Assembly (NCBI GenBank): GCA_005882115.1
Contig: VBEG01000030.1
Span: 1-48,799, forward strand
Source: Chloroflexota bacterium
GTDB taxonomy: Bacteria; Chloroflexota; Dormibacteria; Dormibacterales; Dormibacteraceae
DNA length: 48,799 nucleotides
Reading direction: 5' to 3'
A program made the translations under genes and the position numbers. Each line of letters begins with the position of its first letter. The stretch's first letter is position 1. This document shows positions 1 through 48,799 of the stretch, one piece after another. Under the pieces are notes generated by a model, which saw only the letters and a list, made by a program, of their open reading frames with translations, was not told the DNA's origin and ran no database searches.

Positions 1-67
1 CACGGACCACGTCGGCGACCAGGACGTGGATGGTGTTGGAGCCGATGTCCAGCGCGGCAAGACGCAT
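1..67 (-). CDS. Ppx/GppA-family phosphatase, N-terminal fragment
   Basis: Only the first 22 codons lie in the window; the gene runs off the left edge. The translation begins MRLAALDIGSNTIHVLVAD, the phosphate-1 (actin/Hsp70-fold) motif that opens exopolyphosphatase and guanosine pentaphosphate phosphatase proteins. Known members cleave polyphosphate or pppGpp. The ATG at 67-65 is the first codon of the motif-bearing frame and fits the usual family N-terminus. The gene is divergent from fumC with only 25 bp between the two starts, so they must share a very short promoter region. Family assignment is good; whether it is Ppx or GppA cannot be told from this piece. Confidence 0.8.
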   Translation of the reverse strand, partial: MRLAALDIGSNTIHVLVADVVR

Positions 68-92
68 TCACCTGGAACTCTAGAATCTGGCC

Positions 93-1505
93 GTGGCGAA
101 GAGGACGCGAGTGGAGCGGGACTCCATGGGCGAGATGCAGGTGCCCGCCGACGCGTACTACGGTGCTTCGACCCAGCGCGCGGTCCTGAACTTCCCGATC
201 TCCGGCCAGGCCATGCCGCGGCGGTTCATCCGCGCCCTGGGCATGGTCAAGCGAGCCGCCGCCCAGACCAACCGCGAGCTGGGACTGCTGCCTCGCCGGC
301 GGGCGCGGGCGATCGCGGCGGCGGCGCAGGAGGTCATCGATGGCAAGCTCGACGACCAGTTTCCGATCGACGTCTACCAGACAGGCTCGGGCACCTCGAC
401 GAACACGAACGCGAACGAGGTCATCGCGAACCGCGCGACCGAGATCCTCGGCGGCGAGCGGGGCTCGAAGCTGGTCCATCCCAACGACCACGTGAACCTG
501 TGCCAGTCGTCAAACGACGTGATCCCGACCGCGATCCAGCTCGCCGCCGCGATGGCGATCCAGGAGGAGCTCGTGCCGGCGCTCGAGCGCCTGCAGCGCG
601 CCCTCGAGGCGAAGTCGAAAGAGTTTTGGCCCGTGATCAAAACCGGACGGACTCACCTTCAGGACGCGACTCCGATCCGGCTCGGCCAGGAGTTCCGCGG
701 CTACGCAGGCCAGGTGGAGGAGTCGATCCGCCGGGCCCGGGCCGCGATCGACGAGCTCACGCGGGTCCCGCTCGGCGGCACCGCGGTTGGCACGGGGCTC
801 AACTCACATCCCCAGTACGCACGCCTCGCCACGGCGCGCCTGGCCAAAGCCACGCGCCTGCAGGTGAGAGAAGCGACGAATCACTTCCACGCCCAGGCGA
901 CGCTGGACGCGCTGGTCGCCGCGCACGGCGCGCTGCGGACGATCGGGACCAGCCTCTGGAAGATCGGCTCCGACATCCGCCTCATGGGCACGGGTCCCAT
1001 CGCGGGGCTTGGCGAGCTGCGCCTGCCGGAGACACAGCCGGGGTCGAGCATCATGCCCGGCAAGGTGAACCCGGTCATCGTCGAGTCGCTCCTGATGGTG
1101 ATCGCGCGTGTCTACGGCAACGACGCCACAGTCGTCGTCTCAGGACAGGCGGGCAGCCTCTTCGAGCTGAACGTGATGATGCCGGTGGCAGGCGCCGCCA
1201 TTCTCGAGTCCATCACCCTGCTGGCCGCGGGGTCGCGCAATTTCTCCGAGCGTTGCGTGGAAGGTCTGCTGGCGACCGACCGCGGGCCGGAGCTGGTCGA
1301 GCGAAGTCCGATGCTCGCGACCGCCCTCAACCCGGTGATCGGCTACGACGAGGCGGGCAAGCTGGCCAAGGAATCGATGCGCACTGGCCGCTCGATCCGT
1401 CAGCTCGCGCGCGGGCGCGGCGTCAACGAGAGGCAGCTCAACAAGGTGCTGGACCTGGGCAAGATGACCAAACCCGGTCTTGAAGGCCCGGGCGGAGGCG
1501 GCTAG
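93..1505 (+). CDS. fumC: Class II fumarate hydratase
   Basis: Iron-independent fumarase interconverting fumarate and L-malate in the TCA cycle; cytosolic homotetramer in known members. At 470 aa it has normal family length. Visible signatures are PADAYYGASTQRA near residues 18-30, TGSGTSTNTNANEV at about 87-100, GRTHLQDATP at about 175-184 with the catalytic-region His, and the lyase-1 signature GSSIMPGKVNP at about 307-317 with the catalytic Ser loop. The GTG at 93 gives the standard N-terminus. The related aspartase, adenylosuccinate lyase and argininosuccinate lyase families share the GSSxMPxKxN loop, but the N-terminal motifs and length favour fumarase. The potassium channel gene starts 11 bp downstream, so the two may be co-transcribed. 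Confidence 0.95.
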   Translation: MAKRTRVERDSMGEMQVPADAYYGASTQRAVLNFPISGQAMPRRFIRALGMVKRAAAQTNRELGLLPRRRARAIAAAAQEVIDGKLDDQFPIDVYQTGSGTSTNTNANEVIANRATEILGGERGSKLVHPNDHVNLCQSSNDVIPTAIQLAAAMAIQEELVPALERLQRALEAKSKEFWPVIKTGRTHLQDATPIRLGQEFRGYAGQVEESIRRARAAIDELTRVPLGGTAVGTGLNSHPQYARLATARLAKATRLQVREATNHFHAQATLDALVAAHGALRTIGTSLWKIGSDIRLMGTGPIAGLGELRLPETQPGSSIMPGKVNPVIVESLLMVIARVYGNDATVVVSGQAGSLFELNVMMPVAGAAILESITLLAAGSRNFSERCVEGLLATDRGPELVERSPMLATALNPVIGYDEAGKLAKESMRTGRSIRQLARGRGVNERQLNKVLDLGKMTKPGLEGPGGGG

Positions 1506-1516
1506 GCTCCGTCTCG

Positions 1517-2518
1517 ATGCGCATGGAGCATCCGCTGCTCCGCTTTCGACTCGCCTTCATCCTGCTCGCCGTCGTGATCGTGGTCGGCGTCGCCGGCTAC
1601 ATGCTGATCGACGGCTGGAACTTCCTCGACTCCTTCTACATGGTGATCATCACGATCAGCACCGTCGGTTACACCGAAGTCCACCCGCAAGGCGTGGCCG
1701 GCAGGATGTTCAGCACTGGACTGATCGTCGTCGGCGTGGCGACCATGCTCTACGGCTTCGGCGTCTTCGCCGAGACGCTGACCGACAATGCATTCGGCAG
1801 GTATCGGAGGGACCGGCAGTTGGAACGAGATCTCAACCACCTACGCGATCACTTCATCATCTGCGGCTACGGCCGCATCGGCACCCGGATCGTGGCCGAG
1901 TTCGAGGAGCACAAGGTCCCGTACGTGGTGATCGACCAGACCGAGGAGGCGCTGGAGCGCATCCGCGCTGAACGCCACCTGCACATCGAGGGTGACGCGT
2001 CGAAAGAGGAGATCCTCAAACAGGCGGGGATCGACCGCGCCCGAGGTTTGGTCTCCGCGGTCGATTCCGACGAGCGTGCCGTCTACATCGTGCTCGCCGC
2101 TCGGGCGCTCAACCCGAACCTCTACATCGTCGCCCGCGCCGGCCGTCCCGAGTCGATCCGGCGCCTGGAGCTCGCAGGCGCGACGCGGACGATCTCTCCC
2201 TACCTCATGGCCGGACACCGGATGGCGGAGCTGGCGATACGGCCCGCGATGGTGGACGTGCTCGACACGCTGCATCACGGCGAGGCGGGGATCGGCGTCG
2301 AGGAGATGGTCATCATCTCTGGGACCAAAGCAGAGGGACAAACGCTCGAGGAAGCCGGCCTCTTGACGCCCGACGCCGCCAAGGTGCTTGCCGTGCGCAA
2401 AAGCGACGGCACGGTGAACGTCAATCCGCCGGGGAACATACGCCTTGACGACGGGGACCTGGTGATCGCGCTGGGCACCGAGGACCAGCTGTTCGCGTCG
2501 GCGGCGAAACTGAGGTAA
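1517..2518 (+). CDS. Two-TM potassium channel with RCK (TrkA-N/TrkA-C) domain
   Basis: A 333-residue ligand-gated K+ channel subunit of MthK/Kch architecture. TM1 is at about residues 10-30, followed by a pore helix, the filter TVGYTE at about 49-54 and TM2 at about 62-84. An RCK_N Rossmann domain begins with IICGYGRIGTRI at about 114-125, and an RCK_C domain occupies about 250-333. Known relatives are tetrameric and gated by Ca2+, nucleotides or other ligands on the RCK domains. The filter has Thr where TVGYG normally has its second Gly. The ATG at 1517 follows the fumC stop by 11 bp; a second in-frame Met lies two codons on. K+ selectivity is inferred from family. Confidence 0.9.
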   Translation: MRMEHPLLRFRLAFILLAVVIVVGVAGYMLIDGWNFLDSFYMVIITISTVGYTEVHPQGVAGRMFSTGLIVVGVATMLYGFGVFAETLTDNAFGRYRRDRQLERDLNHLRDHFIICGYGRIGTRIVAEFEEHKVPYVVIDQTEEALERIRAERHLHIEGDASKEEILKQAGIDRARGLVSAVDSDERAVYIVLAARALNPNLYIVARAGRPESIRRLELAGATRTISPYLMAGHRMAELAIRPAMVDVLDTLHHGEAGIGVEEMVIISGTKAEGQTLEEAGLLTPDAAKVLAVRKSDGTVNVNPPGNIRLDDGDLVIALGTEDQLFASAAKLR

Positions 2519-2583
2519 CCCGCCCGCTGACTCACATTGGAAGTCGTTCCAGGGTGCTCCAAACGTGCCCTTAAAGTGAACTC

Positions 2584-3957
2584 GTGAAGAGACTCGAAAG
2601 GCGACCGGAGCTCGTCGCGCTGGGTTCAGTCGCCATCGGCGTGGCCATCGTGGTGGCCAAGGTCGTGGTCGGGCTGCTGACGGGCAGCCTCGGCATCTTG
2701 AGCGAGGCCGTCCATTCGCTATTCGACCTCGCCGCGAGCACGTTCACTCTCTTTGCGGTTCGCACGGCGCGTAAACCGGCCGACAAGGAGCATCCCTACG
2801 GCCACGGCCGCGCCGAGAACCTGGCCGCATTCGCCGAGGGGATCTTGCTCCTCATCATCGCCGTGGCGATCGGGTTCGAGGCGGCGAGACGCCTGGTTCA
2901 GGGCGGACCGCCTGTGGATCCGACCGGCTATGCGTTCATCCTGCTGATCGGCACGATTCTGATCGAGTCAGGACGCGCCTTCGTGATGCGGCGTGTCGGT
3001 GGCGCCATCGCCAGCGAAGCCATGCTCGCCGATTCAGTAGATCGTCTCGCGGATGTGCTGGCCAACCTGGGCGTGCTGATAGGGCTCATCGGTGTGCGCA
3101 TGGGTCTCTTGTGGGCCGATGCCGCGGCCGCATTGATCGTGGCTGTGATCATCGTTCGCGCTGCCGGCATGTTGACGTGGCGGTCCGGCGACATCCTGAT
3201 CGACCGCGCGCCCGCGGGCGCAGAAGAGGATCTGCGCGGCGCGATTCGTAACGTGGGTGGGGTGCGGGAGGTGCGGTCCGTTCGAGTCAGGCGATCTGGA
3301 CCGAACCTGATCGGCGACGCGACCATCGCCACCGGCCGCATGCTGTCGGTCGAGGCGGTCAGCGCACTCGTTGAGGACGTCAAAGCGCGCGCCCGCTCAG
3401 TGCTGCCACGGCTCGATCTCGCGGTCACGGTGGAGGGACAGAAGCAGGGCGCCGACCTGGTCGAGAGAATTCATGCTGCCGCCGCGCGAAATGGCGGCGT
3501 GCGTGACCTGCATAACGTGACCGTGGAACGTGAGGTGGACGGGTCGCTGCACCTGACCATGCACGCGAAACTGCCTGGAGACCAGACCGTGGCCGAGGCG
3601 TCCAGTGTCAGCCGCAACCTGGAGCGGTCGATTCGCGCCGAGCTTCCAGAAGTGACACGCATCGATATCCACCTGGAACCGATGGAACCCCAGGTGGTGC
3701 CCGGCCAGGACGTGACCGCGCGCAACGCACAGCTCGCGGCCCAAATCCGTGCCATCGTCGAGGCTCACCCCGAGGTCAAGCGATGCGTCGATGTCGAGCT
3801 CAGCAGTCGCCAGAACCAGATTCACGCCCACGTCGTGGCAGAGGTCGCGGGCGAGGTGAGCCTCGAGCACGCGCACCGGATCGAGAGCGAGCTCGAAGAG
3901 ACGATCCGGCGTGAGATCCCAGAAATCCACGAGGTGGTGACGCGGGCGACCGCATGA
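2584..3957 (+). CDS. Cation diffusion facilitator with enlarged three-unit C-terminus
   Basis: A divalent metal/proton antiporter of the CDF family (457 aa; typical members have about 300). The TM domain spans about residues 10-200. Metal-site motifs are HSLFD in TM2 (about 44-48) and DRLAD in TM5 (about 153-157), and the family loop KEHPYGHGR is at 68-76. After the TM domain there are about 250 cytoplasmic residues, where one ZT-dimer domain of about 90 would be usual. I read three consecutive similar units (about 208-285, 286-367, 370-455), each with a VREV/VRDL/VKRC-type strand and a helix rich in Glu/Arg. The start is GTG at 2584. The stop overlaps the ATG of the next gene (ATGA). Metal specificity is unknown; Zn, Fe or Mn are possible. 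Confidence 0.9.
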   Translation: MKRLERRPELVALGSVAIGVAIVVAKVVVGLLTGSLGILSEAVHSLFDLAASTFTLFAVRTARKPADKEHPYGHGRAENLAAFAEGILLLIIAVAIGFEAARRLVQGGPPVDPTGYAFILLIGTILIESGRAFVMRRVGGAIASEAMLADSVDRLADVLANLGVLIGLIGVRMGLLWADAAAALIVAVIIVRAAGMLTWRSGDILIDRAPAGAEEDLRGAIRNVGGVREVRSVRVRRSGPNLIGDATIATGRMLSVEAVSALVEDVKARARSVLPRLDLAVTVEGQKQGADLVERIHAAAARNGGVRDLHNVTVEREVDGSLHLTMHAKLPGDQTVAEASSVSRNLERSIRAELPEVTRIDIHLEPMEPQVVPGQDVTARNAQLAAQIRAIVEAHPEVKRCVDVELSSRQNQIHAHVVAEVAGEVSLEHAHRIESELEETIRREIPEIHEVVTRATA

Positions 3958-4835
3958 GGTCGGCTCGCGAGGACGACATTCCTCAGCTGCTGGACCTGTG
4001 GCGCGAGGAGGTCGCCCGGGGACGGCAGGACATCGTCCCCGGCGAAACGCGCCTGCGCCGGATGCTCGGGCGGTTCGATTGGGACTCGAAATCGAGGGTG
4101 GTCGAGCGCGACGAGCGGATCGCAGGCTCGGTGATCGTGATGAGCCGGCCGTCTCCGGACGGCGTGCTGGCCAACGTCTACGCCGCGGGAGAGCCTGACG
4201 TCTACCTCGGGATGGTTCGGTGGGGCGTCGAATTTTGCAGGGCGGCGGGCGCCGCCGTCACCCAGGTGTTTGTCGGCAAAGACCGCGGGGCAGGGTTCCC
4301 AGGGTTGGGGCTGCGGCACGTAAGGCCGTGGTGGAGGATGGATCGCGGTATCGGGGACGGCTTGCCGCGGCCGGACCCGGTTCCGGGTTACGAGATGATC
4401 GATGGCAGGACCGTGCACTCCGGCTCGTGGGCCGACCTATTCAACGGCACCTTTGCCGACCACTGGCGTTTTGCGCCCCGACTGGAAGCAGAGATCGTCT
4501 CCGACAAGTCGCCGGAGCTCTGTCTGATGGCCGTCACGTCGGCGGAGCGTGAACCTGTGGCGCTCACTCTCGGCGAGATCGAGAGGTACACCGGCGATCC
4601 CCGGCCGCAGCCAGTCGGCTTGATCAGCTCAGTCGGAACCCTGCCCGGGCATCGACGCCGCGGGCTGGCGACGTGGCTGGTCGCCGACGTGCTGCAGCGC
4701 CTCCAGGCCGCGGGTGCGCATCACCTTTCCCTCTACGTGGACGGCGAGAACCACACGCGTGCGTACAACGCGTACAGAAAACTGGGATTCGAGGTCGCTT
4801 TCGAGGCGGAGGTCTGGGAAGCTACCTTCCCGTGA
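3954..4835 (+). CDS. GNAT acetyltransferase, probably tandem-domain
   Basis: A 293-residue acetyl-CoA-dependent N-acetyltransferase family protein. The C-terminal domain (about residues 150-293) has the acetyl-CoA loop RRRGLATWLV and the late motif NxxAYNAYRKLGFE, both typical of GNAT folds. The N-terminal half also begins like a GNAT (MRSAREDDIPQLLDLW), so the protein looks like a fusion of two such domains, as in mycothiol synthase; the N-terminal unit lacks a clear acetyl-CoA loop. The ATG overlaps the CDF stop by 4 bp, and its own stop overlaps the GTG start of the protease gene, which implies translational coupling. The substrate cannot be named. Confidence 0.8.
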   Translation: MRSAREDDIPQLLDLWREEVARGRQDIVPGETRLRRMLGRFDWDSKSRVVERDERIAGSVIVMSRPSPDGVLANVYAAGEPDVYLGMVRWGVEFCRAAGAAVTQVFVGKDRGAGFPGLGLRHVRPWWRMDRGIGDGLPRPDPVPGYEMIDGRTVHSGSWADLFNGTFADHWRFAPRLEAEIVSDKSPELCLMAVTSAEREPVALTLGEIERYTGDPRPQPVGLISSVGTLPGHRRRGLATWLVADVLQRLQAAGAHHLSLYVDGENHTRAYNAYRKLGFEVAFEAEVWEATFP

Positions 4836-6481
4836 AATTTCCCCGTCTGGCGGCCGCGGCGATGCTGGCCGCCGTTTTGCTCTCTGCCTGCCAGAGCACG
4901 CAAGCCCAGCCGGCACGGGCGAACACCATCCCGGTTCCCAAACCCGCGCCGACCCTCGCCAGTGCGATCAAGTCCGCGACCGACCTCGGACCCGCGGATT
5001 CGGCGACGGCTGTGTCTCTCAGCCTCAGCCTCAAGGTCCGGCATGCAGAGGAGCTGGCGGCGCTGCTCGCGGTGGGTGAGACGATGTCGCCATCCGATTA
5101 CGCGGCGAGGTTTGGACCGGACCCGGGCCTCGTCCAGCCTGCGATCGCCGCCTTGCGCGTCGCCGGCCTGCACGCAGTCTGGGTTCCTCCCTCCAGCCTG
5201 ATCGCTGCCGACGGGCCGGCGCCGGCCGCGGCACAGCTGTTCCAAGTCGACATCGAGAGCTACCGCCTTCCCAATGGATCGCAGTTCTACGCGTCGCTGG
5301 ATCAGCCCCACCTTCCACCCGTTATCGCGGCCATTGCCGCAAGCGTCAGCGGTCTGGACAACTACCGGCGCTCGCGTGGTTACGCGGTGCGGCCCGGCGG
5401 TCTGGTGCCGACAGACGTCCTGACCTACTACAACGTCAAACCTCTTCGCGACGCGGGCATCGACGGCAAGGGACAAACGGTGCTGCTGCCCGAGATCGAC
5501 GACCTACCGAACCTCAACGACCTCAACAAGTTCGCTTCCAAGTTCGGGCTCCCGTCGTTCGACTCTGTGCTAACCGTCAAGCGCGACTCCAGCTGGGGAA
5601 CGCCTGAAAAACCGGAGGGGGAGACGGTCCTCGACCTCGAGATCATTCATGCGGTCGCGCCCGCGGCCAAGCTGGTGGTTTATCTCTCGGCGCCTGACTT
5701 CGGGCACAGCGCGCGAGCTTTCGACCAGATGGTCACCGACCACCTCGGTTCGATCATCTCCGAGAGCCTGGGCTCCTGCGAGCCCGACACTCCGAGCGGC
5801 GCGCGCAACGTGTACGCGTCCATCCAGGACCGCTCCCGCGCCCTCGGTATGTCCCACTTCGTGGCGAGCGGCGATACGGGCGCGTTCACGTGCGGGCTCG
5901 ATCAGGATCCTGCCGGCAGCTTTCCCTCCACGCTACCGACGGTGACCGCGGTCGGTGGCACCAGCGTCTTCGAGTCGCAGGAGGGCGTGTACTTCAAGGA
6001 GTACGCGTGGGGCAGTCCGCTCGACCAGAGCGGCGGAGGCGGCGGAGCAAGCCAGTTCTATGCGATGCCCGACTACCAGAAAAGTGTGGGACAGGCGGCC
6101 GGTCATGGCCTGCGTCAGGTGCCCGACGTGTCCGCGGATGGGGATCCGTCGACGGGCTTCCACATTCTGTTCAGCGGGCGCGAAGGCCAGGCAGGCGGGA
6201 CGTCAGCGTCGACGCCACTATGGGCCGCCACGGTCGCGCTGATCAACCAGGACCTGAAAAACAAAGGCCTGCGCGAGGTGGGTTTTGCCAACCCCGCCCT
6301 CTACTGGATGGGCGAGAACTCGTCGAAGCTAGACCCCAAGCCCTTCCATGATGTGACCGCGGGAAACAATCTCGGCTTCGACGCAGGGGCCGGCTGGGAC
6401 TTCGCCACGGGCTGGGGCAGCATGGACGCGGCCGCCCTCGCCACGGCGTGGGTGAGATACATCAAGTCAGGCGGCGGCTGA
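4832..6481 (+). CDS. Sedolisin/kumamolisin-type serine-carboxyl protease (S53), lipoprotein
   Basis: A 549-residue exported acid-type protease. The GTG at 4832 (overlapping the upstream TGA as GTGA) gives MKFPRLAAAAMLAAVLLSAC, a signal peptide ending in a lipobox (LSAC), so the product is probably anchored outside the membrane by a lipidated Cys. Residues about 40-190 resemble the pro-kumamolisin activation domain. The catalytic domain shows the E/D pair in GETVLDLEI (E264, D268), the oxyanion Asp in ASGDTGA (D348) and the nucleophile in GGTSASTP (S458). Near the C-terminus, DVTAGNN and FATGWGS match the calcium-site region. An upstream in-frame ATG at 4673 lies deep inside the acetyltransferase gene and would lose the signal peptide position. 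Known relatives work at low pH; the substrate here is unknown. Confidence 0.92.
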   Translation: MKFPRLAAAAMLAAVLLSACQSTQAQPARANTIPVPKPAPTLASAIKSATDLGPADSATAVSLSLSLKVRHAEELAALLAVGETMSPSDYAARFGPDPGLVQPAIAALRVAGLHAVWVPPSSLIAADGPAPAAAQLFQVDIESYRLPNGSQFYASLDQPHLPPVIAAIAASVSGLDNYRRSRGYAVRPGGLVPTDVLTYYNVKPLRDAGIDGKGQTVLLPEIDDLPNLNDLNKFASKFGLPSFDSVLTVKRDSSWGTPEKPEGETVLDLEIIHAVAPAAKLVVYLSAPDFGHSARAFDQMVTDHLGSIISESLGSCEPDTPSGARNVYASIQDRSRALGMSHFVASGDTGAFTCGLDQDPAGSFPSTLPTVTAVGGTSVFESQEGVYFKEYAWGSPLDQSGGGGGASQFYAMPDYQKSVGQAAGHGLRQVPDVSADGDPSTGFHILFSGREGQAGGTSASTPLWAATVALINQDLKNKGLREVGFANPALYWMGENSSKLDPKPFHDVTAGNNLGFDAGAGWDFATGWGSMDAAALATAWVRYIKSGGG

Positions 6482-7611
6482 TGGACACCCGAGAAGACCC
6501 GCCAATCGTCACGTGCCCGCACTGCGGAGCGAACGTCCCCGCGGGTGAGTTCTGCGGCCTGTGCGGGGCGCATCTCGCGACAGGCAGCCCGCGAAGATCG
6601 CATGCGTACGCGGCGGTGCCGAACCAGCGCGTCGCGCACCTGGCCATCGTCTCCACGCTGTTTCCTCACCTGGCGTATCGGCGGAGCGGTCCGTTCCGCG
6701 TCGCGATCGTGGCGGGCGGAGCGTTGGTGGTGATGCTCGCGGCGCTGCACCTCTTCGCACCGGCCACGGTGGCCGCGGTGTTCCTGCTTCCCGTCCTCTA
6801 TCTGATGTACCTCTACGAGGTCGAGGTCTACGAGGACGAGCCCTGGCTCGTGGTCGGGGCGACGATGGTGCTCGGGGCACTCCTCGGGCTGGCCTTCGCG
6901 AATGTCGCGGGTGTGTCGCTGTCCCAGCTCGACCTGACCGGCGACCGCGAGTCCGCGTTTGTCCTGGCGGCCCTGGCGATCCCGATCGTCGCGCAGCTCC
7001 TGATGCTCGCCGGGCCCGCATTTCTCTACACGTTTCGCGCGCGCTTTCGAGAGCCCCTCGACGGCGTCACCTTCGGGGCGGCGTCCGGACTCGGCTTCAG
7101 CCTTGCAAGCTCGCTGACCGCATTCTGGCCGCTGATCACCGGACCACTGGTGGCGAACGGGTCACCCATCGACTGGGCGATTCGCCTCACCCGCGCCGGG
7201 CTGCTGATCGCGCTTATCAACGCGTGCACCACCGCGCTCATCGCGGCCGCTCTGTGGTTGCACCGCTACGACACGCGGCGCGGCAGACGGCCCATCATGT
7301 CCAGCCTGCTCGGAGCGCTGGTCATAGCGCTCGGCGTGCAGATCATGGTCGGGGTCATCGGAGCGGTGGTCGGCGAGCTCCTTGTGGGGGTTGTCCTGCT
7401 CGCCGCGATCTCCATCGTGCTGCTCCTGTATGTCCGAGTCGTGATCCATGACGCCCTGCTGGTCGAAGGCGCCGAGCACGGTGTCGGGCCGGAGGCGCCG
7501 TGTCCCGAGTGCCATCGCATGGTGCCGACCATGGCGTTTTGCCCCGCGTGCGGGGCGGCGCGCGCTGCGGGTACCAAGCAGGGCCGAGCGCGACTCGCGG
7601 GAGGCGTGTGA
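6481..7611 (+). CDS. Zinc-ribbon membrane protein resembling an inactivated PrsW protease
   Basis: A 376-residue protein with a zinc ribbon at each end: CPHCG...CGLCG (C12, C15, C25, C28) and CPECH...CPACG (C341, C344, C354, C357). Between them are about eight hydrophobic segments. The segment EPLDGVTFGAASGLGF (about residues 191-206) closely resembles the PrsW/CPBP-like signature, but the expected Glu-Glu-x-x-Lys motif reads AQLLM (in PIVAQLLMLAGP, about 168) and the Glu-Asn following GLGF reads SS. I infer a non-proteolytic PrsW relative; this is pattern reading, not a profile search. The ATG at 6481 shares one base with the protease stop, and an in-frame ATG 33 bp upstream overlaps that gene. 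Both ribbons are probably cytoplasmic. Confidence 0.72.
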   Translation: MDTREDPPIVTCPHCGANVPAGEFCGLCGAHLATGSPRRSHAYAAVPNQRVAHLAIVSTLFPHLAYRRSGPFRVAIVAGGALVVMLAALHLFAPATVAAVFLLPVLYLMYLYEVEVYEDEPWLVVGATMVLGALLGLAFANVAGVSLSQLDLTGDRESAFVLAALAIPIVAQLLMLAGPAFLYTFRARFREPLDGVTFGAASGLGFSLASSLTAFWPLITGPLVANGSPIDWAIRLTRAGLLIALINACTTALIAAALWLHRYDTRRGRRPIMSSLLGALVIALGVQIMVGVIGAVVGELLVGVVLLAAISIVLLLYVRVVIHDALLVEGAEHGVGPEAPCPECHRMVPTMAFCPACGAARAAGTKQGRARLAGGV

Positions 7612-8390
7612 TGGCGACCATCACAGCCCGATTTTGCGGCCGGTGTGGAGCGGCGCTTGCGCCAGGCGCAGGCTTCTGCGGCCGGTGCGGGACACCCGTC
7701 GTGATGCAAGCAGCAGTCGCACCCCAGCCCGTGTACCGCTACGCCCCGGCTCCGCCGATGGCCTATCCCCCTGGTACGCAGGGCAGGCTCCCCCCCGCGT
7801 TGATCGCCGGCGGTCTCGTCCTGGTCCTGATCGTGGTGGCCGTGGTGGTCGGCGGGATCGCCATCGCCCAGTTTGCCGGCGGCAAGCTCGCGCCCTGCAC
7901 AGTCAATTGCGCGCCCAAAATCGTCACGCCGCTGCCTGAGGAGGCGTCGTACCGAAGCTCGGCCTTCAACTTCCAGGTCAACTACTCGTCGGCCTGGACT
8001 GTGCGCGACCAGGACGCGTCCAGCGTCACGCTCGGCACACACGTCGGGTCAGTTCAGGTCGTGGGGGCACGCGGCGGCACGCCTGATCAGGCGGCCCAAG
8101 CTGTGATCTCGTCGCTGCCCTCCGCGAAATGGCAGGACGTGACGCTGGTCAGCGCGTTGAAAGGTGCGCACATCGGGGACCAGGATGGAATTGGCGCGGT
8201 GTACTCGGCCAACCTGATCGGCGCGTCGCAGACCGCGACCAAGGTCCGGTTTGCGGTCATCGCGGCGAGCCGCAACGGGGTCATCGTGGTGATCTTCGCC
8301 GTCGACCCGGCCGACCCGAAGAACTCACCCAACGGGATTCCCGAGGGGCAGGCCTTCGACTATCTCTGCACCGAGTTCAGCTGGACCTAG
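7611..8390 (+). CDS. Zinc-ribbon, single-TM protein with extracytoplasmic domain
   Basis: A 259-residue protein of unknown function. The N-terminus holds a zinc ribbon (FCGRCGAAL...FCGRCG; C9, C12, C23, C26), then a Pro/Tyr-rich linker, one strongly hydrophobic helix at about residues 64-88, a short Cys pair (APCTVNCAP) and a C-terminal domain of about 160 residues that resembles PsbP/LpqN-like beta domains in texture only (FNFQVNYSSAWTV). The ATG shares one base with the stop of the preceding zinc-ribbon gene, so the two are likely made together and may interact. Topology suggests ribbon inside and domain outside. The stop overlaps the stop of the convergent lysE-like gene by three bases. 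Confidence 0.75.
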   Translation: MATITARFCGRCGAALAPGAGFCGRCGTPVVMQAAVAPQPVYRYAPAPPMAYPPGTQGRLPPALIAGGLVLVLIVVAVVVGGIAIAQFAGGKLAPCTVNCAPKIVTPLPEEASYRSSAFNFQVNYSSAWTVRDQDASSVTLGTHVGSVQVVGARGGTPDQAAQAVISSLPSAKWQDVTLVSALKGAHIGDQDGIGAVYSANLIGASQTATKVRFAVIAASRNGVIVVIFAVDPADPKNSPNGIPEGQAFDYLCTEFSWT

Positions 8391-9013
8391 ACGCGCTCGA
8401 GGGCAAGGCGCGCGCCGAAACCCAGCAGCACGACGCCGGTCACCCTTTCCATCCACTGGCGCACCCTCGGAGCGGTGATCACGTCACGAAGTCGCGTGAC
8501 GAAGAATCCATAGAGGTTCATCCATAGCCAGCCGATCACGGCGAACGTCACGCCCAGCACCAGCAGCCGCGGAAGAACCGCCTGACCGGGTAGCACGAAC
8601 TGGGGCAGGAACGTGACGAAGAACACCCCGAGCTTCGGGTTGCTGAGCGCGGAAAGAAATCCCTGCCGGAACACGGCGTGTGCGGGTGCGGCGGGAGGAG
8701 TGCCGGTAAGAAGGTCCGGCGGCCTGCGACGCGACTCGACGAGGGTGCGGATTCCGAGGAATGCGAGGTAGCACGCGCCGACGATCTTCAGAATGAAGAG
8801 GATTTCGCCCGACGTGCGGAGCAGTGCGGAGAGGCCCACCGCCGTCGCCGTGACCCAGATCACCAACGCCAGCGCGATGCCGCTTGTGGTCAGGACGACG
8901 CCCCGGCGACCGTGGGCCAGGGCGTTCCTGGTCACGACCGCCATGTCCGGACCGGGCGTCACGGCAAGCAGGAGGCAAACACCCGCGAACGCGATGAGCT
9001 GCGTGTCGATCAA
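8387..9013 (-). CDS. LysE/RhtB-family amino-acid exporter
   Basis: A 208-residue inner-membrane protein with about six hydrophobic segments. The N-terminus AVTPGPDMAVVTRNALAHGR matches the LysE/RhtB signature, and FLGIRTLVESRR and GFLSALSNPKLGVFF are also family-typical. Known members export amino acids or homoserine lactones using the proton gradient; the substrate here is unknown. The start is TTG at 9013, forming a TTGA overlap with the stop of the upstream acetyltransferase gene, so translation is probably coupled. The length is standard for the family. Confidence 0.9.
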   Translation of the reverse strand: MIDTQLIAFAGVCLLLAVTPGPDMAVVTRNALAHGRRGVVLTTSGIALALVIWVTATAVGLSALLRTSGEILFILKIVGACYLAFLGIRTLVESRRRPPDLLTGTPPAAPAHAVFRQGFLSALSNPKLGVFFVTFLPQFVLPGQAVLPRLLVLGVTFAVIGWLWMNLYGFFVTRLRDVITAPRVRQWMERVTGVVLLGFGARLALERV

Positions 9014-9546
9014 GCGATCTCGGGCAGCTCGAACGAGATCTCGTAGACGCCGCCCACGACTTTGGCCTGGTGGATCCAGCCCATCTTGCGCAACAAGCCG
9101 AGCATCTCGCGGTTTTCCGGCAGGACGATGAGCTGAAACAATCGGATTCCGTGCGACCGTGCGACGCGGGCCAGCTCCGCCAGCAACACGCTGCCGAGGC
9201 CGCGGCGCTGAAACTCGTCGATCACCGCCACCGCGACCTCGGCGATATCGGTTAGCGCGGCGCGGTCATAGCGCGCCACGCCCACGATTCGCTCCTTGCT
9301 CCCCGGCTTGTGGGTGGTGGCGACGATCGCAAAGCGGTCGTTGTAGTCGACGACCGCGAGGCGGTGGGCCAGCGCGTCCGACATCCGCTTGATGGGCGAG
9401 AAGAACCGGAAATACACAGTGCGCTCGGACATCGCGGCGACCGCCTCATGGAGGAGCGGCTCGTCTTCGGGCGTGATCGACCGCAGGTGGACCTTCGTTC
9501 CATCCCTGAGCTCGACGATCCTGGCCTCGAAACCGGTGGAAACCAT
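9010..9546 (-). CDS. GNAT-family N-acetyltransferase
   Basis: A 178-residue acetyltransferase. DGTKVHLRSITPEDEPLL at the N-terminus and VIDEFQRRGLGSVLLAELAR (acetyl-CoA loop RRGLGS) are diagnostic of the GNAT family, especially the type fused to or resembling the Pat protein acetylases. I chose the ATG at 9546, which gives a compact domain. Extending the frame further upstream would run under the divergent GT87-like gene and adds low-complexity residues. It is followed by a LysE-like exporter with a TTGA overlap. The acceptor substrate is unknown. Confidence 0.83.
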   Translation of the reverse strand: MVSTGFEARIVELRDGTKVHLRSITPEDEPLLHEAVAAMSERTVYFRFFSPIKRMSDALAHRLAVVDYNDRFAIVATTHKPGSKERIVGVARYDRAALTDIAEVAVAVIDEFQRRGLGSVLLAELARVARSHGIRLFQLIVLPENREMLGLLRKMGWIHQAKVVGGVYEISFELPEIA

Positions 9547-9573
9547 GAGTACAAACGGTAACCTGCGCCGTTG

Positions 9574-10797
9574 ATGGTGGCTTCCAGCAGGTGGCGCAAC
9601 CTCGGCGCAGCCGCCGGCGCGGCCACCGCCGCTCTGTTCGCGATCTTCGACCTCTATCAGTGGGCGCTCGCTTATGCCGGCGACCGGTTCCACAACGATT
9701 TCACCTTCTATTTCGCCGCGGCCAAGATCGGCCTCACGCACGGTTGGGGCTCGATCTACGACCTGGCCCTGCAGCAGGCTCAGCTCGATGCGATGGGCTC
9801 CCGAATCACGATCGCGCAGCTGGCGCGCTACATCAGCCCACCACCTGTGGCGTGGTCGGCGCTGCCCTTCACCGCTTTGCCTTATGAGGTCGCCTACTGG
9901 GTCTGGTCCGCTCTGCTCGTAGCCGCCCTCGCCGCGGCCTGGTGGCTCGTCTCCCCCGCTGTGGGGCACGCGCGCGTGATCTTCCTTGCCGCGGCGCTCG
10001 GCTGGCTGCCGGTGATCTACGGCCTGCAGCTCGGCCAGCCTGGACTGTTCGTGGCTCTCGGTGTGGCCGGGTCCTACGCCTTGCTCAAAGCCAACCGGCC
10101 CCTGTGGGCCGGGGTCGCGCTCGGAGCGCTCGCGCTCAAGCCCCAGCTCGGATTTCTGGTCCCGCTGGCTCTGCTCGCGGCGCGCGAATACCGCGCTTTT
10201 CTCGGAAGCGTGATCGCGCTCGGCGTGCTGGGCGTGGCCTCGGTGCTCGCGCTTGGTGCCGACGGTCTGAACTCATACTTCGACCGCCTCAGCTTTGCGG
10301 CGGGCGTACCTGTGAATCGCGAGCTGACGATCGCCTACTTCGCCGGCACAGGCAACGCCACGCGGCTGATCCAGTTCACGTTCGCCGTTTGGTCGGTCGG
10401 CCTCGCGGCCCTTTTGCGGCGACGTGGCATCGAGTGGATGTACGCGTGCGCCCTGGTTGGAGGCATGCTCGCCACCCCCTACGTTCACCTCGACGACCTG
10501 GTCATGCTCGGACTGGCCGCTTGGCTCCTGCTCCGGGCGCGACCCGTCGCCTGGACGTGGGTCTACGCGTTGGCGGGCGTGCTTGCCGTGGAAGGCGAGC
10601 CGATCTGGGGCCCGGTGCCGGTCATCGTCGCCGAGCTCGGCGCACTCGTCTTGCTGTCAGTCGCGTCGCTGAAACATGACGACCGCGACACCGAGGAGCA
10701 CCGCGCCGAAGGCGAGCATGATGCCCGCCTCGAGCGGGATCGGCAGCACCTGTCCGCCGATCGTCAGCCCGAGGCTGTTGACACCAGGCAGGCCTGA
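9574..10797 (+). CDS. GT87/DUF2029-like polytopic mannosyltransferase-type membrane protein
   Basis: A 407-residue membrane protein with around ten hydrophobic segments. The first extracytoplasmic loop reads HNDFTFYFAAAKIGLTHGW and contains the acidic residue expected of GT-C enzymes; ALKPQLGFLVPLALLA is typical of the DUF2029 (GT87) family, whose characterised actinobacterial members use polyprenyl-phosphomannose. The acceptor is unknown. The start is taken as the ATG at 9574 (a TTG is adjacent at 9571), facing the divergent GNAT gene 27 bp away. The last 46 or so codons, hydrophilic and Asp/Glu/Arg-rich, lie antisense to the 3' end of the ABC permease gene, an unusually long convergent overlap of 141 bp. 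Confidence 0.75.
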   Translation: MVASSRWRNLGAAAGAATAALFAIFDLYQWALAYAGDRFHNDFTFYFAAAKIGLTHGWGSIYDLALQQAQLDAMGSRITIAQLARYISPPPVAWSALPFTALPYEVAYWVWSALLVAALAAAWWLVSPAVGHARVIFLAAALGWLPVIYGLQLGQPGLFVALGVAGSYALLKANRPLWAGVALGALALKPQLGFLVPLALLAAREYRAFLGSVIALGVLGVASVLALGADGLNSYFDRLSFAAGVPVNRELTIAYFAGTGNATRLIQFTFAVWSVGLAALLRRRGIEWMYACALVGGMLATPYVHLDDLVMLGLAAWLLLRARPVAWTWVYALAGVLAVEGEPIWGPVPVIVAELGALVLLSVASLKHDDRDTEEHRAEGEHDARLERDRQHLSADRQPEAVDTRQA

Positions 10798-11532
10798 GTT
10801 CGCCAGCACCACGCGCCGGATCGGGTCGATGCCGTAAGAAGCAGGATCGATTCTCGTCAGCACCGTCATCCAGCCCGGCAGGTTGGTGAGCGGGAACAGC
10901 GCTCCCGATAGAAAGAACATAGGCATCATCAGGAAGTTCATCACCACCTGAAAACCCTGAAGCGACTTCATCATCGAGGCGAGAGCGACACCAAACGAGG
11001 CAAGGCCAAACGCGAGCACCGCGGCAAGCGGAATCAGCTCGATGACGGTGAGAATGTTGAGCTTCACGCCCACGAACGGCGCCAGGACGAGCAGGATCAG
11101 CCCCTGGATCATCGCCTGGGTGGTGCCGCCCAGTGCCTTGCCGATCGCGACCGCCCAGCGGTCGATCGGCGCCACCAGCACCTCTTTCAAGAACCCGAAC
11201 TCACGGTCCCATACGATCGACATCGCGCCGAAGATCGCGCTGAAGAGGATGGACATGCCGATGATGCCGGGGTACATGAACTGGATGTAGGAGATTCCGG
11301 TGCCGCGGCCGAACGCGCCGCCCAGCGACGAGCTCAGGCCTGATCCGAAGACGATGAGGAACAGCAGTGGCTGGGCCAGCGACGCAACCAGTCGCCAGCG
11401 GTCGCGCCAGTAGCGGAGTAAGTCGCGGTACCAGATGATGTAGATCGCGCGCAGGCTGGCCGTGCGCGTGTCGACGGGCGCTGCCTGCGCCTCCGCCGTG
11501 ATCACCGGCTTGGTTGCCGTCTCGACGCTCAT
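10657..11532 (-). CDS. ABC-2 type exporter permease (DrrB-like)
   Basis: A 291-residue integral membrane subunit with six predicted helices after a cytoplasmic N-terminus of about 45 residues. The sequence around MSIVWDREFGFLKEVLVAPI (about residues 105-124) is the ABC-2 signature of drug and polysaccharide exporters such as DrrB/NodJ. The start overlaps the stop of the ATPase gene by 4 bp (ATGA), so both subunits are made from one message. Together with the ATPase it should export a hydrophobic compound; the presence of a MarR regulator in the same operon suggests induction by a small aromatic or drug-like ligand, which is inference. Confidence 0.9.
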   Translation of the reverse strand: MSVETATKPVITAEAQAAPVDTRTASLRAIYIIWYRDLLRYWRDRWRLVASLAQPLLFLIVFGSGLSSSLGGAFGRGTGISYIQFMYPGIIGMSILFSAIFGAMSIVWDREFGFLKEVLVAPIDRWAVAIGKALGGTTQAMIQGLILLVLAPFVGVKLNILTVIELIPLAAVLAFGLASFGVALASMMKSLQGFQVVMNFLMMPMFFLSGALFPLTNLPGWMTVLTRIDPASYGIDPIRRVVLANSGLPGVNSLGLTIGGQVLPIPLEAGIMLAFGAVLLGVAVVMFQRRD

Positions 11533-12527
11533 CTGCGGCGACCCATCCAGCGGCTGGCCATCGCGCGGTTGCGGTCCCTCGCGCTGACCTCCTCCTCGCG
11601 GATGGCGCGGCCGGTCAACTTGAGGAAAACGTCGTCGAGCGAAGGCCTGCGTAGGGACACCGTGTCCACCGGGGCCGTAAGCTCGCGCACCAGGCGGGGC
11701 ACAAACGCCTTTCCATCGGCGACCTCCATACGCAGTGCGCCGTCGTCGCGGGACGGGGTGACGCCGAGCAGTTTCGTGATCTCCTGTGCGGCCCCTTCCG
11801 GGTCGGCCGACGTGATCGTGACGACGTCGCCACCCACCATCGCCTTCAGCTCATCCGGGGTGCCGAGCGCCACGATCTTGCCGTGATCGATGATCGCGAT
11901 CCGGTTGCAGTATTCCGCCTCGTCCATGTAGTGGGTGGTCATGAAGATGGTCACGCCCTTTTTCGTTCGCAGCTCGTTCAGATGAGTCCAGATGCTCTTT
12001 CGCGTCTGCGGGTCGAGGCCGAGCGTGGGCTCATCGAGAAAAAGGATCTGGGGTTGGTGGAGCATGCCTCGAGCGATCTCCAGCCTCCGTTTCATGCCGC
12101 CGGAAAAGGTTTTGACCTGCGAAGAGGCACGATCCGACAGCTGCATCATCTCGAGCATCTCGTCGATCCGGCGGCGCCTGTCCGGTGAAGGCACGCTGTA
12201 GACGAAGGCGTGGAACTCGAGGTTCTCGCGCGCGGTGAGCTGATCGTCGAGCGAGGGATCCTGGAACACAAGCCCGATCCGCTGCCGCACCGCGGACGGA
12301 TCGTGCATCACGTCGATCCCCGCCACCCGAGCGACGCCGGCGGTCGGCGTCAGCAGCGTGCACAGCATGGAGATGGTCGTCGACTTGCCCGCGCCGTTCG
12401 GCCCAAGGAAGCCGAAGATCTCGCCGGCATGAACCTCGAGGTCGATTCCGGCCACCGCCTCCAGGGCGCCGTATTTCTTGACGAGGCCCCTGGCTTCGAT
12501 CACGGTGTCGTTTTCCAACTTCCCCAC
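11529..12527 (-). CDS. ABC exporter ATP-binding protein (DrrA-like)
   Basis: A 332-residue ATPase subunit. Walker A is GPNGAGKST (42-50), the Q-loop is in GLVFQDPSL (about 85-93), the signature is FSGGMKRR (141-148), Walker B and the following Glu are in ILFLDEPTLGLD (161-172), and the switch His is in MTTHYMDEAEY. A C-terminal extension of about 90 residues ends near RRPSLDDVFLKLTGR, characteristic of the DrrA/daunorubicin-resistance subfamily. It powers the permease encoded immediately downstream. The start follows the MarR gene on the same strand with essentially no gap, giving the operon marR-ATPase-permease. Confidence 0.95.
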   Translation of the reverse strand: MGKLENDTVIEARGLVKKYGALEAVAGIDLEVHAGEIFGFLGPNGAGKSTTISMLCTLLTPTAGVARVAGIDVMHDPSAVRQRIGLVFQDPSLDDQLTARENLEFHAFVYSVPSPDRRRRIDEMLEMMQLSDRASSQVKTFSGGMKRRLEIARGMLHQPQILFLDEPTLGLDPQTRKSIWTHLNELRTKKGVTIFMTTHYMDEAEYCNRIAIIDHGKIVALGTPDELKAMVGGDVVTITSADPEGAAQEITKLLGVTPSRDDGALRMEVADGKAFVPRLVRELTAPVDTVSLRRPSLDDVFLKLTGRAIREEEVSARDRNRAMASRWMGRRR

Positions 12528-12528
12528 C

Positions 12529-12984
12529 TTACCGATTCAGTCTTCTCGCGTTCTTGAGCAGGCGGCGCAGCATGCCATTGAGCTCCCGCACCTCGCGAGC
12601 GTCGAAGCCGTCCAGCAGACCGCTCTCGACCTGACGAAAGGCCGGGATGAGCCGTGGCAGCAGGTGCCGGCTCTTGGGCCCAAGCGCGATCACGATCGAC
12701 CGGCGGTCGCCTGGGCTCGTCTTGCGAAAGACGAGGCCCTTTGACTCGAGGCGGTCGACAAGACGGGTCATGCCGGCGGTGTCAGTCCCCAACCGCGCCG
12801 CCATCCTGATCGGGTTCGGCTCGCGTAACAGCCGGGACAGGAGGAGGAGCGCCGCCTGCTGCGATGTCAGGCCGTGACTTGTGAGCCGGCGATCGAGCGC
12901 GGTGCGCAGCTCGCGACCCACGTGAAACACGAGCGCCGAGACCTGCTCTTGCTGCCGCTCACCGACCTCGTCGGCCTGGACCAT
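12529..12984 (-). CDS. MarR-family transcriptional regulator
   Basis: A 151-residue winged-helix dimeric repressor of the MarR type. The recognition region PIRMAARLGTDTAGMTRLVD and the wing SPGDRRSIVIAL (with the family's DxR) are at about residues 58-100. It heads an operon with a DrrAB-like exporter, a common arrangement in which the repressor controls its own exporter genes and is released by ligand. The start is the ATG at 12984, only 17 bp from a perfect 12 bp palindrome that is the probable operator. The ligand is unknown. Confidence 0.92.
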   Translation of the reverse strand: MVQADEVGERQQEQVSALVFHVGRELRTALDRRLTSHGLTSQQAALLLLSRLLREPNPIRMAARLGTDTAGMTRLVDRLESKGLVFRKTSPGDRRSIVIALGPKSRHLLPRLIPAFRQVESGLLDGFDAREVRELNGMLRRLLKNARRLNR

Positions 12985-13000
12985 CGCGATCCCACATTAG

Positions 13001-13026
13001 CTGTCTAGACAGTAATTGTCAAGACA
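13001..13026. promoter_or_regulatory. Probable MarR operator: two TGTCnnGACA palindromes
   Basis: CTGTCTAGACAG at 13001-13012 is a perfect inverted repeat, and a second copy, TGTCAAGACA at 13017-13026, follows with centres 15 bp apart. Both sit directly upstream of the marR start, inside the 45 bp gap to the enoyl-CoA hydratase stop. MarR dimers bind short near-perfect palindromes overlapping their own promoters, so autoregulation of marR and the exporter is the likely role. The binding itself is inferred. Confidence 0.7.
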
Positions 13027-13029
13027 GGG

Positions 13030-13836
13030 TTATGTGCCGTGCCTTCCCTTTCCCTGGGCGAAGCGCCGCGCGCCTTCGTTGGCTTCGCCGGAAGCTACCA
13101 CCGCCGCTCCGCCTCGGAACTCGGCGCGCATCGCGTCCTCAAAACCGAGCGACCACTGGTTGACCGTGCTCTGCCGATCGGCGCGCATCGCGCCTTGAGG
13201 AAAGGCCGCGAGCTCGCGTGCCAACCGTTGCGCCGCCGCCAGCGCGTGGCCAGGCTCGACCAGGCGTTCGACGAGGCCAATGCGCAGCGCTTCGTCGGCC
13301 TCGACCCCTCTGCCGGTCAGGATGAGATCGAGCGCGCGGCCTTGCCCGATCAGGCGGGGAAGCCGCACGGTCCCCAGGTCGATCAGCGGCACCCCGAAAC
13401 GCCGGTTGAACACGCCGAGGGTCGCATTGGCCGCCGCCACGCGAAGGTCGCACCAGAGGGCGAGCTCGAGGCCGCCGGCCACCGCGTATCCCTCGATCGC
13501 CGCGATCACGGGCTTGCTCAGCGTCAGCCTGGTCGGGCCCATGGGGCCTCTGCCGTCTTCTCGGAGGCCGTAATTGGCGCCAGCGGCCAGCGCTTTCAGG
13601 TCGAAGCCGGCACAGAAATTGCCGCCTGCACCGGTCAAGACGGCGACCGCGAGTCCCTCGTCCACACCGAACCGCTGGAACGCCTCCTCCAGCGCGTGCG
13701 CCGTCTCCGGATCGACGGCGTTTCGCGCCTGCGGCCGGTCGATGGTGACGGTGAGCACCGCCCCATCGACCTCCGTTCCTACCTGACCCTGGCTCCGCCG
13801 ATCCCCGTGGGCGTCTTTGCTACTGGACCGGCTCAT
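13030..13836 (-). CDS. Enoyl-CoA hydratase/isomerase (crotonase family)
   Basis: A 268-residue crotonase-fold enzyme. Motifs seen are TIDRPQARNAVDPETAHAL near the N-terminus, GGNFCAGFDLKALAAG (first oxyanion-hole strand) and KPVIAAIEGYAVAGGLELAL with the second oxyanion Gly pair. Such proteins hydrate, isomerise or cleave acyl-CoA thioesters; the usual second catalytic Glu of true hydratases falls in a region reading GVPLIDLGTVRL, so hydratase activity specifically is not assured. I used the ATG at 13836; an ORF extension to 13944 adds a low-complexity leader. It lies upstream of marR on the same strand but the operator palindromes separate them. Confidence 0.85.
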   Translation of the reverse strand: MSRSSSKDAHGDRRSQGQVGTEVDGAVLTVTIDRPQARNAVDPETAHALEEAFQRFGVDEGLAVAVLTGAGGNFCAGFDLKALAAGANYGLREDGRGPMGPTRLTLSKPVIAAIEGYAVAGGLELALWCDLRVAAANATLGVFNRRFGVPLIDLGTVRLPRLIGQGRALDLILTGRGVEADEALRIGLVERLVEPGHALAAAQRLARELAAFPQGAMRADRQSTVNQWSLGFEDAMRAEFRGGAAVVASGEANEGARRFAQGKGRHGT

Positions 13837-13965
13837 CCGCGCGTTGCCGCTTGCGCTTCGGTCCTCGCGCACCGGCCTGGTGCGCTCCGGTCCGGTGCTC
13901 GCGGCGCCTTCGGCTGAGCTCGGCCCAGCGCAAATCCGCTCCACGTGGCCGGCGGATCCAGGGTC

Positions 13966-15618
13966 TTAGAGCGCGCCTCGCTCGTGGTCGTCTTCCATGA
14001 ACGGATAGCGGTGCTCGGTCGGCGGCGCGTACGTCTCCTTGATCACGCGCGGGCTGACCCAACGGATCAGATTGAGGAACGACCCGGCCTTGTCGTTGGT
14101 GCCGGAAGCGCGGGCTCCGCCGAACGGCTGCAAACCGACCACGGCGCCGGTCGGCTTGTCGTTGATGTAGAAGTTGCCGGCCGCGTTGACGAGCTTCTCC
14201 GATGCCTTTCTGATGGCTTGCCGATCTCGCGCGAAGACGGCGCCCGTCAGTCCGTAGGGGCTGGTGCGGTCGCAGAGATCCAGCGTCTCATCGAACTTTC
14301 CGTCGGCGTACGGGTACACGGTCAGAATCGGACCGAACAGCTCCTCGCGGAGCAGCTTGAAATCGGGATCAGTGGTCTCGATCACGGTCGGCCGGACGAA
14401 CCAGCCCACCTTGTCGTCGCCCTTCCCGCCGGCGACGACGTTCGCGCTCTGGGTCTTCTTCGCGTAATCGATCGCGTTCATGTGCGTGGTGTAGGCGCGT
14501 TCGTCGATCACCGCGCCCATGAAGTTTCGGAAGTCCGCCACGTCACCCTGCGGAATCGCGTCCACTAGATCGGCGAGCTCGGACCGCATCGCCTTCCACA
14601 TCGACTGCGGGATGTAGGCGCGAGATGCGGCCGAGCACTTCTGGCCTTGATACTCGAAAGCGCCGCGAACGAGGGCGGTGCGCAAAGCGTCTGGGTCGGC
14701 GGAGTCGTGGGCGACGACGAAATCCTTGCCGCCGGTCTCGCCGACGAGTCGCGGATAGGTGCGGTACCTGCCGATATTGTGGCCGACCTCGCGCCACATG
14801 TTTTGGAACACCTCGGTCGAGCCCGTGAAGTGGATGCCCGCGAGCTCGCGATGGTTGAGCACCTTCTCGGAGATCTCCGAGGCGGTGCCGCTGACCATGT
14901 TGATCACGCCTGGCGGCATGCCCGCCTCGAGGAGCAGCTCCATCAGGAAGTGGCTCACAAGCAGCGTCTGCGTCGCCGGCTTGAAGACGACGGTGTTGCC
15001 CATGAGCATCGGCGCGGTGGGGAGGTTGCCGGCGATCGATGTGAAGTTGAACGGGCTTACCGCGAAGATGAAACCTTCGAGGGGGCGGTACTCGAGGCGG
15101 TTCCAGGCAGTGCCGTCATTGAGCGGCTGGTTGCGCAGCAGCTGGTCGCCGAAATAGGCGTTGAAGCGCCAGAAGTCGATCGTCTCGCATGCGGCGTCGA
15201 TCTCCGCCTGGTGGACGGTCTTCGACTGGCCGAGCATCGTCGCCGCATTGATGGTGTCGCGCCACGGACCCGCCAGCAGGGAGCCTGCTCGCAGAAGGAC
15301 CGCGGCTCGCTCGTGGTATGAGGTTGCCGCCCACATCTTGCGCGCCTTGAGCGCGGCCTCAATCGCGTCGTCGATGTCTTTTGCTGCTCCGACCGCGTAC
15401 TCGGCGATCGCTAGCTCGTGCCGGTGCGGCGAGCGGATGTCGCCGCGCGACGCACCCCACCGACGCTCGCCGCCGATCTGCATCGGCACCTCGGTTTTGG
15501 CGTCGGTCAGGTCGGCCAGTCGTGACTTCAGGCTTTTGCGAGTGAGGTCGTGGGGGGCGTACGGACGCACCGGCTCATTGGTCGGCTGTGGGACCTGAAA
15601 ATGTCCGTCGGCGGTCAT
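13966..15618 (-). CDS. pruA: L-glutamate gamma-semialdehyde dehydrogenase (P5C dehydrogenase)
   Basis: A 550-residue aldehyde dehydrogenase of the ALDH4 type that oxidises glutamate semialdehyde (from proline via P5C) to glutamate with NAD+. Catalytic residues are Cys328 in QGQKCSAASR and Glu294 in LVGETGGKDF; the NAD-binding turn is FTGSTEVF (264-271). The long N-terminus and the C-terminal VGLQPFGGARASGTNDKAG stretch are typical of monofunctional PruA. No proline dehydrogenase gene is visible nearby. The start ATG at 15618 is preceded by an 88 bp divergent gap to the nucleotidyltransferase-fold gene. Confidence 0.95.
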   Translation of the reverse strand: MTADGHFQVPQPTNEPVRPYAPHDLTRKSLKSRLADLTDAKTEVPMQIGGERRWGASRGDIRSPHRHELAIAEYAVGAAKDIDDAIEAALKARKMWAATSYHERAAVLLRAGSLLAGPWRDTINAATMLGQSKTVHQAEIDAACETIDFWRFNAYFGDQLLRNQPLNDGTAWNRLEYRPLEGFIFAVSPFNFTSIAGNLPTAPMLMGNTVVFKPATQTLLVSHFLMELLLEAGMPPGVINMVSGTASEISEKVLNHRELAGIHFTGSTEVFQNMWREVGHNIGRYRTYPRLVGETGGKDFVVAHDSADPDALRTALVRGAFEYQGQKCSAASRAYIPQSMWKAMRSELADLVDAIPQGDVADFRNFMGAVIDERAYTTHMNAIDYAKKTQSANVVAGGKGDDKVGWFVRPTVIETTDPDFKLLREELFGPILTVYPYADGKFDETLDLCDRTSPYGLTGAVFARDRQAIRKASEKLVNAAGNFYINDKPTGAVVGLQPFGGARASGTNDKAGSFLNLIRWVSPRVIKETYAPPTEHRYPFMEDDHERGAL

Positions 15619-15706
15619 AAGGCTTCCTCCACTGCTGCGGCTGCGCGTGTATGTTGCTGCGCCAGCTTCGATGATCCTCCAAATCCAGAGTTACTTGGGG
15701 TAACCC

Positions 15707-16630
15707 GTGCTCGTATCCCAACCGGTGGCTGTCGGCTATCTCGGCGCGCCCGCGACTTCAACGGCGAACCGAGTTCGCCGGACGGTCGCCCTGCTCCGGC
15801 GGCGCGGCTTCGCGGTGACGCCCTCCCGACTCGCGGCCATGTGCCTCGGCGGCCCACTGTCGGAAGCAGAAGTTCGGTGGGCAGTTGCCGCCAGCCCGAA
15901 TCTCACGATCTTCGAGGATCTCGTCCTGGACCGCGACGCCGTCAGCGATGCAGGGTCGATCCGCAGCCGCGCCGTCGGCCACACGGCCGATTCCGGCGCG
16001 TACGTCGCGATGACCGTGGACTTCGTGCGCATTCTGGTCGCGACAGCCCCTTTCATCCGCAGCGTGTCGATCGCCGGCTCCCTGGCCAGCGGAGGCTTCC
16101 GGCCGTCTGACGACGTCGACCTCAACCTGATCGTCGACGACGGCCACCGTCACCTCGCCTACGTCGTCGTCAACCTACTGGGCCTCGCCCACGCGATGCG
16201 TCATCGCGCCAAGCCGGTGGACGACCTCACGCGACGTCCGCTCGCGCCACGCCTGATGACAGCGAACCTCATCCTCGAGCGCTCGCAGTACCTCCCTTTG
16301 CAGCGCGACGACGAAGACATGGCATTCGAGTTTCTGATCGGCGAGCCCGTCTTCGGGCTCGAGGCGATCGCCGAGGTCCTCGAAGCCAACCCGGTCCTGC
16401 TCGAGCACTTTCCACAGCTGGCCGGCAAGCCGGTACCGTTCGCGATCGAGCCTCGACGCCGTCTGCCGAAAAGCCTTTTTCCGCGGATTCTCGATCCGCC
16501 CGCACGGGCGTTGGGTCAGGCGGCCTGGCGGTACATGCAGTGGACGCGGCGGCACCGGCCCGAAGCCCTGGCGCGCGTCGCCTACGTGCGGTCGACGATG
16601 CGGCCGTACACCCTCTTCGACGCGAGTTGA
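15707..16630 (+). CDS. Nucleotidyltransferase-fold protein
   Basis: A 307-residue protein with a polymerase-beta-like nucleotidyltransferase core: the pair IAGSLASGGFRPSDDVDLNL (about residues 125-144) has the GS turn and the DxD metal motif of that superfamily. The remainder, rich in helices, has no motif I recognise. The GTG at 15707 follows TTGGGG, a weak ribosome-binding site. Its stop overlaps the probable TTG start of the giant glycosyltransferase gene (TTGA), suggesting a functional link. Related domains transfer nucleotides to small molecules, RNA or proteins; the substrate is unknown. Confidence 0.7.
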   Translation: MLVSQPVAVGYLGAPATSTANRVRRTVALLRRRGFAVTPSRLAAMCLGGPLSEAEVRWAVAASPNLTIFEDLVLDRDAVSDAGSIRSRAVGHTADSGAYVAMTVDFVRILVATAPFIRSVSIAGSLASGGFRPSDDVDLNLIVDDGHRHLAYVVVNLLGLAHAMRHRAKPVDDLTRRPLAPRLMTANLILERSQYLPLQRDDEDMAFEFLIGEPVFGLEAIAEVLEANPVLLEHFPQLAGKPVPFAIEPRRRLPKSLFPRILDPPARALGQAAWRYMQWTRRHRPEALARVAYVRSTMRPYTLFDAS

Positions 16631-19600
16631 TCGGTCTCGTCAGCGCCGTCGTTCTCGCCATGACGAGCGTCGTCCTTTTCGTCTTCGGCACCAACCTCCT
16701 ATACCTGACGTTCCGGGCGATCCGGCTGCCGCCGCCACCGCGGCGCAGATTCGTCTCCGACCAAGAGCCCGTCGTGTGCGTCCAGGTCCCGATCTACAAC
16801 GAGCGCTACGTGGCCGAACGCGTCATCGACGCGGTGTGCTCCATCGACTGGCCTCGCGATCGCCTGCACGTGCAGGTCCTCGACGACTCCGACGACGAGA
16901 CCACACATATCGCGGGCAAACGGATCGCGCGCTGGCAGCGAAAAGGGCTGCACGTGGATCACGTGCGGCGGCGCTCGCGGAATGGATTCAAGGCCGGCGC
17001 GCTGGCGTTTGGGCTCGAGCGGACTGACGCTCGGCTGATCGCGATCTTCGACGCCGACTTCGTCCCCGCCCCCGACTTCCTGCGCCGCACGATCGGTGCG
17101 TTCGACGAGCCGTCCGTCGGCTTTGTTCAGGCCCGTTGGGGCCACCTCGACGAGGGCTACACGCTGTTCACCCGCCTGCAGGCGATGGCCATCGACTTCC
17201 ACTTTCTCATCGAGCAGCCGGTCCGCTCGGCGGCCGGCTACTTCACCAACTTCACGGGCACCGCCGGAGTGTGGCGCCGGGCGGCGATCGAGGACGCAGG
17301 GGGATGGAGCGCGCGCACGCTGACCGAAGACCTCGACCTCAGCTATCGCGCGCAGCTGCGCGGCTGGAAGTCCGCGTACATCGAGGAGCTGGTCGTCCCG
17401 GAGGAGCTTCCCGTCTCGATCGACGCCTACCGCCGTCAGCAGTCGCGCTGGGCGACGGGCAGCTTTCAGTCCGCGTTCCGGCTGCTTGGACCGGTGATCC
17501 GAAGTACGGCTCGGGCGGCGGTCAAATTTCAGGCGGCGATTCACCTGCTCGCATACGGCGTCGGCCCAGTGATGCTCGTCCAGCTCGCATGCTATCCACT
17601 GCTCCTGCTCACGCTCGACCAGCCGGGTCTCAAGCTGCCGTGGTACCTGACATACGCGTCGGCCATCTCCATCGTCGTCGGCGTCACACCGTGGGTCGGT
17701 TTCATCGCCGCCCAGACGAGGAGGGGCCGCAGGTGGTGGACGGGGCTGCCGGCGGTCTTCTGCCAGGTCGTCGGCGCCGGCATGTCACTGAATACGCTGC
17801 TGTCGCTCGCGCGGGCGGCGAAGCCGGGTGGCGTCTTCGTGCGCACGCCGAAGCACCGCATCGTGAAGGCCGGACAGGAGTGGAGAAACCAGGCCTACGT
17901 TCGCGTAGGCGACCCGAGGGCGTTGATCGAAGCCATCGCCGGCCTTGGCGCGCTTGCGATGGTCCCCGTCGCGCTCGACAGGCACCAGGTCCTCATCGCG
18001 ATCTACTCCGGCATGTTCGCACTGGGTTTTCTCGCTGTCGCGGGTCTGAGCCTCGTCGACTTACTCGAGGTGCTGACCCTGCGACGGCTCGGCGCTCGCG
18101 CGCTGGCCCGGATCCAACGCGGCGCGCCTGTCGCCGTCCTCTTCGGGTTGGCATCGCTCCTGCTCTTGACGGCCGCGCAGATGCGCGAGCCATTCGAGGA
18201 CGGCTACGGCCACTGGCTTGTCGCCGCCAACCTCGCAGCCACCGGGCACCTGCACGATCCCCTCTTCAGCATGGAGGACACCTGGCTTCCGGGGTACCAC
18301 GTGCTCGCGGCTGCGGTCCTCCGATTGTTCGGGCTCTGGCAGATCGGCGCCCTCAAAGCGGTGAGCGCGCTCCTCGGCGTCGCCGCGGCTGCATGCGTCT
18401 ACGGACTCGCCCCCAACGTGCGACAGGCCCGCCTGGCGGTTGGGCTGCTCGTCCTCAACCCCGTCTTCCTCTTCACCTCAGGTTCGGCTGTAGTAGAGCC
18501 GCTCCTCACCGCCCTTCTTATGGCAAGCGCGCTCGCGGCGGTGCGTGGCCGCATGAAGCTGGCGGCGCTGCTTGCGGCGCTTGCGTGTGTGACCTCCACG
18601 AAGGCCTGGGTGTGGATCGCGGCCGCCGCTGCGTTCACGGTCTTCGAGATCCTCAGATCGCGCACGGCCGGCCGAGCCGGCGCCCGGGCGATGGCCTGGG
18701 CTGTACCGGCGTTAGGCATCCTTCTTTTCTTCCAGCTCGGCTTTGCGCCAGTCACCAACTCGATGGCGCGAGGAAGCATCGAGGTCATGTCAGCGTCCGT
18801 GCGCGGCAGCATCCCCCCGGTGGGCATCGAGCGCGTCCTCGAGCTGGGGACGACGTTCGGGCTTGCCGCCCTCCCGTTGTTTGCACTCGGCACCGTGGGC
18901 GCGGTCACTTCGTTGCGGAGCCGGCACACCAAGACATGGAAGTTCGTCTACTTCCCCGCGCTCGCCTACCTCGGCGTCGTGTTCGCACTTGTCGCCGCGG
19001 GTACCTACAGCGGTAGCCACCGCTACCTTTATCCGGCGCTGCCGGCGCTGGCTCTTCTGGCGGCAGGAGTCCTCGACCGGCACCGGGTCGCAATCGGGTC
19101 ACTAGCACTCGGCGCCACGGCCATGCTGGCGGTGGCGTTCCTCCCCATCTTCTCGAGCTTTGCCGACGCGAACTCCGGACTGGTGGCCGCCGGCCGTGCC
19201 GCCGCAGGTAGCTCGCGCATGCTGCTGACCGACTCGCCGACTGCAGCCTATTACAGCGGAAGGCAACCGGCGGAGATCACCGGCTCGCAGGCGCTTCCCG
19301 CCGGGCGTACGCAAGCCCTCGCGTGGATGCGATCGCACGGCGTGTCGATGCTCGTCGTCGAGAACATCAGCTATTACCGCGCGACCGAGCTCTTTCCAGA
19401 CCTGGCGCAGGGCAAGCCGACGATGCCCTTCGTCTCCGCCGGCCCGATCGACGCCTACCGCGTGTCTGGCGGCAAGGCGGTGTTTGCTTACCGGCTGCTC
19501 CCCGACCTCACGCTGGACCCGGCGTCCCCGGGAAAGACCGCGCCGCTCGCCAAGGGCTTGACCATGGGCACCGCCGGCACTGGCGAGGGGATGGGGTTTG

Positions 19601-20133
19601 GGGTGCCGATCGTGCGCTACCGCGACGGCTGGGTCTACTCCCGGACATCCAGCACCGTGGCGACCACCGCCACGTCGTGGAAGCGAACCTTCCAGCTGGA
19701 CGAGATGGGCGGTGACGCGGCCCATAGCTACAAGTTCGTTCCTATTGCATCGCGAGGCGCAGTCGAGGTGACGTACACGCTCGACGGCACCGGCGTCGCG
19801 ATCACCGTCAAGCCGCTTTGGCTGCAGCTCGGCTACTCGGAGGTCGGGATCCTCAATGAGCAGTCGGCGGATTTCAACGACTTCGCCGCCGACGGACAGC
19901 CGACCCTGACCAACGCAGCGTTTGGAAACTGGATCCCGGTGACCGGGAGCTGGGCGCGATTGCGCTCGGGGTCGCTAGGCGTCGAGTGGTCGTTGCCCGC
20001 GGTAGCCGGCGCTTCTCTATACGCCGGGCGTGAGCTCGCCGCGCCGGACTTCGACTGGGCCGGCCTCGACTACATTTTCCCGTCGAAATTCGACGGCGCC
20101 ACATACCACATCAACATCCAGGAGGCGAACTAG
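16627..20133 (+). CDS. GT2 processive glycosyltransferase fused to a GT-C-like membrane module
   Basis: A 1168-residue fusion. The N-terminal half is a cellulose-synthase-like GT2: TM helix at 5-27, then DDSDDET (86-92), FDADFVP (141-147), TEDLDLSY (233-240) and QQSRW (271-275), i.e. the D,D,D,QxxRW set, followed by several TM helices. From about residue 505 a second polytopic module starts, with FEDGYGHWLVAANLAATGH (about 522-540) resembling the first-loop acidic motif of GT39/GT83 lipid-linked sugar transferases, about ten helices, and a soluble C-terminal domain from about 845. The start is ambiguous: TTG 16627 gives a TTGA overlap with the upstream stop, whereas an ATG at 16540 would overlap 91 bp. 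Product and donor are unknown; one chain could both build and transfer a glycan. Confidence 0.8.
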   Translation: MIGLVSAVVLAMTSVVLFVFGTNLLYLTFRAIRLPPPPRRRFVSDQEPVVCVQVPIYNERYVAERVIDAVCSIDWPRDRLHVQVLDDSDDETTHIAGKRIARWQRKGLHVDHVRRRSRNGFKAGALAFGLERTDARLIAIFDADFVPAPDFLRRTIGAFDEPSVGFVQARWGHLDEGYTLFTRLQAMAIDFHFLIEQPVRSAAGYFTNFTGTAGVWRRAAIEDAGGWSARTLTEDLDLSYRAQLRGWKSAYIEELVVPEELPVSIDAYRRQQSRWATGSFQSAFRLLGPVIRSTARAAVKFQAAIHLLAYGVGPVMLVQLACYPLLLLTLDQPGLKLPWYLTYASAISIVVGVTPWVGFIAAQTRRGRRWWTGLPAVFCQVVGAGMSLNTLLSLARAAKPGGVFVRTPKHRIVKAGQEWRNQAYVRVGDPRALIEAIAGLGALAMVPVALDRHQVLIAIYSGMFALGFLAVAGLSLVDLLEVLTLRRLGARALARIQRGAPVAVLFGLASLLLLTAAQMREPFEDGYGHWLVAANLAATGHLHDPLFSMEDTWLPGYHVLAAAVLRLFGLWQIGALKAVSALLGVAAAACVYGLAPNVRQARLAVGLLVLNPVFLFTSGSAVVEPLLTALLMASALAAVRGRMKLAALLAALACVTSTKAWVWIAAAAAFTVFEILRSRTAGRAGARAMAWAVPALGILLFFQLGFAPVTNSMARGSIEVMSASVRGSIPPVGIERVLELGTTFGLAALPLFALGTVGAVTSLRSRHTKTWKFVYFPALAYLGVVFALVAAGTYSGSHRYLYPALPALALLAAGVLDRHRVAIGSLALGATAMLAVAFLPIFSSFADANSGLVAAGRAAAGSSRMLLTDSPTAAYYSGRQPAEITGSQALPAGRTQALAWMRSHGVSMLVVENISYYRATELFPDLAQGKPTMPFVSAGPIDAYRVSGGKAVFAYRLLPDLTLDPASPGKTAPLAKGLTMGTAGTGEGMGFGVPIVRYRDGWVYSRTSSTVATTATSWKRTFQLDEMGGDAAHSYKFVPIASRGAVEVTYTLDGTGVAITVKPLWLQLGYSEVGILNEQSADFNDFAADGQPTLTNAAFGNWIPVTGSWARLRSGSLGVEWSLPAVAGASLYAGRELAAPDFDWAGLDYIFPSKFDGATYHINIQEAN

Positions 20134-20187
20134 ATGGGTCCCCACCCCACATCCCTCGCCACGCATGGGGAGGGTGCCAGGCATGAC

Positions 20188-21519
20188 ATGACCGAGCACG
20201 TCGACGTGGTCCTCGTCTACCCGCAGCGTGCTCCGGCGCAGGGCCGCCACTGGATCATGCCTTCGCTCGGCCTCATGTACCTCAGCGCGTCGCTGCGTCA
20301 CGCCGGGTACACGGTCAAGCACATCGACCACACCTTCCTCGAGCGTCGCGAGGTCCTCGCCGAGATCGACCGGTTGCGACCCTCGGTGATTGGCATCTAC
20401 TGCATGATCACCATGCAGGACGAGGCGCTCTCGCTCGCGGAGCAGGTGCGAGGCAAGGCGCTCACGGTGGTCGGCGGTCCGTACCCCTCGGGCGAGCCCG
20501 AGACTTTCGTGAACCAGTTCGATCTCGTCGCCGTCGGCGAGGGCGAGGAGACGATCGTCTCGATCATGGAGCACCTCGGCGACCGCCGCTTCGACGAGAT
20601 CCCCGGTGTCGTGTTCAAGCGCGATGGCCGGGTGGTCCGGAGCACAGCGCGGCAGCGCACCAAGGACATGACGCACCTGCCGCTCCCGTATCGCGGCGAC
20701 ATCCCCAACGACCAATACATCGCCTACTGGCGCAAGCATTGGAAGGACGCCACCACTCCACTGATGTCGACGCGCGGATGTCCATTTCGCTGCGACTTCT
20801 GCCACAAGTCCGTGTTCGGCGACCTGTTCAGCGCGCGGCCCACCGAGTCTGTGGTCGCGGAGATGCGCGAGATCGCGGAGCTCGGGTACGACCACATCTG
20901 GATGTCCGACGACCTCTTCACCCTCAACTACAGGCGCACCTTTGAGCTGGCCGAGGCGATCGAGGACGCCCGCCTGCCGCTGACGTGGGAGTGCCTGAGC
21001 CGCGTCACGCACGTCGACCAGGCGCTCTTCGAACAGATGCACCGCGCGGGCTGCAAGCGGATCTTCTTCGGCATCGAATCCGGCGATGAGCGCGTCCTCA
21101 AGGAGATGAAGAAGGGCATCACGCCGGACCAGGCGCGGGCCGCGGTGGAAGCGTGTGTCGCTGCCGGGATCAAGGCGGCCGGTTTCTTCATGGTCGGCTA
21201 TCTCGGTGAGACCACCGACTCGTTGATCCGCAGCATCAACTTCTCGAGCAGCCTGCCCCTCGATTACGTCAGCTACACGATCGCCTACCCGCTGCCAGGC
21301 ACCGGGTTCTACGAGCGCGTGCGCGAGCGGCGGCTGCATGGCGAGTGGCACAAGGTTCGCCACAACCGGCTGCTTTTCAACACCGATTTCTCGGAGCACA
21401 AGCTCCGCGCGGCGATCCTCAAAGGAGCGATCCAGCACCGCTTGAACCGCATGCACATGCGACCCGCGGCTCGTGCGTTCCAGCTCGCAACCGACCCTGT
21501 CTTGAGGGCGATGAAGTAA
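20188..21519 (+). CDS. B12-binding-type radical SAM protein
   Basis: A 443-residue class B-like radical SAM enzyme. The N-terminal cobalamin-type Rossmann domain is visible from VDVVLVYPQRAP through LTVVGGPYPSGEPE to LVAVGEGEETI. The radical SAM core has STRGCPFRCDFCHKS (CxxxCxxC cluster ligands), then HIWMSDDLFTL and KRIFFGIESGDERVLKEM, typical of this superfamily. Known members methylate or rearrange unactivated carbons. I prefer the ATG at 20188; the frame is open back to an ATG at 20134, but those 18 codons coincide with a CCCCA/TGGGG-rich repeat-like stretch. It is 54 bp after the glycosyltransferase stop, so it probably modifies a related lipid or glycan; that is inference. Confidence 0.85.
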   Translation: MTEHVDVVLVYPQRAPAQGRHWIMPSLGLMYLSASLRHAGYTVKHIDHTFLERREVLAEIDRLRPSVIGIYCMITMQDEALSLAEQVRGKALTVVGGPYPSGEPETFVNQFDLVAVGEGEETIVSIMEHLGDRRFDEIPGVVFKRDGRVVRSTARQRTKDMTHLPLPYRGDIPNDQYIAYWRKHWKDATTPLMSTRGCPFRCDFCHKSVFGDLFSARPTESVVAEMREIAELGYDHIWMSDDLFTLNYRRTFELAEAIEDARLPLTWECLSRVTHVDQALFEQMHRAGCKRIFFGIESGDERVLKEMKKGITPDQARAAVEACVAAGIKAAGFFMVGYLGETTDSLIRSINFSSSLPLDYVSYTIAYPLPGTGFYERVRERRLHGEWHKVRHNRLLFNTDFSEHKLRAAILKGAIQHRLNRMHMRPAARAFQLATDPVLRAMK

Positions 21520-21533
21520 CTACGATCACGCGC

Positions 21534-21971
21534 GTGCAGGAGATCTGGCCCAGCCTCTTCCGGATTGTCGTCGGCCTCTACTGGCTTTACTTCGCCAGCC
21601 AGAAATGGCAGGGCGTCGGATGGATGAAGCCTCTGATCGAGTCGACGTCGCGCGCGAACCCGATCCCCGGCCTTCACGAGTTCCTGGTTGCGGTCGTCGT
21701 CCCCAACTGGCTGCCGTTCGCGCTCGCGCAGGCCGTCGGTGAGACAGTCGTTGCGGTCGCCCTGATCCTCGGCCTCGCCACGCGTTGGGCGGGAGTGCTT
21801 GGTTTCCTGCTCGCCGCCAATCTCGCGCTGACCGTCGCTTTCGGTGTGAACGACGACGGGTTCCGCTGGATCTACTATCTCGCGGTGCTCGTCAACGCAC
21901 AGGTGATCGTGTCAGGAGGCGGCCCAATAGCCCTTGGGCGATTCGGCTGGGTGCCGGCCTGGCTTCACTGA
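21534..21971 (+). CDS. DoxX-like small membrane protein
   Basis: A 145-residue protein with four predicted helices. FRIVVGLYWLYFASQKWQG at the N-terminus, GETVVAVALILGLATRWAG, and the short final helix are typical of the DoxX/DoxD (quinone oxidoreductase small subunit-like) superfamily. The specific role is unknown; members are linked to thiosulfate:quinone oxidation or to redox complexes in actinobacteria. The GTG at 21534 is 14 bp after the radical SAM stop; an ORF extension to 21345 overlaps that gene and is unlikely. It probably belongs to the same transcription unit. Confidence 0.75.
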   Translation: MQEIWPSLFRIVVGLYWLYFASQKWQGVGWMKPLIESTSRANPIPGLHEFLVAVVVPNWLPFALAQAVGETVVAVALILGLATRWAGVLGFLLAANLALTVAFGVNDDGFRWIYYLAVLVNAQVIVSGGGPIALGRFGWVPAWLH

Positions 21972-21989
21972 ACCAGATAGCCTTTCGTC

Positions 21990-22430
21990 GTGAGCGTCGA
22001 CGCCGAGGGCTACGGTTTTCCCGAGCATCAACGGACGCTGGCGCGTCTCATCGATGACATCCGGATCCTTTCTCCTTCGGGTGTCGAGCGCGCGGCGCAG
22101 GGTTGGGATCGCCACGCGCGGCTGCACGGACTGGAGTCGATCCACGCCGCGGAGAAAGCGGCGCTGCACGCGATCGAGAAGGCAGACCGCGGCCCCGCAT
22201 GGGACGAGGTCCGCCGCAACCTTTTCGGGTTGACGGAATCGGGCGGCGCGCTCGTCAGCTGGAAGGCGGAGCACGGCGAGATCGGTCACAAGGCTGAGGA
22301 CGCGGCTTTCATGGCCGCGCTCGGGCTCGTCGCCGGCAACCTGATCGGCAAGGAGCAGGCCAACACGCTGGTCCGCCCGCTGTCTGAAGCGCTGCCCTGG
22401 CTGCTGCCTGAGGAGAACCAGCCGGCGTAG
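21990..22430 (+). CDS. Hypothetical helical protein
   Basis: A 146-residue protein that I do not recognise. It is predicted mostly alpha-helical and soluble, with no signal peptide or TM segment; Ala, Glu and Leu are abundant and charged residues are evenly spaced. The GTG start at 21990 is 18 bp after the DoxX-like gene, and codon choice is the same as in neighbours, so it is probably a real last gene of the 15.7-22.4 kb group. A repeat-like palindrome follows directly. Confidence 0.6.
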   Translation: MSVDAEGYGFPEHQRTLARLIDDIRILSPSGVERAAQGWDRHARLHGLESIHAAEKAALHAIEKADRGPAWDEVRRNLFGLTESGGALVSWKAEHGEIGHKAEDAAFMAALGLVAGNLIGKEQANTLVRPLSEALPWLLPEENQPA

Positions 22431-22437
22431 CCCAACT

Positions 22438-22477
22438 CTTCCCCATTTATGCGGAAGTCCCGGCCGATGGCCGGGGA
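22438..22477. repeat. REP-like intergenic palindrome (short copy)
   Basis: CTTCCCCATTTATGCGGAAG at 22438-22457 is followed by TCCCGGCCGATGGCCGGGGA (22458-22477), itself a hairpin with an 8 bp stem. The same module, better preserved, occurs at 28573-28674. Both copies fill the gap between convergent genes, so they may also act as bidirectional terminators. Confidence 0.65.
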
Positions 22478-22491
22478 TGGGGCCGCCCGGG

Positions 22492-23715
22492 CTAGGTCGT
22501 CGTGCTCGCCAGCTCGGCCAGGTCCCTGTTCGTGTCCTCCAGCGCCGATGGATCCATGCGGCGGCGACTCTCCACCAGCTTGCCACCCGCCTCGTTGGTC
22601 TTCGAGTCGTTCATGGACAGCACGCCCTCGACGAGCCCATCGCGGAGATAGAAGACAGAGAACGAACGGGCCTCGCGGTCGCCGCGCCACACCGCCGTAT
22701 CGTCGCCTGACGCGTGGCCTCGGTACTCGAGGTTGACGTCGTACTGATCGGACCAGAAGTAGGGGATCTTCGTATACGGCTGGTGCCCGCCCGCGATCGA
22801 CCCCGCTATGCCGCGACCCTGGTTCTTCGCGACCTCCCAGTGCTCGACGCGGATGGCACGGCGCAGCACAGGGTGCTGGTGCAGGGCAACGTCGCCGCCC
22901 ACGTAAACGTTCTCGGCGGCTCGCAATCCTTCGTCGACGCGGACACCGCCGCCTTCGATCGGCAGCCCAAGACCGCGGGGCAGGTCGAGGTTCGGCTCGA
23001 TGCCGACCGCGACGAGCACCAGGTCCGCCTCTTCATCCTTACCGCCGGAGAGCGTGACGCCGGTCACTCGATTGCCGTCCGTATGCCACGACTCGACCTT
23101 CGTGTCGGTGCGGACGTCGACGCCCTGGTCGCGGTGGATCGCGGCGTAGATCTCTCCGACCTCGCTGCCCAACGCCCGCTGCAGGGGGACCGGAAGCGCC
23201 TCCACGAGGAGCACTTCCTTGCCGAGCTTGCGGGCTGACGCCGCGACCTCGGCGCCGATGAACCCAGCACCGATCAAGAGGAGGCGCCGCGCATGGCCGA
23301 GCGCCTCGCGGATCGCCTTGCTGTCCCCCAGAGAACGGAGCGTGAGCACGTTCTCGGCGTCGGGGATGCCGGGCAAGCGCCGCGGCGTGCCGCCTAGTCC
23401 GAGGACCAGCACGTCGAAGGAAACGTCATCACCCCCAGCAACGGTCAGCCTCCGCTCCGTGAGCGATCCGCCCGTAACGTGCTGCTCGAGGTGCAGCTCG
23501 ATCCGCTCTTTGGCGTAGTCGGACTCGTCGTGCAGGAAAACTTTCGGCGGCTCGATCTCGCCCCGAAGGAACTCTTTGGAAAGATAAGGACGATCGTAAG
23601 GACGGTCGCGGTCCGCGCTGAGGATCGTGATCTCACCGTCGAAGCCCCTCTTGCGCAGGGTGAATGCCGCGTAGTCACCGGTACCGCCACCTCCGATGAT
23701 CACCACGCGCTTCAT
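22492..23715 (-). CDS. FAD-dependent pyridine nucleotide-disulfide family oxidoreductase (ferredoxin reductase-like)
   Basis: A 407-residue flavoprotein. It opens with the FAD-binding Rossmann motif VVIIGGGGTGDYAAFTLR, has the NAD(P)-binding motif LLLIGAGFIGAEVAASARKL at about residues 145-165 and the second FAD motif NVYVGGDVALHQHP near 270. Length and order match the ferredoxin/rhodocoxin reductase family that hands electrons from NAD(P)H to small iron-sulfur proteins. A redox CxxC is absent, so it is not a disulfide reductase. The ATG at 23715 is used because the motif follows at once; an in-frame ATG at 23835 would overlap ilvE. It starts 4 bp after the ilvE stop, giving a two-gene operon. 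Confidence 0.87.
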   Translation of the reverse strand: MKRVVIIGGGGTGDYAAFTLRKRGFDGEITILSADRDRPYDRPYLSKEFLRGEIEPPKVFLHDESDYAKERIELHLEQHVTGGSLTERRLTVAGGDDVSFDVLVLGLGGTPRRLPGIPDAENVLTLRSLGDSKAIREALGHARRLLLIGAGFIGAEVAASARKLGKEVLLVEALPVPLQRALGSEVGEIYAAIHRDQGVDVRTDTKVESWHTDGNRVTGVTLSGGKDEEADLVLVAVGIEPNLDLPRGLGLPIEGGGVRVDEGLRAAENVYVGGDVALHQHPVLRRAIRVEHWEVAKNQGRGIAGSIAGGHQPYTKIPYFWSDQYDVNLEYRGHASGDDTAVWRGDREARSFSVFYLRDGLVEGVLSMNDSKTNEAGGKLVESRRRMDPSALEDTNRDLAELASTTT

Positions 23716-23719
23716 CGCA

Positions 23720-24835
23720 TCAGTCCGATACGCGCACGTGGTACAGCCACTCGTGCGGATCCAGGGCAGCGCCACGCTGGATGTCGATGAGGGCCCGGCG
23801 CAGTCGCATGCTGACCTCGCCGGCGCCGCCGTCACCCACGGTCCACGCTCCGCGCGCCGACTTGACCGCGGCGACCGGCGTGATCACCGCTGCGGTGCCG
23901 CAGGCAAAGACCTCCGTTAGCGAGCCGTCCTCGCATCCATGCCGCCATTCGTCGACGCTGATCCGGCCTTCCTCGGTCGCGTAACCGAGATCGCTGCCGA
24001 TGGTCAGCAGGGAGTCGCGCGTGACTCCTGGAAGCAAGGTGCCGGTCAGGGCGGGCGTCATGAGCCGGGCCTGGTTTCCCCGGCCGTAGACGAAGCACAG
24101 GTTCATGCCGCCCATCTCCTCGATCCAGCGATGGTCACGGGAGTCGAGCCACACGACCTGGTCGCAGCCCTGTGCGGACGCCTGCGCCTGGGCCAGGAGG
24201 CCTCCGGCGTAGTTGCCGCCCGTTTTCGCCTCCCCGGTGCCACCAGGTGCGGCCCGGCTGAAGTCCTCGGACAGCCAGACGCTCACCGGCTTTACGCCGC
24301 GGGGGAAATACGAGCCGGACGGCGAAGCGATGAGCAGGAACGTGACGTTCACGGCCGGGTGGACCGCGAGGGTGACCTCGCTCGCGAACATCATCGGCCG
24401 GAGGTAAAGGCTGTGCTCCGCGGCGGATGGAACCCATTCGTGGTCGGCGGCGAGCAACACGTCAATCGCCTCCAGGAAGGCCTCCTCGGGGAGCTCGGGT
24501 AGCGCGAGCCGTCGTGCGGAGTTGCGAAAGCGCACCGCGTGCCTGTCGGGCCGAAAGACGGCGACGCCGCCGCCGCCCTGGCGGAACGCCTTCAGTCCCT
24601 CGAATACGGCCTGGGCGTAGTGGAGGACCGATGTGCCAGGGTCGAGCGTGAGCGGCGCGTAGGGAATCAGCGCGGCGCCGTGCCAACCGCGGTCGGCGGT
24701 CCAGGAGATCCGGACCATGTGCTCGGTGAAGATGCGGCCGAAACCGGGGTCCGCGAGGAGCCGCTCGCGTTCTGCGGCGGGCGTCCGGACCTTGGACCGG
24801 TTGACCTCAAATGTCAGGGTGGGCGTCGAGCTCAC
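23720..24835 (-). CDS. ilvE: Branched-chain amino-acid aminotransferase
   Basis: A 371-residue fold-type IV PLP transaminase that interconverts Val/Leu/Ile and their 2-oxo acids with glutamate. The PLP lysine is K204 in EAKTGGNYAG, exactly the BCAT context; LHYAQAVFEGLKAFR, LYLRPMMFASE and YATEEGRISVDEW are family-typical. Length and N-terminus correspond to the large (eukaryote/actinobacterial-like) BCAT group rather than E. coli IlvE. It lies just upstream of the flavoprotein gene. The start is upstream of a 1.27 kb gene-poor region. Confidence 0.93.
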   Translation of the reverse strand: MSSTPTLTFEVNRSKVRTPAAERERLLADPGFGRIFTEHMVRISWTADRGWHGAALIPYAPLTLDPGTSVLHYAQAVFEGLKAFRQGGGGVAVFRPDRHAVRFRNSARRLALPELPEEAFLEAIDVLLAADHEWVPSAAEHSLYLRPMMFASEVTLAVHPAVNVTFLLIASPSGSYFPRGVKPVSVWLSEDFSRAAPGGTGEAKTGGNYAGGLLAQAQASAQGCDQVVWLDSRDHRWIEEMGGMNLCFVYGRGNQARLMTPALTGTLLPGVTRDSLLTIGSDLGYATEEGRISVDEWRHGCEDGSLTEVFACGTAAVITPVAAVKSARGAWTVGDGGAGEVSMRLRRALIDIQRGAALDPHEWLYHVRVSD

Positions 24836-24867
24836 GCTCCGCCAACAGTAACGCCGACCGATTTATC

Positions 24868-25234
24868 GCGGCTGGACTTGCTCCAGCCGCTACCCACGCT
24901 GCCTTTGTGCCGCCAAGCGCGTCCGTGTTACCGAGGGATCCTTCGTCTCCCGAAGGGGTCAGCGACGCGAAATCCGACTTACCACTCGAGGAATTGCAGC
25001 AGCCGTGAGCGTCGCGACGTAGGGGGGAACCCGGCACGTTTCGCGACTTTGGCGGCTGGACATGCTCCAGCCGCGACCCACCCTTCCTTCCCGCCGCCGG
25101 GCGTCTCTCCGCCGCCAAGGGCTACTTTCCGTTCCGGAGGGGGTCAGCGACGCGAATCCGGCGCGCAATTCGCGCCTCGAGGTGCCGCGTTCGGCGGGCG
25201 CCGCTGAGCGTCGCGACGTAGGGGGAACCCGGCA
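24868..25234. repeat. Imperfect tandem duplication of a ~185 bp hairpin-bearing unit
   Basis: Three landmarks recur in the same order, 184-199 bp apart. First, the hairpin GCGGCTGGA-nnTGC-TCCAGCCGC occurs at 24868-24890 and 25052-25074 (9 bp stem, loops CTTGC and CATGC). Second, GGGGTCAGCGACGCGAA begins at 24955 and 25140. Third, TGAGCGTCGCGACGTAGG begins at 25006 and 25205, followed by AACCCGGCA. Sequence between landmarks has drifted. Open frames through it are short, Arg/Pro-rich and unlike neighbouring proteins, so I take the region as non-coding. Function unknown; it could be an RNA element, protein-binding array or decayed mobile repeat. Confidence 0.65.
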
Positions 25235-25248
25235 GGGTTCCCCCTACG
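25217..25248. terminator. Perfect 14 bp hairpin, possible bidirectional terminator
   Basis: CGTAGGGGGAACCC (25217-25230), a GGCA loop and GGGTTCCCCCTACG form an uninterrupted stem at the end of the second duplicated unit. No long T-run follows, so intrinsic termination is uncertain. The first unit has the left arm only (about 25012-25036). Confidence 0.45.
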
Positions 25249-25324
25249 ACGTCATGAGGCCGAGCCTTGCGGCCCGGCCTCGCGAGAGGAAGGAAGGGGT
25301 CCTTTCTTCTTAGACCTGTTGGAG

Positions 25325-25531
25325 CTAGTGGCCCGCGGCGATCGGGAGGGCCACCACCACCGGCTCGACCACGGGAATCGCCTCCGCAAGCTCGATTCCG
25401 ACCCCGTCGACGGTCAGGATCGAGGGTTGCGGCCTCTTCTGGCGCGCCCTACGCGCGGGGGGCCGGCCTGCGACGATCGGGTCGAGGAGGTGCCTGAGTT
25501 TCAGCTCCAGAATCTGATCGAAGTCGTTCAT
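25325..25531 (-). CDS. Possible small protein, 68 aa
   Basis: A candidate gene in the gene-poor region 24836-26105. From the ATG at 25531 the product starts MNDFDQILELKLRHLLDPIV, has a basic middle (RARQKRP) and ends in a hydrophobic stretch VEPVVVALPIAAG. The amphipathic N-terminus looks protein-like and the frame extends 8 codons further upstream to a GTG. A GGAG lies too far away to be a clear ribosome-binding site. No homologue is recognised. Nothing else in 25250-25560 looks coding. Confidence 0.35.
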   Translation of the reverse strand: MNDFDQILELKLRHLLDPIVAGRPPARRARQKRPQPSILTVDGVGIELAEAIPVVEPVVVALPIAAGH

Positions 25532-25641
25532 CTGTAGCAGAAACGCCTCCCACAACAGGAGTACCCGCGACTACTACCTTTTTTCCTGAAATCGCCGGCC
25601 CCGGCGCTTCGGCTGCTCGCCGGAAAGCGCCTAGAACGAGC

Positions 25642-25932
25642 CTACGCCGCGCGGGAGGTGGGCTCAGCAGGCGGCCTGTCTTCACGATGCGCCCCGCCTT
25701 CTTCGGGGACGACGAACCGGGCGTCCCGGTCGAGCGTGTGGGCCAGCTTCACGAGACGCAGTCGCGTCGGACCGGGACCGAGCACCCTTGCCGCCAAGAC
25801 CACGAACGGTCTGACCAGGATCTGACTCGTCGAGCCGTTGACCAATCCAAAAGCTCGTCGAGCAACCATGCCGACCAGAAAACCTCGCGACTCTGACGAG
25901 TACCCCTGATGCGAATCCGCCAGAACTTCCAT
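25642..25932 (-). CDS. Possible small protein, 96 aa
   Basis: This is the second candidate in the gene-poor stretch before the sensor kinase. From the ATG at 25932, preceded by GGAAG about 8 bp upstream, the product reads MEVLADSHQGYSSESRGFLV, then a moderately hydrophobic middle (SQILVRPFVVLAARVLG) and an acidic/basic tail. Codons in the last two thirds mostly end in G or C as in neighbours; the first third does not. The frame is open back to 26082. A GAGCC-type hairpin covers its stop. I recognise no family, and it may be spurious. The remainder of 25560-26105 holds no other convincing feature and is slightly less GC-rich. Confidence 0.35.
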   Translation of the reverse strand: MEVLADSHQGYSSESRGFLVGMVARRAFGLVNGSTSQILVRPFVVLAARVLGPGPTRLRLVKLAHTLDRDARFVVPEEGGAHREDRPPAEPTSRAA

Positions 25933-26105
25933 TGCCACTTCCAGCCACCCCACCTTCCGCCCCTTGTGACAAGGAGCCCCACTGAAGCAACCAGTGCGAG
26001 CCCCCCTTCGCTTGATGAACGCCGCCGGTCGAGGGAATACTCGCGGGTACTTTCGAAGATGTTTCGCGTGCGTGTGGCACACGGAAGTAAACTCCTGTTA
26101 GGCGC

Positions 26106-27923
26106 ATGGCGAGCGAAGGGGGGAGCGACCTGGAAGCCATCGGAGCTGCCGTCGGCCACCTCGACCTGCTCGACGCGGTCCAGTCCGCCTCCGCCGAGCT
26201 GTCCAACCACAAGTCCGTGGCGGACGTCGCGCAGGCCGCGCTGACCAAGGCCATCGAGCTCACGAAGTCGTCGGTGGCGTTCCTGGCGCTGGCCGATGAC
26301 GATGCTGAGGGCAAGCGTGTGTTCTCGATGGCAGACGACCCAAACCGAGCCCTGCCCGAGGACGCCATCGAGAGGATCCTCGACACCACGGCCGCCTTGG
26401 CAGCCCCCATGACGAACGCGACCTGGGATGGGATGGCTGGCATCGGCGCGCCGGCGATCCGCTCGACGTGCGCCCAATCGCTCCAGGTCTCCGGCCGCTC
26501 GCTCGGCATGATCGGTGTCGCGAGCCCAAGCGGCTACACGGCGGTGCAGCAGAAGACGTTCGCGATCCTCGCGAACCAGGTCGCGGCAGCGATCGCCGTC
26601 GCGCAGCTGGGCGAGCGCCGTCAGGCCATGATCGACGCGCTGGTCAACCTGAGGGCGGACCTTGACCGCAGCGAGCGGCAGAGGTTGATCAACGAAGAGA
26701 GGGCGATGAGCGCCGAGCGTGTCGAGCGGGCGCACGAGGCCGCTGTTGACGCCCTGCTCGCGGTATCGCGACACGCGCGGAGCGGCCACGGACTCGCCGA
26801 CTTCTACCGCCTCCTGACGCGGAGCATCGCCGAGCTTGTCGCCGCCGAGAAGGTCGTTTTCTGGAAGCTCGACGACGAAGGGAAGCTGCAACCGATCCCA
26901 GGCGCATATGGTGTCGACAACCAGTTCATGGCGGGCCTGCGACCGGTGCCGTGCGCTCCGGACAGCGACGACGTCGCCAGCCGTGTGGTGTTTCACGACC
27001 TGATGTTCAGGGCCGCACGGACCGATGACTCGAGCGACTTCCGGTACGTGCTCGACACGCTCGGCGTGAGGAATGCCGTTGCCGTGCCCTGGCGCGCCGG
27101 CGACCAGCGCCTTGGCCAGGTCGCGGCGTATGACTCGCGACGCGTCGAAGGGTTTTCCCGTGAGGACACGTGGGTCTTGCAGAAAGCCGGGCTTGCAGCG
27201 GGGCTTGTCTGGCAGCTGAAGTACGCGGAGCGGGATTTGAAACGGACCGCCGAGCGGCTGGAGAAGGTGGACGCCGCGCGACAGATGCTGCTCAAGAATG
27301 TCTCCACCGCGGTGGACAGGGCGCGCAAGCGATTTGCCGGAGACCTGCATGACGACGCGCTGCAGAAGCTGACTGCTGTCGAGCTGCAGCTCCAGCGCCT
27401 CCGCGAACCCAACGGCGATTCGGCCGCGCTCCTCAGCGAGGCGCAGTCGCTGCTGAACGAAACCGAGGAGGCGCTTCGGCGCCTTCTGTTCGAAGTCCGC
27501 CCGCCCGCGCTGGAGGTCCCCGGCGGATTTCTCGAGACGATTGATGAGCGGATCCGCATGCTTCGCTCCCTGACGGGGGCGGCGGTCGAGCTACAGCTCG
27601 ACCTGCCGGAAGATCTCTCTTACGAATATCGCTCGATGCTGTTCCGACAGCTCAGCGAAGCGATCGCCAACGTCGAGAAGCACGCCTCCGCAACCCGGGT
27701 GACCGTCTGCCTGCAGGTGCATGAAGGCGGGATCCGAGGGCTCGTGCAAGACAACGGGCGCGGCTTTGTCGTTGCCGACCAGGACCGCCTGCCCGGCCAC
27801 CTGGGGCTCCTCGCGCTGAACGAGCGCGCGCTGCTCGCCGGCGGCTGGAACAAGATCACGAGCGAGCCCGGACTCGGGACATCTGTCGAATTCTGGCTGC
27901 CGCTGACCGAATCTAAGGTATAG
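26106..27923 (+). CDS. GAF-GAF sensor histidine kinase (NarL/DesK-type)
   Basis: A 605-residue cytoplasmic kinase without TM segments. Two GAF-like domains are seen (about residues 20-180 and 215-385), separated by a charged helix. The HisKA_3 dimerisation box is KRFAGDLHDDALQKL with phospho-acceptor His415. The HATPase_c domain has an N box (EAIANVEKHA), G1 (DNGRGF) and G2 (LPGHLGLLALNERA). The ATG at 26106 lacks a strong ribosome-binding site. It is followed after 2 bp by a NarL-type response regulator, its obvious partner. A paralogue with one GAF domain is encoded at 46479-47759. The GAF ligand is unknown; redox, gas or small-molecule sensing are possible. Confidence 0.9.
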   Translation: MASEGGSDLEAIGAAVGHLDLLDAVQSASAELSNHKSVADVAQAALTKAIELTKSSVAFLALADDDAEGKRVFSMADDPNRALPEDAIERILDTTAALAAPMTNATWDGMAGIGAPAIRSTCAQSLQVSGRSLGMIGVASPSGYTAVQQKTFAILANQVAAAIAVAQLGERRQAMIDALVNLRADLDRSERQRLINEERAMSAERVERAHEAAVDALLAVSRHARSGHGLADFYRLLTRSIAELVAAEKVVFWKLDDEGKLQPIPGAYGVDNQFMAGLRPVPCAPDSDDVASRVVFHDLMFRAARTDDSSDFRYVLDTLGVRNAVAVPWRAGDQRLGQVAAYDSRRVEGFSREDTWVLQKAGLAAGLVWQLKYAERDLKRTAERLEKVDAARQMLLKNVSTAVDRARKRFAGDLHDDALQKLTAVELQLQRLREPNGDSAALLSEAQSLLNETEEALRRLLFEVRPPALEVPGGFLETIDERIRMLRSLTGAAVELQLDLPEDLSYEYRSMLFRQLSEAIANVEKHASATRVTVCLQVHEGGIRGLVQDNGRGFVVADQDRLPGHLGLLALNERALLAGGWNKITSEPGLGTSVEFWLPLTESKV

Positions 27924-27925
27924 AT

Positions 27926-28570
27926 GTGGCGGTGAAGAGCGACACGACGCGGGTCCTCATCGTGGAAGACCACCAGGTGGTCGCCGAAGGCCTGGCCGCG
28001 CTCATCAACGACCAGAAGGACATGACGGTCGTTGGGCATGCGGGCTCCGTGGCGGACTCGATCGCACGCGCCGCGGAGCTCAAGCCGGACCTCGTCCTGA
28101 TCGACTTCCGGCTGACCGACGGGACCGGCGCGGACGCAGCGACTGGAATCCGCCAGCTGCGGCCGGAGGCAAAGCTCATCTTCCTCACCCGGGAGGACAG
28201 CGACGCCGCGCGGTTCGCCGCCCTGGAGGCCGGGGCAAGCGCTTTCATCCACAAGTCGCGGGCGGCGCAAGACGTCGTCGACGCCATCCGGACCGTCGCC
28301 GATGGCGGGACGCTGTTCACGCCTCGGACCATCGCCCAGCTGCTGAACACCCGGCGCGAGGTCGAGACCCAGCTCGAGCGTTTGACCGCGCGCGAGAAGG
28401 AAGTCCTGCGGCTCATGGCGGAAGGCACGCCGAGCCGCGAGATCGCCAACAGGCTGGGGATCAGCTACACGACCGTGCGCACGCACATCCGCAGCCTCGG
28501 TAGCAAGCTGGGCGTGCACTCGAAGCTGGAAGCGATCGTCAAGGCGCGCGAGCTGGCCCTGGTCGAGTAG
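27926..28570 (+). CDS. NarL/LuxR-family response regulator
   Basis: A 214-residue two-component DNA-binding regulator. The receiver domain has acidic residues in LIVEDHQ (E14, D15), the phospho-accepting D60 in LVLIDFRLTDG, a Thr in FLTRED and the conserved Lys in FIHKSRA. The C-terminal HTH (about residues 148-210) contains LTAREKEVLRLMAEG and GISYTTVRTHIRSLGSKLGV, standard for LuxR-type helix-turn-helix domains. The GTG at 27926 is placed two bases after the kinase stop, implying coupled translation. Its targets are not known. Confidence 0.95.
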   Translation: MAVKSDTTRVLIVEDHQVVAEGLAALINDQKDMTVVGHAGSVADSIARAAELKPDLVLIDFRLTDGTGADAATGIRQLRPEAKLIFLTREDSDAARFAALEAGASAFIHKSRAAQDVVDAIRTVADGGTLFTPRTIAQLLNTRREVETQLERLTAREKEVLRLMAEGTPSREIANRLGISYTTVRTHIRSLGSKLGVHSKLEAIVKARELALVE

Positions 28571-28572
28571 CC

Positions 28573-28674
28573 CTTCCCCATTCATGGGGAAGTACCCGGC
28601 GAAGCCGGGGGATGGGGCCGCGCCGCTCTGCAGCCCCTCCGGCCCTTCGGGCCACCTCCCCATGAATGGGGAGG
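28573..28674. repeat. REP-like intergenic element, long palindromic copy
   Basis: CTTCCCCATTCATGGGGAAG (28573-28592) and CCTCCCCATGAATGGGGAGG (28655-28674) are near-palindromes facing each other, with GCCCGGCGAAGCC-type and GGCCCTTCGGGCC hairpins between. The left half matches the element at 22438-22477. It fills the gap between the response regulator and the convergent diguanylate cyclase gene. Confidence 0.7.
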
Positions 28675-28679
28675 AGTTA

Positions 28680-30212
28680 CTACGCTCCGCTGACTCTCCG
28701 CCTGCCCGCGCCGCGGCCCAGAATCCGGATCGGCGACGGCTGGTCCTCTTGCCGCCCGCGTCGCAGAGTCTTGCGTCGCCGCTTGTCCTCGTACAGGTCA
28801 GTATCGGCCGCCTGGTAGACGGCCTCCCAATCCTCGCCCGCGGCCCATGCGGCGATCCCGACGCTGACCTCGACGTGCTCCGGCGCGCGCATCCCCAGAG
28901 CGGCGTGGTCGACCGCGCGGCGGAGGCGGGTCGCCACGTCGCGGGCGCGATCGATGTCCGTCTCAGGCATGGCGACCGCAAACTCATCGCCGCCTACCCG
29001 CGCGCACAGGTCGGATGCACGGACCACGCGCAGGAGCTGTTGAGCCACGAGCCTCAACGCGCCGTCACCCGCGCTGTGCCCGAGCCGATCGTTGATCCGC
29101 TTCAGGTTGTCGAGGTCGATCATCATCAGGGACAGCCGGCGATTGTGTCGCTCAGCCAGCGCCACCTCGCGCTCCATCACCCTCTCGAACTCGCGCCTGT
29201 TGGCAAGGCCCGTCAGGTGATCCGTGCGCGCCTCGCTGGCGAACTGTCGCGCGCGATCGATCGCAATCGCGGCCTGGTCGGCAACCGCGGCCATGAAGAG
29301 AAGGTCGGACGCGCCGAAAACGCGATCGCCCATCGTGCCCACCGTCATCATGCCGACGGTCCGGCCGCGTACGCGCAGCTGGGCCCGCAACGCGTTCCAC
29401 TCCTTGCCCGAGACGCGATCGACCTGCGACTCGGAACGTCCGAGCGCCGACGCCCAGGCCTTGACATGCGGCCCGGCCTGTCGAGCGAAATCGTCGACCT
29501 GATCTGGATCGAGCCCCACCGTGTGCGCCAGCTTGTATGCGGAGCGCTCGCGCAACCACATCGCGCCAGTGCTCAAGCGGAGGGCGGCCAGCGCTTCGAC
29601 AAGCGCGACCTCCGCTGTCTCCAGCAGGTCGAGTGAGCGACTCATAGCCGAGACGATCGCCGCCAGCCCGTACATCTCACTCTCGCGAGCGCGGTGCTCC
29701 TCACCGACATGGTCGAGGTAGCCACGCGCGATCGCAGTCGTGAGACGCTCGGTCATGTCTTCGAGACGGCTCTGCGCGAGCGCGATTATCTCGTCGTAAT
29801 GAGGCTGGCCCTCGATGGGGCGGGACAAGAGCTCGATGGTCGCGCGGCGGTAGACGGCGAGCACGTCGATGAGCGATTCGAGCGGCAAGCCCTGTGCCGC
29901 CCGCAGCCGGCCGTAGTCGCGCGAGCGCTGCTCGAAGTCGGCCCAGGGCAGCTCGACGTCGCTGCGAAGCGAAGCCAGAAGCATGTCGATGAATCCGGCC
30001 GCCGTGGTGACGAGATCCTCTCCGGTCTGCTCGCTGAGCGTGATCAGCTCGGGCGAGCGGGCTCGGACGACCTCCATCGCCTTACGTCCGCTTTCTCTTG
30101 AGTCGACTCCGAGGCCGCTTGCCAAGGTGCCCAGCACGTCGACCGCGTAGCTCCCGCCCGACTCTGCCCCTGGATCCATCCTTCTAGGAAACGTTGCGGG
30201 GCGGGGGTACAC
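28680..30212 (-). CDS. GGDEF diguanylate cyclase with N-terminal sensory and GAF domains
   Basis: A 510-residue soluble protein predicted to make c-di-GMP from two GTP. The N-terminal part (about 15-170) is helical and resembles RsbRD-like/PucR-associated sensory domains (LPLESLIDVLAVYRRATIEL). A GAF-like domain covers about 180-330. The GGDEF domain begins DHLTGLANRREFERVM and has an intact active site RVGGDEFAVAMPE. An inhibitory site RASD lies five residues before GGDEF, so product feedback is likely. No EAL domain is present. The GTG at 30212 has GAGG 7 bp upstream and is preferred over the ATG at 30179. It is convergent with the response regulator across a REP-like element. Confidence 0.9.
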   Translation of the reverse strand: MYPRPATFPRRMDPGAESGGSYAVDVLGTLASGLGVDSRESGRKAMEVVRARSPELITLSEQTGEDLVTTAAGFIDMLLASLRSDVELPWADFEQRSRDYGRLRAAQGLPLESLIDVLAVYRRATIELLSRPIEGQPHYDEIIALAQSRLEDMTERLTTAIARGYLDHVGEEHRARESEMYGLAAIVSAMSRSLDLLETAEVALVEALAALRLSTGAMWLRERSAYKLAHTVGLDPDQVDDFARQAGPHVKAWASALGRSESQVDRVSGKEWNALRAQLRVRGRTVGMMTVGTMGDRVFGASDLLFMAAVADQAAIAIDRARQFASEARTDHLTGLANRREFERVMEREVALAERHNRRLSLMMIDLDNLKRINDRLGHSAGDGALRLVAQQLLRVVRASDLCARVGGDEFAVAMPETDIDRARDVATRLRRAVDHAALGMRAPEHVEVSVGIAAWAAGEDWEAVYQAADTDLYEDKRRRKTLRRGRQEDQPSPIRILGRGAGRRRVSGA

Positions 30213-30338
30213 CTGCTACCTCAAGTGAGTTAGGCAAAATCCGCCCATCCGTACGGCGACCGGAATGGCCCCCGTGGCCGAAAGTTAGGGCCAGGTGAGC
30301 GAGGGACTCACCAACTCACGGAGGGTGAAGGAACCACT

Positions 30339-30947
30339 ATGGCGGAGCCGATCTCGGCATCGAGCGCCGGTGAGGTGCGCGAAGCGCCAACGACATACGA
30401 AGCCGGCAACGAGGCGGACTTCGAACGACTCTATCAAGCGTCGTACGGCAAGATCCTCGGCACGTTGACCGCGATGCTCGGCGACCGGGCCGCGGCGGAG
30501 GATTGCGCCCAAGATGCATTCGAGCGCGCGTACAAGAAGTGGGCGAGCTGGCAGCCGATCGCGCCGGCCGAAGCCTGGGTACACAGGATCGCGATCAACG
30601 CCACGGTCTCGTACCAGCGCAAGATGCGGCTGCGCGAAGTCGGTGAGGTCATTCGCCGCCTGGGCCGGCCGGGCCTCGCGCCCGACCCCCAGGAGGTCGT
30701 GGAGCACCGTGACCTGGCCACCGCGCTGGCCAAGCTGCCGCCGAAGCAGGCGGCGGCGATCGTGCTCCGCCACTATCACGGGTACACGAACCGCGCGATC
30801 GCGCAGGCCTTGGGGATTCCGGAGCGGACCGTCGCCTCGAGGCTAGCCGTCGCGAAAGAGCGGCTCCGCGTGATGCTGAAGCACTCGTACGGACCGCAAG
30901 CAGACCTCGAGCCCGCCACCGAGCGTGGTTTCGCGGTAGCCGACTGA
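30339..30947 (+). CDS. ECF-type RNA polymerase sigma factor
   Basis: A 202-residue sigma-70 family protein of group IV size. Region 2 is seen at about residues 25-95 (FERLYQASYGKILGTL, AEDCAQDAFERAYKKW, AWVHRIAIN) and region 4 at about 125-180 (LAKLPPKQAAAIVLRHYHGY, IAQALGIPERTVASRLAVAK). The SD GGAGGGTGAAGG precedes the ATG. No anti-sigma gene lies adjacent and a good terminator follows, so it appears monocistronic; an N-terminal tail of about 25 residues precedes region 2. The 126 bp upstream gap to the divergent cyclase gene must hold its promoter. The stimulus is unknown. Confidence 0.92.
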   Translation: MAEPISASSAGEVREAPTTYEAGNEADFERLYQASYGKILGTLTAMLGDRAAAEDCAQDAFERAYKKWASWQPIAPAEAWVHRIAINATVSYQRKMRLREVGEVIRRLGRPGLAPDPQEVVEHRDLATALAKLPPKQAAAIVLRHYHGYTNRAIAQALGIPERTVASRLAVAKERLRVMLKHSYGPQADLEPATERGFAVAD

Positions 30948-30974
30948 CAAGAAAAGACAACCAGGAAAATCTCT

Positions 30975-31016
30975 AAGGGCCCGGCAAGCGCCGGGCCCTT
31001 CTATTCTTCTTTTCTG
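30975..31016 (+). terminator. Rho-independent terminator after the sigma factor gene
   Basis: AAGGGCCCGGC, loop AAGC and GCCGGGCCCTT make an 11 bp stem (30975-31000) followed by a T-rich tract (CTATTCTTCTTTTCT). It ends the sigma-factor transcript and faces the convergent small-protein gene. Confidence 0.9.
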
Positions 31017-31028
31017 TCGGCGCAGAAG

Positions 31029-31235
31029 TCAGGCTGCTTGCGGACGGCTTTCCGGGCGAAGCTTCTTCAGGAGGCGGACGAGGCGCCGTCGCGCCGATGT
31101 CCACTCTCGCTCGGCGCCACGCAGGTCTTGCCGCCGCTCGTACCGAGGCGCGTTCGCATCGGCGCAGATCTGACACCCGCAACCGTGCCCGGTGTCCGGT
31201 AGGCGGCGGCCTTGCTTGTCGAACCTGGCTTGCAT
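31029..31235 (-). CDS. Small Cys-rich basic protein coupled to a PBP gene
   Basis: A 68-residue protein of unknown family. The N-terminal half has HGCGCQICADAN (CxCxxC, possibly metal-binding), the C-terminal half is a highly basic helix (RRRLVRLLKKLRPESRP). The ATG at 31235 lies 10 bp after the stop of the PBP gene with GGAAAGG in front, so it is probably translated from the same message. The composition fits the organism. A role next to the peptidoglycan synthase, for example as a regulator, is only inferred. Confidence 0.6.
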   Translation of the reverse strand: MQARFDKQGRRLPDTGHGCGCQICADANAPRYERRQDLRGAEREWTSARRRLVRLLKKLRPESRPQAA

Positions 31236-31245
31236 CCTTTCCGGT

Positions 31246-33339
31246 TTAGCAGTGCGTACCGGGCAGGTACCAGGCGGTCTGCCCGTGGCATTTGGCAGTG
31301 ATCAGCCCGGCCGGCTGGCTGTACCACTCGTTGGGCAGATGCAGGGCGCCGAGGGCGTCTTGCATGAAGCGGTGCCACATGGGCGCCGCGATGTAATAGC
31401 TGTCCGAGTTCTTCGTCATCTTCATCCGCCAGTCGGCGTTGCCGCCCCAAACGGCGGTCACGATGTGCGGCGTGAATCCGACCGTCCAGGCGTCAGCGAA
31501 GGAGTCCGACGTCCCGGTCTTCACCGCCACTTTGCGACCGGGGAGCGTGAGGAGAGAGTTGTGGCCAAAGATCATCGCCCGGTTGTTGTCGTTGGACATG
31601 ATCATCTGCATGATGTACGCCACACGCGCATCGAGGACCCGCTTGCCGGGGTCTGCCGGGTGGGAGTAGATGACCTGGCCCGTTGACGTCGACTTGACCA
31701 TGTTGATCGCGTATGGCTGGCGAAGAAGTCCCTGCGTGGCCAGGACCGAAGCGCCAATCGCCATCTGCAAGGGGGTCTCTCCGTATCCACCGAGGGTCAG
31801 CGACGCGCCGTAGCTGTTAAGCGGGTCGTTGGTGGTGAACAGAGGGTTGCCATAGGCATCGACGCCGTGCTGCTGGTACGGCGGCGCACCCATGGCGCGC
31901 GCCATCTGCACGACACTGGCGACTCCCACGCCAAGCTCGACCTTGACCGCGGGGATGTTCAGCGAGTTGCCCATGCACGCCTGCAACTGACAGGTGCCGT
32001 GGGTCTTGCCATCGTAGTTCCGCGGCGTGTAAGACTCGGTCGATCCAGGCTCGCGATAGGTGAACCTGCTGTCGCGGATCGGTGTCGTCATCGTGAACTT
32101 CTTGCTGGCGATGGCTGCGGTGTACGTGTAGATCTTCATCGACGACCCTGGGTTGCGCGGAGGCCATACCGCGAGGTTGTACTGACCGCCATATGCGTTC
32201 GGGTTCGCGGACCCGACCATCGCGATGATCGCGCCGGTCGTTGGATCGAGGGACACCAATGCGCCCTGCGTGACATTTCGATAGCGAAGCTTCGCGATGT
32301 TCTGGCTCACGTCGCGCTGCGCGAGGTCTTGCAGCCTGGGGTTGAGCGTGGTTACGACCCGCATTCCCCCGCTGTATGTCGCTTCCGCCCCGAACTGGTT
32401 GATCAGAATGCTGGTCACGTAGCGCACGAACGACGGCGCGACGGCCTGGTTCGAGGGCATGAACATGTGCGCCGGAGGCGATAGGTCCTCGACGAACGCC
32501 TTGGCCGCGTCGGCGGCGGTGATCTTGCCGTCGCGGATCATCGCGTCGAGCACCGTCTTCTGGCGCTGCTTGGCCGACGTCCAGTTGACCAGTGGGTTGT
32601 AGATCGTCGGTCCGCGGATGATCCCGGCCAGCATCGAGGCTTGCGCCAGGTCCAGCTTGCTGGTCGTGGTGTGGAAGTAAATCTTCGACGCGGCCGCGGT
32701 GCCCCACGCGGTGTTGGCGAAAAAGACGCTGTTCAGATACCACTCGAGGATCTGGTCCTTCGTGTACTTGCGCTCGATCTGGAACGCGAGCAGCGCCTCA
32801 CGCATCTTGCGGTCGAGCGTCGCGTCGTTGCCGACAAGGCGGAGCTTCACCAGCTGCTGGGTGATCGTCGACGCGCCTTCGGCGTTCGAGTGCGTCCGGA
32901 GGTCGACGATCGAGGCACGCACGATGCCCTGTGGGTCGATTCCCGGCTCCGAGTAGAAGTTACGGTCTTCGATCGAGATCACTGCCGCGGGCAGGAGGCT
33001 GCCCATCTGGGACAGCGGCTCGAAGTACGCCTGATAACCGGGCGGGTGAAGGTCGGCCAGCAGCGTCGTGTTGTCCGCCGCGTAGATGAGCGTGTCCTCG
33101 GGGGTCGCTGAAGTCACGGCGTCCGGGTCAGGCAATTTGTCGGCGAAGGCGACATAGCCCGGCGAGGTCACTAAGAGGCTGGGCACGGCGATCGCGACCA
33201 GTGCGAACACGCGCAGAAGCCAGCTGGCGGGTCGTGAAACCTTGAAGCCGGGTTCTAGCACTTGCGACGCGCTGGCGCGTCGCCTCATGCCATTCGGCCT
33301 AAGAGGCCAGGCGGTCTGTCTGCGGTGGTTCAGCGGCAT
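31246..33339 (-). CDS. Class A penicillin-binding protein (first copy)
   Basis: A 697-residue bifunctional peptidoglycan synthase of the PBP1a type, membrane-anchored. A TM helix is at about residues 40-62. The GT51 transglycosylase has catalytic Glu124 in IEDRNFYSEPG and EGASTITQQLVK (154-165). The transpeptidase has S399 and K402 in GSSMK, the SxN motif in GNSLNIPAV and KTGTSDSF. The ATG at 33339 has the strong SD GAGGGGGG and overlaps the 3' end of the upstream gene by 41 bp; an ATG at 33288 would avoid the overlap but has a poor SD. The C-terminus is short, ending in LPGTHC. A second class A PBP is at 39151-41244. Confidence 0.93.
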   Translation of the reverse strand: MPLNHRRQTAWPLRPNGMRRRASASQVLEPGFKVSRPASWLLRVFALVAIAVPSLLVTSPGYVAFADKLPDPDAVTSATPEDTLIYAADNTTLLADLHPPGYQAYFEPLSQMGSLLPAAVISIEDRNFYSEPGIDPQGIVRASIVDLRTHSNAEGASTITQQLVKLRLVGNDATLDRKMREALLAFQIERKYTKDQILEWYLNSVFFANTAWGTAAASKIYFHTTTSKLDLAQASMLAGIIRGPTIYNPLVNWTSAKQRQKTVLDAMIRDGKITAADAAKAFVEDLSPPAHMFMPSNQAVAPSFVRYVTSILINQFGAEATYSGGMRVVTTLNPRLQDLAQRDVSQNIAKLRYRNVTQGALVSLDPTTGAIIAMVGSANPNAYGGQYNLAVWPPRNPGSSMKIYTYTAAIASKKFTMTTPIRDSRFTYREPGSTESYTPRNYDGKTHGTCQLQACMGNSLNIPAVKVELGVGVASVVQMARAMGAPPYQQHGVDAYGNPLFTTNDPLNSYGASLTLGGYGETPLQMAIGASVLATQGLLRQPYAINMVKSTSTGQVIYSHPADPGKRVLDARVAYIMQMIMSNDNNRAMIFGHNSLLTLPGRKVAVKTGTSDSFADAWTVGFTPHIVTAVWGGNADWRMKMTKNSDSYYIAAPMWHRFMQDALGALHLPNEWYSQPAGLITAKCHGQTAWYLPGTHC

Positions 33340-34237
33340 CGTGTTCCCCCCTCGGCGGTTGGGTTGGGCCGGCGGTCAAGGGGCCGTACCACCCGATCGA
33401 CTGAGCGCTGAGCAGCGCCTGGATGTCAATGACCTGGTCCGGCACGAACGCCTGTGCACGCAGTCCTCGGCGAGTGGCCCGCGCCGAGCGGACTGCATGG
33501 TTGGCATTGACCGCGAGGCCTCCAGCCAGCCCACGGACAGCGGGCTCCCCGGCGGCTGAATACCAGGCACGCGCGGCAAACTGCAGATGCGCGGCGGCAT
33601 CGCGCAGCGACTCGAGCCGGGCTCGCGAGCCGACGCGTCCGGCGTCAGCTGCGTGAGCCAGACGCCGCGCCTCGCGCGGCAGCAAGACGTTGTGGATCCA
33701 GATCGACATGTCGACCGTCCGCGAGAACACCGCGGCGACAAGCACCATGGTGGCTGCCGCAAGCCGGCGGTCGACCGCGAGAAGAGGGGCGGATGATGCG
33801 CGCCCAATGGCGGGAGTCGATGCCACCGGCACGGGCATCTCCATCCACTCTCCGAGGCGGACGCGCGGCTGACCGACCCGGGCTCTGCGAATGGAACGGA
33901 GCAACATAAGCGCGAAGAGGTCGCCGCCGGCGACGATGATGAGCCACGTCGCGATCAAGAAGCGGTGCGCCGAGATCCAGGCGCCGACCCCGCCAAGCAG
34001 CAGGCCAAGAATCGTGTTGATGACCTGGTCGGTGGCCCAGACGACCGACGTCGTCAGGTTGCGAGCGTTCTCAGAAGTGACACTCGAAAGACCGATGGCG
34101 CAGGCGGTGATCAGCGCGACCCAGAGGAGGACCTCGACCGGCCTGGGGATCGACCTCCTGATCGGGGGAACAAAGGTCGCCGCCACCATCCCGGTAAAGA
34201 GAGCAATCGAAAACTGGAGCAGCAGCGGCATTTCCAC
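33299..34237 (-). CDS. Hypothetical multi-pass membrane protein
   Basis: A 312-residue protein that I do not recognise. Hydrophobic segments occur near residues 7-28, 34-50, 70-90, 92-115 and 160-180; the C-terminal 130 residues are soluble, Ala/Arg-rich and helical. The start is the GTG at 34237 (an ATG follows two codons later). It overlaps the PBP gene by 41 bp on the same strand, so the pair is probably co-expressed, with a possible role in envelope biology by context only. Confidence 0.6.
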   Translation of the reverse strand: MEMPLLLQFSIALFTGMVAATFVPPIRRSIPRPVEVLLWVALITACAIGLSSVTSENARNLTTSVVWATDQVINTILGLLLGGVGAWISAHRFLIATWLIIVAGGDLFALMLLRSIRRARVGQPRVRLGEWMEMPVPVASTPAIGRASSAPLLAVDRRLAAATMVLVAAVFSRTVDMSIWIHNVLLPREARRLAHAADAGRVGSRARLESLRDAAAHLQFAARAWYSAAGEPAVRGLAGGLAVNANHAVRSARATRRGLRAQAFVPDQVIDIQALLSAQSIGWYGPLTAGPTQPPRGEHDAAEPPQTDRLAS

Positions 34238-34438
34238 GCCAAGAGAACGCGCTCGGCAACACGAGTATTGGCCGGCCCGGTCGCGGGCGCGCCCCTAGCG
34301 TGCGGAAACAAGGCTGCAAGCGGTCGCCGCGGGAAATCGGGAGGCGAAGAGTTGTTCACATTAGGGTCCCGATGCGTTGTCTGGATGGCGCGGACGCTGA
34401 CCCGCTCGGCGTCCACGCCCTCGTTTGGGGTTTTCACG

Positions 34439-34666
34439 ATGGCAGTGCTTTTGATCATCCTTCTGGCGACCATCGGGCTTTCTGTGAGGGCCGGTCTGTA
34501 CGGCCGGTCGTGGCGCATCGCCGACACGGAGACCACCGAGGACTCGTGGCTTATGGAGGCTTGCGCGCGCACTTTCGTCCTGGTACTGCTGTCACTTCTC
34601 GGCCTGCTGGCCCTGGGCGTGATGTACGGAAACGTGCTGGGCGCGACCAACGTTTCCAACCCATGA
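34439..34666 (+). CDS. Small two-TM membrane protein
   Basis: A 75-residue protein of unknown function with two hydrophobic helices (MAVLLIILLATIGLSVRAGL and LVLLSLLGLLALGVMYG) joined by a polar loop containing TETTEDSWLMEA. The ATG at 34439 has GGGG 9 bp upstream; an in-frame ATG at 34385 is an alternative giving 18 extra residues. It is divergent from the membrane-protein gene at 33299-34237. Good codon use supports it. Confidence 0.55.
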   Translation: MAVLLIILLATIGLSVRAGLYGRSWRIADTETTEDSWLMEACARTFVLVLLSLLGLLALGVMYGNVLGATNVSNP

Positions 34667-34703
34667 CGCGGTAACGCCGGCCTCCTCTACGTTGTAGTTA
34701 GCA

Positions 34704-34767
34704 GAAGCAGCCCACCTGCCCCGGGCTGCTTCGGACTTGCTGGGCGTCCCTCGCGAGCTTCGCGAGG
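34704..34767. other. Two adjacent hairpins in the 234 bp gap before the DUF1906 gene
   Basis: Hairpin 1: GAAGCAGCCC (34704-34713) pairs with GGGCTGCTTC (34723-34732). Hairpin 2: CCTCGCGA (34749-34756) pairs with TCGCGAGG (34760-34767). Neither is followed by a T-run. They could terminate the upstream transcript or act in a leader RNA for the large secreted protein; the gap 34667-34900 shows nothing else clear except an AT-richer stretch near 34800-34828. Confidence 0.4.
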
Positions 34768-34900
34768 TGTAAAACACCCCCGGTTGGGCCGGCTTCAGGC
34801 CAATTGACAATGCTTGAAGCTAATTAACCCTGCGGCAGTGGGTGTACCGGCATGAGGTGAGTAGCCTGCCCTCCGTCATCTCGCGCCCCCGGGACTGGGT

Positions 34901-36985
34901 GTGCGTCGAACGGGGGTATCGGGAGTGCAGCTACTACAGGGGCTTCTGTCGGATCTCCGTTCACGCCCCAAGCGGCATCTCGGGCTTGCGTTCATCGCGG
35001 TCTCCAACCACATCACAGTCGTCGTCCTGGCCGCAGCTCCGACCGTCCTCGCCGTGCCCGCCCTCAACCCGACCCAGTCTGCCTGCTCGATCGAAAATTG
35101 CATCAATGCGGTCGCGGTCGAAAGCGACGCCCGGTTGAGTCTGCCGGCAGGCCATCCGCAATGCGAGGAGTCCGGTCCCACCGCCTCATGCGAGGTGGAG
35201 GGCACGGCCGCCGACTCGGTACCCGGCACCCCGGCCGTGCCGGAAGGACAGTCGGCATGTCCGTCGACCGATGTCAAACCGGTGCCCACGACGCCGGCCG
35301 CGTGCAGCGACACGTTGTTGCCGCCAATCGCACCAGCACGCTCCAGTGGAGATCCGGCCCTGATCGTGATGCCGAGCGTTCCGGCTGCCTCGTTGGGAGC
35401 GCGACTAACATCGCGCCTGGAGCTCACCGCCACCGCGGACACGCTCCGCTCGGGCAGGCAAGTGGTTCTCACCGCGACTGCCAGCGCCAGCGTCACCTCG
35501 ACCGGGACCGCCATCGAAATCTTCGACACCACCTCCGGGACCCTGATCGCCGCATGCGGTCAGGGCAACCAGTGCGCGGTGGGCTACACGGCAATTTCGG
35601 GCGTCCACGACTTTGTCGCCTTTATCACCCCGCCGATGGTGTCTCCTCCGGATGAAGCAAGCGCGTTGGAGTCCAACCACAGCACCGTGGGATGGCTGGA
35701 CAGCGCAGTGACCGCCAGCGCCGCCATCGTCGGCCGCGACCAGGCCATCACCATCACCGCCACTTCGACCATCGATGTCGCGCAGGGCGGCCGTTGGCTC
35801 GAGATCTATGACCTCACCGCCGGATCGCGGATCACGTACTGCAGCCGCGGCACAAGCTGCTCGACTGTCGTCAAAGAGACGAAAGGTGGCGTCCACCAGA
35901 TCGTCGGTTACGTCACGGGAGAGCCGGAAGCCGTGTCTGCGCCCATCGGTCTGACCTGGCTTGACGTCAGCCTCTCGGCGACCACGGTCGGCCCGAAGGT
36001 CGACGGTACCGTCTATCTCAAGGCGGTCACCAACACCGACCTCACCGACACTCCCTGGGTCGTGGGCATCTACGACGACCAGGGACACCTCGTCGACCAT
36101 GCGTGCAAGACCGGCAACACATGCTCGGTGCAGGCATCGGTGTCCGGACAGACCACGCCGAAATACACCGCAGTCGTCGGCGTGTTGCCGGAGGCCATAC
36201 CCACCGCCAAGAGCAACGTTGTGCAGAAGGCGCCGGCCGCGCCGGCTCTGGTCGACATCCAGGCCAAGTCGGCCGCCATTGAGCCCACACACCTGCTGTG
36301 GGGGGTCGATTCCTGCAAGCCGTTCATCGGCGGAGGGCAGAACCTCTACAACGCCGTTGTCCGTTCCCTGGGGAGTCCCGATTTCTGGGGCCGGTACCTG
36401 ACGAACACGGTTTGTCCCGGCATCAGCTCGACCGAGATCGCACTGGCATCAAGCCACCACATGGGGATTCTGCCGATCTACAACGACTACAACTGCTCCG
36501 CCGTCGTCTCCTACGCGACCGGCCACCAGTACGCTGTCGAAGCCGCCGCTGCGGCAAACCGGCTGGGCATCCCGGCGGGCCGGCTGCTCGCGATCGACAT
36601 CGAGCCGCCCGGTCCGGCATGCCCGGGCGCGGGAGGCGTTGATGGAGGCTTCATCGAGGGCTGGTATGACGGTGTCCACGAGGCAGGCTATGTGCCCGTC
36701 TACTACGGCAATGGGACCGCCGGCACCGAGTTCGCCAGAGCGTGGTGCTCGACCGTGGCTAGTCTGCCCAACGTGGCGGCCGAGTCGGCCATCTGGTCCT
36801 TCGAGCCGTCGTTGCTGGGCCGCTACTACAAGGCCAAGGCTCCGAACTTCGCCCCGTACAAGCCTGGCTGCGCAGGCAATGTCGAGGCCTGGCAGTACAT
36901 GCTCAGCGCCGGATCAAACGTCGACGTCGACCAAGACGAAGCGCTTTCCACCCTGCCCCTGTGGTACCCGGTGACGGCTTCCTGA
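34901..36985 (+). CDS. Secreted DUF1906-type glycoside-hydrolase-like protein with Ig-like repeats
   Basis: A 694-residue exported protein. An N-terminal hydrophobic helix (FIAVSNHITVVVLAAAPTVL) acts as signal or anchor. The middle has three similar beta-rich repeats of about 100-110 residues; each carries the pattern IYDxx-G-x-C-x(5)-C (EIFDTTSG...CGQGNQC; EIYDLTAG...CSRGTSC; GIYDDQGH...CKTGNTC). The C-terminal ~220 residues (HLLWGVDSCKPF to DVDQDEAL) match the DUF1906 TIM-barrel-like fold of Rv2525c-type proteins, including AIDIEPPG and the final WQY...DVDQD. GTG at 34901 is used, though a GTG at 34925 is also possible. A cell-wall role is known for some relatives; a strong terminator follows. 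Confidence 0.75.
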   Translation: MRRTGVSGVQLLQGLLSDLRSRPKRHLGLAFIAVSNHITVVVLAAAPTVLAVPALNPTQSACSIENCINAVAVESDARLSLPAGHPQCEESGPTASCEVEGTAADSVPGTPAVPEGQSACPSTDVKPVPTTPAACSDTLLPPIAPARSSGDPALIVMPSVPAASLGARLTSRLELTATADTLRSGRQVVLTATASASVTSTGTAIEIFDTTSGTLIAACGQGNQCAVGYTAISGVHDFVAFITPPMVSPPDEASALESNHSTVGWLDSAVTASAAIVGRDQAITITATSTIDVAQGGRWLEIYDLTAGSRITYCSRGTSCSTVVKETKGGVHQIVGYVTGEPEAVSAPIGLTWLDVSLSATTVGPKVDGTVYLKAVTNTDLTDTPWVVGIYDDQGHLVDHACKTGNTCSVQASVSGQTTPKYTAVVGVLPEAIPTAKSNVVQKAPAAPALVDIQAKSAAIEPTHLLWGVDSCKPFIGGGQNLYNAVVRSLGSPDFWGRYLTNTVCPGISSTEIALASSHHMGILPIYNDYNCSAVVSYATGHQYAVEAAAAANRLGIPAGRLLAIDIEPPGPACPGAGGVDGGFIEGWYDGVHEAGYVPVYYGNGTAGTEFARAWCSTVASLPNVAAESAIWSFEPSLLGRYYKAKAPNFAPYKPGCAGNVEAWQYMLSAGSNVDVDQDEALSTLPLWYPVTAS

Positions 36986-37007
36986 GCTGGAATACCTCCC
37001 CCTGCAG

Positions 37008-37039
37008 CGCCCGGGTGGCCAAAACCATCCGGGCGTTTT
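37008..37039 (+). terminator. Rho-independent terminator after the DUF1906 gene
   Basis: CGCCCGGGTGG (37008-37018), loop CCAAAA, and CCATCCGGGCG followed by TTTT. One G/T mismatch is present in the stem. It directly follows the secreted-protein gene. Confidence 0.85.
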
Positions 37040-37084
37040 CATTCGCGGACCGCTTTAACACTTTTAACCAAGGGGACTTGTCAA

Positions 37085-37525
37085 ATGGAACGCAGGGACA
37101 CCGATATCGAGCGCGATCCGGTGACCGGCCGCGAGCACGAGCACCGGCGCGTCGTCAGTAATGAGCCTGTCATGCCCGCATCCAGCTCCGAGGTCGTGAG
37201 CACGATCAACCCAGGGCGCCGCGCGATGGAACTGATCTATCTCGTCTTTGGGGTGGTCGACGGCCTGTTGTTGATCCGCCTCGTCCTGAAGCTGCTCGGC
37301 GCCAACACGACCGCAAGCTTCACCCAATGGGTCTATGGCGTCACGAACGTGCTGCTGGCGCCGTTCCACAACCTGCTGCCGACCATCGGCAACGAGCAAT
37401 CGCAGCTCGAGATGTCGGTCGTGGTCGCGATCCTGGTCTATGCGCTGATCGGCTGGGCGCTCGCCCGCCTGATGGAGATCATCTTCTCCCGTGACATCAC
37501 GGTCGCGCGGAGAGGGTTCTTCTAA
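37085..37525 (+). CDS. YggT-family membrane protein
   Basis: A 146-residue protein. The cytoplasmic N-terminus of about 45 residues is charged (ERDPVTGREHEHRR), followed by two helices: ELIYLVFGVVDGLLLIRLVL and SVVVAILVYALIGWALAR. The intervening LGANTTASFTQWVY and LLAPFHNLLP, typical of the YGGT domain, suggest a structural membrane protein. In other bacteria YggT is linked to cell division/osmotic stress, not proven here. ATG at 37085 has AAGGGGAC 12 bp upstream. It sits between the DUF1906 terminator and a 12 bp hairpin. Confidence 0.75.
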   Translation: MERRDTDIERDPVTGREHEHRRVVSNEPVMPASSSEVVSTINPGRRAMELIYLVFGVVDGLLLIRLVLKLLGANTTASFTQWVYGVTNVLLAPFHNLLPTIGNEQSQLEMSVVVAILVYALIGWALARLMEIIFSRDITVARRGFF

Positions 37526-37541
37526 AAACCCAAGCTTGGTA

Positions 37542-37569
37542 GGCCCTCTCCCCCTCGGGGGAGAGGGCC
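37542..37569. terminator. 12 bp hairpin in a CCCTCTCCCC-type interspersed repeat
   Basis: GGCCCTCTCCCC (37542-37553), loop CTCG, and GGGGAGAGGGCC. It is followed by AGGGTGAGGGG, the typical tail of a widely seen bacterial intergenic repeat (established motif type). It separates the convergent yggT-like and otsA genes and likely terminates both. Confidence 0.7.
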
Positions 37570-37594
37570 AGGGTGAGGGGCAGAGTTAGAAGGT

Positions 37595-39151
37595 TTACCC
37601 CGCTCGGAGACCCGGCGCGGCGGCCAGGTCGCGGATGTCCTGGACTTGGCGGGTGATCCAGCGCGCGATATCGTTCGTCCTCACGACCTCCCGCGCCCCC
37701 TCGTTGCGGCGACGCTTCTCGTCGATGCCCATCACGATCGCCTGGTGCATTGCGTTGGCCGTGGCATCGATGTCAAACGGGTTGACCGAGAGCACGTGTG
37801 GGTGCAGCTCCTCGTGCGCGCCGACGTTCTCGGAAAGGACGATCACGCCGTCGGACCGATTGACAAGCGCGCCCTCTTTGGCCACCAGGTTGAGCCCGTC
37901 GTAGACGGAGTTCACGAGCAGCACGTCGAAGTTGCGCATCGCAGCCATCGCCTTGCGCACGCTCTCCCCCAGCTCCAGACGCACGGGCAGCCACCCCTGC
38001 GCCCCGTACTGGGTGTTGATCCGCTGCACGACCTGCCGCACCTTGCGGACGTAGTGGCGATACGCCGCGACGTCCTGGCGCGACGGCTGAAGGAAGGCCC
38101 AGAACTGCACGCGTCCCTTCAGCTCCGGGTGATGCGCGAGGAGCTTCTCGTAGGCGAGGAAGCCGCGGACGATGTTCTTCGACGGGTCGGTGCGGTCGAT
38201 GCGCACGATCAGGTGCTCCGGCCGCCAGTCGCGAAGCTTGCGCTCTTCGACCATCACGCCATGTGAGTACGAGAGCCGAGTCATGCTCGCGACGTCGATC
38301 GAGATGGGATACGCGCGCGCGTAGACGACGCGGCCGTCGATCAGCACTGCCCGCTCCCGCTCGTCCACCGCGAGCCCGAGGTTCTCCTCGCAGGTCATCA
38401 GAAAGTTGCGCACGTCCAGGCTCGTCTGAAATCCGACGATGTCGCACCCCAGCAAGCCCTGCACGATCGCGTCGCGAATCTCGCGTGGAAGCACTTTCCA
38501 GTACTGCGGCGTGGGCCAGGGAATGTGGACGAAGTGCTGGATGATCCCGCCGCTCAACTGGTCGCGGACCAGCTTGGGCACCAGGTACATCTGGTAGTCG
38601 TGGACCATCACGAGCGGCCTGCCCGGCAGCCCTCGCGCCACCTCGACCACCTTGCGCGCAATCTGCTTGTTGACCTCGACGTAGCCGTTCTTCCACGCGC
38701 GGTGAATGCGCCCGTTGATCACGGGCTGGTTGGCGAGGTCCCAGAGGTAGTGCTGCACGAACCACAACACAGGGTTCGAGATGACCGAGTAGTGCTGCTC
38801 GTACTGCTCTGGCGTGGGCGTCGCGTAGTGCAGGCGCGTCGTGGTCCGGATCAAGGGCGCGTTCCATGTGGTGCCGTGCTGCTCGATCAGGGCGCGCTCG
38901 CCAGCCGTTCGTGCGCAGGCCACCCAGTCGGCCCCGGTGACCTCGGCGAACGTCAGCAGAGCCGTGATCACGCCGCCGGCCCCGCGCGTGAAGCCACCTT
39001 CCGGACGCGGCTCATGCGGGGCGCGGTTCGCGACCACGATCGCCGAGCTGTGCGGCAGCGTACGTGTCACATAGCCGCGCAGCGAAGTGCCCGGCCGGCG
39101 CCGCTCGACGCTGTCCAGGAACGGGCTGTCAGGTTCGTTCATCACAAGCAT
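37595..39151 (-). CDS. otsA: Trehalose-6-phosphate synthase (GT20)
   Basis: A 518-residue GT-B glycosyltransferase that joins UDP- or ADP-glucose to glucose-6-phosphate. Motifs: IVVANRAPHEP and GGFTRGAGGVITALL at the N-terminus, MVHDYQMYLVP, HIPWPTPQYWKVLP (active-site loop), GFQTSLDVRNFL, IDRTDPSKNIVRGF and NSVYDGLNLVAKEG with GAHEEL near the C-terminus. The ATG at 39151 overlaps the stop of the PBP gene (ATGA). The frame extends upstream to 39385 inside that gene, which I reject. No phosphatase (otsB) is adjacent. Trehalose would serve osmotic and desiccation stress. Confidence 0.92.
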   Translation of the reverse strand: MLVMNEPDSPFLDSVERRRPGTSLRGYVTRTLPHSSAIVVANRAPHEPRPEGGFTRGAGGVITALLTFAEVTGADWVACARTAGERALIEQHGTTWNAPLIRTTTRLHYATPTPEQYEQHYSVISNPVLWFVQHYLWDLANQPVINGRIHRAWKNGYVEVNKQIARKVVEVARGLPGRPLVMVHDYQMYLVPKLVRDQLSGGIIQHFVHIPWPTPQYWKVLPREIRDAIVQGLLGCDIVGFQTSLDVRNFLMTCEENLGLAVDERERAVLIDGRVVYARAYPISIDVASMTRLSYSHGVMVEERKLRDWRPEHLIVRIDRTDPSKNIVRGFLAYEKLLAHHPELKGRVQFWAFLQPSRQDVAAYRHYVRKVRQVVQRINTQYGAQGWLPVRLELGESVRKAMAAMRNFDVLLVNSVYDGLNLVAKEGALVNRSDGVIVLSENVGAHEELHPHVLSVNPFDIDATANAMHQAIVMGIDEKRRRNEGAREVVRTNDIARWITRQVQDIRDLAAAPGLRAG

Positions 39152-41244
39152 CACGAGGGTGTGGGCTGCGCTTGTGCCTGGGGTGACGGAGAGGGGTTGG
39201 GCGATGGGGACGGCGAGGGGACGATGGAAGGCAACACGCTCGGCAGGGTCGAAGGCGAGCTGCTGGGCGACGGGGTCTGCGGTGACGATGACGGCGTGGG
39301 CGATGCGGTGCAGGCGCCGGGCAGGAATGGGTCTTTGGTGTCGCTGCCACAGCCGATCGTGATGCCCGCGGGCTTCGGGTACCAATCGCGCATGGTCGGC
39401 GGCAGGTTGTTGATGAAGCGCTTCATGATCGTCAGCCCGACGTTCTCACCGTAGGCGCTGATGAGCCCTCCTCCGCCGTTCGGCGCCGTGTTGCCGACCC
39501 AAACGCCGATCACGATGTCGGGGTTGTAGGCCATGATCCACGAGTCCGGGATCCCGCCCTTACCGTTGTCGCTGGTCCCTGTTTTGCTCGCCATCTGGCG
39601 GTTCCAACCGAAGCCCCATGTGTTCTGGTAGTTCCTCAGGACGTCTGACATCAGGTACGCCTCCGCGTGGGTGAGCACGGTGGTGCTGTTGCCGCCGTAC
39701 TTGAACGCTGCGTGACCACTCGAGTCGTCGACCTCCTTGATCGCGTTGAGGTCGACCCGTTGACCCTGGTCGGCGAACGTCTGATATCCCTGCACGTGCT
39801 CGTAAAGCGTGACGTCGCTCGCGCCGATGGCGGTTGACAGGTAAGGCTGGAGCTGGCTCTTGATGCCCATCGCGTGCGCGAGGTCGACGACGTTTTGCAT
39901 CCCTTCCATCTGCCCAACCTCGACCGCCGGGATGTTCCGGGAATAGAGGATGGCGGTGCTTGCCTTGATGTCGCCCATACCGCCGTTGTCGAAGTCGCGC
40001 GGCTTGTAGCCGTTGAAATCGGTCAGGTGGTCGTGGAGGATGGTCGCCCACGTGATCTTGTGATCGCGCAGCGCGGCTTCATAGACATAGGGCTTGAACG
40101 AAGAGCCAGGCTGGCGCTTCGAGCGGACGACGTCGAACTGGCCGCCGATGGAGTTGTTGGCGTAGTCGGCCGACCCAACCCACGCCAGGATCTCGCCGTT
40201 TCTCGGGTCGGCGGCGAGCAACGCCGAATTGTTGACGTTCATGTCCGCGAGGTCGCGCACGCCGTTGGCGACCGCGCTCTGCGCGTTCTGCTGGACGCCG
40301 AGGTCGAGCGTCGTATGGACGACGATGCCGCCCTGCTGGATGGCGGCTGAACCAAACATGGTCTCGAGGTCGGAGAGCACGTAGTCGACGAAGTGCGGCG
40401 CCTTGCTCTGCCGGGCGCTCGCCTGGATGTGGAGCTCCTTTTTGATGTCCTCGCCGGCTGCCTTGTCGGCGTCCGCCTGGCTCAGCGCGCCGGTCGAAAC
40501 CATGCCTTGCAGGACGTAGAGCTCGCGCTGCTGTGCGTCGTCGTAATGGGTCACCGGATCGTAGGCGGTGGGGGCCTGGATGAGACCCGCCAGGAACGCG
40601 GCCTGCGCGGGCGTCAAGTCCTTCGCGTCTTTGTTGAAGTACGTGCGGGCGGCAGCGCCGACGCCGTACGCTCCATGCCCGAAGTACACGCGGTTCATGT
40701 ACATGCCGAGGATCTGGTCTTTCGAGTAACGCTGCTCGAGCGCGATCGCGAGCACCATCTCCTGGACCTTTCGTGTGAAAGACTTCTGCGGCGTGAGCAG
40801 CTGAATCTTCACCAGCTGCTGGGTGATTGTGCTGGCGCCTTCGTTGAAGCCCCGCGACGTCAGGTCCACCCACGCCGCCCGTGCGATCGACGCGGGGTCG
40901 AGCGCTCCGTGGTTGTAGAAGTTGCGGTCCTCGGCCGCGAGCACGGCCTTGGCCGCATACGGTCCCATCTGCTGGAGCGTCAGCGTGACGTGGTAGTGGC
41001 CTGCCGGGCTCCAGTCCTCGATCAGCTTGCCGTTGCGGTCGAGCACCATGACGTCGCCGGCCGCGAGCACGTTCTGGCTCGGGTCGGGCAGGTCCTTGAC
41101 CGCCCACAGGATGTAGAGGGTCGTGGCGAGGAGCAACGCGCCAACACCCGCGGCGATCCAGATCTTCTGTGCCCAGAGCCAGACGATTGGTCGGAGCCAG
41201 AGAGGATGCTGCTGGTGGCCACGCGCCACCGGACTGCTGACCAC
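39151..41244 (-). CDS. Class A penicillin-binding protein (second copy)
   Basis: A 697-residue PBP1a-type peptidoglycan glycosyltransferase/transpeptidase. A TM helix is at about residues 30-48. The GT51 has Glu105 in AAEDRNFYNHG and EGASTITQQLVK. The transpeptidase has S381 and K384 in GSSFK, SRN in YSRNIPAVE and KTGTSDNG. The last ~50 residues are an extracellular Pro/Ser tail (SPTPSSSPQTPSPSSSP and so on), absent from the copy at 31246-33339. The GTG at 41244 is used, with GGAG motifs about 15 bp upstream. The stop overlaps the otsA start. Whether it is housekeeping or stress-linked is not visible. Confidence 0.94.
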   Translation of the reverse strand: MVSSPVARGHQQHPLWLRPIVWLWAQKIWIAAGVGALLLATTLYILWAVKDLPDPSQNVLAAGDVMVLDRNGKLIEDWSPAGHYHVTLTLQQMGPYAAKAVLAAEDRNFYNHGALDPASIARAAWVDLTSRGFNEGASTITQQLVKIQLLTPQKSFTRKVQEMVLAIALEQRYSKDQILGMYMNRVYFGHGAYGVGAAARTYFNKDAKDLTPAQAAFLAGLIQAPTAYDPVTHYDDAQQRELYVLQGMVSTGALSQADADKAAGEDIKKELHIQASARQSKAPHFVDYVLSDLETMFGSAAIQQGGIVVHTTLDLGVQQNAQSAVANGVRDLADMNVNNSALLAADPRNGEILAWVGSADYANNSIGGQFDVVRSKRQPGSSFKPYVYEAALRDHKITWATILHDHLTDFNGYKPRDFDNGGMGDIKASTAILYSRNIPAVEVGQMEGMQNVVDLAHAMGIKSQLQPYLSTAIGASDVTLYEHVQGYQTFADQGQRVDLNAIKEVDDSSGHAAFKYGGNSTTVLTHAEAYLMSDVLRNYQNTWGFGWNRQMASKTGTSDNGKGGIPDSWIMAYNPDIVIGVWVGNTAPNGGGGLISAYGENVGLTIMKRFINNLPPTMRDWYPKPAGITIGCGSDTKDPFLPGACTASPTPSSSPQTPSPSSSPSTLPSVLPSIVPSPSPSPNPSPSPQAQAQPTPS

Positions 41245-41352
41245 CCCTTCGCGCTCCTCCTCCGAGCGCTCGTCTGGGCGCCGATGCGCCGCGTCTGGAG
41301 CGCTACGTCAGAGACAACGTTCGGTTATCTGGCGCTACTCGGCGGAGCCTGG

Positions 41353-41997
41353 CTATCCGAACTCGACCGCAATATAGGCCCGGCCGTCGGAACGGACGGC
41401 CCACGCGGTGGCGATGTAGTGGTACGGACCGAGGATGTTCGCCCTGTGCTCCGGGCTGTTCATGAACATGGTGTTGAGCTGCGAGTCGTTGATCCCGCCC
41501 GACCACCAGCCGATGTTCTCACCGACCTGACGGCCGAGATGACAGGTGAGGTCGCGGCTGACCCCGTCGTAATGCTGGAACGCGACACCAGGAGTGGCAA
41601 GCTTGGCCGCCTCGGCGCGGGCCACCGTCGCCAGACACGAGCTCCAGGTCAGCGGTCCCAGGTGGTAGCGTGCGCGGTCTTGGTTGATCAGCGCCTGCTG
41701 GGTCGATCTGACGACGATCGATGGCTTGGGCGCAGGCTTGGGAGCGGGCTTGGGAGCGGGAGCCTGTTGGGTCGCCGGCGGGTTCGAGGTGACCGCCTTG
41801 ACGGGGAGCGGCGTGGGGCTCGGGGAGGGGAAAAGGCCTTGGGGCAGGGCGTAGCCGTAGCCGGTGCCACCGCCCGGCTGGACCTGCGCGACCGTGACAG
41901 GACGCGCCGGGCCGGCCCCGGGCCGCACTCCCGCGACGGCGACCGTGCCGATGACCGCGACCGCTACAAGCCCCCCGAGCAGGCCGAAAACTCGCAT
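41353..41997 (-). CDS. Secreted CAP/SCP-domain (YkwD-like) protein
   Basis: A 214-residue exported protein. N-terminal hydrophobic helix (about 4-23) as signal or anchor; then a Pro/Ala/Lys-rich linker (APAPKPAPKPAPKP) and a CAP domain at about 95-214. CAP motifs include INQDRARYHLGPL, FQHYDGV, GENIGWW and FMNSPEHRANIL (HRxNxL). Known bacterial members have unclear, often cell-wall-associated roles. ATG at 41997. It lies 108 bp upstream of the PBP gene on the same strand. Confidence 0.9.
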   Translation of the reverse strand: MRVFGLLGGLVAVAVIGTVAVAGVRPGAGPARPVTVAQVQPGGGTGYGYALPQGLFPSPSPTPLPVKAVTSNPPATQQAPAPKPAPKPAPKPSIVVRSTQQALINQDRARYHLGPLTWSSCLATVARAEAAKLATPGVAFQHYDGVSRDLTCHLGRQVGENIGWWSGGINDSQLNTMFMNSPEHRANILGPYHYIATAWAVRSDGRAYIAVEFG

Positions 41998-42105
41998 GGA
42001 CCGGGGAGTCTGACGCCGGGCGGCCGCTTAACTTGTGCGGGGTGAGGTTAAGGCTTGTAAAAGATTGCTTCCTCCCGAACAGGTAGCTTTCTGCCGGAAG
42101 GTTGC

Positions 42106-43413
42106 CTATTCCGGGAAGCGGCTGTTCAGGCGCTCGAAGGCGAGCACGAGGAAGGCCTCGGCGGTTCGCTCCCAGCCGGGGTTCTGGGACCACATCGCCG
42201 CCATGGCTCGCAAAGCGAGCTGGAGCGCCTCGTAGAGCCCGAAGCGCTGCAGGGTCGCGTCCGGGCGCCTCTCTCGATATCGGTTCAGGAAGCTCGCGCG
42301 CACCTCCTCGGCCGCCACCGACTCCTTCCAGTCTTCAGGGGACGAGGGGATGAGGTAGGCGCAGAACTTGCCCAGGTCGTAGCTGGTCTCGGCAAGGGCA
42401 AAGTAGTCGAAGTCGATCAGCGTGTACTCGTCATTGTGGTAGATGAACTGGTCGTACTTCAGGTCGCCGTGCGTCGGCAACCACTCTTCCTGCTCGACCT
42501 TGCGCACGCGATCGCGCATGTGGGTGACCAGGTCTTTGAGGAGGAAGTGGCCGACAGGCAGCACGTAGGCAAATTGCTGGACCACCCGCTCCAGACGATT
42601 CAGCTCGTACTCGATCTTGATGATCTGGTCGGCCTCGACCCCGGACTCGTGGATCACCGCCAGGGCGTCCGCCGCAGCCCCACCGGCCATCATGAACTCG
42701 GTTTTGCCCCGGTTCCCGCCCACGGGGCGACCGCGCACTCCTTCCTCGAGAAGCAAGCCCATCTCCTCGATGAATCCGAGCGGGCGCGGGAGGCTCAGCA
42801 TCCCTGGGTAGCGCGCGGCGGCTTCCCACAGGCCGTTCACGACCCGAAACGTGCGCAGCCCACGCCCGCCAGGTTGCGCCTTGCCATAGATCTGGTTCGT
42901 CGCTCCTTCGTTGTCGATCGTGTAGCGGAGGATGGCGCCGACCTCGGGCACGTAGCGCACGCGCTCGATCTCGATCTGGCCGGCGGTGGCGAGCATCTGG
43001 ACTGGGTCATCCAGGCCGAACAGCGAGGACGACATCCGGATGGGATCGTTGGCCAGCGGAAGGTTCGGCATGGCCGGGTCGTAGGGGTAGAACCAGTAGG
43101 CGTGCTGGGTCTCGTGAAAAAGGACCGGGTAGCCCAGGCCGTCGACCGGGTCGCAGACCTTGCCGTTGCCATCCCGAGCCAGACGGGCGCTCAGCCTATC
43201 CCATGCCTCGTCGTTGAGGGCGCCCTTGGTCACCAAACGGAGGTTGCGCTCCTCCTCGTCCTTATTAATGTCGACGCTGAAGAGCGCCCAGTACGAGTCA
43301 GGAGGCTCGAGCCGCGTGCTCCGCCGGCGGATTTTGCTGACCTCCCAGCCCGATCCGGCCAGCACGTCCTGCATGAAAGCGGCCACCGAGTCCCTGCTCG
43401 TTGCGGCGTCCAT
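42106..43413 (-). CDS. APH-fold phosphotransferase-like protein
   Basis: A 435-residue protein with the aminoglycoside/choline-kinase catalytic loop: LPTHGDLKYDQFIYH (about residues 311-326; HxDxxxxQ instead of the usual N) and metal-site IDFDYFALAETSYDLGKF. The N-terminal ~150 residues carry no match I recognise. Known family members phosphorylate small molecules such as sugars or antibiotics; a maltokinase-like role near otsA is only speculative. I prefer the ATG at 43413; a TTG at 43443 is an alternative. It is divergent from the surface protein gene with a 158 bp gap. The gap 41998-42105 on its 3' side shows nothing clear. Confidence 0.75.
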   Translation of the reverse strand: MDAATSRDSVAAFMQDVLAGSGWEVSKIRRRSTRLEPPDSYWALFSVDINKDEEERNLRLVTKGALNDEAWDRLSARLARDGNGKVCDPVDGLGYPVLFHETQHAYWFYPYDPAMPNLPLANDPIRMSSSLFGLDDPVQMLATAGQIEIERVRYVPEVGAILRYTIDNEGATNQIYGKAQPGGRGLRTFRVVNGLWEAAARYPGMLSLPRPLGFIEEMGLLLEEGVRGRPVGGNRGKTEFMMAGGAAADALAVIHESGVEADQIIKIEYELNRLERVVQQFAYVLPVGHFLLKDLVTHMRDRVRKVEQEEWLPTHGDLKYDQFIYHNDEYTLIDFDYFALAETSYDLGKFCAYLIPSSPEDWKESVAAEEVRASFLNRYRERRPDATLQRFGLYEALQLALRAMAAMWSQNPGWERTAEAFLVLAFERLNSRFPE

Positions 43414-43571
43414 GGTTACTCGGGATGCGGTTGGCGTTTCCAATTCGAAGCGTATTGCCCAACTAGGGAACGCTGAGCGGGGCGTTCTGCGACATATCCC
43501 CGGGGCTGCGGGGTTGGTGTCCAGAATGGCGGCGAGGCAATTCGCTCACTTATCCATGTGGAGGTGGGCAT

Positions 43572-45287
43572 TTGGAAGCGTTCGGCGAATTCCTGGCCAG
43601 TCGCCCCGTGTTAGGACGGCGGCTGGCGCTAAACGGATTCGTCCTGATGGCCGGACTTCTTCTCATGCTTGCTCGCACGTCTCCGGCTCTGGCGTCCGAC
43701 AACGGACACGGCCAGGGCAAAGCACAAGATCATACGAGTGCTTCCGCGGTCGCTCAGCGCCATGACAGCCAGTCGGCGCACAACGAGCAGACCGTCGGCG
43801 GGGACGGCGACGGCAAGAAAGGGAAAGGCAAGGGCGAGGGCGGGACTGGCAGCGGCAGCCATACCAACGGCAGCAGCGGCCATACGAGCGGGAGCGACAA
43901 GACCGGCGGCACCAGCAACGCGGCGGTAAAGCCAACGGTCAGCTCGGGCGACAGCTCGGCGGCGAAGGCCTCCGGCAGCTCGAGCAGCGACGCGCACGCG
44001 AGCGGAAACGCTCACGCGAGCGCCGACACCAGCGTCCACGCGAGCGGCAACGCTCACGCGAGCGCCGACACCAGCGTCCACGCAAGCGGCAACGCTCACG
44101 CAAGCAGCGACACCAGCGCCCACGCGAGCGGCAACGCTCACGCGAGCAGTGACACCAGCGCGCACGCGAACAGCCACGCAAGCGACAGCGCGAAGAGCAG
44201 CGGCGACGGCAAGGCCAACGTCAGCATCAAGGCCAAGGGCAATGCAGCCGCCACCACCGACGCTTCCGGAAAGTCCAAGGAAAAGGACGAGGAAGGCAAC
44301 GCCGACTCCCGCGGCGACGTGGCGGGCGGCAAGTCGGGCAATGGCGACGACCGCGACAAGGTGACGGCCAAGGGCAATGACAAGCACGAGGCCGACTCCG
44401 ACGGCGAGAGCACCGGAGCCAGCACCGGCAACACGACTGGCAGCACCGCGACCACGGGGAGCGCGGGCAACGCCAGCACCGCCTCGGTGGGCGCGAGCAC
44501 CGGCAACACGGCCGGCAGCGCAGCCTCCGGCACCAAGTCGACCGGCAGCGGTCAGGAGAAGAGCACGGGCGCCTCGGTGGGCGCGAGCACCGGCAACACC
44601 GCCGGCAGCGCGGCTTCGGGCAGCACGGGCAACAACCAGAGCACCGGCGCCTCGGTGGGCGCAAGCACCGGCAACACGGCCGGCAGCGCGGCCTCCAACA
44701 GCACCGGCAACCAGAGCACCGGCTCGGTGGGCGCGAGCACCGGCAACACCGCCGGCAGCGCGGCTTCGGGCAGCACGGGCAACAACAAGAGCACCGGCGC
44801 CTCGGTGGGCGCGAGCACCGGCAACACGGCCGGCAGCGCGGCTTCCAACAGCACCGGCAACAAGAGCAGCGGCTCGGTGGGCGCGAGCACCGGCAACACG
44901 GCCGGCAGCGCGGCTTCGGGCAGCACGGGCAACAACCAGAGCACCGGCGCCTCAGTCGGCGCGAGCACCGGCAACACGGCCGGCAGCGCGGCTTCGGGCA
45001 GCACGGGCAACAACCAGAGCACCGGCACCGGTAACAGCACCAGCACAAGCACCGGCGGCACCAGCGTCAGCACCAGCACCGGCACCAGCACAAGCACCGG
45101 CGGCGGAGTCGGTGGCGGCGGTGGCGGAACCGTGGGTGGCGGCGGCGGCGGAACCGTGGGTGGCGGCGGCGGCGGAACCGTGGGTGGCGGCGGCGGCGGA
45201 ACCGTTGGCGGCGGTGGAACGACCACCGGCGGCGGGACCACGACCACCGCATCGGGCGGCGTAAGCGGCGCGACCGCGACAAGGTGA
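43572..45287 (+). CDS. Repeat-rich secreted surface protein, truncated by a duplication
   Basis: Start TTG at 43572 with SD GGAGGT 6 bp upstream. The signal peptide is at about residues 1-41 ([20 protein letters not shown], cleavage after ALA likely). Four 14-residue repeats [14 protein letters not shown] lie at 143-198, then a charged linker, then eight units of 24-30 residues starting [10 protein letters not shown], and finally a Gly-rich stretch ([12 protein letters not shown]). It ends out of frame at a tandem-duplication junction (GATATR then stop) and lacks a membrane anchor. Low complexity with Ser/Thr/Gly/Asn suggests an extended, possibly glycosylated stalk. The true protein probably continues into the 45284-46252 frame; see that entry. 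Confidence 0.75.
43995..44162 (+). repeat. Four 42 bp tandem repeats coding [14 protein letters not shown]
   Basis: Four consecutive in-frame 42 bp units within the surface-protein gene. They vary at two positions (Ala/Ser and Val/Ala at the unit end), with synonymous changes. The length is a multiple of three, so copy-number change would keep the frame here. Confidence 0.85.
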
Positions 45288-46137
45288 CGGCCAAGGGCAA
45301 TGACAAGCACGAGGCCGACTCCGACGGCGAGAGCACCGGAGCCAGCACCGGCAACACGACTGGCAGCACCGCGACCACGGGGAGCGCGGGCAACGCCAGC
45401 ACCGCCTCGGTGGGCGCGAGCACCGGCAACACGGCCGGCAGCGCGGCTTCGGGCAGCACGGGCAACAACCAGAGCACCGGCGCCTCGGTGGGCGCGAGCA
45501 CCGGCAACACCGCCGGCAGCGCGGCCTCCAACAGCACCGGCAACCAGAGCAGCGGCTCGGTGGGCGCGAGCACCGGCAACACCGCTGGCAGCGCGGCCTC
45601 CAACAGCACCGGCAACCAGAGCAGCGGCTCGGTGGGCGCGAGCACCGGCAACACGGCCGGCAGCGTGGCCTCCAACAGCACCGGCAATCAGAGCAGCGGC
45701 TCGGTGGGCGCGAGCACCGGCAACACGGCCGGCAGCGCGGCCTCCAACAGCACCGGCAACCAGACTGGCAGCACCGCGACCACGGGGAGCGCGGGCAACG
45801 CCAGCACCGCCTCGGTGGGCGCGAGCACCGGCAACACCGCCGGCAGCGCCCAGTCCAACAGCACGGGCAACCAGAGCACCAGCACCGGTAACAGCACCAG
45901 CACAAGCACCGGCGGCACCAGCGTCAGCACCAGCACCGGCACCAGCACAAGCACCGGCGGCGGAGTCGGTGGCGGCGGTGGCGGAACCGTGGGTGGCGGC
46001 GGCGGCGGAACCGTGGGTGGCGGCGGCGGCGGAACCGTGGGTGGCGGCGGCGGCGGAACCGTTGGCGGCGGTGGAACGACCACCGGCGGCGGGACCACGA
46101 CCACCGCATCGGGCGGCGTAAGCGGCGCGACCGCGAC
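44348..46137 (+). repeat. Large tandem duplication (923 bp and 857 bp units) with CGACCGCGAC borders
   Basis: CGACCGCGAC occurs at 44348, 45271 and 46128 and marks the unit borders. Each unit runs from the [20 protein letters not shown] coding stretch through the [10 protein letters not shown] array and Gly-rich block. The units differ in the number and order of internal repeats (eight against seven GAST units). Both lengths leave remainder 2 on division by 3, so the frame changes at the junction. Each unit also contains many shorter internal repeats that could recombine. Confidence 0.9.
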
Positions 46138-46252
46138 CTCGGGCGGCCAGGGTCAAGTTCTTGCGGCTACAGGTGCACCCATCGCGGGCGGCATCCTAGG
46201 CGGCATCCTGTTCCTGCTCGGCGCCCTCGGACTTCGCAACCGACGGCGCTAA
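45284..46252 (+). pseudogene. C-terminal part of the surface protein with LAATG sorting signal, separated from its start
   Basis: A 322-residue frame with a possible GTG but no ribosome-binding site or signal peptide. It repeats the [15 protein letters not shown] stretch, seven [10 protein letters not shown]-type units and the Gly-rich block, then ends in LAATGAPIAGGILG, a hydrophobic helix and the basic tail RNRRR. This is a sortase sorting signal of the LAxTG type, known for class E sortases of high-GC Gram-positives. Removing one 923 bp unit (44358-45280) joins this frame to the upstream 43572 frame and yields one 585-codon protein having both signal peptide and anchor. No sortase gene is in the window. 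The present split may be genuine or an assembly artefact. Confidence 0.75.
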
Positions 46253-46261
46253 TCGACAATC

Positions 46262-46301
46262 GACCGGCCGGGCTCGCAACTTGCGGGCCCGGTCTTTTTT
46301 T
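46262..46301 (+). terminator. Rho-independent terminator after the surface protein gene
   Basis: CCGGGCTCGCAA pairs with TTGCGGGCCCGG (one wobble), followed by a T-run at 46294-46301. It ends the surface-protein transcript. Confidence 0.85.
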
Positions 46302-46341
46302 CCCGCGCCCGGTACGGCGCCTGCCAGGTGCTTTCTTAGAC

Positions 46342-46367
46342 GAGCCTGCCTCGCAAGAGGCGGGCTC
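46342..46367. other. GCAA-tetraloop hairpin upstream of second sensor kinase
   Basis: GAGCCTGCCTC, loop GCAA, GAGGCGGGCTC (11 bp with one T/G pair). It lies in the 177 bp gap between the terminator and the kinase start. A related GAGCC...GGGCTCAGCAG hairpin occurs at 25638-25665, upstream of the first kinase. The rest of the gap shows no clear promoter. Confidence 0.5.
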
Positions 46368-46478
46368 ACCAGTTTCTACTCAGGCCTGCGGTGGCCATTT
46401 CTACCTCACTTGTACGGTGACGAAGGCACCCCCCAGGCGATTTGATGTAGTTCGGAAAAATCGCGCCCGGGGGAACAA

Positions 46479-47759
46479 GTGGAAGCAGCCGCGCTGCGGA
46501 TCGGCGACAAGGTGACGCTCGAGGCCGATGGCGGCGCGAGATCAAAACGGCCTGGTCAGCAGCTCGAGCGATCACAGGGATCAGCCCTTGCCGCGCTGGC
46601 AGCGGTCTCGTCCTACCTGGACTCGGACGAAGACCTACCGACCTTCTTCGGCCGCCTGGGCGCCACGATCGCCGAGCAGATCGGCGCCCGCCGAGCCGCC
46701 TTCTGGCGCCTTGGGCCTCGGGGCACGCTGAGCCTCCAGCCGGCGCCGCACGGCTTCGCGGACGACTCCCCAGTGCATCACCTGCGGCTGGCTCTCGGAG
46801 CCAAGCGCGAGGGGGTCATCGAGCGCCTCGTCTTCGCCGACGACCTCGAGCTCGTCAAGGGGACGTCCCCGCGCCTCGACGCGCTCTGGCACGGAGCCGG
46901 CCTGACCGACGTGAAGAGCTCGATCGCCGTCGCCTGGCGCGCTGGCGAACGGCGCATAGGCGCCGTCGCCGTCTACGACTCACCCCACGGCTTCACCGCC
47001 CACGACCTGTGGGCCCTCCGGCTCGTTGGCATGGCCGCGGGCCTCGTCTGGCAGTACAAGGAATCCGAAGACGAGCTCGGGCGTATCGCGGTCCGCCTCG
47101 AGCAGGCGATGTCCGCGCGCCGCCATCTGCTCAACAACATCGCGGCTGGTGGCGACGAGGCGCGGCGGCGCTTCGCGAGCGCGCTTCACGACGATTCGCT
47201 CCAGCTGCTCACCGGCGCCGAGCTGCAGCTGGAACGAATCCGCGGCGACTCGAACGCCAACCACCTCGATCAGCGCCTCGAGGAGCTACGGATGACCCTC
47301 CGCAAGGTCGAGGACTCGCTGCGGCGCCTGCTCACGAACGTGAGCCCGGAGCCGCTGCAGCTGCCGAGTGACCTCCGCGAAGCGATCAGCGAGCGTCTCG
47401 AGTCGATGCGAGTCCGCGCCGGCATCGAGCCCCACATCGAGAGCAAGCTGCCGGACGGCATCCCGACCGCGATCCAGGCGATCGTCCTGAAGAACGTCCA
47501 GGAAGCGCTTAACAACGTCGAGAAGCACGCTCGCGCGACCAGGGTCACAGTCGTCACCGATAGCGTCGAGAACGGCATAAGGGTCGAAGTCAGAGACGAC
47601 GGCAAAGGCTTCGTCGTCGCCGAATCCGCGCGCCTGCCCGGCCACATCGGCCTGGTCGCCGTTCGCGAGCGGGCGCAGCTCGCCGGCGGCTGGTTCCACG
47701 TCGCAAGCGAGCCGGGGACCGGCACGAAGCTCGAGTTCTGGGTACCACTGAGCCTGTAA
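46479..47759 (+). CDS. GAF sensor histidine kinase, paralogue of 26106-27923
   Basis: A 426-residue soluble kinase. One GAF-like domain at about residues 40-200, then HisKA_3 with RRFASALHDDSLQLL (phospho-acceptor His237) and HATPase_c with N box QEALNNVEKHARATRV, G1 DDGKGF and G2 LPGHIGLVAVRERAQLAGGW. Its second half is closely similar to the kinase at 26106-27923, and VAWRAGERRIGAVAVYDS matches VPWRAGDQRLGQVAAYDS there, so the two are paralogues, this one lacking the first GAF. The GTG at 46479 has GGGGGAA 5 bp upstream. No response regulator gene follows; a HAMP-array gene does (42 bp). It may share the NarL-type regulator at 27926. Confidence 0.88.
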   Translation: MEAAALRIGDKVTLEADGGARSKRPGQQLERSQGSALAALAAVSSYLDSDEDLPTFFGRLGATIAEQIGARRAAFWRLGPRGTLSLQPAPHGFADDSPVHHLRLALGAKREGVIERLVFADDLELVKGTSPRLDALWHGAGLTDVKSSIAVAWRAGERRIGAVAVYDSPHGFTAHDLWALRLVGMAAGLVWQYKESEDELGRIAVRLEQAMSARRHLLNNIAAGGDEARRRFASALHDDSLQLLTGAELQLERIRGDSNANHLDQRLEELRMTLRKVEDSLRRLLTNVSPEPLQLPSDLREAISERLESMRVRAGIEPHIESKLPDGIPTAIQAIVLKNVQEALNNVEKHARATRVTVVTDSVENGIRVEVRDDGKGFVVAESARLPGHIGLVAVRERAQLAGGWFHVASEPGTGTKLEFWVPLSL

Positions 47760-47801
47760 CGAAAACAACGAATCAATAGGCAAGAAGGAAGGAAGGGATA
47801 G

Positions 47802-48799
47802 ATGGCGACCAAGGCGGCAACCAGAAGCAGGAACGGCGCAGACGCGATCGACAGCAAGGTCGCGCTCCGCGTCCTGGCTTCAGTTCAGCGCGGAGACTTT
47901 TCGGTCCGCATGCCGACCGACTGGTCTGGATCGGCCGGCAAGGTGGCCGCGGCGATCAACGACATCATTGAGTCGAACCAGCGCGTCGAGCGCGAGATCC
48001 GCCGTCTGAGCCGCAACGTCGGCAAAGAGGGCCAGGTCAAGCGCGCAGCGGTCGGCCACTCCGGCGGCGCGTGGGCGGCGACGCTCGACGCGGTCAACGA
48101 CCTCGTCGAAGACCTCGCGCAGCCCAACACCGAGATCGCACGCGTAATCGGCGCAGTCGCCAACGGCGACCTCTCGCAAACCATGGCGCTCGAGATCGAC
48201 GGGCGGCCACTGCAAGGCCAGTTCCTCACCACAGCCAAGACCGTCAACACGATGGTCGGGCAGCTCAACGCGTTCGCGAGCGAGGTCACGCGTGTGGCGC
48301 GCGAGGTCGGCACTGAAGGAAAGCTCGGCGGTCAGGCGCACGTCCGGGGCGTCGCCGGTGTTTGGAAAGACCTCACGGACAACGTGAACTTGATGGCCGG
48401 CAACCTGACCAGCCAGGTCCGCAACATCGCCGAGGTCACCACCGCGGTCCAGCAAGGCGACCTCTCCAAGAAGATCACGGTCGACGTCCGGGGCGAGATC
48501 CTCGAGCTCAAGCAGACGATCAACACGATGGTCGACCAGCTCAACGCGTTCGCCAACGAGGTGACGCGTGTCGCTCGCGAGGTCGGCACCGCAACATCGC
48601 CGAGGTCACCACCGGCATCGCGAACGGTGACCTCTCCAAGAAGATCACGGTCGACGTCCGGGGCGAGATCCTCGAGCTCAAGAACACCATCAACACGATG
48701 GTCGACCAGCTCAATGCGTTCGGCAACGAGGTGACGCGCGTGGCCCGCGAGGTGGGAACCGAGGGCCGGCTGGGCGGACAGGCCGATGTCAAGGGCGTC
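47802..48799 (+). pseudogene. HAMP-array signalling protein, frameshifted and cut by the window edge
   Basis: Starts at ATG 47802 with AAGGAAGGGA upstream. The product is a series of HAMP-like repeats of about 90 residues, with signature lines [20 protein letters not shown] and [19 protein letters not shown], as in the N-terminal arrays of group III hybrid kinases (Nik1-type) and some bacterial hybrid kinases. At 48589-48591 the frame breaks: relative to the previous repeat, 106 bases are missing (GGCACC joins directly to GCAACATCGCC). The lost stretch corresponds to the segment with [20 protein letters not shown]. The first frame then ends at 48734, while the correct reading resumes in another frame to the window end. 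A kinase module may follow outside the window. Deletion or assembly error is equally likely. Confidence 0.8.

Follow-up and report, generated by a model that had tools for sequence, protein, structure and literature searches.

The two-unit structure at positions 43572-46252 of the window (the whole stretch analysed, 48,799 nucleotides of contig VBEG01000030.1 from a Chloroflexota bacterium of the Dormibacteraceae) is most likely not a real feature. A local misjoin of repeat sequence probably produced both the second unit and its accompanying frame break, and the gene of the organism itself would most likely be a single intact frame, encoding a secreted surface protein with a repeat stalk and an LAATG anchor.

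The features of the split gene and its surroundings are collected in Table 1. The first-pass annotation had assigned the signal peptide to one frame and the sorting signal to the other, each lacking what its partner carries, and re-reading of both frames bears this out; its positions for the three copies of a 10-bp border, CGACCGCGAC, were reproduced on recomputation, as were the two unit lengths, neither of which is a multiple of three. Its proposal that removal of 44358-45280 would leave 262 + 324 codons in frame is also arithmetically sound, and omission of unit 2 instead likewise gives an open frame; that is, the left part, either of the units and the right part together form one open frame. 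The C-terminal end of ORF2 is LAATGAPIAGGILGGILFLLGALGLRNRRR, and ORF2 is free of decay. The region contains three terminator-like sites, where 3.6 are expected by chance; the hairpin downstream of the gene is thus weak alone, and its position fits.

Table 1. Features of the surface-protein locus and the adjoining genes (positions in the window)
Feature	Position	Strand	Remarks
ORF1 as assembled	43572-45287	+	571 aa; signal peptide and repeats, anchor absent; stop codon directly past the junction
ORF2 as assembled	45284-46252	+	322 aa; repeats and LAATG sorting signal, signal peptide absent
Unique 5' part of the surface-protein gene	43572-44357	+	TTG start preceded by GGAGGT; signal peptide; low-complexity stalk
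Border copy 1	44348-44357	+	codon reading ..GAC CGC GAC
Unit 1	44358-45280	+	923 bp (2 mod 3)
Border copy 2, anomalous junction	45271-45280	+	the end of unit 1 meets the start of unit 2 here; misjoin suspected
Unit 2	45281-46137	+	857 bp (2 mod 3)
Border copy 3	46128-46137	+	codon reading GCG ACC GCG AC
Conserved C-terminus	46115-46249	+	SGATATSGG..LAATG, hydrophobic stretch, RRR tail
Terminator-like hairpin and trailing T run	46266-46294	+	just 3' of the surface-protein gene
Histidine kinase, conserved neighbour	46479-47759	+	GAF, HisKA_3, HATPase_c
HAMP-array kinase gene	47802-48734	+	second frame-breaking junction at about 48590; contig end at 48799

The two units are alike at their ends and unlike in their middles. 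Their starts are identical over 174 bp, border included (44348-44521 = 45271-45444), and their ends over 256 bp (45025-45280 = 45882-46137), whereas the 72/78-bp arrays in between differ in the number and type of their repeats and carry private base changes. A plain exact duplication was rejected because of these unlike middles. A dedicated recombination site was rejected as well, because the copies of CGACCGCGAC fall into two codon frames and the 10-mer is also present elsewhere in the window, at 10680 and 23004. The border stands out by its spacing. Among direct repeats of at least 10 bp that lie at least 100 bp apart in the one-unit gene models, 111 of 113 are spaced by multiples of three when unit 1 is kept, and 92 of 93 when unit 2 is kept; the border pair is the sole exception with unit 2 and one of the two exceptions with unit 1. 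Because chance would give a 10-bp match at any one breakpoint with a probability of about 6e-5, the junction must stem from a homology- or overlap-based event, either in the cell or in software.

Had that event taken place in the cell, the 10-bp repeat would have given rise, in this lineage, to a real tandem duplication that is out of frame, with later changes in the arrays; this is the chief rival of the misjoin. Such an allele would be ordinary and unstable, not an evolved device; its product would be a truncated secreted protein, and recombination between the 256-bp or the 174-bp identities would probably undo it. The exact homology at the junction, at a repeat whose out-of-frame spacing is so nearly unique for its length, is consistent with this origin, as is the undecayed state of ORF2; the identical unit ends fit a recent event, and the junction lies beyond the reach of de Bruijn assembly alone. 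Nevertheless, a real duplication appears rather unlikely. The two middles are unequal in repeat number and carry private base changes, of which the 174- and 256-bp ends are free; the duplication could therefore not be simply a fresh copy. Moreover, a second, unrelated frame break occurs in the next repeat gene of the contig, and the duplication is seen in no relative.

The relatives, compared as one genome per species, point to a single frame. In each of six gap-free relatives the locus is one in-frame gene of 363-556 aa; the length was read directly in four of them (G002:C16, 556 aa; G005:C18, 492 aa; G017:C90, 537 aa; G013:C81, 363 aa) and obtained in two by matching the open-frame values at both ends (G047:C17, 515 aa; G049:C38, 546 aa). 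The four genes read directly have one unit, and in G002:C16 the order is GKSGNGDDR, one repeat region and then SGATATSGG..LAATG; none of the relatives that could be read has the two-unit form. In ten genomes of the same genus (G001, G003, G004, G006, G007, G008, G009, G011, G014 and G015) the gene is cut by contig ends, with 5' parts that are in frame up to the contig end (G001, G004, G006, G007, G008, G009, G011 and G015) and 3' parts that are in frame from the contig end onward (G001, G003, G004, G008, G009, G011, G014 and G015). Two further copies, G013:C160 and G016:C203, have their arrays bridged by N, in runs of 89 and 161, respectively. The contig ends in ten genomes and the N bridges in two indicate that the locus defeats these assemblies. 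The intact relatives also bear on the idea that both ORFs serve in their assembled form, or that a programmed frameshift links them in the stretch that is open in both frames. In its favour, the open stretch of the ORF2 frame has 405 codons and overlaps the end of ORF1, but ORF2 alone has no signal peptide and the intact relatives need no frameshift, and this explanation is scarcely credible.

Out-of-register joins are not confined to the surface-protein gene. In the HAMP-array kinase, about 106 bp of one HAMP unit is missing at the second junction, 210 bp before the contig end; the frame is changed there, and the repeat period at the join is 170 bp against the usual 276 bp or so. The same kinase is one frame in eight of eight relatives, with about 1,250-1,710 aa (some of these counts include upstream open codons). 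In an orthologous fragment, G003:C74 (1-3000), the frame shifts at the entry of the array, at a short overlap, and in a paralogue, G002:C73 (2500-8000), the signal peptide and an LANTG anchor lie in different frames, with the break near a repeated GCCAGCACCGG. In a 505-kb sample of the window's genome, drawn from the starts of 40 contigs and from two additional stretches, the other exact repeats of at least 60 bp within 3 kb all keep a spacing divisible by three, and all are located near the ends of contig C7; near both ends of that contig, exact repeats of 72-182 bp are spaced 303-909 bp apart.

If the junction is a misjoin, two variants of the repeat region, either alleles of two strains or separate portions of a single longer array, would have been set in tandem at the 10-bp overlap, and the flanking 174 and 256 bp would have been reused. 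Both this source of the two units and a lack of reads supporting the junction at 45271-45280 are presumed steps. The main argument against a misjoin is the missing junction k-mers: a mix of the two one-unit forms lacks 19 30-mers that span the junction. At k of at least 20, a purely de Bruijn join is unable to cross a 10-bp overlap, and hence a join made by a scaffolder or by local reassembly, chimeric reads, or a real junction is needed; a de Bruijn mix of two alleles as the sole cause was rejected because the junction k-mers would not exist.

The relatives that carry names are Chloroflexi MAGs whose scaffolds are labelled in the style of samples, e.g., 14_0929_05_30cm, and a sample named 14_0903_13_30cm belongs to a Mediterranean grassland set in which reads were trimmed to 200 bp and assembled with IDBA-UD at k up to 200 (Diamond et al., 2019; PMC6784897). 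The style of the scaffold names matches the relatives to this set, and the genome of the window presumably comes from the same study and pipeline. The 256-bp stretch shared by the two units is longer than the reads and the largest k of that set. Local errors, which are suspected to be prominent in IDBA-UD assemblies, and wrong repeat numbers in repeat regions have been described (Chen et al., 2020; PMC7111523). The present locus shares with the local assembly errors and wrong repeat counts of short-read MAGs (Torresen et al., 2019; PMC6868369; Chen et al., 2020) a repeat-rich gene, identical stretches that exceed the reads, an out-of-register join and relatives that break at the same place; it differs from them in that the two units, joined end to end at a 10-bp overlap, are not identical.

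The first-pass annotation had offered, beside mis-assembly, a recombination-driven phase switch; on this reading, gain or loss of a unit would turn cell-wall anchoring off or on within a population. In repeat-number phase variation of surface proteins, a repeat unit that is not divisible by three changes the reading frame. The units of 923 and 857 bp share this property, and a change in their number would alter the frame and part the signal peptide from the anchor; the long identical segments could recombine, and the frame breaks in G003:C74 and G002:C73 indicate that broken copies recur in assemblies. Here, however, the known pattern is departed from in that one state only was seen, the unit is as long as about 0.9 kb, and the border shows no conservation as a site, its copies being read in different codon frames. 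All six gap-free relatives are in frame, and neither a device nor a second state was found among them. The breaks in other genomes lie at different positions and overlaps, one of them also in a HAMP kinase, which is better explained by assembly error, and any added unit would bring translation to a stop no more than three codons from the first junction. Of the two readings offered, mis-assembly is thus favoured, because none of the readable relatives has two units, the relatives are intact or broken by contig ends at this locus, and a second out-of-register join is present on the same contig in an unrelated gene; the switch has gained no positive evidence and is very doubtful. It is highly improbable, too, that a real two-unit allele reverts rapidly through recombination between the 256-bp or 174-bp identities, with cells alternating between anchoring and shedding a conserved surface protein in soil Chloroflexota.

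The gene itself belongs to a lineage-specific, syntenic family of sortase-type surface proteins with a repeat stalk and an LAATG signal in soil Chloroflexota MAGs, whose anchoring is predicted. By inspection, a signal peptide is present in ORF1 and in the relatives, and LAATGAPIAGGILGGILFLLGALGLRNRRR fits an LAXTG motif followed by a hydrophobic stretch and a basic tail. Of the 17 genomes in the genus, 14 contain the N-terminus and 13 the C-terminus with its conserved sorting signal, and of the 42 in the family, 24 and 21, respectively; the repeat type varies between species, and both ends of the protein are conserved. In the relatives the gene adjoins the same histidine kinase as in the window. 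Two class A penicillin-binding proteins with transglycosylase and transpeptidase domains are encoded within 10 kb on the minus strand (31246-33339 and 39151-41244), and the plus strand encodes, at 34901-36985, a large protein whose C-terminal domain is an Rv2525c-like glycoside hydrolase.

The surface-protein gene did not reach the cut-off of any domain or anchor model in Pfam or NCBIfam; LAXTG_small_WW (NF058583) reached 14.5 bits against a cut-off of 65, and the anchor model PF00746 had no match in the genome. Sortases (PF04203) were detected above cut-off in the same genome at C122:6119 and C89:60733. For the better of the two, the best NCBIfam model is class E, at 75 bits against a cut-off of 160, and the general model TIGR01076 is satisfied. 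The surface protein resembles substrates of LAXTG (class E type) sortases, such as the Streptomyces chaplins (PMC5148588), in its signal peptide, LAATG motif, hydrophobic segment and basic tail, and in being encoded in a genome with sortase genes. It differs from the chaplins in its long Ser/Thr/Gly/Ala/Asn repeat stalk and in its host, which belongs to the Chloroflexota and not to the Actinobacteria; it also stands apart from known LAXTG substrates in falling below the cut-off of every Pfam or NCBIfam domain or anchor model.

The locus calls for caution, because frame-breaking repeats of surface-protein genes in short-read MAGs can mimic phase switches. As a by-product of the comparison, a conserved and syntenic family of repeat-stalk LAATG proteins of uncultured soil Chloroflexota has emerged, which the curated Pfam and NCBIfam models leave unnamed and whose genes are cut in two by most assemblies.
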